Of a stretch of 64,000 bases of DNA, positions 1-64,000 are shown one piece after another (positions within the stretch are counted from its first letter, which is position 1; every line of letters starts with the position of its first letter). The DNA is from Pseudovirgaria hyperparasitica (taxonomy: Eukaryota > Ascomycota > Dothideomycetes > Acrospermales > Acrospermaceae), in assembly GCF_010093815.1 (NCBI RefSeq), contig NW_022985550.1:75074-139073 (forward strand), written 5' to 3'. The position numbers and the translations under genes were made by a program. The notes beneath the pieces were generated by a model. The model searched no databases. It was not told the origin of the DNA and saw nothing but the letters and a program-made list of their open reading frames with translations.

Positions 1-763
1 ACAAGCACAAGCAGTCAACCATCAATTGCCGTGGCACAAACAATCATCTGCTTGATGCTATTAGTCCATGCCATCATACCTCATCACACTACCATAGCCT
101 AGGTATCGTCAACAAACTTATCTCATTATGGTTACGCTGCCAATTGAGGCGTGACTCTCAGGCTCTGTGGGAGAAAAGCAGGTGTGGTCGGCCGAGGCTA
201 TCACGACGGTGTGCCCTACACCTACAGTACACGAACTGTTCTGCCGTCCCGCGAGGAGCCGCGATACCGCAATACCGCAATAATTACTGCAATACTGCAA
301 TACGCCCATACGTAATTATGGACTCGTCGGAAAGGAAGAGGGATAAGCTTTTTGGCGTTTGAAACGGTGGAGACGCCAGCTGGCAAACAAACCGGTCTGA
401 TTCGCAGAGCTTGAAAAGGGGAGGAGAAGTGGCAGCCAAGTAACGCCCCAGCCCAGTGCTACTGTGCCAGCCTGTGGTCCTGTCCCTGCACACTAATTTG
501 CGCCTTTTTCTGGCCCGTCCTGGCTAAGCGGGCCCCCGCATTCTCAGTTAGCAATCATCATGATATAATTACTATGTATAGCATTCATTCCACCTCCTAT
601 CCTGCACCATTCATTACTTATCTTCTTGACTTTGACCACCGCAACACCTCCATTACAATCATTGTCTTTTTGGTCGCCATACCGCCAATGGAAATATCAA
701 AACACAGCCCACGTTGATACTTTCATGCTTTCTCTCCGAATCTCTTTCTCCTTGTCGTCATGT
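1..763. other. No gene recognised
   Basis: Only short open frames lacking ATG starts, splice signals or family motifs. There is a run of short CAATAC/GCAATA repeats near 265-303. It probably holds the 3' flank of the minus-strand coiled-coil gene. Confidence 0.5.
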
Positions 764-1604
764 TCAAACTGCCTCCTCCTTGGTCAACTCCTTTATCGCT
801 TCAAGAAGCTTGCGATCCTTTTGCAGTCCAGCAATCTCCTTCGCCTGGTCCTCATAACTTTCTTTGACTCCTTTGAATTCCATTTTCACATCCGACAAAT
901 GCGTCGTCAATTCCGCGTTCACTCTTCTCAGCTCTGCCACTAGAGCGTTCTCCACTCCTTTCCTGTGTTGGCTGACTGTCATCACGAGTTTCTCTCTCTG
1001 CATTTCCACCTTCTTCTTCTCGGTGCGGAGCTGGTCGATGGTGCACTGCATCATTCGCAACATTTCGGTCTGTGTTGAGGCCTTTGTTTTCCAAACAGTG
1101 ATCGTCCTTTCTAATTCCAACTCTCGCTTTTCCGACCGCTCCAGATACGCTGTAGATACCGTCATCAGGCCCAGTGCCGGTTCGTCGGTGCTTGGACAGT
1201 GACTTGGTTTTGGCCTCTTCGCAGGAGGAGCATGGTGAGCCTCGAAGCGTCTCGCTGGAATTTGCAAGTCTAGCTGTCGATCCATTTCCAATCTCCTAGA
1301 CCCCATGAGCATTGGAGCTGCTGATGCACATTCAGGTTTTATTAGGACAGGCAGACGAAAGATATTTATATGGGTATGTCGATCCAGAGAACTCACTTGG
1401 CTTCCTATTCTCGACTTGGTCCATAATCGGACTCCCCTTTCCTTGTACCAGCTGGTTGGTGTTGGCAGCTACATTTAAGATCTGGCCCGGAAGTGGACGG
1501 CAGAAGCTCAACAGGTCCACTGATGGCTCATCGTCGTCATCTTCCAACTTGATATCGTCTCTCTTGCGCTTGTCCACCGACGGGGTTTCATTCAACTTGG
1601 ACAT
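764..1604 (-). CDS. Coiled-coil protein of unknown function (2 exons)
   Basis: I do not recognise the family. The model has exon 1 at 1604-1397, a 76-nt intron at 1396-1321 (donor GTGAGT, branch CTAAT, acceptor CAG) and exon 2 at 1320-764, giving 254 aa. The phase-1 junction joins to a Thr codon and both frames stay open. The start is the first in-frame ATG of a charged N-terminus (MSKLNETPSVDKRKRDD). The first third is acidic/basic and low in complexity. Residues from about 120 to the end are heptad-rich (ELELERTITVWK, EKKKVEMQREKL), as expected for a long coiled coil. There is no signal peptide or membrane helix. A structural or nuclear scaffold role is possible, but nothing visible fixes it. 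Confidence 0.6.
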
Positions 1605-2286
1605 GCTGCTCACAGCCGTCTCTAGAATCGCAAACGCAACGAGTTGGAGACGAAATAAGGGTGGGAACTCAGTTCGAATAGGTAGAGAGTCTGCTTGTGG
1701 ATTCACCAGCCAGCTCAAGCTCATATGGTAAATACTTTTGTTGCTTTGAAGCATCAGGGTCAAGTCCGAGCTTCAGCTAGCGCGATAAGAAAGTGATTCG
1801 CGTCGCGTCCTCATCTTCAGATGTCAAGCGTAAGAACCTGACTCTCCTTGCTTGTGCAAATCTCCTCTAATCGATATTTTTCAATGACTCCAAATACAAT
1901 GACAGTAGTGTGATGTCCGCGATCATGTGTACACCACAACAGCGCTTCTCCCAAGCTTTTCCTATACCAAGTCAAAGCTAAACATACAACATTCCATATG
2001 TAAACGTAGCTCTCAATAGTATGTGTTTTTTCAACCTTGATTGTATCTTAGTCACTACAGATTATGGTAACGAAGGTCCAACTCTTTATGAAGTATCAGA
2101 AGAATTATTACCATACTATTCAATAGAAGTGATGGATGCCTAATGGTGTTGAGCGAGGTACATCTTCTAGGGCGTTCCACGAACTTCGCCGCGACAAGCG
2201 CGACACACGTCCTGCAGGAAGGCATCAGTACCTCATCAACAACTCTCAAGACAAAAAATCGCAATTAAGCATGCTGTAACATAATT
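1605..2286. other. Divergent intergenic region
   Basis: AT-rich stretch between the start codons of two divergently transcribed genes, so it probably carries both promoters. The minus-strand ORF at 2055-2264 has no supporting motif. I see no RNA gene. Confidence 0.5.
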
Positions 2287-2931
2287 ATGACCTCAACACA
2301 GCAAGAAAGTAGCAGTTCCCATGCAATTGTTACTATGACACATGCACCTCCTCCTCCACCACCTCCTCTTCCCCCTACGAAAGCTGTGAAATCATCAGAT
2401 ACAATAATTTCACTGCCCAAGCCTCGTCCTATGCCTCCTCAGGCTTACAATGGACCTCTCGTCGACAACGTCCGCTACATGGCCGCGAATACAAGCGCAT
2501 TAGATAGACCATTCCAGCCCTGCTATATGTTCTTCTATGGCTCACTTATGGATCCTGAAGTCATCCAAGCAGTCCTCAGCCTAGCAGACCTTCCGACAAC
2601 GAGATCCGCCACTATCTCCGGCTTTCAGATCAAAATGTGGGGTATATATCCAGCTTTAGTACCCAGCACATCTGGAGCAGTCACTGGCGTTGTATGGAAG
2701 GTCGATTCAGAAAAACATTTTGAGCGTCTAGCTGCGTATGAGACCTCTGCATACGACTGGCTGGAGTGTGAGGCAATGTTGGGAGATGGTACTGTGCTGC
2801 CTAGATGTCGCACATTCTGTTGGGCTGGACGACCAGATAGCAATGAACTCGAAGAAGGTCATTTCGATCTGCAAAGATATCAAAGGTACTTCAAGCCATC
2901 TGTCACTAGGCGTCGATCGCCTGCACCTTGA
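2287..2931 (+). CDS. AIG2/gamma-glutamylcyclotransferase-like protein
   Basis: Single-exon gene of 214 aa starting at the first ATG. The N-terminus (residues 1-70) is low complexity with a run of seven prolines. The fold typical of AIG2/GGCT-like proteins starts at MFFYGSLMDP (about 81-90), where YGSL is the glycine loop that binds the gamma-glutamyl group. A strand-rich core follows (TISGFQIKMWG, GVVWKV), then LAAYETSAY, whose Glu152 fits the catalytic acid of the family. The C-terminus is short and basic. Family members release 5-oxoproline from gamma-glutamyl compounds or gamma-glutamylamines; the substrate here cannot be read from sequence. No targeting signal is visible, so a cytosolic location is likely. 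Confidence 0.85.
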   Translation: MTSTQQESSSSHAIVTMTHAPPPPPPPLPPTKAVKSSDTIISLPKPRPMPPQAYNGPLVDNVRYMAANTSALDRPFQPCYMFFYGSLMDPEVIQAVLSLADLPTTRSATISGFQIKMWGIYPALVPSTSGAVTGVVWKVDSEKHFERLAAYETSAYDWLECEAMLGDGTVLPRCRTFCWAGRPDSNELEEGHFDLQRYQRYFKPSVTRRRSPAP

Positions 2932-3329
2932 GGATTCCCCGGTCTCATAAGCTACACCAACAATGAATCACAGGAGAGAAGATAACCATCAGTTATTTGG
3001 AGGCCATGATATTCCTCTTGTGCTCGTAGCGCACTCTTGTAAGATCTAGCTAAACCACCTCGAAGATAGCCCTAACTTTCGTGGGAAAAGAAGCATTGGG
3101 AAATAACAGCGTGACAGACGTTGGAAAAGACAGGTTTGGAGGGAACTGATTACAACTGTTCTCAATTCTCCGGTGGCTTCCCAACATTTCATCAATATAG
3201 GCGTAGTAGTCCTAGCCATTACACCATCATGATGCTAACAATTGAACCTCATCATCACAAGAACCTTCATCATCAGATTAACGCCTCACAGCTTTCCAAC
3301 ATATACTTCCAATTAAGACGACGAACTAA
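2932..3329. other. Convergent 3' region, nothing seen
   Basis: Sequence between the stop of the AIG2-like gene and the stop of the minus-strand coiled-coil gene. It probably holds both 3' UTRs. No coding support. Confidence 0.5.
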
Positions 3330-4420
3330 TCAGATGTTCTTCATGCCTTCAAGATGGGCTGCAAGTTCGTCAAGCTCAGCTAGGATTGTATCAGCTCCGG
3401 TTATACCTTTCACTCCAGGTTCATAGGGTATTATTGCTTACCCTTTAACCATCTATTCCTGAGCTCCAGGTCATCGTTACGAGATTTTAGCTGCGCAATC
3501 TCTGCATGAAAGCTGCTAATCCGCTCTCGCATCTCGTCCAAATCTCTTCCGGGCAGACTCAAGTGGACTGCCAACTCTGCGCACTTTCTTTTCTTTACGT
3601 ACTCCAGCTTATTTTCGAGCCTTGCGATCTCGTTATTGTGCCGCTTTACCAAATCGCTCACATGCGCAGGCATAGCTTCCTCTTCGAACTCCTGGAACGT
3701 TTGCTTTTGTTTCTGCGGGGTACCATGTCTCTTGGTCTCGGATTCCACGAATGGATCGCGTGAATGGCGCACTTCGCGGTCGTGGATAACAACACTGTTC
3801 CTCAGCCAGTCGTTCTCCTCGCGCTGAGCTTGAATCTGTCTGTGCAGCGATTGGATCGTCCTTCTATGCTCTGTGTCCCTCTTCGCAAGAGCGATCACTG
3901 CTTCTACGTTGTCCTCGAAACGCTTGATACATCTGGGGACATCGACTTCCGGTGTAGATGGGTTGCTTACTCCACGTGGCGGAGGGGTCGTGTTTCTGAT
4001 CGCAGCAGTGCAAATGGCTTTCGTGCTTGACCTGCCCCTGAAGTCAGTGCTGGAGTCACCGATCGAGATTTCCCCTTGCTCAAACTCTACGTCCCCGTCA
4101 TCAGAGCAATCTGGCCACGCCGATGATCGCCAAGAACCGCTCCCGTTAGACAATGCAGATGTGTGAGAGTTGCGAATCCTGGTTACATCTTCTTCGGCTA
4201 CTGTATGGGCTGCGAATTCAGATGCGAAGTTGCTTGGCGAATCCTTGATACTGGTCGAGTGCTCGTCTGAGTCCAAGTCGGAATTGTCCTTCACACTGGA
4301 GGAGAAGGATGGAAGCTCCGGCTCGTCTGGTGGTTCGACAACAAGCTTCGAATCCGACTGGTCTTGGCGAGAGAATGTAATGTTGACATGTCTTCCCAAG
4401 GGGTCGACGTAATAGGCCAT
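3330..4420 (-). CDS. Coiled-coil protein of unknown function (2 exons)
   Basis: Exon 1 is 4420-3442. A 62-nt intron at 3441-3380 (donor GTAAGC, branch GCTGAT, acceptor CCTAG) leads to a 50-nt last exon at 3379-3330. The spliced C-terminus continues the heptads (ELDELAAHLEGM). Reading through the donor would instead end after WLKGKQ, so I prefer the spliced form of 343 aa. Residues 1-150 are acidic and Ser-rich, hence probably disordered. Residues from about 165 are coiled coil (RTIQSLHRQIQAQREEND, EIARLENKLEYVKKRK). There is no catalytic motif or membrane segment. The family was not recognised; it may be a cytoskeletal or spindle-associated fungal protein, but that is a guess. Confidence 0.6.
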
Positions 4421-5378
4421 TGTTACGTTGCAACACTAGAACCTGGCAGGGGTGCAAAATCAGCCTCTAAAGTGCATGGAGTGTAAGATGTTCAATTAGC
4501 AAGAATGACTCGGGGAGACTGGTTGACTTACTCAAGATGATCTCTATCAACTAGGGTAAGTAAACAGGATAAGTGAATCGCCAGAAGTTTGAACAAGGAG
4601 GCCTTACTGGTGCTGGAAGACGATCGATGATAATGTTGCTCTGATTGTTGTTGAGCTCACCGCGATGAGCTAGCTCCAGGTTTGAGAAAGTCCGAGCTTG
4701 TTTGAGCAGGACGAAACTGTGAGATAGCACGCCGCGTCATGCTCTGGTTTGTATCAAACTGGGTACATTGAAGTGATTCCAACAATCGGGCAACAAAACA
4801 AGTGCACCAAGTTTCTACAACGCCAGATCCTTCTTTGGCAAACGATAAACTACCTGATGTGTCAAAGATTACTTTGCCGCAGTATTGTCATGAAGTAATT
4901 CGTTCTCAAGCCATCCCGGCACGGACCCTGCAGATATACAGATACGCGTCTTCACTGCCACAACACTCCATGTGCTTCTCACCATCACGTCCCGGAGAAG
5001 ATAGTCTTTGCGTCGCGCTAAGGCGTCCGGGTCGTAGCGTAAAGAAGTCGAAGATATGCAGCAGCTCTGTCGTCATCAGAAGCTATAGCGATACATACCT
5101 TGAGACTGATAAGAACCTAGGTTTGATACGAAGTGTGAGAATATCCTGTGCAGAAGTATCCAAGGCGGCCCTTTGTTGGGTATCGTATTCTAGGGAGACA
5201 TGCATGCGATTGACTGTGTAGATCAAGATTACATATCGTATGTGGTATGACTCGAAATAAATTTTTTACAATACATGTGAGGTACGTAGACTGTTTGCCC
5301 AAGTCTGCTGCCCCGGAAACAACCACGAGATCTGACCAAGCAAGTGCTTCTAGCTCCTTTCTGCGTTCATCATTGTCA
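4421..5378. other. Intergenic, nothing convincing
   Basis: Upstream of one minus-strand gene and downstream of another. A plus-strand open frame of 139 codons at 4802-5221 has no domain signature and no ATG at its start, so it is not called. No RNA gene or repeat seen. Confidence 0.45.
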
Positions 5379-6296
5379 TTAACTAGGGTTCAGGGGGAAG
5401 GGCTCACGGTAGTTACGCTGCGCCGGTCCAGACTCATCCCTGAGGTACCGATCCCAGGACTTAAAGAGGCAGATGAACTTCCAAAGGTCTTGTGGTCGAA
5501 TGCGCTGCTTTACTCCCACTTTTGATGGCACGATATTATTCGCGACTCTATTGATCATGTCCACCTCCAACTGGTCCAGCTTCGTGCTGGTTGCGAGGTT
5601 CAGACTCCGGCCGTCACGACTAAGACGAATGAACAGGTAGCTGTAGTGAATCTCATTGATCATGTCACTGTGCAGCTTCCGGGCGTACTCCCGCCGTATA
5701 TCCTCGCATAGTCGTTCGTGGGGTCTCGTGCGCTGCAGCTCGCTGCTGCGACGAATGCGCGCCCGGTATGCCTTCGTACAGGCACACGGCTCTTCCAACT
5801 GGCCCAAGCGGAACTTGCCAAACGTCTTCCAGAATCTCCAGCTGCAGGCTTGGAACTCGACAGCGAAAGTGTTCAAGCGCAGAAAGAGGTATGTGATCTC
5901 CTCTCGAGCTTGGTTGTTGACTCGCGCGAACGTTGGGAGGCTGAAGGCGTAGAATAATGTCACATGAGACTGCTTGCGCGCTTTGTCGTCTTGGTCCATG
6001 GTGTAGATGTTGCGATTCGCGTTTCGGCTGTTCTTGCATAGGCGGGGACATTGGATAATGCCATCCAGATGCTTGTATATCATCTCCCGAAGCTCAAGAG
6101 GGAGACTGAATATTCGGAAATATTTGGGTTGCTCACAGGTAGCTCCGGCAGTGGCTGTCCTAGCCGCTCGGCGCTGCCTGTGAGATGGGTGGATATACAG
6201 CTGTTGCTCGGGTAGTTTGCGCTTGCTCCTGCGGCATTTGACAGCCTCAGGGCCTTCGACGGCGCTTTCGAATGGCTCAGGGCGTGTGAACGGCAT
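5379..6296 (-). CDS. F-box-like protein
   Basis: The open frame extends upstream of this start, but the extension overlaps the last exon of the neighbouring DUF202 gene. The ATG at 6296 is therefore preferred, giving 305 aa. After a basic N-terminus (KCRRSKRK) comes IFSLPLELREMIYKHLDG at about residues 62-79. This is the form of the F-box/2EXR-like motif common in large fungal families, in which LPxELRxxIY opens the domain. The rest (ARVNNQAREEITYLFLRLNTF) follows the usual pattern of these proteins: a helix, then NxQxREE and a strand. Members are presumed substrate adaptors of SCF-type ubiquitin ligases, but few have been tested. The target is unknown. Confidence 0.65.
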   Translation of the reverse strand: MPFTRPEPFESAVEGPEAVKCRRSKRKLPEQQLYIHPSHRQRRAARTATAGATCEQPKYFRIFSLPLELREMIYKHLDGIIQCPRLCKNSRNANRNIYTMDQDDKARKQSHVTLFYAFSLPTFARVNNQAREEITYLFLRLNTFAVEFQACSWRFWKTFGKFRLGQLEEPCACTKAYRARIRRSSELQRTRPHERLCEDIRREYARKLHSDMINEIHYSYLFIRLSRDGRSLNLATSTKLDQLEVDMINRVANNIVPSKVGVKQRIRPQDLWKFICLFKSWDRYLRDESGPAQRNYREPFPLNPS

Positions 6297-6456
6297 GTGT
6301 GGAATGAGACAAAGATCAGAAATCGTGTATAATCTGGTGACATTCGCCCCTATAAGTACCACAAAGATGGAGATCGTCCAAGCACGCTGGACGCGTGAAG
6401 TAGAGTGTTTGGGTCCATCGCTTGACCAGGGTATAGCACTATGCATGCCAACAATC

Positions 6457-7198
6457 TCACGACTTTTCACCTTTGTTTGTTGAAAGGAAAAGCACACATG
6501 CCGCGACGATGGACACTGCAACTACAGTGAAGACCTGTAGTAGTAGTCAATACCAAGTCAGATTACAGGTAGAGTCGGCATTACAATCTCAGTTTTCCAG
6601 CCTGACTGGACTAGAGCCATGCGCTTGCTGTATCTCGTGACAGTCTTGACATAATTGGCAACACCAGACACCAGACATGCCAGCGCTAGTAGCCAGAAAA
6701 CAATACCTAGAGGGAGGGCTATTCTTTTCTCTTAAAAACATGTGTTAGTATCGCCTTTAATACTCCTGTTTGAGTGCCGGCAGACGTACCAAGCTTAGAC
6801 GGCTGCTGCTTCAAGTGAAATGACACCAGGATGGCGACCGATACAATTGCGAGGTAGACAGCGAGACGAAGCCAAGATAAAAATGCTTTTTACAAACGCT
6901 CATTAGTGAACTGCAGAGGTTTACTTCGATAGCGCTAGACGTACTTCTCTCATTTGCACAATGATCCCTGGCATCGGATGCATTGTTGTCGAAGAGCAGT
7001 GGGCCTAACAAAGGCCGCTTAGCGAAGACTTCCCCTCGATAGCTGTTATTCCTGATATATTTATGTCAGTAATGAGATCTATATGCACATTGTGATGAAT
7101 GCTGACTGTTTGACCAGAACCGGCCGTCTTGTTAACAAACCGAACACGGGTTTGTAGGTCTCAATATCCGGGCCTGAGAAGACCTGAGTGCTTGACAT
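6457..7198 (-). CDS. DUF202 (YidH-like) three-helix membrane protein, 5 exons
   Basis: Assembled from five exons: 7198-7107, 7051-6945, 6885-6790, 6730-6585 and 6534-6457, giving 172 aa. The phases join without a frame break. Introns are 50-60 nt, with branch points TACTGAC, CTAAT and TACTAAC. The spliced protein carries the fungal DUF202 signature ARDHCANERT-FLSWLRLAVY across the exon 2/3 junction. Three hydrophobic helices follow: AVYLAIVSVAILVSF, ALPLGIVFWLLALACLVSG and VFTVVAVSIVAACVLFL. Between helices 2 and 3 lies the conserved ANYVKTVTRYSKRMALVQSGW. The first donor is GTCAGC, a weaker form. Biochemical function of the family is not known to me; it should lie in an internal or plasma membrane. 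No single open frame covers more than a fraction of it. Confidence 0.85.
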
Positions 7199-7453
7199 GC
7201 TGATTGAACAAGTGAACAACCAAGGTCAATCACGAGCGTTGGACGGATGTTGGAGGTTAACGTTGACGTCGACTTTGTTTCCCCACATCTAGATGAATAC
7301 CTAGCCAAATGCGGCAAAGTGGGCCGCATGGGTCTTGGCAGTTCGTCACTCCGAAAGAGCTCATAGCATAATTTCCATGACGTGACACCACTATCCATAT
7401 ACACTCCACCTTTGCATCGTTTCATGTTAAGAGATCGACGCACGGCCTTAGAG

Positions 7454-8298
7454 ATGACTGTTGACAAATTGAACATTTTTGGCGGCAAGGAGCCATGGAA
7501 CCCCTCTGACTGGACGGCAAGCGACGACCGTGTGCGCGGAGGCTCTTCCCAATCCTATTTTCACGCCAATGCATACGAACCTATAGCACGCTTCTACGGC
7601 GAGCTGGACTACAAGACTCTTGGTGGTGCTGGATTTGCTTCCCAACGTACTACTGGTGAGAATCGTTCGTGGGATCTGAGCTGCTACACCGGCATCGAAT
7701 TGGACATTGAGAAAGCCGACACGAAGCGCTACACTTTCAATCTCAAGGACGAATTACTGGCAAGGGATCCAGAAAATGGACGAGAGCAGGCGAGTGTGTC
7801 GTATGAATACGACTTTGAAATTTCAGATGCTCAGGCGCAGGCGGAGAGCACTGTCATCTACATTCCGTTTGACAACCTGAATGCTACGTATCGTGGCAGG
7901 GAGAAGGAAGATGCACCGCCACTGAACACGACGAGTGTAAAGCGATTCAGTATCATGATGAGAAGCTTTTTCGCAACTCAAGAGGGGCCATTCTCTCTGT
8001 CTATCAGATCCATCTCTGCTGTGGCTAGGCGGAAAGATGGGGAGGATGCGCGGTCAATGGTCAGTGAGAAGGACACCGGCGTGTTGGTTCCACGGTCAGC
8101 AAAGTGGATGGTACGTTCTCAACTATCCTAACCCTGATGTTGCGATCGCTAACGAAGACGGAGCTGTAGCTTGCACCAGCAGACCATGGCAATTGGAGAC
8201 AATTTGGTCAGTCTACGCTGGGGGTCATTGCCGGCATCACAGTCTTTGGATTTCTCGCGGTTGGTCTGCTGCACTTGACTGTGTGTAAGCGAGGCTGA
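7454..8298 (+). CDS. CIA30-domain protein with C-terminal membrane helix (2 exons)
   Basis: Exon 1 is 7454-8110, the intron 8111-8169 (donor GTACGT, branch GCTAAC, acceptor GTAG) and exon 2 8170-8298, giving 261 aa. An in-frame ATG at 7424 is an alternative start. Residues 3-205 match the CIA30 fold: FGGKEPWNPSDWTASDDRVRGG at the start, then GIELDIEKADTKRYTFNLKD and YIPFDNLNATYRG. In Neurospora, CIA30 is a mitochondrial complex I assembly factor, but many fungal proteins with this domain lack targeting signals. This one has no evident presequence. Exon 2 adds STLGVIAGITVFGFLAVGLL, a single membrane helix ending in a short KRG tail, which suggests a tail-anchored protein. Its precise role is uncertain. 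Confidence 0.8.
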
Positions 8299-9897
8299 AG
8301 GCTGTGCGTGACAAGCAGCGTGCCGTACAGCATGCTTTCAATGAAAATTTGTACAAAGTTGATATGCAACCTAAGAACGAAAAACTAAAATGGCAAAAGG
8401 GCAGATCATTTCTACATAATACTGAATTCTTTTCTTGACTCGAGATGTCCGTGCGCTTATCAGGTTCACAGGATTGGTTCCAATGCGGTCGGAGCCGCGA
8501 TCCGCTTCAGGAACTCAAATCCACTATCCATTCTATTCGCTCAACTGGGTCATCAACATATGAGAGGGGCAATGTATGTCGCGCCAGAGCTGCAAGTCGA
8601 AAGCAACTGCGTACGCTCATCCTCAATCACCACAGCTTACCAGTTTTGGTCAAGAGAACGCACAAAGCTCGACCGAAAGCACTGATTGGATAAAACTCCT
8701 TTGTGGCCTCTAAGCTTGGACCTGAGTGAAGCCGAAAATGGCCAACGAGATCCACTCAACAAGAACAGATAGGTACCTGGAATGGAGAATACACGTGGCC
8801 GCCTGACAAACCTGCTGCTACATTGGAACCTGGATGACTCCCGAACGAGGAATATTAGCCCCGTCTATGGCAGTGGCAGTCCAATTTCAAATCGAAAGCC
8901 TATATTGATGCAGTCGATATACGTATCGCAATCGCGGTAGCTCCAATTAGCTTATCTGGATCAATACCCGGGAAATACACAAACATGGCGCCAAAGTAGA
9001 ACCCATCAGCCATGTCCTGATCACCGGCAGGTCGGGACATCGGTCTTCGATAGAGGATTTTAGTGTCCGAAGCAGGCTTCCTATTGGCCAATGGTATTCA
9101 CAAGCACTCCGTTCCCGCTCCGGCTCCATCGGGGTTTTTCGCAATCGCGATGTATTGTAGAGAGATCCATGACTTCGGTGGCGCGGTATCCTTTCCCTAA
9201 ACACATTGCTCAGGTCCCTCTCGCTCTCTTTTATGTGGGCTGTGGGGCCGTCGATGCTACGCGAACTGGTAGGTGAGATTTGCTCTACGTGAAACGCAAA
9301 TGCGCTGCGAGAGATTTTGCGGCTGTTTCTCCCAGCCTGGGCATGACGCTGCGACAAATTCCGACTCTGCTCAGCTTTCTCCGCATGCATGCATCATCTT
9401 CATTATCTTCCTTTGCCTATACTACTGCTGCTTTGCCTTTCCACTGGAATGTTTGCGGCGCTTTCCTTTAGCGATTTGCGAGATGCGACTTGCTCACAAT
9501 TCTCCTTCACCAACCATATAGCGATCAGCAACCCTTTCGCGCGACTACTATAGTGCTCATTTAGCTTCTTGGTTGGCGCGATTCGCGACGGCTCGTAGAA
9601 AGTGGAGCTTACACACTAAATACTTACGCTTTATGTTCCCCCAATGCATTAGCATCATCCATCATTCTTAGTATTCTCAGTATCGTCAACTCAGCAACAT
9701 TTTGAGGTAGAGAGTAGACGCCTGGTGTTTGCGGCTGCTAACAGATGCTTGGAAACAACAGCAACGTTGGAGATATAACATTATTCTGGAAATCGCCTGC
9801 ACTATACACCCACCTTTTCAATTACGTAGTTCACATATAAGTAACGGGCACATCTACGATATCACTTGGCGCGACGCCAGTGGCGCCCCAATACAAG
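8299..9897. other. 1.6-kb intergenic region
   Basis: Lies between the CIA30-domain gene and the start of the MFS transporter, on the same strand. It is probably the 3' UTR of the first and the promoter of the second. Several open frames of 60-147 codons exist on both strands, but none shows a domain or coherent splice structure. Confidence 0.45.
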
Positions 9898-11956
9898 ATG
9901 GACTCTTCACAGCAAATATCCGAGAAAGATCTCGAAAGAGGGAATTCAGGGAGTAAGATCTCACACTGGCGATTAGTCTGGGAGCAAGGCCTTGTCACCG
10001 ACGAGGTGCGGAATGCATCATATAAGGGCAGCGGAACCGAAGACGATCCGTATCTAGTAGAATGGCTGGAGCACGATCCAAGAAACCCATTGTTATGGCC
10101 GTCATGGAAGAAATGGGTTATGGCGCTGACGATGGCGTTTGCGACACTGGCAGTGTCGTTCTGTTCAAGTGCTTATGCGGGAGGTATGTGCCATCTCATC
10201 GGACTCGATATTGAGAGAAGAGAAAGGCTGATTATTACAGGTGAGACGGAGATGGTTGTGGAGTTTGGGGCAAGCGAGGAGCTCGTGACTGCAGGACTGT
10301 CAGTTTTTGTCCTTGGGTTCGCCCTAGGTACGTCGTTGTATAACATCCAAATGAATTCTGCAGTAGTTGACGTTCACAGGACCTATGTTTTGGGGACCTC
10401 TTTCTGAGCTATACGGCCGCCAGTATCTTTACATTTTTACCTTTGGTGCATTCGCGGCGTTCAATGCGGGCTTCGCCGGCGCGCAAAACATCTGGACTGT
10501 TATCATCTGCCGCTTCTTCGCGGGATCCTTTGGGTCGTCGCCATTGACGAATGCCGGAGGTGTTATCGCAGATATGTTTCCGGCGAAAGAACGTGGCCTC
10601 GCCATGAGCGTGTTTTCCGTCGCTCCATTCATGGGCCCAGTCCTCGGGCCCATCATTGGAGGCTTTCTGGGCATGACGGAAGGCTGGCGGTGGATTGGCG
10701 GCTTAATGGCAATCTTCTCCGGCTTCATCTGGGTCGTCGGCAGTATCATCTCGCCTGAGACCTACTCCCCAGTTCTCCTCCGTCGCCGCGCCCAAAATCT
10801 GTCCAAGATCACAGGTAAGGTCTACGAATCGCGAGCCGATCATGACCGAGGCAAGGTCACCTTTGTCAAAGTCATGTCTACCTCCCTCAAGCGCCCCTGG
10901 ATCCTACTCTTCAAGGAGCCCATCGTGCTCCTGCTCTCCGTCTACATGGCCATCATCTACGGCACGCTGTACATGCTCTTCGGCGCCTTCCCACAAGTAT
11001 ATCAGCTGGGCCGTGGCTGGTCGCAGGGTATCAGCGGTCTTGCATTCGTAGGTGTCGCCGTCGGCATGCTGATCGCCATGGTATACAACTTCTACGACAA
11101 CGAGCGATACATCCAGGTAGTCGAAGCCGAGGGCGGCTTCGCACCGCCGGAAGCTCGTCTCCCACCAGTCATCATCGGCAGCTTTGCGTTGCCGATCGGC
11201 TTGTTCTGGTTCGCGTGGACAAATAGCCCTAATATACACTGGCTAGTGAGTATTGCGGCAGGTGTTCCGTTCGGATTCGGCATGGTGCTTGTGTTTATGT
11301 CTATCATGAACTATCTGATTGATGCATACACAATCTTTGCCGCGAGTGTGCTGGCGGCGAATTCGATCCTGCGGTCCTTATTCGGTGCGGCATTCCCGCT
11401 ATTCACGACGCAGATGTTTAGACGTCTGGGAATACATTGGGCCAGCACAATACCCGCGTTTCTAGCATTGGCCTGCATGCCGTTCCCGTTCCTATTTTAC
11501 AAGTACGGTGCAGCGATTCGCATGCGGTGCAAATATGCGGCAGAAGCAGATGCGTTCATGGAGAAGATTCGTGGTGATACGAATGACGGGAGAGGTGACG
11601 AGACAAATGACGAGACGAAATTTGAATCAAACGACGATTCAAATCCGGAACTGGATGCAGAAGATGCGGGTCGCCACTCATCGGTGGCGCTGGAGAAGGA
11701 AGAAGAGGCCGAGCAGGAGGCGATGGATTTTTCATACGGGGCTCGGACGGACGAGCTGGTATTGGCGCCCACCAGGACCGATTGCACGCGAGCGGATAGC
11801 AGGTCTGAAAGAAGGTCTCGAGAAGTTTACGATGAAAGCCCGTACGATATCGATCGGGTAAATACGAAGGAGAGCTTCAAAGATAAGAATAGCAGCTTAA
11901 GTCTGAGCACGACTAAGTCAAGAGACTCATCGAAAAGTCCGGCGAAAGAGAGGTGA
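9898..11956 (+). CDS. MFS transporter, DHA1-type, with long acidic tail (3 exons)
   Basis: Exons 9898-10183, 10241-10327 and 10380-11956 give 649 aa. Both introns are phase 1 and splice cleanly. The start is the ATG of MDSSQQISEKDLE. A cytosolic N-terminus ends in DPRNPLLWPSWKKW, the usual lead-in to helix 1. GPLSELYGRQ is the loop 2-3 motif A. MGPVLGPIIGGFLG is the antiporter motif C of helix 5. PETYSPVLLRRRA in the central loop is standard for fungal DHA1 drug/polyamine H+ antiporters. About twelve helices can be counted. After FYKYGAAIR a tail of about 140 residues follows, rich in Asp, Glu, Asn and Ser, much longer than usual. The plasma membrane is the likely site; the substrate is unknown. 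No biosynthetic genes lie beside it. Confidence 0.9.
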
Positions 11957-12039
11957 GATAGAGGTATCATTGGTTTTGAAAGCATAGCGTCATCTCAATT
12001 GTAACGTAAATTGGCACGATTGTGTGCGGTGTGTACCCA

Positions 12040-13122
12040 TCATATCTCGAGAAGTGCCCAGGTGCTGTCGTCAACAGTTGTATAGATCATGCCTGCAGCC
12101 AACAAGTCCTCGCCACCCTTGTACACATCTGCAGGATCCATTCTTGTCTCACTCGCAATGACCTGCACATGTAGGCCCTCGTTACTCTGCTGGCTAGTGG
12201 ACAAGCACATAAAAACCTTCTTCGCGTTGGCGCTTAGTCCAGCCATAGATTGTCCACCACTTGCCATGTTCATATTAGTACCAGCCTGCGCGTCATATGT
12301 CCCATTTGTGCCTGTACTCTTCTGTCCTCCATTGAGGGGACCTCTTGTGTAGTGCAGGTGCACGGCTGTCGCCTCAAGCAGATGATAGGAGACTTCGTTA
12401 TAGTCTGTTACTGGCCGTATGATGGTCGCACCGACATGGCGCTTGTTGTTAAAGGACTTCAGTTTTCCGTATACGCGCGCATACTTGTTCTCGGCTAGCT
12501 TTTTTTTTCCTGAGTTATCTGCCTCGCCGAAGGGGGTGGTGGCGTCTGCATCGACCCATTGCTTGACCTCAATCGTTCCCGTACCGTCGTCGAGCTTGTA
12601 TGTAACATTGGTGGCTTGCGTCGAAATGTTGCGAATCTGGCCTACGAAGGTGAGCTATCCGGCGAGGCGATGAAATTAGTCTAGACCTCTTGAAAGTAGA
12701 ATTCTCCGACGAGGCGAATTCAGGAGCGAGGATGGCCAAGTAAAGGTCCCGACGTGCTATGGGCGCATTATATCAATGACATACCTGTGATATTTCTGTG
12801 TCATCTATCTTAAAGTCTCCTTCTTGTGCTGATGGGGGCGCTTCATTTATCTGCTTGATTGTGACTGGCCGGAGTGTGTCTTTGCTACGGTCCTGTTCGC
12901 GATGCTGTCAACTCTCTCGTTTCTGGAACCACAGTGATATGATTCACATACACCTCTTCCAGCACTTGGGCTCTGACTTGAATCTCCAGGGATGAAGCCA
13001 CCACCGCCTGCTCCTCCTTGCGCTCCATAAGATGTCGTCGAGTAGCCACCTTCGTAACCGCCACCGTAATCTGCAAGAGTTAGCTATATGATCAGAACCT
13101 CCTAGCGCATTGACTCACTCAT
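12040..13122 (-). CDS. RFA2: Replication protein A 32-kDa subunit (4 exons)
   Basis: Exons 13122-13119 (only ATGA), 13070-12952, 12892-12785 and 12654-12040 give 281 aa, normal for the family. The N-terminus MNYGGGYEGGYSTTSYG plus a Gly/Ser-rich stretch is the phosphorylated tail. DTLRPVTIKQI leads into the OB fold, with FVGQIRNISTQATNVTYKLDDG, IEVKQWVDAD and KLKSFNNKRHVGATIIRPV (residues about 75-185). The C-terminal winged helix is at about 215-281 (NEGLHVQVIA to the end), the region that binds repair and replication partners. RPA2 acts in the nucleus with RPA1 and RPA3 to coat single-stranded DNA. It is divergent from a J-protein gene. The short shared region contains an ACGCGT-type inverted repeat, suggesting G1/S control. 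Intron 3 is 130 nt. Confidence 0.93.
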
Positions 13123-13437
13123 GTTCTCGTTTTGCTGCTGAACAGATTAGAAGAGTGAAATGGACAGAATTGTAAGTTGCAAGTTGTAATGCTACATCAG
13201 AGCGCGGGGCTAATTGAAACGCGCCAAGGCAAAAGACGCGTTTCTTGCCTCAGAGCTGTCAGGTCAGCACGTGATGACGTACCGCAACTACTATCTCATT
13301 ACCTAAATCGATAAGGCTAGCCTTGCTGACGATCAGTTTTCAACCACCAACAACCACCACTACGACACTCTATAAGCCTATTTCTTCCACACACACACAA
13401 CCAAGCAAGTCTCCCATAGTGGGCGCAGTCCCCAAAT
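13123..13437. promoter_or_regulatory. Shared divergent promoter of RFA2 and the J-protein gene
   Basis: The 315-bp region separates the two start codons. It contains the ACGCGT inverted repeat listed separately and a CACGTGATGACGTA segment near 13268-13281, which includes an E-box and a CRE-like TGACGT. No TATA box is obvious. Confidence 0.55.
13216..13244. promoter_or_regulatory. Inverted repeat with MCB (ACGCGT) and E2F-like core
   Basis: GAAACGCG (13216-13223) and its exact reverse complement CGCGTTTC (13237-13244) flank a 13-nt spacer. The right arm includes the palindrome ACGCGT, the MluI cell-cycle box bound by MBF (Mbp1/Swi6 type) in yeasts. The left arm runs into CGCGCCAA, the complement of an E2F-like TTGGCGCG. 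It lies about 95-120 bp upstream of the RFA2 start, fitting cell-cycle control; binding is inferred. Confidence 0.5.
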
Positions 13438-14391
13438 ATGCCTACTGATGACAATGATGAGCTCGAAGGCCTTGAAAGAGAAGCCAAGGAATTCGATAAG
13501 GTACGTCAGCCCCTCTCCATTGAGCTGCCAGAGCATATCACACGAGTTGAGAAACCATGCTGACCATTTCAGGATGCAGAAATCGATCGTAAGCATTATT
13601 CTCTATACTACACTATCTAGTCTTCCCGCTACCGCGAACCAGTCTACGTCTGTAGGACGGCAGCGTGCTCTTAGATCATTTCCCCTTCCATATGCTACCC
13701 TCCCCTTTCCCCGTACCTGAAATATCCCGCGCCATGTCTCCAAATACTATGACAGCTAACACCCGCGAGCCTCGAGGGGCTCAACCATCCAACAGGTATT
13801 CTCAACGCATTCAAGCTCGATGCATACGCTGTTCTAGGTCTGCAACCGGGAATGCCGGAGTCCGACATCAAGAAGGTCTATCGCTCCAAGTCCCTTTTGA
13901 TCCATCCAGACAAGACGAAGAACCCCCGAGCTCCCGATGCGTTCGACCGATTGAAAAAGGCCTCGACGGAACTTTCCGACGAGAAGCATCGGACGCAACT
14001 TGACGAGGCCATCGCCGACGCACGTATGCTCCTAATGCGCGAGAAGAAGTGGGACAAAGACAACGAGGAGCTAAAGAGTGAAGAGTTTGCGCGTGAATGG
14101 CGCGACAAGACCCGTGAGGTGCTGATCGACGCAGAACTGCGCAGGCGCAAGCAGCTTAAGGCGCAAATGCAAGAGGAAGGTCGTGCGCAAAAGAAAGAAG
14201 ACGAGGAGTTGGCAGAGCGCAAAAGAAAGCGAGACCATGACCAAGCTTGGGAGGCCAGTCGTGAGAAGAGAATTGACAGTTGGCGGGATTTCAACAAGAA
14301 GGGCAAGCAAAACACTCCTGCGAAGGGCACTCCTGCAGCTGGCGGGGATGGTGGGGCTAAGAAGAAGAAGAAACTGAAAACACTTGGATGA
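13438..14391 (+). CDS. DNAJC8/Spf31-like J-domain protein (3 exons)
   Basis: Exons 13438-13500, 13573-13588 (only 16 nt) and 13796-14391 give 224 aa. The J domain starts at ILNAFKLDAYAVLGL (residue 28), with helix II, KKVYRSKSLL, then the HPD triad at 63-65 needed to stimulate Hsp70 ATPase, and helix III (PDAFDRLKKASTEL). There is no G/F or Cys-rich region, so this is a class C J protein. Its C-terminal half is a long charged helix (LRRRKQLKAQMQEEG, ERKRKRDHD) ending in a Lys-rich nuclear-type tail. This arrangement matches DNAJC8 and fission yeast Spf31, which associate with the spliceosome. Intron 2 is 207 nt, several times the local norm. Nuclear Hsp70 co-chaperone is the best reading. Confidence 0.85.
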
Positions 14392-15856
14392 GGTGGGATG
14401 ATGGGATTTTCTTCGGTACTCAATGGAGCTTATTTACTGCGACACCGAGGGCATCTTGGTTGAGTATTTGCAATCCCGACCACCCCTGTGCATCGCATCA
14501 CACCACATTACCCCGAGTGCGTACAGCTTGGTCAAGGCCAGCAAGACGACCTCCTGTACATTTAGCCTGGTGGATGCAGGCTATGAAGCTTCACACGCTT
14601 AATCCTTCTGTGCCATACTACACACAATATTACGACACCTCTGAGCGCTAGGACTGTCTGGACCACAGTCTTGACTGTACCACGATATTCCATGCCACGA
14701 ACTCGATATCGTTGGATCCATCGCTGAAATCTGTTCCCGTCCGGTGACCGCCGGCCACTGACCGACCCACGATTACGTGCTGCATCAACGGCAGGAATTT
14801 AGGCACTTTCAGCAACAGCGGTGCATCCCATCGCTCCCCGTTTCCGAACCATCGACAAAGATCAGAGACCCAGGTTCAGATAAGCCTCAACGGGTCCAGA
14901 CTCGGCACTGCCCTCTAGGGTACCAATTGACCGCGAGGCGGGGAGCCAGAGACATTCCCTATACACAGCACAGGACACAGTGATCGTCACTGGATAATGG
15001 ATAATGGATCATGGTAAACACTGCGAAAGTGACAGTAATATTCAGTAGGCACAGATAGGAAGTTATTTCACTACAAATACTCAACAACTGAGGGGCACCA
15101 CACTATCTCAACCTCTGCATCTGTCATACGACCGCCCACCGATCCTCACACGAAGTACCCAAGCAGTCAATACATACTCACTAGCGCCATTTGTTTACAA
15201 ATCCCATCCTTCCCAGCGTCCTCACTTCAGCCTTCCCAGCTCCACAGTTCATCAGCCGCCAAAACCGCTCCCTTGAACAACCCAATTCTCCACCCATCCT
15301 CTACCAAGAGGTATGTTTCCTAGATATTTTACGTAAGGCGAGCTATAGCCTATAGTACTGGTGTCAGCAGTATCATAGACGTACCGCTGTGACGACTTTC
15401 TACCCTGCTGTCTCCTTACACTGGCGCTTCGACGCATCCACATTAAGCCTCGAACGAGCCTCAATGGTATCGCGATTGCGATAGGCGACCGTTCAAGGAG
15501 GCCCACAGTACCACAATGCAGTAAGCAGAGCTGGGCAGGGCTGGACAGGGCTGGCTAATCATCTCTGCTACCTCATGACCTCTTCCATCAAAGTACCCTC
15601 CCTCCCTCCATCCTCATCCTCTTGGTAGTATTGCCCTACCCGGCACGTTGGACCAATGGGAACAGTTCCGCCTCCCCAGTCCCCAACAGCAAACGCAATA
15701 AGTTGACACTTTGACAGCAAGCTAGGGCTTTGGTAAGGCAGGGCAAAGGGCAGAGAGGTAGGTGCAAAGACACTAGACAGGGTTCTCGGGTAGACTAGGC
15801 TTTAGTAGACCTCAGGAAGTCGTCACAGTAATAAGTGAAAGTAAATAAGCAAATCT

Positions 15857-15873
15857 GGATGGATGGATGGATG
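15857..15873. repeat. (GGAT)n microsatellite
   Basis: Four tandem copies of GGAT in non-coding DNA. Confidence 0.8.
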
Positions 15874-16216
15874 CTTCAAGGCATGTATGCCTTTCGAAGT
15901 GAGGCTGTCATTATGCGTCGTGGGTGCAGCCCGCGGCAAGAGGGTGGCCAGCAGCAGTCAATGTTGGGGACATGATTGCAGCCTGCATTATACGTACGTA
16001 TGTGGTATACGTACATAGACTACTATTTACGTACGTTACTTGCTACCACGTGACATGTCTGGAAAGAGCCAGCTGTCAGTCAGTCAGTCAATTATTAGTG
16101 AGTCAGCCAGCAAGCCGCGGGCATATCTCCGTGCTTGCGTGCGGCTTGGCGGTTCATGCACGATGAAAGGAAGATCGTACGTGTGGCGTGTGTTGGTGAT
16201 GGTGGTGCAGGGGCTA

Positions 16217-16239
16217 GGGGGAGGGGGGGGGGGGGGGGG
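16217..16239. repeat. Poly-G tract
   Basis: Interrupted G run (GGGGGA followed by 17 consecutive G, 16223-16239). It could form a quadruplex and is a likely source of length variation or sequencing error. Confidence 0.85.
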
Positions 16240-17490
16240 AAAGGGAACATTAACCCTCGATCTGCGTTGCTGCGATCTGCGCCCTTGCATGCATGCAAAT
16301 GGATGTATTTTAATTTTTTTTCCCATTTGACAGGGCGCCCGGTCGCCTAGGCGCATCTTGACTTGACGCCGCGGAGGCATAGGCAAAAAAGTAGCGTGGG
16401 CAGCAGGATGTGGCGGTTCGAGAATGGGATCGTAGAATTGGTGTTTGGGTGTGTGTGTCTGTGAACGGGCAACTCGCATGTTTACGGCCCTTTTGTTTTC
16501 CCTAGAACTGGGAACTTATGCATGTTTCAAAGTGAGATTCCCTCTTTATTTTGATTCCTTAATTCCTTACGGGATGGCGTTCGGTGGTTCCTAACTTTTT
16601 TTATGGATTATCATTATGACCATCATCCTTTTGCCTGGTTCTGTTTGTTTGTATATTCGTGATCATGGAGCAGTGTATATCGCTGTATGCAGCAGTAGGG
16701 CAGATACAGCGTCGGGCATAGGGTCCCCCCAATATACTGGCTTGGTATTTGATGTCGTTCCGGCCGTAGAGATGGCTTACAGATGAAGGGATAGAGGGAG
16801 GGGGTTCGTTCTGAAGTGTACATAGTACGTGCCTCCTAACTCGTCTATAGCCATAGCTAGTAGTTGTTCTAAATCCCAATCGTCAGATCCGTGCATACCC
16901 GTACCCGTCTTTAGCAATACTCAACCGCTCAACTCGAACCATTGCTATGGGCCAGGTTGTGACGTCTAGCCTTGCGCGCCTGAAGCTATCGACACTGCTG
17001 TTTGTTCAAACAAGGACACAAATGCGCTCAGCCACTTCATGTAGGAATAGATTTTGTGATGGACAATAGTCATCAGTGATATAAATTATTCGTATCATAC
17101 AAACAAGCTTCGGCCCACGAAGTCGTGTATCATAAATTAGTACAATTGATTTTAGGGAACCAGACATATCCAAATGTACGCAGAACCAAATGTATCAAGC
17201 GCCGGGCTTCCAAGTCATATAATCGTAGTGCCAAAGACTACTACTTGCTACACCTCGCCTTTTACATGAAAATGAACATGGGAATCATGATGTAGCAAAA
17301 ACAATCAAAACAGTAAACCACTTGGGTGTAACGATAGACGTGAGCCTTGGGCCATTGCTGGATGGAAACCATTACCTCGTAAGATGAACGACAGTCGGAA
17401 GAGACATTTGAGGTACGTCCTCATAATTGGAGAGCCAAAAGTGCATGCGAAATTATGCACGAAATTACTGCGAATTCTCCTGAGCGATCT

Positions 17491-19701
17491 CTATTCCAAA
17501 ATCTCTCCGATATCAAGTCCACGCCTTTTTTCGCTCAGAGGAGACTCTTGGAGATGGTGGTGACCATAGCCATGTACAGGCATCTGTCCAGCACCCGTCA
17601 TGTCCGAAACACCGGGGGAGAGCATTGGTGGCGTGAGATTACCACGAAGGGGAGGTAATTGAATATTGTCAACAGTAGATACGTGGCGGTGGCCATGCAT
17701 AGATGACTCCATTGAAGGTGCCATGCGATTATCAGCTAGAGATGCCGATCTCGAGAAATTCGAGTATGAAGCACGCGAGGAAGCCGATGCTGGAGGCTGC
17801 ATCGAGGACATGTAACTTGATGCATCTGATCCAGAGCGTGACGCTGATGTGGGAGGCTGCATTGAAGACATGTAACTTGAGGCATCTGATCCAGAGCGTG
17901 GGGTGGGATTGAAGCCGAAGTGAGGACTCCGCATCGATGAGGTACTCGCTTGAGACATAGATCCGTTGTGGAAGCTGAACATAGGCGAGGACGAGTCTGA
18001 TGAAGCCGAAGGTGAGGGTGGGTTCTGCCCCCAAAAGTTGTATCGCATAGCCATTTGGTGCCCAGCTGAGGCAGGAGACTTTTCCTTTGCAGGAGGTGCC
18101 ATTTGACCACTGAATCCCTGTTGGAACATATGCTGGTTCTGCAATGGCCGAGTCGGCTGGAAACTCATGGCCACAAAGTAGCAGGAAGTCTTTGCCAACT
18201 TGACGCTCACTCGAAATGGTGTTGAGTATTGAGAAAGAGTCCAGTTATATGTTCTCTCTGTGAACCCTTGCGTGACCCTATCGAGATCGACATCCATGAT
18301 GGATTGAAGTGCGCCTTCCACGCCTCTGGGATCCATGGGTGCTAGATATGTGGGATCTCGGCTCTCGCGTTCGACCAACAACTCTTGTGACAAGCCCTGA
18401 AGGTCGTAATATAGAATGAATTCAGAAATCTTGCGTCCACGGACAGTACCACCGCCCAATTTGCCCTCGTAAAGACTCTCAAACATCGCGTTAGGCTTCA
18501 TGATGACAAGATCCATGTTGAGATAGACGATGGCTTTTGCGGGTTGATCAAAAGAGCTCCCAAATGGATATGAGTTAGTCGGGCTGACATGAGTTGAGAC
18601 TCCTGATGTCCCAGTGCCAGGCGAGCTCACGGGACTTTGGTATGTGCCAAAGCTGTCACCTGGCAGAAGGCGAGGGGCCAGCACGCCACCAAAAGAGTTA
18701 GAGCGTTGCTGGACGTCCTGATGATAATGCTGAGTCGAAGTATCTAACCTCGGAGGTAGAGGTCTTGAACTAGATGACGATGTCGAATGGCGCATCTTGT
18801 CCTTGTCGTCACGAAGTCGTGGCCTTCCTCGCTTCTTGTGAGGCACATCATGACAGTCCTGTTCCATGTGAGTCTCTGTTTTGACTGCAGCTATTCTTTA
18901 GAACGGCAAACTTACGATCTTGTTTGTTGTTATGCATCGGTTGCAAGGACGTTTGTCATCGCAACTCAGGTGAGCCTTCTTACAATGATTACATGCAGAT
19001 TTCACGTGTGCTTTTGTTACACGTGCAGGCTTGTGAGTTCTGACTGGCAGCTGTGGGATTGGTGTATGTTGAGGTGCTAGCTGGAGAGGCGCTCCAAAGT
19101 ACTGCGGCATGCTTTGCATTTGAGGGGGTTGGTGATAGCCATATTGATGATAGGTTTGTGGAGAGAAGTTCATTCCATTGTATGATTGAGGACCACCGAG
19201 GCGTGGTAGCGTCTGTTGATGACCATAGTGAATCTGCATCCTGGCAGCTGGAGAGGACCGTTCTGGTGTTCGTAGAATGGAAGTCCTGTGATGAGATGCA
19301 GGTGGCGTTTGTGGTAGAGGTGGAAGTGGAGGGAGCTGCGGCCTGTGATATGAAGACAGGTGCGACCTCGTTGCTTCTTCAGTGGTTCGTGAAAGCCGAC
19401 GTGCAGAACCTGCGTGTATTTCTAGGCGTATATGTTCTGCATGTCCTGTATCCTCCTCCCTGTTTTCCGGTACGCTTACAGCGGGCTGATCTCCTTTGGT
19501 TACCCCCTGTACTGTGAGTACACCAGGCTGACGCGGGGGTGTAATGTCAGACATGGGCGGAGATGGGTATGCTACTAAGTCTTCGGACTTTTTCAGGGAG
19601 GGTGTGTATGTGGGATACGCGTGATGTGAGGCCTGGCAGTCCCACACCCCAGTAGACGTAACCAAAGGAGTAAGTTGCGGAGAAAAGAGCCGTACATTCA
19701 T
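17491..19701 (-). CDS. Zn(II)2Cys6 transcription factor with PAS-like domain (2 exons)
   Basis: Exon 1 is 19701-18916, the intron 18915-18859 (57 nt, GTAAGT donor) and exon 2 18858-17491, giving 717 aa. The start is the first ATG in frame. The first 220 residues are Pro/Gln/Tyr-rich. The binuclear zinc cluster has Cys at 237, 240, 247, 253, 256 and 264, spacing CX2CX6CX5CX2CX7C, and the intron falls just before the last Cys. Unlike most of the family, the cluster is central. It is followed at once by HKKRGRPRLRDD, an AT-hook-like basic stretch. Residues about 370-505 (AIVYLNMDLVIMKPN onwards) look like a PAS fold, as in Ert1/AcuK-type regulators, although I cannot assign an orthologue. The Ser-rich C-terminus contains a 20-residue tandem duplication. 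Nuclear regulator; targets unknown. Confidence 0.85.
17791..17900. repeat. 60-bp tandem duplication inside the zinc-cluster gene
   Basis: Two adjacent near-identical 60-bp units encode RSGSDASSYMSSMQPP[TA]SAS twice. The period is a multiple of three, so the frame is kept. Confidence 0.85.
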
Positions 19702-20998
19702 TCTGTAGCTTCTCAACAACACAGTGTGCTAGCAGCACAAGGCGGTTGGAGCGCAGGGAACTCCGGTTCGAAGAGTGAACTGCGGTGCCCTTGGAGCTAG
19801 TTCCCTTTTCTGGTCCGTGGATACGTGCAGGGCTGTGGCTGGCACCGGAAGTCTACGAGGGGAAGATCGGAAAGTACTTGGCTGTATCAGGTCAGCGAAT
19901 CCGTACAGTTAATCGTGGACAAGATTATGAGAAGGGGAAAATTACTCGCGACAATTACGGACTTTGGTGGTTTATGCCAGTATTGGGAGGAAATTTTGCT
20001 TCAGATGAGGTATCGGACAATATCTTTTCGTCAATGCCTTTGTATCGAACGCTGAGCAAACAGTGCTGCAGTGTTTCAGAGGATGTCCACGTTTACAGAG
20101 CGGGTAGCAGCAGCAGACTACATATACACGAGTGTCTGCAAGCACAGACAAGGCGATGTGACTTCCAGTGGGGTGCGGCTGTATGAAGAGGGTGATGGAT
20201 GACTTTACGGAGGGGATCCTGTTTGCTCGACTGGCTTAACTCCGTGGATGTAAATCGGTATTTGGGGAGAAGCGAATGAATCTACATAACACTGTGCTAG
20301 ATCGGGAAAGCACGCGACGTAGTAAGAGTGATGGGAAAGGTCGTTGGGTGAGTAACAGTTTGGTGCAGCAACAATGTGTAAAGAATGGACCACGCCGGAG
20401 ATCATGAAAGTAGTCCAGTACGTAGAGTTGAGAATGGTATCTAGTGTACGTTGACAACGAGTAGACTAACAAAGCAGTAAGAAGGGTTCTGCATTGCACC
20501 ATCATCCCCTGCACACCTGCTGGTCTTTGCTCCCCCCCACGGTGGATCTGCGGCCTGCACCACGTACCCAGATAGTCTTCAGATGATGACATGACGGCCA
20601 GTCTGTGCCTTTGAGTCTGCGTCTGCCTGGTCCTGGTAGCATATCACGCATTACAAATGGACAGAGCATATCGATTTGATGATATGAGAGCTTCGATGGA
20701 TAGAGTCAAACTTGACCTGGCTATGACAAGTAACAAGTACTCATCATACATGACAGCAAAGCAAAGAAGACAACAGCAGAATCGGACGAAGATGGGAAGG
20801 GGGAGGGGGGGGGGGATGATCGGTGGAGCAGACAGCGGGAGTGGAGCTGCCCGATCTGCCTACGTTGATTACTATGAAGAGGCTAGTGTGAGTGTGAGAT
20901 GTGGTCATGGACATTCCGAGAGTGCCCATTGCTCGCCAGAAAAGCATCAATTAGTTAGCAGCGTAGCGTGCATCAAACACCCTTGGCCAGTGTTTGAC

Positions 20999-21122
20999 AT
21001 GGATATTGAGATGGACATTGTGGTCAGCGTTATTAGCACCAGCATTGACGTTGACGTCGATATCGGCATGGAGATTGACATTGAAATTGACAACTGACAC
21101 TGACATTGACACTGACACTTGA
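20999..21122. repeat. Degenerate GACATT/GACGTT hexamer repeat
   Basis: About 120 bp built from variants of GACATT, GATATT and GACACT. It reads as alternating Asp-Ile/Asp-Val in one frame, which is low complexity rather than evidence of a gene. Confidence 0.7.
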
Positions 21123-23701
21123 CAAGCACAAGCTTATGATTGCTAGGGCCGATCCAGCTGCAACGTGCCAGGAGTTCACTCATTGTCACTCTAGAGGACC
21201 GGGAGTCTAGAGTCTAGTCCATACTATTACTACTACTGTAACAGCAGCCTGTCAATGAAGTCAATTCGATAGGCCCTAACCTACTGAGGAACGACAGCGG
21301 CGCCCTCTCACGCTTGTGAATAGCGTCCCAAGTCTTCCGGATTGGTGTTAGTGTGTTGACACTGGCTCTAACGTTAATGGATTCATTAGTCTGTCCGAAT
21401 GGCCGACGCCGACATTTGCAAACATCCATGCAATCGTGCTGAACTGTACTGCACGTACCCCGCGTGACATGTCCTTCCATGCCTTTTCCCAGTCTTTATC
21501 TAATTATCAATGCCGCCGTTGTGGCCATGAGGAGTCTTCACCCGGGCGCTCACTCTGCGTACTACGACTACTATGTCGTCGAGACTGTGAGATCCCGCTG
21601 TCAGAGCGGATGCGGTGCACAGTGGCAGCACAGAAGGGTCTGCGGGAGCCTTTTGCTTTTCCATGCCCCCAGTGCTGGCGCTTCGGACGAAGCCAACCAC
21701 CATCGTTGCCACTATTACTCTCTGATTATACAATGCAGGTCTTACGCTTCTTCATCAGCACAGATTCATCGCTCAAGTCTGGTGTGGCGTTCGATGGCAT
21801 CCCTCGCGGGGACCGCGACCAGCCTAGACTAATTAACCTCATGGTAGACCAGCCTGAACATTTGTTTTGGTCTTCGAGGTGCCTCACCCAGGAACGCTTT
21901 ACGCGCCCAGTTCAGGGTTGTCATCGTGGCGTCGACTTCTCCAGACCCTCCGCTACCGATGTCTTTGACGACCTCTCATCAGAGCTTCCGGTTGAGACTC
22001 CGCTATCACGAGGGACGGCGGCAGTCTCGTTCAAGCTGTCAAGCCACAGCAACCTTCACAGCCATCTCTGTGGGGCTGGAGTCGTGAATTTCTCATGGCG
22101 CAGTTTCGCTTGGAATTAGATCCTCTAATCTTGATGGAGTTAGTCGACTCTTCCGTGGCGCATATCACCCATCCATCGTCCCAGTTCAATTGACGCTTGG
22201 TGTTTGTTATACAGTAGGAATGTAAGCGTTCCGTTGGTAAGCCACAAGAATTCAGCTTGGATAGTTGGATGGTACCGTCCTCTATCGTGCATCTTTGACT
22301 TTATTCTTTGGCAGAGGCTTCCGCAAAGAGCGTGAAAAGCATGAAATAACCGTGCGATGTGCCGGTGTTTGCATGAACACCAGAGATACAACCAGGCTTG
22401 AGAAAGGTATGCTGGCTGAGTACTCCTGCTTCGTACTTAGGTCAAGGAGTGTATCGTAAATATGGTCAGTCACAGAGTGTACAGCTGAGTTAGGCCATGT
22501 AGACGGTCAGCTTCGCATTGTCCAGATTCATGAAAACAGGAAATCGCGATTGCATAGCATCTCGTTTGCTGGTGCTGCTCTCGACCCCAGCGGCCGTCCT
22601 ACGAGAAACTATTACGAGATTTCAAGTCTAATGTAGTCCATGATCTGAGGCATGCCGGCTTGGCTTTGGCTCGTTTCTACTCTCAGCTGAATCAAGTTAA
22701 AGCTGTTTTTGGTTCGCGGGCGGCTGATAGACGGCGAGTGTAACTAACTGCCTCGTACTTGAGCCGGGGAAAGGGACAGGCGGTAACTCTAGAGCATTTT
22801 GAGATCGTTCAGGTGGTGATCTGGGGTCGCCGAGCCGTTGAAAAGTCCGAGAGACGGGCGCGGGAGCGATGAGATCCAGGGATCCGCATCTCAGACTAAC
22901 TTTAGATGGTCATATAGCCGTGTATAGCTATAGCATTGGCACCCATGGCAAAACTGGGACGAAAGAGATTTCGCAGCCATCAAGCGTGTGTTGGTGTAAG
23001 CGAGTGTGTGATTCGCAATGAGTCTCTCCTGTGATTCGCAAAGAGGCTCCTGGTACAACGGCGCTGCCACAGGCTACTGACCCGTAAAGAAGGGCGTTCA
23101 AGCGATGCGTATCTTCCGAAGTCAAACGCCGTGTTGCGTACGTATAATTAGGTATTATCGGTATGATGACCTCGATACTGTAAGTCTTTACCTGGAACCT
23201 GGTAGCATACATGGGTGATGGAAATGTCCGACGCGCGTGCGGACGGCAACAAGCTCCGACCCGGGAGATAGGAGCAAGGTAAGGTTATCGTATCGGGCTT
23301 TATTACTGGTATGTCTTCCCAGCTTGTACAGCCTAACAAAGGTCCATTGCAAAGTGGCTGAACGGCTGAAAGGACAAGGGCAGAGGAACGAAGAGAGCAG
23401 TCCTGTGTCGAACGTCGCGTTGGATCGATCGATGGTGCGCGCTCAGCTGGCGCTGATGCGGATACTGATTCTGGTACTGGTACTGGTCCTGGTACCGTTG
23501 ATCCAAGATGCCCAGACGATAGAAGGACAAGGCGTCATAGACGTGAGGTACTATTACTCTGGATGGGACTTGGCGAGGTATCGAGTACCTATCCCTATGT
23601 CTAGACCCACGACTCTTTGCTTGCTGGAAACTTGAGGTGAGGGCATGGATAGTGCATTTTTACGGAGTTGGTCCGTGATGATAGGACTTCTTAGGACTCC
23701 T

Positions 23702-23726
23702 AGAGAGAGAGAGAGGGGGGGGGGGG
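23702..23726. repeat. (GA)n followed by poly-G
   Basis: Six GA units run into about 12 G residues in non-coding DNA. Confidence 0.8.
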
Positions 23727-25108
23727 CGGTTACATGCAACGCAGTATTAGGTACGTACCTAGTTAGCCACGCCAGGCGCTCAGCTGCGACCACCAAAAGG
23801 TTCACATCTCCCTCCATCCATTCCAAATTTTGGCTGCACACCACACACACCACCATAAAGTGAGGCTATCGAGATCGCGATTTAAACCTTCAGACTTTTA
23901 TCATTGCCATGATTAGTCGTTTTGCAAATCACATCTATGTTTGCTGTGCAGGACCGCACGCGCAGCAGGTCTTGCTTACATTCGAGACACCTCCAGGGAC
24001 ATCGGTAGGCAGGTTCACATAATGTTTTGTGTATGCAATGGTGCAAAACGCATGGATGAATTCTGAATTTTTGTTTATGTCGTCCTGGAGCACATGACAC
24101 ATGTACATATTCGGTTCATTCCGGATGTGCGCAAGGACTCAGCCTGCAGGGGAGTATAATCGACTCTTTCTGCGCCATGCATGACAGAGGAGACAAGGGA
24201 GGTTCCGCTGTCAAACTCGCATGCCGTATCGTGACGACAGGAGTGCATGTCCTGGGTCATTAGACTCGCATTGGTATATCCTACCCCTACCCTCGCAATG
24301 TTGCACGCAGCCTGGAGTCTTGCACCTAAGTATATACTGATTAGTGGCTACTTCGGCATGAACGTCTTCAGGACTCGGGGGCTCTGGAAACCGAACCCTC
24401 TCTTTATCAGGTAATCAGGTCATGTTGCGCCACAGGCGCCTATGTCTTTGTACTCGTCGCTTAGCTTGACTGCTCATTCCCTTCATATGTAGGGTCAGCT
24501 TGCTTTATTCGGCGACTTAGATACGCAAAACCACCAATGTTGATCTAAGCGCTGATTGCGACCCAAAGTCAAATGTGTGAATGGTAATGCCTACAATACC
24601 TCGGTAAAGGAAGCCTTGAGGAATAGAGTTCTGTTATGTGTAATGCTGTAGCCGCGACATGTATGTATTACAGCAATAATGCACTGCCCAGGATAGGAAA
24701 ACCTTGCTTGAGCTAAAAGTTACAAGGGATTGCAAGTAGACAGACATCCATATGTAAGAACCTATCATTAGCGTGCTATACCATTCATCAAAAAAATTGT
24801 TTGTAGCTACAATCATAGCACGATGTAACCATCGGTATATTACGTAGCGCTTGGTAACTTGAAAGGTGCAGAATTCTCGTATTCTTCTCGAGAAATGGTC
24901 GGTCAAAGAATAGATAGTGTATTGACTAGTCGCTGGAGGTTCCGATGATATTGATGCGCGCTAAAAGCTGAGAAGGTATCTACTATATGGTCCATAACAT
25001 GAATACCTATTGCGATGTCTTCGGGAAGTGAAGTACAATCTTCTTATAGCTTTACTTATACAACGCCTTCGAGTTCCATGCTCCCTCGGAAGATTTTCCA
25101 GCAGGCGC

Positions 25109-25160
25109 AGGGAACAACAGGGAACAGGGAACAGGGAACTTGAAGCTGTTCCCTCGTTCC
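25109..25160. repeat. GGGAACA tandem repeat forming a predicted hairpin
   Basis: Three close copies of GGGAACA end at GGGAAC. After an 8-nt loop the near-complement GTTCCCTCGTTCC follows, so the strand can fold into a stem of about 11 pairs. Non-coding; no poly-U tail. Confidence 0.6.
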
Positions 25161-25843
25161 AGGGTCGCGGTTCTGGGTCTGGGGCCGTTGTGGGCAAACA
25201 TCGGGTGCTTTTCGCCATACTTCCATCCGGAGACGGTCTAATCTATCCGATGGCGTTTCCAGAAGGACGCGCAATAAATTATCCTCGCTATGCTTCCCAA
25301 GTCGTCGGTATCGGACTCCATAGCCTCAGGCCTGTTTTCGGAAGAGCGACAGCTGTGGGCACTTATGTCTTCTCGGCAAATGGCTGTGAGAACAAGATCG
25401 CTTGCTGGCCTGCTCTGTGCTTATAGTAGGTTGAATGATGGATAACCTATCTATATATCGTCGGAAATCCCGCCATTGTAAGGGAACTGGTCACAGTCAT
25501 CACACTGCCACGGACAGTCTTCCGCCATCTGACTTTCTTGCACTCTACATCCTTACTACCTAGATAGGTATTAGCTTACTTGTCTAGACCCGATCCGGCC
25601 ACGCTATTCCCATCTGGGTTGCGATGCAACCATAAGGGGATGGCGAAGAACTCAGGCTCATGCCTCCGGTGGAGAAGGCGCATTCCCACGCTCTATAGCA
25701 AGCGCCTTCCTTGTTCGGGTCAAAGTGTATTTCATTTCTGATATTGATTCATCTCCTGGAATATTAATCAGAATAATATCAATAGCTGGATAATTCTAGC
25801 CTTCGTGATATCTGTGCATACCGCACGTATCGTCAAGCCACCG

Positions 25844-28582
25844 CTATGTTTTCCTCTTTTTGGCCGGTCTGCCAAATTTCTCCTGCTTCTTCGCCTTGAG
25901 CTTTCGATCTTTACGAACGTCGTCAACTCCACGCAGTTCGTTCTTCGCGCCACCATCCTTGAACTTGCCGATCCGTTTCTCCTTGGCTTCATTGACACGT
26001 TTCTTTTGCGTATGATAGTCGTCTCTGTATTTGTCTGCCTCCTTTGGTGCCTTCTCAGTTTGGTGTTTGTACCGCCGTCCAATGCTGTGCATCTTCGCTC
26101 GTGACGTTTCCGTTTCCCCGGTTCGAGGCAACCGATCGAGCTTATTTGACTTCTTCCATGCATCAAATCGTCCGCTCCTAAAGCTTGCTGCTATCTTCTG
26201 CCCGCTTTCCCCGACTATCATTTTGGCGCCCTTGGACCCGTCCTCGTCGTTCGCCCGGGCCACATACTTTTTACTTTTCTTGTCCCACCTCATACCCCGC
26301 GCTTTCGTTGCCTCTGCAAATCCTCGTGATTCGTCGTTGTTGAGATCCATTGTCGCTCCGCGTGAGGCTTCTACAAAATTGCTATTACGTCCCGATGTGT
26401 CATATGATCCGGACTGTACGCCATAGGCTTTATCTTCGACGAGGTTGAGGGACTTCGGAGCGTACGACATGAAATGATCCGGATCTTCCCATGCGTTATT
26501 TGCGACTGAGCTCGAAGGCTGGGTCTGTGTTACGGTAATCTGCAACTCGTCTTCTGAGTCAGGGTCCAGCTGCTCAATGGCCTCAGGGTTCACGTCGTTG
26601 TTGCCATCTGTCGTGTCTTTAGCCGTATCGAATTTTGTTATGTCTGGAATGGCGTTGGCTCCATCAATGTCTTTGGCTCGCTGTCGCCATGGGTCTATTC
26701 TTTCCCGACGCTTTCGCATGATTTCAGCAGCCTCTGCCCCGCTACCTCGTTTCCCGATTTCAAATATCGTCTCACTGGGTCGAAAGCCGCTCACTCTTGC
26801 AAGCATCTTTTCGCGCTCCAGTTCGGCATCATTAGTTTCGTCTGTAAACAGCCAGTTGAGCTCTGCGGAGCTACGAGATGAAAGGATTTCACGGGAGCGT
26901 TTGGCACTCTCGCTAGATGCCGAATTACGTGTGCGCATGTACAGCTTTTCTCCCTTCACCGCCACAGAACGAAGATTGGCAAGATCGTCGTCCTCATCGA
27001 TTAGCTTATTGACATATTCGCACGCTTTCCCCAGCTTATCGCGAACAAGACCACCCACCACTACATCTTGGGCGAAATTGGGCGGCTCTCCAGACCTTCC
27101 CAACACAAGCCTTTTGCTCAGAAACAATTGAAGATCCAGTAGGTACGGCATGTCCGAGTCCCGTACCAGACTATAGCTCCAGCCCTTGTTACCGGCTCGG
27201 GCTGTTCTCCCGACCCGATGAACGAAGACCTTGGGCTGTGGCGGGAAATCGTAGTTGATGACATTAGCGAGAATGGGCATATCTATACCTCTAGCAGCAA
27301 CATCGGTGACAACGAGAATATTTGATAGACCTGCACGAAACTCCTCGACTTGCAACTTGCGCGCCGTTTGGTCCAAGGAACCGTAGACGTAGGAAATTGC
27401 ATACCCTGCTGATCGTAGCAGCGCTGAAACATATTCAACGTGATGCTTTGTTGCCGTGAATATGATTGTCGAGAATTCGGTTGGCAACTCGTTTGGTGCC
27501 GGCCCATCAGGGCCTCGTTTACGCTTCTTCCCAGAACTTTGGTCTCTCGTCCTCTGTGCGTTCTCTGTTGCACCAAGTGGCATCTTTATGACGTCTTGTA
27601 ACACATTCAGAAGGGCACCATCTTTGTCTGCACTCTTCAGTGTGAAGAAAGCGCTCTGTAGATCGGGGGATAGCTTGGTTTCTGCGTCTAAGCGAATAAG
27701 CTTGGGGTCTTGGAGGCCAGCGCGCGCGAATTCGACGAGGGACTTCGGGAGCGTTGCGGAGAACAGTAGACTTTGTCTTGACTGTGGAAGTGCGTGGAGA
27801 ATTTCTGCAAGTTGAGCCGCGAAACCCATCTCGAAGAGCCGATCGGCCTCATCGAATACGATGTATTGTACCGCCGATAAGTCCAGACCCATTTCAACTT
27901 TGAGGTGGAGAAATCGACCAGGAGTTGCGATTATAATATCAGGATTTGAGGTCATGGATCCAAACTGTTCTTCCAGGCTGTCACCTCCAACGAGCAGGAC
28001 AGTGCGCAAATCCGTCCCACGACCAAGTTCTTTGATGACCTTCAGAGTCTGCAGAGCTAATTCTCTTGATGGCGACATAACTATGCCTCTAGCTCCAACT
28101 TTCACGCTATGCGCCTTGAGCTTCTCCACCATAGGTATAACAAAAGCTGCTGTCTTCCCAGAACCCGTTCTGGCCATTCCCACCACGTCTTGCCCATCCA
28201 TAATGACAGGGATTGCCTTACGCTGAATAGGCGTAGGGACTGAGAAGCCTTTGCGTGTGATTGCTTTGAGCAAGTGGGAATTCAGACCCATGGCTTGGAA
28301 TCCGCCGCTCTTCTTTACACTTCTGCCTTTCAGATTGGTCGTTTTCCTGTTGGATGCAGCCTGGCGAGCTGCAATGTAGGCTTCATCATCGCTGCTATCT
28401 TCTCCAATGTCATTGAGTCCAAGCTCTTGCTCGCCAGCCTGCGGTTTCTGCGCCTTAGCGGATGCGGGAGGCGGCAGTATGCTATCGGAGTCGTTGGCGT
28501 CATCTTCAGACTGATCGTAAAGATCCTTCGATATGTCGAACTCGTTCTCGGAGAGCGCGGGAGAAGCCGCGCGTGGTCCCAT
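25844..28582 (-). CDS. DBP10: DEAD-box ATP-dependent RNA helicase Dbp10
   Basis: Single exon, 912 aa, close to the family norm. After an acidic N-terminus, GFQAMGL and the Q motif [14 protein letters not shown] lie at about residues 94-124. Motif I is ARTGSGKT (137-144), then [13 protein letters not shown], the DEAD box [18 protein letters not shown], and in the second RecA lobe [11 protein letters not shown] and [10 protein letters not shown]. The region [16 protein letters not shown] through [15 protein letters not shown] is the DBP10CT domain that separates Dbp10/DDX54 from other helicases. A Lys/Arg-rich tail ([19 protein letters not shown]) gives nucleolar targeting. In yeast Dbp10 acts in 60S assembly around the peptidyl transferase centre. 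It is divergent from DBP4 across 192 bp. Confidence 0.96.
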
Positions 28583-28649
28583 GGTGTTGAAGTCTGCTTG
28601 CGAGGCAGATGTGGGTGAGAAGTGCTGCCCGCGCGGTCGTTTGAAGTTC

Positions 28650-28660
28650 TCGAAAAATTA
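28650..28660. promoter_or_regulatory. RRPE-like element between DBP10 and DBP4
   Basis: TCGAAAAATTA resembles the ribosomal RNA processing element (TGAAAAATTTT) found upstream of yeast ribosome-biogenesis genes. It sits inside the 192-bp shared promoter. The match is partial and no PAC element is seen beside it. Confidence 0.35.
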
Positions 28661-28774
28661 AAGTGGGGGTGAAATCTTGGCGCTGAACTTTTTCTCGCTA
28701 TGAAGCGGCTCGCCGCAAGACTCCCGAAACCACAGTTCCTAATAGCTCGCTGTGAAGATTGCGTCTCCGATGAT

Positions 28775-31305
28775 ATGGCACCAGCAGATGTCACTGGCCG
28801 TGTACGACCAACAAAGCCAAAGAAACAGGCACGCGCTCTCAAGAGAAAACGCGACGATGTCTCAGCTGAGCACCTAGAGCAAGCGGTCGCAGATTTGGCA
28901 AGTCAGGAATATTAATCAACCGATACGCGTGTAACTAATATATATCACAGGACGTCAAAAATGGCACATTCAAAGACTTTGCAGACCTCCCACTGTCCGA
29001 GCCCACCAAGTCTGGACTCAAGGCAGCCCATTTTTCTGCTATGACAGACATACAGGCCAAGGCCATACCCCTCGCACTCAAAGGCGCAGATATCCTCGGA
29101 GCCGCAAAGACTGGTAGTGGGAAGACACTTTCGTTTCTGGTTCCCGTCCTCGAGAACCTCTACCGTGCGCAATTGGTTGGCCAAGATGCAGGCTTGGGCG
29201 CAATGATTATATCACCAACTCGAGAGCTCGCTATCCAGATTTTCGAAGTCTTGCGGAAGATTGGCGGTAAAGGGCATCTGTTCGCGGCTGGTCTGGTCAT
29301 TGGTGGAAAGAGCTTGAAAGACGAGGCGAACGCGCTCGAAAGAATGAACATCCTAGTGTGTACGCCTGGCAGAATATTGCAGCATCTCTCGCAGACTGCG
29401 ACTTTCAGCGTAGACAACCTCAAGATGCTTGTTCTTGATGAGGCTGATCGTATATTGGACATTGGGTTTCAAAGTGCACTCGACGCGATCATAGAATATC
29501 TGCCCCCAGACCGGCAAACACTCCTTTTCAGTGCTACACAAACCAAAAAAGTCTCCGAATTGGCGCGACTGAGTTTGAAAGAGCCAGAGTATATCGCCGT
29601 TCACGAAGCAGCTTCCTCGGCTACACCCAAAACGCTTCAGCAAAATTATGTTCTGACGCCATTGCCCGAGAAACTGGATACATTGTGGAGCTTTATTCAG
29701 AGTAGTAAGAAGAGTAAAATACTTGTTTTCCTGTCGTCTGGGAAGCAGGTGAGATTTGTATACGAGACTTTCAGAAAGATGCAGCCGGGTATATCTCTTC
29801 TACATCTTCACGGACGGCAGAAACAAACTGCAAGGCTTGATATAACGTCAAAGTTCTCTTCGTCGCAGCAATCTTGTCTTTTTGCCACAGACGTGGTAGC
29901 TCGTGGATTAGATTTTCCTGCTGTTGACTGGGTGGTGCAGCTAGATTGCCCCGAAGATGCAGACACGTATATTCACCGCGTTGGGCGCACGGCACGATAC
30001 GAGCGTGAGGGTCGAGCAGTCTTGTTTCTCGATCCAAGTGAGGAGGAAGGTATGCTCAAGAGACTTGCACATAAGAAGGTCCCCATCGAAAGAATCAATG
30101 TGCGCGTCAAGAAACAGCAGAGCATCAAAGAACAAATGCAAAATCTTTGTTTCAAGGATCCGCAACTGAAATACCTAGGACAGAAGGCTTTCATTTCATA
30201 CGTCAAATCTGTCCATCTACAGAAAGACAAAGACATATTCGATGTGAATGCACTGAAGCTGGAAGAATTTGCTGCCAGTATGGGTTTGCCTGGTGCACCG
30301 AGGATCAAGTTCAGGAAGGGAGACAATTCCAAAGAGCTGAAGAATGCTCCAAGACAATCCCTTGTCATCTCAGACGAAGACGACAGCGATAGCGAGGCCG
30401 CAGTAGACGGAGAGGCACCGAGCAAAGCGAAGAGCAAGAAAGACGATGCAGTCCGGACTCGATATGATCGAATGTTTGGACGAACCAACCAGGACGTTCT
30501 AGCACCTCACTACGCGAAGTTGATTCACGAAGAAGACGACATGGCCTCAGGTTCAAAGGGACAAACGAATGTTCATGGACTCGAACAACCAGATAGTGAC
30601 GATGATTTCCTCAATGTCAAGCGACGCCACGGTGTTGATGACGATCTGAGCCTATACCACAATATCGAGAACGCGGATGCCATTGATGGAAACTATAACA
30701 AGAAAATCATCAATATACCCGGAACGCTTGAGCCTCTGGTAATAGATAGTAAACGACGAGAAAAGCTGCTGCAATCTAAAAAGAAAGTCACGAAGCTGAA
30801 AGAGAAGGGCACTAAGCTCATATTCGATGACGATGGCAATGCTCATCCGATATACGAGCTCGAGGATGAGGTTGCTTTCAAGTCTAAGGGTGCTCCCGAG
30901 GATCAACGCAGGCAATTCGTGGAACAGGAAGCCGAGAAGGTCAAACAAGCCGACATCAGTGACAAGGCTCTGGCGAAGGAGAAGAAAAGGGTCAAGAAAG
31001 AGAAGCGCAAAGCTCGTGAGAGGGCTGAGGATGAGGATGGCGAGGATGTGCAGCTCGAAAACGGTGGAGACGCATTCGCCGATTTTGTTGCAGACGCTGC
31101 GAGCTCAGGGGGTGAGGGTGACGAGTCGCAAGAAGTCGAGCGGCCGAAAGGGAGGCCAAAGAAATGGTTTGAAGACGATTCAGACGAGGACGAGGCGGCA
31201 CAGAAGAAACGAAAGAAGAACAAGAGAAGTGCTAGAGACGCGGGAGATCTGGAGACTTTTGAGGATCTTGAAGCGATGGCAGCAGGACTTCTGGCTTCTG
31301 GCTAG
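28775..31305 (+). CDS. DBP4: DEAD-box RNA helicase Dbp4 (Hca4/DDX10), GC-AG intron
   Basis: Exon 1 is 28775-28897, the intron 28898-28950 and exon 2 28951-31305, giving 825 aa. The intron starts GCAAGT and ends CACAG. No GT donor nearby keeps the frame, so it is read as a GC-AG intron. [21 protein letters not shown] leads into the Q motif, then AAKTGSGKT (about 92-100), [46 protein letters not shown] and [11 protein letters not shown]. The charged C-terminal half contains acidic blocks ([16 protein letters not shown]) and the family's Lys-rich repeats. Yeast Dbp4 works in the nucleolus in U14 snoRNA release and early 18S processing. It pairs naturally with neighbouring DBP10. Confidence 0.95.
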
Positions 31306-31706
31306 TGTGAATTTCCAACATCTAAGCTTATGTAAATATATGGTAGATTCCTTGTTCAGATGCGAACCGAAGATTCGTGCAGATAGTATTGTGGAAGTGC
31401 GACTGCTGCAATGCTATTGGGTTATGGAGCCACCCTTGCTACTCGCCCGTGAAGCTAGAATATGATTTGTTAGTCATACAAGAATCCTTCCACGGTAGAG
31501 ATAGCGTAACCGACAGTAGCCCTTTGGCGGTGAACCGCACACGGCGCGCCCTTGTTTCGACCGTGATCAATCATCGGAGGTGTCCGAGGCTTATATTTCA
31601 CATTCTGTTACACCCAACCCAATATACCGTCTATTTCACATTCTGTTACACCCAATATACCGTCTCTCATAGCTTTCTCGCAGTGTAATTTGTAGCAGCT
31701 CACATC
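31306..31706. promoter_or_regulatory. Upstream region of the nucleoside hydrolase gene
   Basis: Contains the 3' flank of DBP4 and, next to the hydrolase start, an imperfect direct duplication (31594-31664). No other gene seen. Confidence 0.45.
31594..31664. repeat. Imperfect tandem duplication upstream of nucleoside hydrolase
   Basis: Unit 1 (31594-31631, 38 nt) and unit 2 (31632-31664, 33 nt) share TATTTCACATTCTGTTACA and end in AATATACCGTC. Unit 1 has an extra 5 nt (the ACCCA doubling). Confidence 0.85.
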
Positions 31707-33374
31707 ATGGCCAACCCGCAACGGATTATCATCGACACTGATCCGGTACGTCGAACTCGTAAAGAGTTTATACCAATCGGATATGGCTAACAAGCACGTA
31801 GGGTGTAGACGATGTATCTGCCCTGTTGCTCGCGCTGTCTGCGAAGCCCGAGGAACTTGAAGTCGCATTGATCTCCGTGACTTATGGCAACGTTGATGTG
31901 CAGAGGTAAAGGAATCTCGGAATCACGTTTCGTTACAGCCATTGACATGGAGTGTTCAGTTGTCTTCGCAACGTCGTGGCTGTATTTCATTTCATCGAAA
32001 AGGAGCAAGAGTGGCGTCGTAGTCAGGGACTTCCTGAAGGCTTCGAGACGTTAAAGGCCAGCAAGCCTATCGTTGCCATTGGGGCCTCTGGACCGCTGGG
32101 TGATCAAGTGATGATGGCTGATTATTTTCGTGAGACTGCTATATAACATCATGTCTGTGACTCGGATGCTAACATCGGTAGACGGCATTGATGGGCTCGG
32201 AGGCATCTCTCACACGGTACGAGTATCCCATAAAATCAAAACCAACAAGAAATGCTTCTAACCTCGCCGCCAGCATCCCCATCTCACGCCTCCTGAAGCA
32301 TGGAAGAACCTCTTCACAGCAACCAGCTCCTCCACAACCACCACACCCACTCCCACCCCCGCCGAGATCAAAGCAGACGCACAAACCCTCTTCACCCCCT
32401 CCAACACCCCAGCCCACCTCGAAATGCTCAATCTCCTACGCGCCAACCCGCCAGACACAATCTCCATCATCGCCGTCGGGCCCCTGACAAACTGCGCCCT
32501 GGCCGCCGCATCCGACCCGGAAACCTTCCTCCGCGCGAAAGAAGTCATCGTCATGGGCGGCACCATTGCCGAGACCGGAAACGTAAACCTCCCCTCCCCC
32601 CTCCCATCCTTCCCCTTTGTCTTCGTTCCTCCCTCGCCCATTTCAACGCAACCAGCCCTGCCAACACACTCACACAACCAACAGGTAACCCCCTGCGCCG
32701 AATTCAACACCTTCGCCGACGCCATCGCCGCCGCCCGCGTCTTCGCCCTCACATCCCCCAGCCCATCCACCACAATGCCACCCTCACCACCACCCACCAA
32801 CCCACCCCACCCCCACCATCTCACCCCCTACCCTCACCCTCTCTCCCGACCCCTAAACCTAACCCTCTTCCCCCTCGACCTAACCTCCAAACACATGCTC
32901 CACCGCACAACCTTCAACCGCACGCTCGCCCCTCTCCTCGCCTCCACCCCACCCTCCCCCCTCGCAACATGGAGCATAGCGTTCATGAGCAGCACATTCG
33001 ACAAGGTTGCCGCCCTGCACCATTCCACGCCGGGGCTGACGATGCACGACCCGCTGTGTGTGTACTACGTGCTGCAGCGCGCGGCGGGGGATGATGATGA
33101 TGATGAGAGCGGGCGGGGCTGGACGAGTGTGGTGGAGGATATCCGGGTTGAGACGGCGGGGCAGTGGACGCGGGGGATGATGGTTGTTGATCGGCGGGAT
33201 CGGAATAGGAGGGTGGAGCACGACGACGACGAGATTAGGGAGGTGCCTGGGGATAGTGGGAATTGGCTGAGTGTGCGGGCTGGGAACAGGGTTAGGAGGG
33301 TGACTGGGAGTTTGGGCGGGGAGAGGTTTGAGAGGGACTTTTTGGCGAGAGTCTTTGGAGGCTTTGTTGGCTGA
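31707..33374 (+). CDS. Inosine/uridine-preferring nucleoside hydrolase (6 exons)
   Basis: Exons 31707-31745, 31802-31905, 31960-32129, 32182-32216, 32274-32582 and 32685-33374 give 448 aa with consistent phases. The metal-binding signature DTDPGVDD (residues 10-17) is split by intron 1 after Pro13. Further family marks are SVTYGNVD, GDQVMMADYFHGIDGLGG, HPHLTPPEAW, AVGPLTNCALAAASDPE, IVMGGTIAETGN, AEFNTFADA (the His/Asn-type substrate loop region) and MHDPLCVYY. Such enzymes hydrolyse the N-glycosidic bond of ribonucleosides for purine/pyrimidine salvage, with Ca2+ held by the Asp cluster. No signal peptide, so cytosolic. The later exons are strikingly C-rich, with Pro/Thr runs in loops, and a five-Asp run comes from a GAT repeat. 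The protein is longer than typical bacterial members (about 310-350 aa). Confidence 0.92.
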
Positions 33375-34176
33375 TGGAAAAAAAAGTTGGGTTGATGAGA
33401 GGGAAATGGGGGTTTGCCTAGACGTCGACGATACATACGCCCACGTAGGCTATAGATTAACATAGAACTATAGAGGCCGGAACTCAGCAAGGATTATGGA
33501 ACATATCTTCTTCTTGGACGGAGGTTCAAACACCATGCAAAAAGCCCAGTGTACACTTGTTAAACTCCTCATGCGGAGTTGTATTACTGTATGTACTGCG
33601 CTACTAGGTAGGTCTCGTTCTACCTGCGCTGAGCCGTATCGGCCTAAACCTAACCCAAAATATGCTATATGGCTTGACAGTAGTAAGAAAGGGGCTCTGT
33701 GGCCCGTGTGTGTACACAAAGGACAGACCGAACAAACGCCATATGCATGCCAGTCTTGTCGAACGTCACTGAAGACGTCGCAACGACAGCGACATCATCC
33801 CTAACTCGTATATAGAGATGCGAACCCCGACTTGTATAGAGAACAAGAACACCCGCTCAAAAAGCCGAATCGAAGAATGGGAAGGCTACAGAGATCTATG
33901 TGGCACGGATATGGAGTGTAATCGTACTCTCCGTGCGTGCAACAGGCCGTCCAATGGATATTTCGAGTGTTACAGACATCCCAAAGAAAACATTGAAAAA
34001 AAAAACCAAACTTTTGCGATTCATCACCACTGCATCCGTGTCCACCAGGCGTTTCAATCGGCTTAAAAGCCGCATACACCATGGACCTGGTCTAGTGGAA
34101 TCAATAGACATAATTGAAGCCGGGAAAGTGCCAACGACCGAATGCTCAGTCGAGCATGGCTGTCGTAGTGGTTTTG
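33375..34176. other. Convergent intergenic region, nothing convincing
   Basis: Between the nucleoside hydrolase stop and the stop of the large minus-strand gene. Open frames of 70-102 codons on both strands lack motifs. Confidence 0.45.
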
Positions 34177-37100
34177 TTACATGACCGTCATCGTCGTCAT
34201 TGCCATCTGAGCAGCAAGTTCGCTTTCGTTGGATTGAAAATGAGAGTCACCGCTCTTGGCTCTACGTTCTGTTGGCGAAGTTGAGAATGTCCTTGTAGAG
34301 CTGTCCATCATATGTTCCAGATGGGGTGGTTCCTTTCTCTTTGGGCTGTGATTTGGGCTCGTGTACAGACCTTCTGCCTCGCGGAGCTCTTCCTTGACCC
34401 TCCTCATCAGTCCGTTCACATAGGGGACGATATGCTTCAAGGTAGCAGTGTCGAAAGGAACTTTCTTGGCTGGCGGAAGAGGCTGAGATGTAGTGGATGT
34501 GGAATCAGATGTACTTTTTCGTTTCAGTGCTTCTATGACAGAGAGAGCGACTGCTTCGGAGTCTTTCCTTGGTCGGGTCGTTCGCACGGCTGGTGGTGTC
34601 ATAGCCGGGGACGATGTGTGGCTCTGTGACAGTTTTGAGGTCGGCGGTGTCTGATTCGGGTTGAATAGATCGTTGTTTGCTCTCAATATAGACCTTCGCC
34701 GCGATTTTCCTTGCGATAGACTGAGGCCTGGGCTGTTCAGATGCGTGTCATCTTTACTTGCGCTGACCTTTTGGGGTGTTCGCACTGCATACTTCATTCC
34801 GTTCATATCGTCAAATTCATCAAGATCAAGTCCTGGCGATGATGTCGGTGACTGATCACCCCCAAACGGATCATCATCAGCTTCTTGGTCAGCCAGCTCG
34901 ATCATGGCATCGACTTCATGCCATGTGTTTTTGTTCCGGTCGTCGAGCAGACCGGCGTGTACAGCTCGCATTCGTAGCTCCTTCAATTCTTCAATCAACA
35001 AGCCCCATTCTCTGAGCAATCCAATATTGGCAAGGACGTTGCTCTGCTGCTCTCTGATCGTTTTCGGAACAAACATAGAAAAGCCACTATCGGCCCTGGC
35101 CATGTCATCTTCGCCTACGGTACGAGGCTCATTCGAGCCGTCAAAGTCGAAGTCATCATTCCAGTCTTCCGTTACACCTTTACTCCCCACGCCCCAAGTT
35201 CCGAACTTGTTTGTTACGACCGTATCACGTTTTCCTACAAGGTCCGGGACGACAGGGACACTTTGACTGCGGGCATGCAGACCACTGGGGGCGCGACGAC
35301 CAATGGCCCGACTTCCCCGACCGTCGGCGTCTTTCTTGCCATGCACTGTGCTGGGACGTGGAGGTGTACGGCTACCAGGGCTCTTTTCAGAGGGGCGTTG
35401 CTCGGACCAGTCGAATATCGAGCTTCTTGCGTCTCGATCTATGTGTTCTATGTGGTTTTGTCGTAGCGCCGGAAAATTACTGCTCTCAGAGGATGTACAT
35501 GGTGTGCTAGGCTGCTTTGATGGTGCGAATGGCGTCTTGAGAAAGGTTCTCCTATGTTTGGGGGCATCTATTTCCTCGTCGGAAAATGACCATCTATCAT
35601 CGTCACTCTCTTCTTCTGCAACGGCATCCCATTCCAAGGTGCCAAGACTTAATGGTTTTGGATGGTCGGTGGCCGAAGCTGAAATGTTTGAGTTGAAAAG
35701 AGAATTGCCTGAGCTTTGTGACTTTGGCGGGGATGCATCGAATCGTTCTGTTGCCGTTGTAGTTCTGCCTGGCGAAGAGGTGCATTCATCTTCCTCCATG
35801 ATCCCTGCATGTGGAAACGTCTCGACCGGTACGGGTTGGCCATTGTCTTTCATCACAATCTCTCGCATGCTTTGCATGTTTGCTTTGTGATTTGTTGGTG
35901 AGAAGTCCGGAAAGATTGTCTCGATGCGTGGGCCCCGAGCACCCGAAGTGCTTCGGGTGCCTCGTGTGCGCAACGAATCGAAGACGGTATCGCTTTGGAA
36001 ATCAAAGTCTTCGTCCCCAGAACCTATATCTCTGGTATCGTGGTCCGACCCGACCAGGGTGGATGCTTGTTCCGACGCCGCCGTAGACAGGCGAGGATGT
36101 CGCGGTGCCGAATCAGACTTCCGTGTACCCTCGGTTGAGATCCCTCCGCGTGCAAGACTATTCGGGGACGACTCATGAGTCCGGTCCACGACTGGCGATC
36201 CTGCGTGGGAGCTACCAATAATTCTATGAGATATTGTTGGGTCAGAAATATCGCGCCGAATGTATTCCTGGTCTGAAAGGTGTTCGCCGCCAGGGGCTGC
36301 AGCTTGGGATCGTAGGAGGGGCGCGGATGTGGTTCGCTTGCTCGTGCTCCGCAACAAAATGTTGTTGGCTTGCTTTTCGGTGCGAAGCTTCCTCGAGTGT
36401 GGACCTGCAGGCAGATAGTCCGAAATCGAGAAGGAACGACGGAACTTTGTGCCATTTGAACTCTCCTCTTGCCTCTTGATGGGGATGCTGACAGAAAGAC
36501 CTCGATCCCGGGGTTGGTCTTGTATGTGCGTGAACGAGGGCGTGCCAGGGCGGCTCAAGTCAATGCTATCGCCATCCTGACTCGAGAGGTCATCAATCTC
36601 TACGGAACAGGCTACAACGGACTTTGCAAGCAACAGGGTCGGTTCTGAGCGTGCATCAGGAACGATTCGTTTGATCGGCTTCATGTAGTCACCATTCTTC
36701 TTCTTTTTCGAAGAGGCGGTGCGGCCTTTCTTCAGCGTGGGGCTAAAGAATCGGGTGTACTGCACTTCGGAGCTCGATGGAGTCCCTGGAGACCTTATAT
36801 CCATATCCTCATCGAGTGTACTGCCGACCAAGGAAGTCTGGCATTGTAGCGTCGCAGACCTCTGGTGGCTTGTGGCAGGTCTCCGTAGGGTCGGCATGCG
36901 GGAGGATGTGGGTCGAGCTGTGTTGTTGAATGTTCGTATGGAGGTCGATCGTTTGACGAGCTTATTCGGTGCAAGTGGCTCAGGGGAGGGTTGTCCGACC
37001 ATCGGCACGGTGGAGCCCGCATTCGAGAAAGCCATCGAGGCGTTCGAGTAAGAGACGGAGGGGGAGACAGGTCTGGAGTCGCATTCGTGGCTCGAGGCTT

Positions 37101-37374
37101 GTAATGAATAATTGGACAGACGTTTTATCCAAGAGGGGCGGGTCCGGAGTGTTAGTTCGGCATGCACATCGGAAAAATGGTCATCCTCCACAGGCATCTG
37201 CATTTGAGTCCTCCCAGTGCTCAGCCGAATCTCGGGTTTCGTATTGCTTGTGGTCATCCTTCTCGCCATACGAACTGGGCGTCTTTCGTGACTCCCCGTC
37301 TCGAGCGTGGAGGACTGAAGGGATGTGAAGGGTGGACTGCGTGTGTTCGAACAGTGAGGAGGCGTCATCAACAT
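34177..37374 (-). CDS. Large disordered protein, possible Byr4/Bfa1-like scaffold
   Basis: Single open frame; the first ATG at 37374 gives 1065 aa. A frame extension to 37458 starts at GTG, and a short upstream exon cannot be excluded. Most of the protein is Ser/Pro/Thr-rich and probably disordered, with many SP/TP sites. Two ordered-looking segments stand out near residues 720-840. One is FGTWGVGSKGVTEDWNDDFDF. The other is a helical stretch, VPKTIREQQSNVLANIGLL and REWGLLIEELKELRMRA. Both recall Byr4/Bfa1, the scaffold half of the two-part GAP for the Spg1/Tem1 GTPase that restrains septation or mitotic exit at the spindle pole. That link rests on memory of motif shape only. Otherwise it is a conserved hypothetical protein. 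Confidence 0.6.
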   Translation of the reverse strand: MLMTPPHCSNTRSPPFTSLQSSTLETGSHERRPVRMARRMTTSNTKPEIRLSTGRTQMQMPVEDDHFSDVHAELTLRTRPSWIKRLSNYSLQASSHECDSRPVSPSVSYSNASMAFSNAGSTVPMVGQPSPEPLAPNKLVKRSTSIRTFNNTARPTSSRMPTLRRPATSHQRSATLQCQTSLVGSTLDEDMDIRSPGTPSSSEVQYTRFFSPTLKKGRTASSKKKKNGDYMKPIKRIVPDARSEPTLLLAKSVVACSVEIDDLSSQDGDSIDLSRPGTPSFTHIQDQPRDRGLSVSIPIKRQEESSNGTKFRRSFSISDYLPAGPHSRKLRTEKQANNILLRSTSKRTTSAPLLRSQAAAPGGEHLSDQEYIRRDISDPTISHRIIGSSHAGSPVVDRTHESSPNSLARGGISTEGTRKSDSAPRHPRLSTAASEQASTLVGSDHDTRDIGSGDEDFDFQSDTVFDSLRTRGTRSTSGARGPRIETIFPDFSPTNHKANMQSMREIVMKDNGQPVPVETFPHAGIMEEDECTSSPGRTTTATERFDASPPKSQSSGNSLFNSNISASATDHPKPLSLGTLEWDAVAEEESDDDRWSFSDEEIDAPKHRRTFLKTPFAPSKQPSTPCTSSESSNFPALRQNHIEHIDRDARSSIFDWSEQRPSEKSPGSRTPPRPSTVHGKKDADGRGSRAIGRRAPSGLHARSQSVPVVPDLVGKRDTVVTNKFGTWGVGSKGVTEDWNDDFDFDGSNEPRTVGEDDMARADSGFSMFVPKTIREQQSNVLANIGLLREWGLLIEELKELRMRAVHAGLLDDRNKNTWHEVDAMIELADQEADDDPFGGDQSPTSSPGLDLDEFDDMNGMKYAVRTPQKVSASKDDTHLNSPGLSLSQGKSRRRSILRANNDLFNPNQTPPTSKLSQSHTSSPAMTPPAVRTTRPRKDSEAVALSVIEALKRKSTSDSTSTTSQPLPPAKKVPFDTATLKHIVPYVNGLMRRVKEELREAEGLYTSPNHSPKRKEPPHLEHMMDSSTRTFSTSPTERRAKSGDSHFQSNESELAAQMAMTTMTVM

Positions 37375-38430
37375 ATTGCTCTGTTCGTTTGTTGGGCGCT
37401 CGTTTGGCAAGGCAGCGGAAGCCGGGGTGGAAAGCGGGCGACCGATAGACAGTCCCACGGCGGAAGCACCAATGGCGGTGGCAGTGGCACAAAGCTGTAT
37501 TCAACAACAACAAATCAGCACGCGTGACGAAGCAAAAGAAGACATGACAGGATATGACAGAAGCACACAACGAGGGTGTGAGGGTTCGGTAACGGGTGTC
37601 GACGGTTTATGAGCAAGGTGCGACGAGCTCGAGCCACATAGCAAACACGTAAAGGCAAAGCACACAAGAAGGTAAATGAGCAACGTACCGTTGGAACTGT
37701 TTTCATACTTTCTGGCCACTTGAATGGTGCGAGTAGGATGACAGGACGAGCGAGAGAAGAGTCGAATCGACGCGATGACTGGTGGGCATTATGGCATTGT
37801 TGTCGAGGAGAGAGCTGGAAACCGGGGGAGCGCGGAGAGTCGTATAGGGCTCGCGACAAGTAGCAGCTGAGCCAGCGGGGAAGTCCACGACGAAGGAGAA
37901 GAAGAATGAAGAGGAGAAAGAAGAAGTGGAATGTCCAGACGAGAAGGGTGAGAAGGTGAGAAAGGACAGGAATGGAGGGGGAGAGTGGAGGAAGTGAGTA
38001 AGTGAGTAAGTGAGAGAGAGTGAGAGAAGAGACAAAGTAGGTGGAGCGCGCGGTTGGGCGTGTCTGTGTGTGTGAGGGTGAAGGGTTCCAGGGCAAAAAG
38101 GGCACGGCACACGTTTGGCGAGCGAGCCACTACACCAAAACACTTGTGAGGAACCACACAGACACACACATATATCTACAACACTGCTAGGATCGCCTGG
38201 GAACACCTTCACCACACAGACATCCGATCTTGCCCTAGACCACACCTCTCAATCGTCTCAATGCCACATCGTTGTCGTTGTCGTTGTCTTTGTCTTAGCA
38301 CGAAGCGAACTGCAAATTGTTTTTCAAAGCACGTCGACACATACAGTAGTACTAGCCCCCTGGACGCCCATCCACTCCAACTTGTATCATTACTTGGCCC
38401 TAATATAGACCTGGAATGAGTAAATGGGGG

Positions 38431-38455
38431 AGAGAGACAGAGAGACAGAGAGAGG
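38431..38455. repeat. (GA/GACA)n microsatellite
   Basis: Run of GAGAGACA-type units in non-coding DNA. Confidence 0.7.
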
Positions 38456-38678
38456 GAGGTGGTGGTGCTGCTAAGCCACAGCCATCTCGGAGGCATGCAG
38501 ACTACGGAGCGAATGGATAATTATTGTTTATGTTGCACATCCACATTCTCCACGATAGTTAGATGATGGCATGATGCTCCGCCGGGCCATATTGCAGCGC
38601 GCGACCAGGCGTGTTGCTCTGTTGACGTTTCAGGTATATGTAACTTATGGGTTGCTGTGCATGCAACGAGCAAAAGCC

Positions 38679-38745
38679 TACACAGACACACAAATATACA
38701 CAACTACACAACTACACAAATACATAAATACACACACACACACAA
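38679..38745. repeat. ACACA-rich microsatellite
   Basis: Degenerate array of CACA, CTACACAA and AATACA units ending in a (CA)n run. Confidence 0.8.
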
Positions 38746-39660
38746 GTCTGTCTGGTAGGAGGAGGAGTGACTGGGAAGATGCCTGAACAGACGGATCGCG
38801 TGAAGTTGCGCGGGCCATTGCTTGTCGTACCACCTGGTGCTCAGAATAGGCTTTCCACTAGAACACTGACAAAAGACCTACAGTACGACCACTTTCCCCG
38901 GTCGAGTGAGGCCGAACTGCCTTGACCATGCCATTATCCATGCTGTGAGTGAAGCACCCGCCCCCGAGCGGCTTGTACACACTCTGTAGTAAATCATGAA
39001 GCCCCATGGATGAGACACCACATCCATGATAATTACCACCTAACACCATACACACTCACTCTAAGCCCTCCTGGCCACCTACAGAAAGACCAGAATAGGA
39101 AGTGACGCAAGAGTGGGGACTGTTGCGTATAGTAAGACAGCCAGCACGATGAGGGGCATGAATTATGCATATTGCATCTCCCAATATCGGAGAAAAGATG
39201 GATAAGCAGCGGCAGCAATGGAATGGATCACGATTGTTGCTCATGCTCAATGCCCCATCAACAAGCAAACATTCCCGAGGACACCGGGTGTTTCGCATCC
39301 CCGCAAGAGCAAGCCAATGATAGGCCCCTGGCTTGAGCAGCATATGCGGCAGTGACAGAATCATGTATAATAACATATTCTGTCCCGTGTTTCTTGTGCC
39401 GACGTCTTCGCAATGAATCCATCGGGACCTCTAGCAGCTGTCGGGCTGAGACGGCAGGGCAGGCCAATAAATCCAGATTTGATGCTTGTAGCGAATGGCG
39501 TTATGGAGTGTTCCGAGATGATGATTGATCGATCTACTGCCTAGTAGGCTGGTACCACTGCAAGTTCTGCCACTACAGGGTAAGCGAATGCCGTGACAAG
39601 ACGCCTGCCCTGCAGTTCTTTGCAGTATTAGTAGATTGCACTTGCGGCTGACAGCTGTAC

Positions 39661-39713
39661 ATGGGTTGGATGGTTGGATGGATGGAGGAATGGTTGGTTG
39701 GTAGGTCGGTCGA
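39661..39713. repeat. (TTGG/ATGG)n repeat
   Basis: Degenerate tetranucleotide array with GGTTGGAT and GGTTGGTTGG units, non-coding. Confidence 0.7.
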
Positions 39714-41054
39714 TTAATAAGGGACCGGGGAGGTCACCAAGTTTGGGTAGGGCGGCCAGGGCCTGGTTCTTCGGTTCGTCATTTCATCTCATCCAGTCGA
39801 CTGTATGTACTGTAATACCTTGACCCTCGCGGCTATCAAGCATCTGCAGAGAGATGGAAGCGCGCGCGCAAACGCTTCATTGCGGATTGACAGCTGTTTT
39901 GGAAACAGGGACAGGGACAGCGACAGCGACATATCAACCACCCGAAGCCCATCTTCTCTCATCAATGATCAATCACCATCCCTCCTCTCAAGCCACACAA
40001 GACGCCAGTCAGTGGGTCCTGGAATGTTAGCCGTCGTTGCGACTTGGAAAGCTGGAGCTTGAACACCTTCATGGACCCATCCCAAATCCCTGTGAGACCT
40101 TTTTGTTTTTTCTGCTTCCAGCCAGGTTTTTTGTCGCCCTGTGAAGTGTGTGAACCACCATTCCATGACTTCCTTCATCTGCATGCGGTCCCATCTGCGC
40201 TGCTGCTGCTGCTGCTTGTCTCTCTCGCCTTCGTCACGCCGCTCACCAGCGTCTCGTTCCAATTTACCAGACATACCGTAGTCGTATTTAGTACCCTTCT
40301 GCCCGGTGGTCAGGGCCATATGATGCACGGTGCAAGCCAAGGGTAATAATAGCAATGGATGCCTTTACCTTTCCGTTGACCCCACAGTTGATGTGGGAAT
40401 GCGTGTGCAGAGTGTGATGCATCTGTGATTGCCCGCGACTAGAGAATTGCCCGATACCAGCCGTCTCTGCTCCGTCGTGTTATCTTGTTAGGGAGTAGAC
40501 GAGCTGTGTGTGTGTGATATGTAGTTGTTTGCTTGTTCATTTGCTTGCTTGCTTGCTTGCCAGCGTGTCGGTTGGCCCCTTTCTTGTGCCATGTCCGTCT
40601 CGTATCCTCGATCGCGTCTCAACATCAGGATCATCCTTGGGATATATGGATGCGGGCAACTTGTTTCTCCGATTGGTGCAGATGACGAGATTCTAGAAGC
40701 GCAACCACCAGACCGGGGCTCTGACCGCTACTGTGCTGTTGCGCTTGGGCAAGTTTTGCTCTACTGTGGTATGGTTGTTGTGGTTGGTGGTTCACCAGTT
40801 AGTTAGGTGGCTTGCGCTTCCTTTTGCCCCTCCCTCTCCCCTCACAATATGAATCGGTAGGCAAAACTCAACCACAACGCTAATTAATCACTCTGCCAAA
40901 AACGTCACGAATCATCTTGTTAGCCTTACCATTCTCCAAATCCGTGCCGCAGCCTTCTCGCCAACCCTGCGACTTTGTGCCGATTGCCAGTTTGAGTTGT
41001 GTTAGTTGCTTAGTTGCTTGGTTGCTTGCTCATTTCAATCAAGCATCACTCACC

Positions 41055-43463
41055 ATGGAGGCCGAAATCCGCGCCCACATTCCAAACATCGACCCTATCT
41101 TGACCGACTACTCCATTGGATATCTTACTCATGCCTCAAACTCTTTCTCTGCCGATGCCGACCCAAATGCCCCGACACCCCTGTCCGAGGCTGCTGCCTC
41201 CATCACCGCACTATTAGTCTCTGCATCCGGGGACTTGTCTGACAAGAATCAGTCAATCATCCAGAATCTTGTCGACAAGTTTGTCTCCCGACTGAGCACT
41301 GCAAATGGCGCCAATAATGGAAACCGCCAAATGGCTCCAACGACGAGAAGGCTGGATCAAGCTATCAATGTAGGTGCCCAGCGGGGCATGTCCTCCACCC
41401 TAGGTTTGGCTGGAGGCAATGTAGACTTGGAATCTGCCAATGCCCGCAAGGTCGAATCTCGCGTCGATCGCAAGAAGCTAGAGAAGGCTGAGCGCAAGAT
41501 TGCTGCAAAGCAGGCTCGAAAAGTCATGAAGAATGTTGAATATGAAGCGTCAAGATTGCTTGACATCCCTGATGAGACCCAGTCCTATGAGGACTTTTAC
41601 ATGGCCGTCAATCCTTTGCAGCTAGGCAACGAGAACGCCTCCAAGAGCAAGGACATTAAGGTCGAAGCCATCGACGTGGCCATAGGTGGTTTGCGAATCT
41701 TGACTGACACGAACCTTACCTTGGCGTACGGCCGCAGATACGGTCTGGTCGGTCAGAACGGTATTGGTAAAAGTACTCTGTTGAGGGCTTTGAGTCGACG
41801 AGAAGTGGCTATTCCAACTCATATTTCAATTCTACACGTAGAGCAGGAGGTACGTTATTGCACGTGAACAATCTGGTAAACATGCTAATATGCCGAAGAT
41901 TACTGGAGATGATACCCCGGCTCTTCAAGCAGTGCTGGACGCCGATGTCTGGCGAAAGCATTTGCTAAAGGAGCAGGAGAAGATCACCAAGGAACTGAAC
42001 GCTATCGAATCAGAGCGTTCGTCGTTGGCAGATACATCCACGGATGCAGCTCGACTAGACAAGCAACGCGAAGGACTTGACCAGACCCTCTCTGACATTC
42101 ATGGCAAATTGTCCGAAATGGAGTCTGATAAGGCAGAGTCTAGAGCGGCAAGTATTCTCGCTGGTCTTGGTTTCTCGCCAGAGAGACAGCAATTTGCTAC
42201 CAAGACTTTCTCAGGAGGATGGCGGATGAGATTGGCCCTGGCCCGAGCCCTCTTCTGTGAACCTGATCTTCTACTTCTTGATGGTAAGCAATGCGCTTCG
42301 CACACTGCCTAGGCTGAGACTGACATCCATTTAGAACCTTCCAACATGTTGGACGTGCCTTCTATCACTTTCCTGGCCAATTACCTACAGACATACCCGA
42401 GTACTGTCCTGGTAGTGTCTCACGACCGGGCTTTCCTCAACGAGGTAGCTATGGATATCATCCATCAACACTCGGAGCGTCTTGACTACTATAAAGGCGC
42501 AAACTTTGGTGAGTTGCACATCGAAGCTGCCTCTTATACCGCTAATGCCGTGCAGATTCCTTCTATGCTACGAAGGAGGAGAGAAGGAAGACAGCAAAGC
42601 GAGAGTACGAGAACCAGATGGTCCAGCGAAAACATCTGCAAGACTTCATCGACAAGTTCCGTTACAATGCAGCCAAGTCGTCAGAGGCGCAGTCACGTAT
42701 CAAGAAGCTGGAGAAAATGCCGGTTCTCGAAGCCCCTGAGAGTGAATATACTGTTCACTTCAAGTTCCCCGAGGTTGAGAAGATGTCGCCTCCCATCATA
42801 CAGATGACCGACGTCACTTTTGGCTACGAGCCTGGCAAGACTTTGCTCAAGAATGTCGACTTGGACGTCCAACTTGATTCTCGAATCGGCATTGTCGGGC
42901 CCAATGGTGCCGGTAAGACAACGGCGTTGAAGCTGCTTACTGGAGCGTTGCAACCAACATCTGGACTTATATCTCAAAATCCCCGACTCCGCCTGGGATT
43001 CTTTGCGCAACATCATGTCGACGCTCTAGATATGAATGACAGTGCTGTTGGGTTCATGGCGAAGACCTACTCTGGAAGGACCGAAGAAGAGTACCGTCGC
43101 CATCTCGGTGCCTTTGGCATCACAGGTATGACTGGCTTGCAGAAGATGGGATTGTTGTCGGGAGGTCAAAAGTCACGTGTCGCATTCGCTTGTTTATCCT
43201 TGCAGAATCCGCATGTTCTGGTACTTGACGAGCCGTCCAATCACTTGGACATTGAGGCTATGGACGCCCTATCGACTGCGCTGCAGCAATTCCAGGGTGG
43301 TGTGCTCATGGTCAGTCACGATGTCACAATGCTACAGAATGTTTGCACGAGTCTGTGGGTGTGTGACAATGGCACAATCGAGCATTTTGATGGAACAGTC
43401 AGTGATTACAAGAAAAGGATTACAGCACAGGCAAACGAGGCTGGTGTTGTGGCAGCTCACTAG
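41055..43463 (+). CDS. GCN20: ABC-F ATPase Gcn20 (4 exons)
   Basis: Exons 41055-41849, 41899-42283, 42335-42508 and 42556-43463 give 753 aa, almost exactly the yeast Gcn20 length (752). There are two ABC cassettes and no membrane segment. The first has Walker A GQNGIGKST (about 233-241), the signature FSGGWRMRLALARAL and Walker B LLLLDEPSNMLD, with intron 2 inside the LD|EP. The second has GPNGAGKTT (about 565-573), LSGGQKSRVAFA and LVLDEPSNHLD. The N-terminal 200 residues are the Gcn1-binding, ribosome-associated part. Gcn20 with Gcn1 on the ribosome relays uncharged-tRNA status to kinase Gcn2 (general amino acid control). All key residues are present. Confidence 0.96.
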
Positions 43464-44002
43464 AGGTCTGGTTGAAATGAATGGCTGGCGATGTTAAGTC
43501 TACACCCACGCCCGCCCTATGTATTAGATGTATAGAGCTCCGGTAAACAAACCGTCCAGGTAGTCCACCTATTACAATGACCGTCGAGCAGCCAAAACAC
43601 GCAACCTACGACATTTGTATTGTGGTAATAGTCCCTGATCGATCGTGTGTGTGCTGTAGTAAAAGTGCGTGGGGCGATTTCGCGCGTGCTAAGCCAGGTC
43701 TGTGGTGGCTAGCTGCGCCTACCAGGACTGGACCTGGACGAGCAGCCAGTATTAGTCCATCCAGTACAGGGCCCAATATTTGGTTGTTCCCCAGAATCGC
43801 TTCAACCTCAACTCCAACACGTCCTCGATCGATTTACTGGCACGTCTTACCACGACTAACTTATTAGCGATTCGAGCAAACAACTCTTCCTCATCTTAGC
43901 CCATGCTCCAGGCGCTACATTGATAAGCTCTCTGTTCGGCCCGGCTGAGCCCTAATTCGACTCCCGTCCTATCCCAGCGTTGATCTCGTCAAAGCCGTCA
44001 CC
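43464..44002. other. Region upstream of the WHI2-like gene
   Basis: Holds the GCN20 3' flank and presumably an unseen first exon or leader of the WHI2-like gene. A likely branch/acceptor pair CTAATTC...CCCAG ends at 43975. No ATG exon joining in frame was found. Confidence 0.4.
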
Positions 44003-45709
44003 TTGTCGCGATCACGAGAAGCCAACGGTTCGTCCGATACTGTCACTCCTTTAGTTTCTCAATTAGACGAACGCCTGTATCGTGGCAGAGGCCAGACCGA
44101 CTCCAGTCCGCTCTTTCGGACCGTCTCCGACACGCGAAGCAACACGGCAGACTCGCCTGATCCTCCGCCCTTCTCGTCCCTTTACTTTCCATTCACACCT
44201 TCCAACGGGGAACACTACAAAGACACATCGCCAGACGTTACCTGCGAGACTCTTCCAGCTTTCGCCGCGGTTGCGCCTACGCATACGCACGAACCATCGT
44301 CTTCCGCAGCGACATCTGTACTTGCGGAAACAAAGGCAGCCCTACCGCGAGATACAAAAGAGAAAGAAGGCTCTAGCAATAAAGAGCTCGACGACGGTGA
44401 ACCCCCTCCTCCATATAGCGAAGGGTCGAGTCCGCTTGACTCATTCACCTACGTAATGGCGACCGCTGGAGGCCCTCAGAGCCTTATAACGCAAGTGTCG
44501 CAAGGCGGTGGACCACCGATCAATACACTAGGAGGTATCGCATTCTTCGTTCTCGAACAGTAGATGCTAGTAAATGCTAATATGCCACCGTGCTTAGGAG
44601 CATCCGACGAGAACATTACCCTAGATCTCCGGTAAGTTCGCGAGCGCGCATGGTAACTCAGACATCTGACATGTGCGACAGCGGCACCAAGTTTACTCTC
44701 TCAAGAGATGAGCTGCTCACCTTGCCAGAGTTCGTTCTGCTCTCGCTGTTTCCAAATGGCCTCCTTCCAGATGGCCAGATGAACTCTTATAACCACGAAG
44801 GCGACGTCTATCCAGTCGATGTCAGTACCGCTGAGTCAAGTCCCATTTTACAAGTGTCATTTCGCTGTACCAAACGTTCTGTTCAATGGATTATATGCCA
44901 ACTTCGTAACCCTTTATTATATCTATCTGACATGAGTTATCTTTCCCAGTATGACCCGAATTCTCTCCAGTACATGCTCGAATTTTTCCGGCACGTTGCA
45001 CAAACAATTCCCGCCTCTCCTCCATCCCCATCGGCCGTTACCGGACCAGATCATCCCACCGAGGCGGTGCCCATCGAGCCTATGCATGGATCCGCGCGTG
45101 ACATGCTACAGGATCGTGCTGGCATAATCGTTCTTAGGGAGGACTTGGACTTTTATGCGATTCCGCCGCGACCCGACATCGATCCGACTGAGATGATTGC
45201 GGTAAAGCGAGCTGCTGGTCGAGCTTTGCAACAGCAAGATGGTATCTTCTCAGGGCTGCGCAAAAGTGAAGAGCCGGGGACCACCGAGCAACATCTGATT
45301 GAGATGCTGACAGCAGGGTAAGTGCCTTGCAGTGGTAGCAAAGTCTCGAGATTGATATATGTTTCCAGTGGCTTTAATCACGATGATAGCTGGGGCCATC
45401 GTGCGGGAGAACCAAATAAAGCGGTCATCTGCAGTATCGCATTGGCTAGGCTTCGCACTGATATCAAAGGCAACGAGCTCCAGAATAGTAACGTCGTCGG
45501 TATGGCTCAAAAGCTTCTCCTCTTCTGGCGCAAGCCAGCTCGTAGGTGCTGGTGGGAAGGTGTCGAGCTCGAAAATGTCGACGGCGTTCAAGGTAAGCTA
45601 AAGTTATGGATCCGACGCGTATGGACTTTAGAAATGGTACGTTGGCGACCCTTCAACAAGTTATTAATACCTCTCTAATGTTGCTTAGAGCGTCATTGGA
45701 CTTCGTTAA
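44003..45709 (+). CDS. WHI2-like BTB-domain protein (5' end unresolved)
   Basis: Exons are ?-44534, 44598-44631 (34 nt), 44682-44820, 44950-45317, 45369-45636 and 45689-45709 (21 nt, encoding SVIGLR). The start given is arbitrary: the frame is open from 43949 but has no ATG until 44457. N-terminal features such as LDERLYRGRGQ and PPPPYSEGSSPLDSFTYVMA look coding. The core is TKFTLSRDELLTLPEFVLLSLFPNG, a BTB/POZ-like fold as in yeast Whi2, then YDPNSLQYMLEFFRHVAQT, EDLDFYAIP, and the closing KLWIRRVWTLEM. Yeast Whi2, with phosphatases Psr1/Psr2, controls the general stress response and TORC1 under low amino acids. Donor GTCAGT is used for the 129-nt intron at 44821. It lies next to GCN20, another amino-acid-sensing gene, probably by chance. 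Confidence 0.8.
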
Positions 45710-48257
<2,548 letters not shown>

Positions 48258-48804
48258 AGTAAGCATTTACGAGCGTCTATTTCCTTTGTCATGTACGAAC
48301 TGATTCAACACGCGGACAAGCGGATGATACCAAAAAGCGGCATTTGTCTTCAACGGCATTCGGGGCCTGGGACGACGGGAGACGGATCTGGTGGGATAAG
48401 TTCAAGACAAAATATGGTTAAGATATGGGAGGAGCATCGGCGTTGGTCATCTAACGGCATTTCAACCAGCCGGGATGATGATGATGAGGATGATGATATA
48501 TACTGTTAGGAGAGAGAATGAGAGAGATAATAGCCCACTACAGGCTTACAGGCATGTTGCGGGGTATAGAATCTGTAGAAAGTAAAAAAGAGGCCAAGAG
48601 GCCATTTTCAACATTACATTTTGGTTAAACTCCGTACTTGCGTAAGGTAACGTATTGTCTATAGACTTTTTCCCATGACAAGCCGTCGAACATAACACCG
48701 TTTCATGCATCCCCCCAACCTCGCCTCACCTCAGCTCAGTACAAGAAAAAAAGACTATGTTTGTCCGCTACGCGACGAGCACACCACCATGTTTTTTGCC
48801 CAGC
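48258..48804. other. Convergent 3' region of SAH1 and the CHORD gene
   Basis: Includes a GAT-rich run near 48475-48505 in the presumed SAH1 3' UTR. No other gene or RNA seen. Confidence 0.5.
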
Positions 48805-49857
48805 TCAGGCATTCCCGGCCTTGCCCACCTGGAAGATGCCCGAGGCCTTCTCGTCCGACCTCAGGGTAGCCCAACTCCTGCCATCCGCTTTAACTAAAGT
48901 GAATTCCAACTTGGCCACGCCGACCCGCCAACTACTCTTCTCCACATCAACGGGGCCAAACAGCGGAAAGTCGGCCTTGTACGCCTTATTCTCCCCGGTC
49001 TTCAGATCCAACGAAATCGTCTCGGGGCCCCTGAACTCAATCCGACTCCTCTCCTTGTCAATCTTCTTGAGATAGAGACTGGCAATAACGGTGGTGGCAG
49101 TCTGGTAGTAGTCTGTGCGCACGGTCTGCAGCGTCTCGGGCTTTGCCCGCCCGGAGCCAACGTAGAGGTGTCGCGGCTTCGTGACGCAGCCGGCGATGCG
49201 CATGAACTCGTCAAACTCGAGCACGCGTCGCTTGCAGCATGTCCAGCCTTTGCTGCCTTCGTGGAAGATGGGGGAGCCCGGGTGGTGTGTGCAGGCGGTG
49301 TCGGTGGCGCGTGTGCCGGTGTATTGGGTGCCGCAGGCTTTGCGTCGGCAGGTTGCGCTTGCGGGGATGGGGAGGGTGTCGGTGTCGTCTGAGGTTTCGG
49401 GGTCGGGGTCTGGGGGCGCTGGGGTCGCGGCGGGTTGTTGTGCGTGCTGTGGTTGTTGTGATTGTGATTGTGTTGGTGGTTGTGGTGTGCGAGCCGGGGC
49501 GACTGGTTTGCGGGTAGGAGGGGGAGGGTCTGTAGATACGGGCTTTGGGGCTGGGGCTGGTGTGTCGTCGACGGTGGAGTGGGTGCCGGTGGTGCAGGGC
49601 GGGATGTCGAGGAATTCGTCAAAGGTGAGGACGCGAGGCTTGCAGCACTTCCAGCCTGGATGGGGGAATCAGTTGTGAGGTTTGAGAGGTGGAGCGATTA
49701 GACGGGTGAAGAGGATGTGTATATGTATATGTGTTTACACGGACATACCTTTCTGGCCCTCGTGGAAGATGGGTGGGCCGGGATGGTAAACACACGGGTC
49801 GGTGTCTTGAGAGAAGACCTTGCCGCAGCCCTTGTGGACGCACTTCTTTGCGGACAT
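48805..49857 (-). CDS. CHORD-CS co-chaperone (2 exons)
   Basis: Exon 1 is 49857-49749, the intron 49748-49656 (93 nt) and exon 2 49655-48805, giving 319 aa. CHORD1 (residues about 6-62) starts CVHKGCGKVF and has [20 protein letters not shown]. CHORD2 (about 139-200) starts CRRKACGTQY and has CTHHPGSPIFHEGSKGWTCC. Each has the Cys/His set that binds two zinc ions. A Pro/Gln-rich linker separates them. A CS (p23-like) domain at about 212-305 ends the protein (TVIASLYLKKID, EISLDLKTGE-like strands, KLEFTLVKADGRSW). This layout matches CHORDC1/morgana and relatives of plant RAR1-SGT1, Hsp90 partners. The head of the gene faces the glutaredoxin-like gene 296 bp away. Confidence 0.92.
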
Positions 49858-50153
49858 GATTGTGCTAAGAGGAAGAGAGTACTGTGATGGAGAGGAGAGC
49901 AGAGAGGGAGATTGATTGATTAGTGAGAGGAAAAAAGGATACAATCATGCATCCATCGCCAGGAATTGAGGGGTTGTGACGCTCCAGAATTCCCGAGAAT
50001 CGCGAAGAAGACATTCTGCCGCTGACGTGAAGGCGGTGTGGACGGGCGGATCCATGGGTCTGACACGTGAACGTACAGAACGACCACGACCATTTGAGAC
50101 AGTCAGTCAGTCCGGGGTAGAAACGCCTTCAATAATAGTGCAGTCCAGCCAGA

Positions 50154-50528
50154 ATGAAGCCAACGTTTAGACTGCTTCAGCATGCATGTCGTATTACTCT
50201 CTTCACGAGACCCAATTGCTCTCTCTGCGACGATGCAAAGTCAGTCCTGTCGCGTCTCTGGGACAAGAGACCATTCGAGTATCAAGAGATTGAGATCTTG
50301 AAGCCGGGAGCAGAGAAATGGAAGGCCGTGTACGAGTTTGACACGCCGGTGGTAAGGGGATGATCTATGGGATGGTGATGTTCATGATAGCTTATCCCTC
50401 TCCAGATGCACATCATGAAGGCAGAGGGGACTGTTGCGGAAACGCCTGTGAACGCTGCACAGAAGCTTATGCACCGCTTCAAGGAAGCTGAAGTCGAAAA
50501 GGTCATGGATGTTGTGGAAGCTCAGTAG
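50154..50528 (+). CDS. Glutaredoxin-like protein (DUF836 type, 2 exons)
   Basis: Exon 1 is 50154-50351, the intron 50352-50405 (donor GTAAGG) and exon 2 50406-50528, giving 106 aa. ITLFTRPNCSLCDDAKSVL carries the CXXC pair at residues 22-25. The thioredoxin-fold cis-Pro follows in FDTPV, split from MHIMKAEG by the intron. Size and motif spacing match the short glutaredoxin-like proteins related to yeast YDR286C. The N-terminus (MKPTFRLLQHACR) is short, basic and could target mitochondria. A thiol oxidoreductase role is inferred; the partner is unknown. The gene is divergent from the CHORD-CS gene. Confidence 0.88.
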
Positions 50529-50845
50529 ACTGTTTGCATCTCCCTCCTCACTATTGTACTGCCAGTGGTCAAATTCTGCCATATCACTTCCGGACCGACA
50601 AGAATCACAGCACCCGTAAACATCCAAGGGCCCACTGTTCTGCTCGAGCTGCCAATCGCGTCACTACCAGGCCGGCAATGGCATCGGATCGGCCTTTGAG
50701 GACGATGAGGGGCAGCTGTAGCTGTTTGGCACCCCCACGTTCTTATAAACGCCCTGCTGCTCCAGACGACACGAAGTACTTAAGCCTGTCTCTCACATGA
50801 TTCTATAGTTTCCTCAGTTGCTCGAGAGCCCAATACCATCCCACA
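50529..50845. other. Short intergenic region
   Basis: 317 bp between the glutaredoxin-like stop and the aldolase start, same strand. Probably 3' UTR plus promoter. No gene seen. Confidence 0.5.
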
Positions 50846-51903
50846 ATGCAGAGCTTCAGTCGGATCCAGAAAGCGTTAAAGGGTGGAAAACCCAGTTTCG
50901 GGGGATGGCAGGTCAGTATAGATGGAATGACCAACACCACCTGCAGGACCAGAAACTAATACAAGCCGTAGATGCTTCCGGGCACTAATCACTCGCGGGC
51001 AATGGCGCGCAGTGGGCTCGACTGGATCACCATTGACTGCGAGCATGGCCGTATCGCAGGTACAGACACGTGGACTTGATACTATCATGAATATGACCCC
51101 CCTGATCCATTCGTTCTGCAGATCACGAAATGCACGAAGCGGCCGCGGCAATCGCTGCATGTGGCGTCAGTCCCATTGTTCGCATACCCGCCAACGAGCC
51201 ATGGATGGTCAAACGCAAGTCATCCATATCGGGTCTCTTGTCCCCCCAACTAAATGTCTTCAGGTGCTCTCGATGCCGGCGCACACGGCATCGTTGTGCC
51301 GCTGATATACACGCCCGCCGACGCCGAGCGGCTCGTTCAGTCAGCCAAGTTCCCACCCGTGGGCACGCGTGGGTTTGGATCACCCTGTCAGTCTCCCTAC
51401 TATAAACTACCAACCCCCGAATCACACACCTTCTGAAACCTCAGACAGTCCCGATGCAGAACTTCGGCAACATCTCCATCACCGACTACCTCACGCAAGC
51501 CAACGACGCCCTCGTCACAATCGTGCAGATCGAGACCCGCGAGGCCCTCGAGAGCGTCGAGACCATTGCCGCCATCCCGGGCGTCGACGTCCTCCTGATT
51601 GGGCCGTTTGACCTGGGGAACAACATCGGGCGGCCGATCCTGACGGCAGGCGAGATGCATGTGGAGCTCACGGATGCCATTCAACGCATCCATGTGGCGG
51701 CAGGCAAGGCGGGTAAACGGACGGGGATCTACTGTACGAGTGGGCAGCAGGCGCGTGAGTTTGCGGACAGGGGCTTCCATATGATTAGCGTGGCGGCGGA
51801 TATGATGGCGCTTCCGGCGTACTTTGAGCAGACGCTGAGGGTGGCGAGGGGTGGTGCGGATGCGGACGAGGGTGAAAAGCCAAAGGGGCCGTATGGGGGT
51901 TAG
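50846..51903 (+). CDS. HpcH/HpaI-family aldolase (5 exons, one GC-AG intron)
   Basis: Exons 50846-50911, 50972-51059, 51122-51214, 51264-51386 and 51449-51903 give 274 aa. FGGWQMLPGTNHSRAMARSG is followed by DWITIDCEHGR, with the conserved acidic/His pair, then PIVRIPANEPW (the substrate Arg), ALDAGAHGIVVPLI, GTRGFGSPFPM, VQIETREALES (metal-binding Glu) and GVDVLLIGPFDL (metal-binding Asp region). Family members cleave 4-hydroxy-2-oxo acids to pyruvate and an aldehyde using a divalent metal. The natural substrate here is unknown. Three introns have unusual donors: GTCAGT at 50912 and 51387, and GCAAGT at 51215. The Gly/Lys-rich C-terminal tail is not part of the barrel. Confidence 0.9.
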
Positions 51904-52299
51904 GGGGGGGAAGTCTGGGCTGCTGCAAGATGGTCAATGATACACGTGTGTGGTAGAAGTTGTAGACCTGCTGTCTGTCATAATATACATCCATACCATC
52001 CATGTCTCCAATGTCTATACCTATACTGTACATCTATGCAAATAACCTCCATACCCAATTCGTTCAACCTCTACCTCTACCTCTATATCTATATCTATCT
52101 CTATAGCATCCAAGACAAACATCATCCAAAAAACAAAACCCAAAGTCTATGATAACATGTTCGCCATTAAACCAACCAAAAAAAGGAAAACAAAGTCATT
52201 AAAGGCGTGAAGAGGTGTTAAGACAGAGCGATATTAGAAAAAAAAGAGAGTTGGGGGTTGTTGACAGGCTTGGAAGCGAGGGGGAGGGGGTATAATATG

Positions 52300-52339
<40 letters not shown>

Positions 52340-52649
52340 GGGATAGGGAATTCGTGGAGGCGTCAGGGGTAGTGGGTGAGTCCATGGTAGTGTAGTGTCG
52401 GTGTGTGGTCGTCCGGAGTAGGTATGTAGATAAGTGTGAGTGAGTAGTCCACGGTGTGCCAGTGAGGGTATCTCCTTAGACGAGGGAGTAGGTGAGGTCG
52501 ACTCGACGTCAGATGGGTGGTGCCTCAACCGTCCAAGACCGGAAGGAACAAAGACAACAAGAAGAACAAGGCAAGAGCCATCCCTCTATCCTTCCTTCCC
52601 TCTCTTATTCCTCACAGCCTCCCCAGCTAGGCAGACAGTAACAAGTCCC
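51904..52649. other. Convergent intergenic region with TC microsatellite
   Basis: Between the aldolase stop and the stop of the small Cys-rich gene. It has CTCTAC/TATCTA-type low complexity at about 52068-52110 and a long (TC)n. No coding support. Confidence 0.5.
52301..52336. repeat. (TC)n microsatellite
   Basis: About 16 TC units with one TTT interruption near the start. Confidence 0.9.
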
Positions 52650-53024
52650 TCACGACCTCCTCACCCCAACAACCCTCTTCCCCACAACCCTCCCAGCAGC
52701 CACTCCCACTGCTCCACCACCCCTCTGCATCTGCATCTGCATCTGCATCTGCATCTGCGCCGCATACCTCGCCGCCACCGCCCGCGTACTGTCCACCCCT
52801 CCCCCTGCTCCTCCTCCTCCGCCGGCCATGAAGCCAGCTGGCTCCGCGGGGGTGTCCTTGTCGTAGCACGCAGGACAGTTGTCGTCGACGCGGAACTGCA
52901 GCCAGACTTCCTTGCTCGAGGGCGTGGCGCAGGGGGTTTGCGTGTGGGCTGCGGCGGGGCAGTATTGGGCGAAGGTGCTGGTTGTGTGGGCGCAGGGGTG
53001 GCGGTAGAGGTAGAATTTGCACAT
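52650..53024 (-). CDS. Small Cys-rich protein with Gln-Met repeat
   Basis: Single exon of 124 aa. It opens MCKFYLYRHPCAHTTSTFAQYC, with further Cys/His (TPC, NCPAC). This spacing resembles many uncharacterised small fungal proteins that begin MCxxYxxxxxCxH and may bind zinc. No signal peptide, so it is not a typical secreted effector. The middle is Gly-rich. A CATCTG hexamer array (52724-52758) encodes alternating Gln-Met, QMQMQMQMQMQ. The C-terminus is Val/Gly/Arg-rich. The conserved-looking N-terminus supports a real gene; the function is unknown. Confidence 0.55.
   Translation of the reverse strand: MCKFYLYRHPCAHTTSTFAQYCPAAAHTQTPCATPSSKEVWLQFRVDDNCPACYDKDTPAEPAGFMAGGGGGAGGGVDSTRAVAARYAAQMQMQMQMQMQRGGGAVGVAAGRVVGKRVVGVRRS
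52724..52758. repeat. (GCATCT)n hexanucleotide array, coding
   Basis: About six in-frame hexamers within the small Cys-rich gene. Length changes would add or remove Gln-Met pairs without a frameshift. Confidence 0.9.
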
Positions 53025-55475
53025 TTTTTGTCTTGAAGGTGGGAGGGTGTTGAGGCGGAAAGGGGGTTGGAGTCGCGGTTGGAGGTGTAATATAGACGTG
53101 GTTGTAGTGTGGTTGTAGTCGTATTATAGACTTGATTGAAGGATAGTAACGCGGTGTATGGCCAGAACGACAGACAGTCTGCGAGGAGATATTATATGAC
53201 CGACGGGGTCCAAGACGTGAGGTCGCCGACAAGACGTATGTTTGTCCGCCAGAATGAGGCTAAAAGCAGCAAGCAGGCAAGCAGCAAGCGGGCAAGCGAA
53301 CGAATGGATATATATGTATCCGGATATAGTAACCAACGACAGACTTGGCCTCTAGAGGGATGGCACGGCCAGGGTAACAGACAGGGCCATGATTGTTATT
53401 TTTATTATTATTACCACCACCACAACGCACCCCATGGAAAGTTTGACAGGAACGGACGGACGGCCCGGGCGGAGGACAACAGACTGACAAGCGCCCAGTC
53501 AGGGAGAAACAAGCAGCGCAATTTGAGGAGTTTGTGTGAGAGCGGCGTTTGTATGTGTGTATGTTTCTGTGTGTCTCTGTGAGAGCGATCATCAAAACAG
53601 GAACACGCTACAGGGATCAAGGGCAATATAAAGAGATTTCGGCACGATGCAGGCCCCCCGTCTGTGTGTGAAGAGCCCAAAAAAAAACCAGTCGATGTGG
53701 AAAAATATTGAAGCACAAAACGGGAGTGTCCATACATCTTCATTCCAGACGTCAGCTCTGCCGCAGTCTATTGGCGGGCCGGGATCGTCAAAGCTTGAGG
53801 GTATGTATGCCCACTCTGCGTGAACCACGCATCCCGGCACATGTTTCATCAGACGGAGAAGGGGGAGTGGGAAGTGGGCAGTGGGCAAGGTCGGCGACAA
53901 TGGGATTGGGGGACGAAGGACGAAAGGGAGATGAAGAAGATGGACAATAACAGGACAAAGTGCATGTTTGATAATTAGAGCGCTGCGAGTTGAGTGTAAC
54001 AAAGAGGAAGTGGAGCTGGACGACGTTGACGGGTAGTTCTATGTAGGTAATTGCTGCAGACTCCAGACGACACGACAAGGCTTAAGGCTGAACAGGTAAC
54101 GAAGACGACGATTCGATTGCGATTCCACGATGACCTGCAGGAAGCGCCCGGGGTCGTGGAAGAGTTCTGGAAGCAGGGTAGGCAGGGAGTGAATGACAGA
54201 CAGAGAGAAAGAGAGAGGGAAAAGGACAGGACGGCCGTGCGTGCGTTGGCAGCAAACATGAGCTTGCGGGGAGGTCGGATTGCCCGAATCGGGCCAGCGT
54301 ACCACGGATGCTGACAATACCTAGGTATCTTGTGGCTCGTCGTGCCGCCGCGTCTCAGATATGGACGCGGATGGACTGATGGACTGATGGAAATGGGGGG
54401 AGAAGGATTGGGGGACAACGATGGGGATGAGGATGGGGACGAGATGGAGATGGTGACAGCGACGGTCAAGGGCCAGCAAGACGCAATTCCCGCGCATTAC
54501 CGGAACAGGCAGAATGGAAGAAATGGCATCCATCTTCCAGTCGAATGAACGTGGCAGAGAGTAAAAATAGAAAGTGAAATGAATGATTCTGGTCTGGTGG
54601 GCCAGCACCAGCGAGCGCATTGTTGTTGATTGATGTTGTTGTTACTATTCTTACTATTTTTATTACTACGTACTGCACTCCATCGCTCCTGCCCCCCAAT
54701 GCCCATGAGAGAAAATGCTTGATTTGTTGATTAATGCGGATTAGTACGGATTAGTGCAAGATTAGTGCAAGTGTTGTTGCTGTCGGTGGAGGGATTAATG
54801 GACGCTACTGCCACTTCCGGTTAGAGGAGATGACATCTGTGACATGGACCAATCAGACACAGACTACACCGCCAGTTCTGACTCTGGGCACGTGACAGCG
54901 GAGTAAATAAAGCCTCGTCTCCGTCTTCATTGTCTTCAGAACAACCAGACAATAGTGGCATGTATAACAACTCATGTCTCATATCCCGTGTCTCATGTTC
55001 TCGAAAGGGACCGCTATGGGGACTGTACATGGCTGTCATTGTCGCGCAGCACTCACTTTCTTGGTTCTTGTCGTCGTCGGTCGAGCAGGCGTCGGGTGTA
55101 ATGGCTGTTGTGTTCTGATAAATAATACATAACTTAAACTTCTCGGGGAATATCATCACCATCATCGTATCCGTCGTCCTTCCGATCGTTCGCAGCGGCC
55201 GGAACAGCGGGACTTTTCCCATATATGTCCTATTGCCTACTTTGCTTATACACTATTATCCCTATCATCTTACTCTTAGGTATTGCTGTTTATGCGTAAT
55301 TACATGGTTATTATGGTCACCCACCCACCGACGCCACAATTTGTGCCAGCTGGCAGACACACACACACACACTCATGATTCATCCAGGCCAGATCTGGAT
55401 TGATTGCTCACCATCAACGTGATGGATGTGTGGAGGCTTGACAGCGACGTAGCGGCCGCAGAAGAGGTCGTCTGC

Positions 55476-55540
55476 CATCCGTCCACTATCCATCCATCCA
55501 CCCACCCATCCATCATCCATCCAGCCATCCGGCCATCCAT
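55476..55540. repeat. (ATCC)n microsatellite
   Basis: Degenerate ATCC array with ACCC and AGCC variants, non-coding. Confidence 0.85.
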
Positions 55541-56751
55541 ATGCAGGACGTGTGTGGGCTGCATCAACACGTCTGCATCGTGCTTAGCGACCATGGTTTG
55601 ACACGTTGCAGTTGACGCAGGTCGACGTCGCTGTTCGTCCCCCCTGCAATGCAAATAATATCACTGCCCTCTACCCCGTCCCCAGCCATCTTCTTTTTTC
55701 ACTTTTTTGTTGTTTGACTCTTCGTTGTCGCCGTTGCATGTTACAGCCGTGGTGTCGTCGTCGTTGTCGCCCAGGCCTCACCACCACTGGAACCCCTCGG
55801 CTCAGTCTGTCGGTTAGTCCCATTCATCTCCAACTTTCACCCCAACAAAGCGCATATCTGTCTGTCTGCGCGCGAGTCGATACACGACCAGCCTCACGCT
55901 GCGCATCCTGCATCTTGTCTTTATTCGCAAGATACAAATCCGCTCTCCCTGTCCGTCCGCTTCTCGGCCACACTTGGCGCTCAACGCTAATCGATATCAG
56001 CATTCTGACCTTCGCAAGCCGTCCGCACGTGCAGGGGCCTCCTTCACACCGCCTGCAACATCCAAGCCCTTTTTAACATCTGCCATCTGCCCACTTCCTC
56101 GAGCCATTCTACTCCTCTCATAATTGAGTCTTCTGGCTCGCTCTGCCAGCAAAGTCGCTATGTGTTGGCGCAAGAGGCGCTCTGCAATTGCCGTCACTAA
56201 TCCCAAACAGAGCTCTCCGCTCTGCCCAGACGCCACCACCTCGTTGTGACAACTCACGGCCTGACGACAACAAGAAAGTCTGAAGTGACGTATCAAGCCC
56301 CTCTTGGATTGGCCGGAAGAGAATACCTAGAGCTATATTCTAATACAAACACTTTTGCAAGTTTGGCTTGTACAAGTAATTTTGATTGCTTTGTCCTCGA
56401 GCATCCCGATTGGTTGGCCGCCGACTCTCTATACGGCGAATGAGAAGGCATCTTTTGGTCTTTTGGCAATAGGTAAACCCCCCCCCCGCTCAGTCTTCTT
56501 ATCCACCTGTTGTGTTGATGTCTCGTACTGTGTCGTATGCTTGCGCAGATTCGGAGGCTAACATAATCGTCGATTTGCAGTTTCCACTTACTAATCGCAC
56601 TATCAACACCCTATTCACTCGCTCACTACTCGGAGGCTGCTTGTATATCTCAATTGAGACGCACTCGGAGGCTTGTACTGTATCGCACCACCTGGATTCA
56701 TCTATTCACTCATTCACTAAGGACTTCTGTTTTCTTTGGTCTCTTACGCCT

Positions 56752-56841
56752 TACGACATTGCTCATATCGAAATACGTATTCACGCGGCCACGATCTACG
56801 ACATTGCTCATATCGAAATACGTATTCACGCAGCCACGATC
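56752..56841. repeat. 45-bp tandem duplication
   Basis: Two adjacent 45-bp copies (56752-56796 and 56797-56841) differ at a single position (CGGCC versus CAGCC). It lies about 380 bp before the 14-3-3-like start, probably in its leader or promoter. Confidence 0.95.
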
Positions 56842-57221
56842 TTCAAACGACCATTGACGTATTACGACTGAAGCGTGTGCACGGCCATTTTTTCATCTCA
56901 CTCCACTTCCGAACCCATTGGTGCTCAGCATTCGACCATTACGGACGTCAGCGCTTCCAGCCTCATTACGACGGCTGTTGCACCACCACGACACGCTAAC
57001 ACTTCATTCGACGACTGCCCTGCCTCATCGAGCCCACTCGCCTGGTGAGAACTCACCTTGTTTGGTTCCGCTGCCCTTGCACGATGACACCCAATGTTTT
57101 GGTTCCAATTCCCCAGCCCCCAATATCATCATGCCGCATCTGGGGGGACCATCTTTATATCAACAAGATGGACTCCCCCGTGAGAGAGAATGCTAATTGA
57201 TGGGTTAGATTGTGACCTGCC

Positions 57222-58745
57222 ATGGCCTCTTCGGATGTGGACCAGAAATTCCTGGCTGCTGCTGCTGTGCGAACTGCCCCTGATAATGCCCTTGCATCTG
57301 CCGCCTTCTACAAGATCCTCGGCAACTCCGTCTTGCTCGCTCGCAAACTCTATCGCGCCAGGAAACTGCGCAAGCTCGACACTTCGCGCGACACAAAGTC
57401 GCTGTCACTATACCGGCACATCATCTGGATGAGTCGGGAAGGCTTGGAGCTGCTCGACACCTACATCCTCCCAGATGTCATGGACGGCCACTTTGATGCC
57501 GAGGTCAGAGTGCTGGCCGTGAAGCTGCGAGCCTCATACCACCACATCTTCTGCCTCTTCCACAACCAGCCTCCCGTGTCCCAGGCCGGAAATCCATACT
57601 ACAAGCTTTCCACCGCCTCGCCCAAATCCTCCCCGCGCACCGGAGCAGCGAAACGGGGCAGCAAGCCCGCGACATCTCCAACAAAGACACGAGGTGGTGG
57701 CCTCCGTGAGCCCATTGACTCGATCACGTCAGAAACCAGCTTCGTCACCAATCCCTACCACGCGACCACGACGAGACTCGACCGCCAGACACCCCCTGGC
57801 CTCGCTCCTCCGCCGGGCCTCTCACCTGTCCGCATCCCACAGCCGTCTGCGTTTCTACTCCCGGTCATGAATTGGCTTCCCCTCACATCGTCCTACTTCA
57901 TATCCGCCTCGGCCTACGCGCAAGCCAGCCTTCCCGGCTCGCACCCCCTGCGACTCTCCGTCGCCCTCGAACACGCCGCCTTTCTCTGGGACTGTCTGCA
58001 TGACCACGACGGTGCCCGCACCATGGCCCGCGCCGCGATCAAAGACGTCTACCGCGCCCCGGAGAGCATGGACGACGACGACTTCCGCAGCGCCGCCGAG
58101 CTCGTCGCCACCCTCGGCCGCATGATGAAGCGCCGCAGCTGGGAGGGCACCCCGAGACCTGGCACCGCCACATCTCCGACCCCCGCCGTGCCTCCCAGTG
58201 TGTCTCCCACGGAGCCTCACGCAACACCAAAGACGAGCCCCAAAACACCACGCCAGGCCCACCCACGCCCGTCTCCGCCCGCGGCACCACCAAGCACCGA
58301 GCGACGGCGCAACTCAGGATCGGGCGCACACCCACGCGATCGCGACCGCAACGTCTCATTTGACACTCCTCTCTCTCCGACCCCCGACACATCTCAAGGC
58401 CGCGATGCCTGTCCTCCCACTCGCAGACCTAACAGCGCCGCCAACGCCAAAGACTCGTCTCCAGCGCACCCGGCCCGTCGACCCAGCACCGCAAAAGATG
58501 CCCAATCACCCCACACGCCACACAACCGGCGGCCACAGAAAAGTGGTGGTGGTGGCGGACATGCTAGTGCCGAAAACACACCTCGTGCAGGTGCTGTCAA
58601 CGTAGGCAGGGTGACTACGCACTCTGTGCCTCGCTATGCAGTAGATACACGCGTTGATGCCAGTCCGCAGGCTGCAGAGCGACGGCATGTTGGTGGTGGT
58701 CCTGTTGCCCTTGGACGCGGCGGGGGGCGGGTTGTTGGGCGGTGA
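57222..58745 (+). CDS. 14-3-3-like protein with long disordered tail
   Basis: Single exon, 507 aa. Residues 1-120 are helical (FYKILGNSVLLARKLYRARKLR, RHIIWMSREGLELLDTYIL). A Pro/Ser/Thr insertion follows (about 125-205). Then come helices resembling the last four of a 14-3-3 domain: PVMNWLPLTSSYFISASAYA, HPLRLSVALEHAAFLWDCL (about 240-258, close to the 14-3-3 HPIRLGLALN signature) and FRSAAELVATLGRMMKR. From about 310 the protein is Pro/Ser/Arg-rich and disordered. Canonical 14-3-3 proteins are about 250 aa and end soon after the last helix. This one has the split core and long tail of a divergent fungal group. A phosphopeptide-binding role is possible but not shown. Confidence 0.7.
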   Translation: MASSDVDQKFLAAAAVRTAPDNALASAAFYKILGNSVLLARKLYRARKLRKLDTSRDTKSLSLYRHIIWMSREGLELLDTYILPDVMDGHFDAEVRVLAVKLRASYHHIFCLFHNQPPVSQAGNPYYKLSTASPKSSPRTGAAKRGSKPATSPTKTRGGGLREPIDSITSETSFVTNPYHATTTRLDRQTPPGLAPPPGLSPVRIPQPSAFLLPVMNWLPLTSSYFISASAYAQASLPGSHPLRLSVALEHAAFLWDCLHDHDGARTMARAAIKDVYRAPESMDDDDFRSAAELVATLGRMMKRRSWEGTPRPGTATSPTPAVPPSVSPTEPHATPKTSPKTPRQAHPRPSPPAAPPSTERRRNSGSGAHPRDRDRNVSFDTPLSPTPDTSQGRDACPPTRRPNSAANAKDSSPAHPARRPSTAKDAQSPHTPHNRRPQKSGGGGGHASAENTPRAGAVNVGRVTTHSVPRYAVDTRVDASPQAAERRHVGGGPVALGRGGGRVVGR

Positions 58746-59157
58746 GACGAGCTGTATATGATGTATACTAGTATACTACCACGCGTGTTATGTGTGTACA
58801 TTGGTTTCGAAGAATTGAGGGAGCGGTCGTGTTGTAATTAGTGATTTCGAGTCTAGATATATCCACAGCGAATGAGACGTGTAAATGGCGACTGTCTTTT
58901 CTTGTGTTACTGTTCCTGTGCCCTCCTACTAACGATATCATAGGGGACGGGCAAGTACGAGTAATCAGTATTACGATGTTGATTCCCGGCTTGAAAGTTT
59001 ACTGTCATACGAGAAGCAAGGACCAGGCAGGGCGGGCTCTCGATATTGAATGCTCGACCCGTAGCACGACACTCTACCCATCTCCGTCGATATCTGCTAC
59101 ACACGCCCCGTCTAAAATCCCAATCCAAACCCCAGCCACTACCCCCAAATCACCAAC
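58746..59157. other. Convergent 3' region, nothing seen
   Basis: Between the stop codons of the 14-3-3-like gene and the minus-strand unknown gene. No gene or structured RNA evident. Confidence 0.5.
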
Positions 59158-60858
59158 TCACAAAATATCCGCCACAGCACCCACCAGAACCGGAAACCCA
59201 TCCCCACCAAACCGCTGCACAACCCTCGTACTCCCACCCTTGACCATCGGCAACGGCAAATCCATCTCCGACAACACCCCCTTCCCCACCCGACTAACAT
59301 GAAAGTCCTCGGGCAACTGAATCTCAATCTCCACGCCCCACGCCAGAATCAGCCGCGTAACCTTGCCATAAAATCGCTCCCGCCGCAGCGTCGCCGGCGT
59401 CCCCTCCTGCAGCGGAATCCCCCCTAGCGAATGATTATCCCCGACGTCCCAGAGCCCGCGCGCCACGCCCTGCGCATACGGCTTCTGGAGAAAGGTAATG
59501 GAGGCAGTAAGACTGTTGATGAAAGCCGCGGCGTCCGGATCGGCAGTTATGTCCTGGGGTGCGGGCGCGTCGTCGAGGGCCGGGTGGCCCAGGCTGGCCC
59601 AGGAGCGCTTCCAGATGTTTGCGAGGGGGATTTCGTAGGGCCCGTCGCGGGGGATGGGGTTGTTTTTGTTGGCGGGCCCGGCTTGTTTGATCCAGTATGT
59701 TGCTGTGGTTTCGTAGTTTTGGAGGACGTATTCGGGCCGGTAGAAGATTAGGGTTGGGTCGATGGGGGTGCCGGGGGGGTGGGCTTGGCGGGAGAGCCAG
59801 TTGTCGTCGATGGCGACGACTTTCATGTTGTTGCTGGGGGGTGGGTGGTGTTAGTTGGTGTTTTTGTTTGGGATTTAGGGGCTAGGAGGGGGGATGAAAT
59901 ACCCAAGCTGGGGCTCGACGCGCATGTCTGCTAGGCGGACGGAGTCGAGCTGTTTCGAGATGCTGGATAGGGAGGGGTCGAGGAGGCGTGTATAGGACGC
60001 CTGTGCCTGCTCTTCCTTCTTCCAGGCCTCGATGTAGCCGGTGTCGCTCTCGATGAAGTGGATTAGGGAGGAAGGGTCGGGCGTGGTCTTGGATGTGTCG
60101 GCGCGCGTCTTGATATATGCCCGTCGCGCCGTCTCCCAGGCTTGGTTCTTGATGTTCTTGCAGTCCAGCAGCGTGCGGCGGGCGTCGATGAGTTTCTCCG
60201 AGGGATTGCCCTGGTTGAGAAGATGGAGCATGAGAAACCGGACATGTAATCATCATGATGCTACTACCCCTTTCCGACACAGACAGACAGACCGACAGAC
60301 AGACAGGAACACAGACAGACATACCTCGCCCGCAAACTTCAGATATCTAGACACCATCGAGAAGCAATCAATCACTACACATGTCCCCTTTTTCTCACAT
60401 GCGCACAGAGCACACATCGCAGGACAGGACAGGATTGGGACTCACGAGCTCAGAAACTCAAAATACGACACCCCGTTCGCGGCATAGAACGGCCGGTTGA
60501 CCTGCTGCATCGCGTCGCCCTGCACATACGTCTGGTAGTTTGTCACCTCGGGCGGGCACAGCTCGCCGCCGAGCACGCCGATCTGGCTCAGGTCGCCGAG
60601 GAAGAGCGCACGCCCTTCGTCGTACAGGCTGCCCGACGGGGTGAACTTGTTCTTGAGGAAGTAGCCCATGGCTTTCCAGAAGAAGGGCGGTTGTTGGCGT
60701 GTCGCTAGGATCGGGGCTGCGATGTTGGTCGGGAGGTTTGGGGAGAAGCTGGGCCTCAGGGTGCCGGCTTGCTGGGAGAGGTCTGGCTGTAGAGAGGAGA
60801 AGAGGCCATCGTCGATGGCGTGTGAGGTGTTGGGGTCTTGGGGGTTGGGAGTGGCCAT
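59158..60858 (-). CDS. Unknown conserved-architecture protein, paralogue A (4 exons)
   Basis: Exons 60858-60446, 60346-60325 (22 nt), 60210-59903 and 59833-59158 give 472 aa. Intron phases are 2, 0, 2. I do not recognise the family. N-terminal residues 1-137 include FWKAMGYFLKNKF and GDLSQIGVLGG. FYAANGVSYFEFLSS closes exon 1, YLKFAGE is exon 2, and a charged helical segment (EKLIDARRTLLDCK, ETARRAYIKTRAD) follows. The C-terminal third looks mixed alpha/beta (YRPEYVLQNYETTATYW, GKVTRLILAWGVEIEIQLP). There is no signal peptide or clear membrane helix. Exon structure and helical pattern match the divergent gene at 62930, so the two are read as ancient paralogues. Function unknown. Confidence 0.75.
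60275..60320. repeat. (GACA)n microsatellite in intron 2 of paralogue A
   Basis: Array of GACA units with CCGA and GGAA interruptions. It lies directly downstream of the 22-nt exon on the minus strand. Confidence 0.85.
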
Positions 60859-61875
60859 TACAGCTGTGAAGGGGGGTTGCTTTTTGCTGGGGATGGGAGG
60901 TATGGATGTCTGTGGTCTTGCTGGTTGGCTTTAAGTACATGCTCGAGTCGTAGCATGGCTTGGTCTTCCATTTAGTGTTGTCGTTAGGGATGCTGGTGGA
61001 GTCTGTCTAAACGTATGAGCCTGAGTAACGTTATACTGCCAAGTGAATAGTCGTCTTCATTTCATATCTACTAGCGGCGCTCAGCACTCTGTGCTAGGGT
61101 CGGTACTTACGTTCCATGCGGCAATCATCGATTGTTATCCAATGGGTCGCATTCGGATACAGCAGTAGCATGAGCCTAGTATCTCTGGATGGCAGCAACG
61201 GGTCAGACCCAGACTGTGTACAAGATCCAAGCTGGCATGTTGACCCGAGCCTCTTCCAATCAGAAGCCGTATCATCACGGTGTTGTCGTCACACACATTG
61301 CATGCCTTACTGTTCCCACATGCATGAATGTCGCAACCAGAAACGTTTGGAGACTGAGATCGTCCTCGGAGGGGCCCAGACGCTGCTGGAATATTCAGCT
61401 GACGATGTCTACGCCCAACCCACAATTAAAGGAGCAGTACAGGTCCCGCATGTATAGTGGCCGGACCGCTCAAGCTACTACTGTCCCTGTATGCAGGTTA
61501 AGCCCTTTCCGGTGCCGGCGTGCATGTAATAGACCTCTGCCGAAGCTTTACTGTACTTGCATGCATAACGGCGCTAGCATACTTGATAGTCCCATATACT
61601 GTGATGGCTTTTTCACTTTCCCCATAGGCCCTTGCTGCGCTTCCAAGTCTGTCAAACTGTATATGCCCACGCTGAATCCGAATGGTTTCCTGCTCCTATA
61701 TGCTTTAGGTTGGGTTCGATAGAACTAGAGTCCTCGCCTCTAGTCCTATGCCATCTTGTGGACCTGGGACGTTTCGGGAAGGGATCATGTGCTAGGAGAG
61801 GGTTTTTCGTATCGAGTTGAAGTCAGAAAGAGGTTGAGTCTAGCAGCTATTTCATAATGGAACGGGAGCCGGGGG

Positions 61876-61951
61876 GCCAGTCCCGTCATGACTGGCATAC
61901 TTGGCGTCTTGTTCTGGGACGGGATCCGGGACGCGCGGTATGGGGATCCCG
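61876..61951. repeat. Two inverted repeats (predicted hairpins)
   Basis: GCCAGTC/GACTGGC (61876-61882, 61890-61896) with a 7-nt spacer, and CGGGATCC/GGATCCCG (61920-61927, 61944-61951) with a 16-nt spacer. Both are perfect. They could be dimeric regulator sites. Confidence 0.55.
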
Positions 61952-62810
61952 CTGGGGGCTACAACACTAGCAGGCTGGAAAAGACTTCTGATTGGTCTAC
62001 GGGTGTGACTTTGACCCAAGTAAACATGACCTGCTCCTAACCTTATGCGATCTTACACATTCGGTTCGGGCAGCCGCCTGCGCAATAATAACATTAACAC
62101 AGCGCTCCTTCCAACAGAATCCAATCGGAGAATATCAGTCTGGAGACTTACCCCTCAATCACGATGTACAGATTGCTTGGCCAGTCCATACTCACTTGAA
62201 AGACTGACTTACTGTACCGACATGCATACGCATTGCTTCCTTGAGCGCATTACCGGTCCCACATATCTTACTCTGCCTGCATGATCTACTTCTTCATAGC
62301 CATAGTGAGTAGCTGGGCTTCGACAGCGCAATGAGCGGAATGTTTCCCCATCTCGCGATGGCCGCTACCCATTACGACAGTGCGGTACCGGGTGTTCTCT
62401 TCTTCACCATCCATCAAGGTATCTAGTCCTACGGGATTTTTGCATACGCCTGAGCGCTTATTCGACCATGGTATGGAATTTGTAACCAATCCCTGAGCAT
62501 TGAATCCGCTCCATGGACACAAGTAACATGGTCTTGCTCAACCTCGCCGGGGATTTTGCTTGATTCAACGTAGCGGCTGGCTGGCTGAGAGAAATGTGGC
62601 GAGCTGAGATATGCGACTCGATGGGAGATGTTGTGACTAGCTAAGAGAAATGTGGCTCAATGGAAGACATGCATGCCAGATGTGCCTAGAGACTAAAGAG
62701 TTATTGCGGTGGGGATGAGATCGGACCAAGTCTGGATGAGAGCAGCGCAGACTGCGGTATCTACTAGCCAGCAGAGGAGAAGAGTATTGACAAGCGAGGA
62801 CAATGGTATG

Positions 62811-62818
62811 TATATAAA
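62811..62818 (+). promoter_or_regulatory. TATA box of paralogue B
   Basis: TATATAAA lies 112 bp upstream of the ATG, just before GGGCCC and a pyrimidine/CA-rich leader. It is one of the clearest TATA elements in the window and suggests a strongly inducible promoter. Confidence 0.65.
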
Positions 62819-62929
62819 GGGCCCACGGAAGCTCGAAAGTGCAGGACATCAACACACACTCCTCACAACTCCAACATAGCAAAGAACTCTTTCACACAAA
62901 GTCCACCATCAATCCAAGCCATCTCCAGA

Positions 62930-64000
62930 ATGTCTGCCGAGAAGGTCAACCAACTCTTCTGGCTCAACTACGGCCAAGCTATCAAAGACAAAGCCGGAGC
63001 GAACTTTGGTTCCACAGGGGTCTTCTTCCTTGCCTCCGAGACTCAGAAAGGACCTCTGGCTGGCAATGATGTCCTGGATGTATACACCAACAGGGGTATC
63101 TATGATGTGGGCAACAACTTGCTCGCAACCGACAACCTCTTCTACACCCCATCGAGCCTTCACGGTTATGTGGAAGCACTCTCCACGTGAGTAAAATCCC
63201 ATCAAGCACTGCTAGCCAAGTACATTTTGCTAACGAGCATAGATTCCTCTGGTGGGTGGATCTCGTAAGTGGACAGCCCCTATCCAAGCACATGAATCAT
63301 CCCAGCCAACTGACGACGACAGGGCGGCAAATCCAACGTGAACCTCGACTCAGCAGAGCGACAGGCCCTGCTCGACCTCGACGCGTCGCAGAAGTGGCAG
63401 CTAACGGAGATGCGCAAGGCCGCAGCCCAGTTCAAGGAGGAGAAAGAGCTGGGCCTCGTCCCGACTGGTGACTTCTACGACTGGGTGCAGAACGGCAATG
63501 CCACGGCCTACAGCGCCGCCGTGAAGGACGTCAAGGACAAAGGCCAGGCTCTCGCCATGATCCAGGGTCAAAAGGCCGGGCCCATGTCCCCAGCACGCGA
63601 CGCTGATCTGTCTAAACTGACAAAGGCCCTCGACCAGTCCAAGGACTACCCCGGGTAAGCATCTATCTTATCCTCCCCTCGAGCAAACCCCGCCCCCGGC
63701 CGTCTGCTGACACTCACCTAGCTTCAACTTCGCATCCGCCATGGGCAACCCGCCCAACCCGGCCGAGCTCATCCGGAAGCAGAAGTCCGGCGAGAAAGTG
63801 CCGGACCCGCCAACGTCGCGCATCCCGGTGTACAACGCGCCACTATACAAGAAGGCGGTGCAGGACGCCATGCAGTATGCCATTGACTCGAAGCACGAGC
63901 CCAAGAACTCCGTTGGCATCGAGATCGACCTGGGCAAGAGCACGTCCGACTTCCACTTCGGCCACACGCAGGGCGGCGCATCCGTCGACGTCAGCTACGG
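62930..64000 (+). CDS. Unknown conserved-architecture protein, paralogue B (partial, at least 4 exons)
   Basis: Exons 62930-63186, 63243-63264 (22 nt), 63323-63654 and 63722 onwards; the window ends inside exon 4. At least 330 residues are visible. Intron phases are 2, 0, 2, as in paralogue A. It opens MSAEKVNQLFWLNYGQAI, then GANFGSTGVFFLASE, LDVYTNRGIYDVGNNLL, FYTPSSLHGYVEALST and the micro-exon FLWWVDL. Helical segments follow (LDSAERQALLDLDAS, TAYSAAVKDVKDKGQAL), then FNFASAMGNPPNPAELI and DFHFGHTQGGASVDVS, which may begin a beta-rich C-terminal part. I recognise it only as a type of uncharacterised fungal protein. No signal peptide, so it is probably intracellular. A helical pore-former or scaffold is conceivable but unsupported. 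Confidence 0.8.

Follow-up and report, generated by a model that had tools for sequence, protein, structure and literature searches.

A divergent pair of ancient paralogues in Pseudovirgaria hyperparasitica and its intron-free relatives in bacteria

Two divergently oriented genes of P. hyperparasitica, here termed A and B, look unrelated, and yet comparison of their sequences indicates that they are ancient sister genes. The analysis also brought a new finding, namely that B has relatives without introns in bacteria, on plasmids of Cupriavidus and in Pseudomonas, as judged from profile and pairwise searches.

Gene models, introns and paralogy of A and B

The pair lies at one end of the window, by which we mean the whole stretch of 64,000 nucleotides from contig NW_022985550.1 that was analysed (Table 1). 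Splice sites of both genes were assigned by reading the sequence, and for gene B beyond position 64000 this was taken from the same contig (L002), past the window end. Contamination was considered and rejected, A and B being intron-bearing and located on a 2.46-Mb contig; other genes of the same window, among them one for a helicase carrying a DBP10CT domain and one with a CTE_SPB4 domain, also count against contamination. In single-protein searches no further copy of A or B in this genome was found above chance, the one weak match having an E of 0.56. Exact matches to the repeated element of the intergenic region numbered five genome-wide, of which three lie between A and B.

Table 1. Features of the A-B locus, numbered by position in the window and continued along the contig beyond 64000
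Feature	Position	Strand	Remark
Gene A	60858-59158	-	product of 472 aa
Gene A exon 1	60446..60858	-	413 nt, ends in phase 2
Gene A micro-exon 2	60325..60346	-	22 nt; aligns to the 22-nt exon of gene B
Gene A exon 3	59903..60210	-	308 nt
Gene A exon 4, including stop	59158..59833	-	676 nt
Intergenic region between the divergent start codons	60859..62929		2071 bp
Repeated element TACTGTNNNNRCATGCA, exact copy 1	61308..61324	+	
Repeated element TACTGTNNNNRCATGCA, one mismatch	61479..61495	+	
Repeated element TACTGTNNNNRCATGCA, exact copy 2	61549..61565	+	
Repeated element TACTGTNNNNRCATGCA, exact copy 3	62210..62226	+	
TATATAAAG	62811-62819		intergenic region, B's side
Gene B	62930 to about 64581	+	product of 461 aa
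Gene B exon 1	62930..63186	+	257 nt, ends in phase 2
Gene B micro-exon 2	63243..63264	+	22 nt
Gene B exon 3	63323..63654	+	332 nt
Gene B exon 4	63722..about 64138	+	417 nt; window part 63722..64000
Gene B intron 4	about 64139-64223	+	phase 2; outside window
Gene B exon 5	64224 to about 64581	+	ends at a stop; outside window

The first-pass annotation had described A and B as products of an old duplication with a fully conserved intron architecture. Three introns with matching phases were indeed found (2,0,2 in A and likewise for the first three of B, whose complete set is 2,0,2,2), the second coding exon measures 22 nt in both genes as read from the splice sites, and in both the third intron splits a glycine codon between GG and C, within Gly-Asn-Asn-Met in A and Gly-Phe-Asn-Phe in B. 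Full conservation, however, holds for introns 1-3 and not for B intron 4, which is absent from A and interrupts the codon of a tryptophan invariant across the 8 rows of alignment A5. In this alignment, built without intron information, introns 1-3 of A and B share columns 89, 96 and 217. Introns 1 and 2 coincided exactly in 12 of 16 other alignments and lay 4 and 6 columns apart in the remaining 4, while intron 3 coincided in 7 and was displaced by 2 to 13 columns in the other 9.

The claim of an old duplication was borne out by sequence comparison as well as by the introns. A blastp comparison of A with B gave an E of 2e-6 over A51-171/B1-119, with no counterpart in B for the first ~50 residues of A; identity was 26% over 124 positions, and none of 500 shuffled versions of B scored as well against A as the real protein, whether by global or by local alignment (0/500 each). 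Coincidence as the source of both the similarity and the intron pattern might draw on the low identity and on the dependence of the intron 3 alignment on method, but it is hardly tenable and we consider it already refuted by the shuffling together with a bacterial profile that independently detects A (see below), a further point against it being that introns 1 and 2 fall at exactly the same place in most alignments.

Bacterial relatives and their loci

The bacterial relative of B, termed gene 1, was matched in three plasmid records at 25% identity over 88-89%, with a best E of 2e-4, the other two matches (E 0.2 and 0.1) being individually not significant. These were the only 3 among 72,556 plasmid records, in which A found no match, and relatives were also present in 6 of 398 sampled Pseudomonas genomes. 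An HMM from eight gene-1 proteins recovered B with an E of 1.3e-20 in a search space of one. A profile of 17 bacterial sequences, built without A and B, scored B at 34.7 bits and A at 17.2 bits, the best of 2000 shuffled versions of A reaching 5.6; the decoy test comprised 205 ORFs, 8 of which were real family members and scored accordingly. A is diverged, however: with a profile of gene 1 plus B it scored 9.1 bits, below one shuffled A at 10.4. Phages gave no match and viral contigs no relative; a phylum-wide sample of 398 genomes yielded nothing besides its own centre, and in a family-level sample 2 of 299 genomes were positive, the centre counted.

In all 14 bacterial loci gene 1 is followed, in constant order, by gene 2, its paralogue (hhalign probability 99.5, E 2.2e-22); the loci were located via gene 1, so that this linkage is conditional on gene 1. 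The bacterial genes are arranged in tandem, whereas A and B stand head to head in the one fungal genome covered by the analysis. The products comprise 452-454 aa for gene 1 and 360-437 aa for gene 2, and the genes are separated without overlap in the loci read (7218 to 7309 in L012, 7359 to 7439 in L018); in locus L016 gene 2 is spread over two reading frames. Upstream of the pair lie a response regulator (14/14 loci) and a histidine kinase (13/14, not found in L047), Pfam having been applied to four of the regulators and three of the kinases. In Cupriavidus sp. LEh25 (L015) tail-sheath and Pvc16 genes adjoin the pair. None were seen in the gene list of L012, the other Cupriavidus locus with annotated flanks, so that the pair is probably not cargo of an injection system.

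Sequence likeness extends to short motifs. The micro-exon of gene B with its split codon encodes TFLWWVDL, the counterpart of the TFLDWVDL signature in Cupriavidus gene 1 (L014), and for this reason the 22-nt exon is taken to be coding. The C-terminus of protein A, FPVLVGAV, is similar to the bacterial terminus PVLLGVIS.

A possible two-subunit system

A and B probably work together, because a matching pair of relatives also occupies neighbouring positions in a few soil bacteria. We tentatively propose, at a little under even chances and on sequence grounds, that they are the subunits of an obligate two-part system belonging to a family as yet unnamed. This may be a binary protein active on membranes, in which B would be the amphipathic, beta-rich component. 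As the linkage suggests, A and B would most likely assemble into a hetero-oligomer active only jointly.

The first-pass annotation knew of no function for the family, and A and B were likewise not recognised by Pfam or NCBIfam. With an E limit of 1, the Pfam search gave nothing for A and a single match for B (Drf_GBD, E 0.24), while the best matches of four bacterial proteins and of the 11 bacterial sequences in alignment A2 had E values of 0.012 (DUF1207) and 0.055; all lay under the curated cut-offs where these were given. NCBIfam returned nothing above chance. Among PDB sequences the best matches of B (CD2, E 0.056) and A (E 0.59) were judged to be chance, the gene-1 protein P0001 and family profile A3 had none, and profile A4 reached E 0.61 at best; there was no credible match to pore-forming families in Pfam or among PDB sequences. 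For the 11 bacterial members, PHROGs gave nothing above chance (one at E 0.029). A literature search by words, rather than by sequence, returned no recognised description of the family.

Segments of alternating polar and apolar residues were scored in the 19 sequences of the tree described below, A being taken without its first 50 residues. B and all nine gene-1 proteins stood out, with 0-12 of 500 shuffles reaching the level of the real sequence, and the segments of B and its bacterial counterpart lie mostly in the C-terminal half. A showed no enrichment (185 of 500 shuffles as high), and the eight gene-2 proteins ranged from 11 to 486 of 500, two of them, at 11 and 31, being likewise more alternating than most of their shuffles. 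Alternating patterns are found in any beta-sandwich protein. In the proposed system these segments of B and its bacterial counterpart would form amphipathic beta hairpins, able to enter a membrane or to line one, and A and most of its counterparts, which lack the enrichment, would dock or regulate.

By hydropathy, no strong N-terminal hydrophobic stretch was present in the four proteins checked, A and B among them; the top 19-residue mean near the N-terminus was -0.18 for A and 0.91 for gene 2 of L018. Since A and B lack a signal-peptide-like N-terminus by this measure, release by lysis or by an unconventional route is assumed. Bacterial expression would presumably be switched by the adjoining kinase/regulator pair, and that in the fungus could depend on a shared divergent promoter with the repeated element. 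The system would most likely serve as a two-part weapon or means of defence, directed at competitors or grazers.

Aegerolysins and their MACPF partners are mutually unrelated, whereas A and B are paralogues, and the proteins scanned had no Pfam match at E 0.01 or better. Such pairs (ostreolysin A6/pleurotolysin B) make up a two-component fungal system acting on membranes (PMC8310357). In the binary alpha-helical pore-forming toxins of the YaxAB type two partners likewise act jointly, and the title of the paper implies that their structures are among PDB chains (PMC5935710); A, B, gene 1 and two family profiles, in contrast, had no credible PDB match. The binary pesticidal proteins PIP-45, PIP-74 and Xpp84-Xpp85 from Pseudomonas, Cellvibrio and Chryseobacterium are likewise two proteins of uncharacterised structure from a single operon, reported active as pairs and in part from Pseudomonas (PMC9937505). 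Of these, GDI0005A has 580 aa and GDI0006A 467 aa, their genes overlap by 4 nt, component 2 bears a lipoprotein signal, and for component 1, GDI0005A, no InterPro domain was reported (PMC9937505). Compared by description only, the products of bacterial genes 1 and 2 are shorter, their genes do not overlap in the loci read, A and B are divergent, and A and gene 2 of L018 carry no such lipoprotein signal as far as hydropathy tells.

A heteromer of A and B that attacks nothing is possible, although on the doubtful side; it might, for example, be an enzyme of two chains, or a complex with a role in structure, storage, spores or stress. The linkage would fit any obligate heteromer, toxin families were unmatched and a secretion signal was absent by hydropathy; the rare and patchy bacterial occurrence (6/398 Pseudomonas genomes, 3/72,556 plasmids), however, is more in line with an accessory trait than with housekeeping. 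It is quite improbable that one paralogue counteracts or sets off its partner, as in allorecognition, killer-protector or toxin-antidote pairs. The head-to-head position of strongly diverged neighbours and their paired presence speak for it, but no sequence sign of an antidote was seen, A and B are related to each other, and the 11 bacterial sequences of A2 gave no PADLOC match.

Origin of the pairs and implications

The tree was built from 19 rows, leaving out both L020 proteins (near-copies), the pairs of L013, L046, L049 and L055, and gene 2 of L016; here, too, A lacked its first 50 residues. The best tree joined A to gene 2 and likewise B to gene 1, with a support of 81/98 that is not starred and is suggestive only; an alternative in which A and B form a clade of their own was not rejected (p-AU 0.35).

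The pairs may be independent, one gene having crossed kingdoms and duplicated separately on each side, so that A would not equal gene 2 nor B gene 1. We regard this as a serious possibility while leaning slightly against it. The three common introns point to a duplication that followed intron gain in a eukaryote, one blastp run linked A to B (E 1.6e-5) but to neither bacterial gene, the best E being 1.3 for gene 2 and 0.06 for gene 1, and a profile of gene 2 alone failed to pick out A (-0.4 bits). The groupings of the best tree speak against it, as does the asymmetry in alternation, which runs mostly in the same direction in the fungal and bacterial pairs. The common introns place the duplication in an ancestor that already had introns, and if both they and the best tree hold, duplication took place in a eukaryote, after which the pair reached bacteria free of introns. 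That a complete two-subunit weapon was passed in one piece into soil bacteria, from a fungus or other eukaryote, is nevertheless unlikely; if true, the transferred pair would have gained a kinase/regulator switch in bacteria and got onto large plasmids.

An anonymous fungal gene pair would thus become the fungal half of a protein system that spans two kingdoms and is not recognised by Pfam or NCBIfam. The bacterial relatives provide independent evidence that the fungal 22-nt exon really codes, and their compact, intron-free versions are suited to expression and structure solution. Finally, there is an evolutionary tension, in that the common introns and the bacterial pairing may date the duplication differently.

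Gene structure and homology of A and B

The first-pass annotation regarded the divergent fungal genes A and B as paralogues sharing a fully conserved intron architecture. Paralogy was upheld by blastp, which aligned A51-171 with B1-119 (26% identity, E 2e-6), by shuffled versions of B, which fell below the real score in 500/500 global and 500/500 local trials (z 8.2 and 8.7), and by intron positions in A5, an eight-row protein alignment including A and B that was built without intron information. Here the three common introns occupied identical columns (89, 96 and 217), and the Asn following intron 3 was invariant in 8/8 rows. Introns 1 and 2 coincided in 12 and intron 3 in seven of a further 16 alignments, and the coincidence of columns thus depends partly on the alignment. 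Single-protein searches of this one fungal genome revealed no further copy of A or B above chance, the one weak match of B elsewhere having an E of 0.56.

The part of B beyond the window was read from the contig that holds the window (G000:C2, 2.46 Mb). The models rebuilt from sequence reproduced the 22-nt micro-exon described for both genes, the identical phases of the three common introns (2,0,2 in A; 2,0,2,2 in B) and, at intron 3 of both, a Gly codon split GG|C with Asn two residues later, after one intervening residue. Conservation of the architecture held for introns 1-3 and failed for B intron 4: this intron, located beyond the window, is absent from A and interrupts the codon of a Trp invariant in 8/8 rows of A5. 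The intron lengths of A are all divisible by three (60445-60347, 99 nt; 60324-60211, 114 nt; 59902-59834, 69 nt), unlike those of B introns 1-3 (56, 58 and 67 nt).

Coordinates of the divergent genes and of the repeat between them
Feature	Position	Strand	Description
Gene A	60858-59158	minus	4 exons of 413, 22, 308 and 676 nt; 472 residues; rebuilt from sequence
Gene B	from 62930	plus	exons of 257, 22, 332, 417 and ~358 nt including stop; 461 residues
TACTGTNNNNRCATGCA copies	61308, 61479, 61549, 62210	plus	pattern search of window

Bacterial relatives and their cassette

A tblastn search of 72,556 plasmid records with B gave three matches, all in Cupriavidus and each 25% identical over 88-89% of the length of B; one reached significance on its own (E 2e-4), the other two having E of 0.2 and 0.1, and pairwise comparison of B with the three proteins gave E of 2e-16 to 7e-9. 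Two ORFs lie side by side at each locus. Gene 1 (453 aa) is the one matched by B, and gene 2 (405-431 aa) is its paralogue (blastp E about 1e-15; hhalign probability 99.5, E 2.2e-22). Searching the plasmids with gene 2 returned the same three records. When one genome per species (84,980 species) was scanned by a pattern-based method from an aligned set of B and two bacterial gene-1 proteins, six loci were retrieved, Cupriavidus and Pseudomonas contributing three each. The cassette was present in 6/398 genomes of a Pseudomonas sample, two of the six being already known from the pattern scan, and in 2/299 of a family sample, centre genome included, while the centre genome was the sole carrier among 398 in a phylum-wide sample. 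No relative was found in phages, or in viral contigs by two pattern scans. Between Cupriavidus (L012, L014) and Pseudomonas (L018, L019, L020) loci, gene 1 is about 66-68% identical; gene 2 is far less conserved, at about 35-39% identity across most of the protein. In L016 (Cupriavidus basilensis OR16), gene 2 matches in two reading frames (6999-8684 and 7463-8419).

Gene 2 lay downstream of gene 1 on the same strand, and a response regulator, labelled NarL-type in this analysis, lay upstream of gene 1, in 14/14 loci; since loci were found via gene 1, these associations are conditional on gene 1. A kinase preceded the regulator in all but one locus (13/14; exception L047). Pfam identified HisKA_3/HATPase_c in 3/3 kinases and Response_reg/GerE in 4/4 regulators scanned. 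Among eight gene-listed loci, flanks were common to close relatives (L046 with L050, L048 with L049) and otherwise looked different. In L015 (Cupriavidus sp. LEh25), the pair is followed after about 1 kb by Pvc16-like and contractile tail-sheath genes (9695-13266); none were seen in the L012 gene list.

Bacterial sequence also bore on the micro-exons. The split codon and 22-nt exon of B encode TFLWWVDL, and Cupriavidus gene 1, which is intron-free, reads TFLDWVDL at the same place, a site from which one of the two patterns that retrieved bacterial loci derives. Skipping a 22-nt exon shifts the frame. Judged by this match, which stands in for RNA-seq, the B micro-exon is coding sequence. That of A (SYLKFAGE) is less like the bacterial sequence than B's, and the case for its coding rests on the pairing with B.

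Placement of A and correspondence of the pairs

A bacteria-only profile of 17 sequences gave A a score of 17.2 bits (E 1.3e-4 for a set of 1000 targets), the best of 2000 shuffled A sequences reaching 5.6 bits; adding B raised the score of A to 24.7 bits against 4.4. The aligned part of A is 103-305. A profile of gene 1 and B did not separate A from shuffles (9.1 bits versus 10.4 for one shuffle), though when differently aligned it gave an E of 8.7e-8 in a search space of one. Profiles of gene 1 alone and gene 2 alone gave A 2.2 and -0.4 bits, and hhalign of A against gene 1 and B spanned 55-472 (E 5e-4, probability 31.7%). Membership of A in the gene 1/gene 2 family is judged well supported, and the detail of its alignment less so.

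In the best tree A is grouped with gene 2, and B is grouped with gene 1 (support 81/98, not starred); a tree uniting A and B was not rejected (p-AU 0.35), and the branches of both are very long. Stretches of alternating polar and apolar residues exceeded nearly all shuffles in B and 9/9 gene-1 proteins (0-12 of 500 as high). A showed no excess (185 of 500), nor did six of the eight gene-2 proteins (88 to 486 of 500); for the remaining two the counts were 11 and 31. This asymmetry leans towards A corresponding to gene 2 and B to gene 1, which, with the common introns, would place the duplication in a eukaryote, before transfer. Were the pairs not to match, the gene would have duplicated separately in each kingdom.

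Intergenic region and predicted function

In the 2071 bp between the start codons, all four copies of TACTGTNNNNRCATGCA have at most one mismatch; the seven other matches in the window, with two mismatches each, lie outside this region. The 35-Mb genome contains five exact matches, of which three fall between A and B; the reversed control pattern has one. As TACTGTNNNNRCATGCA was picked after viewing the region and its repeats could stem from local duplication, it is a lead to a putative regulatory element. Another direct repeat, of two 23-nt copies 87% alike (62578-62600 and 62634-62656), lies on B's side. Third-position GC was 0.79 in A and 0.82 in B, above the 0.43-0.73 of the 18 stop-to-stop frames (at least 250 codons) in the first 58 kb of the window, a set in which some frames overlap one another and do not represent genes. 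Strong expression could account for the difference, as could local composition. In the neighbouring gene at 57222-58742, a long low-complexity tail comes after a partial match to a 14-3-3 domain, and stretches downstream of B (L002 8271-9998, L003 2-5140) hold very long, charged, repetitive ORFs, lysine/glutamate-rich with recurring Trp-containing motifs.

Pfam, NCBIfam and PDB gave no functional lead, nor did PADLOC and PHROGs for the bacterial members. The closest published comparison found was with the PIP-45/Xpp84-85 binary pesticidal proteins, which likewise work as pairs (PMC9937505). On that published description, rather than on sequence, they depart from A/B and gene 1/gene 2 in the overlap of the genes, in the lipoprotein signal and in length, and A/B is therefore kept out of that group.

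What these genes encode are paralogous proteins found as a pair, patchy in bacteria and there adjoined by a kinase and regulator. That A and B form a complex which is not a weapon is a reasonable possibility, rated only slightly below our preferred reading. That preferred reading, itself tentative when taken whole, is that A and B may act as a heteromer, in which the alternating segments of B, as of gene 1, would be amphipathic beta strands and the target the membrane of another organism.
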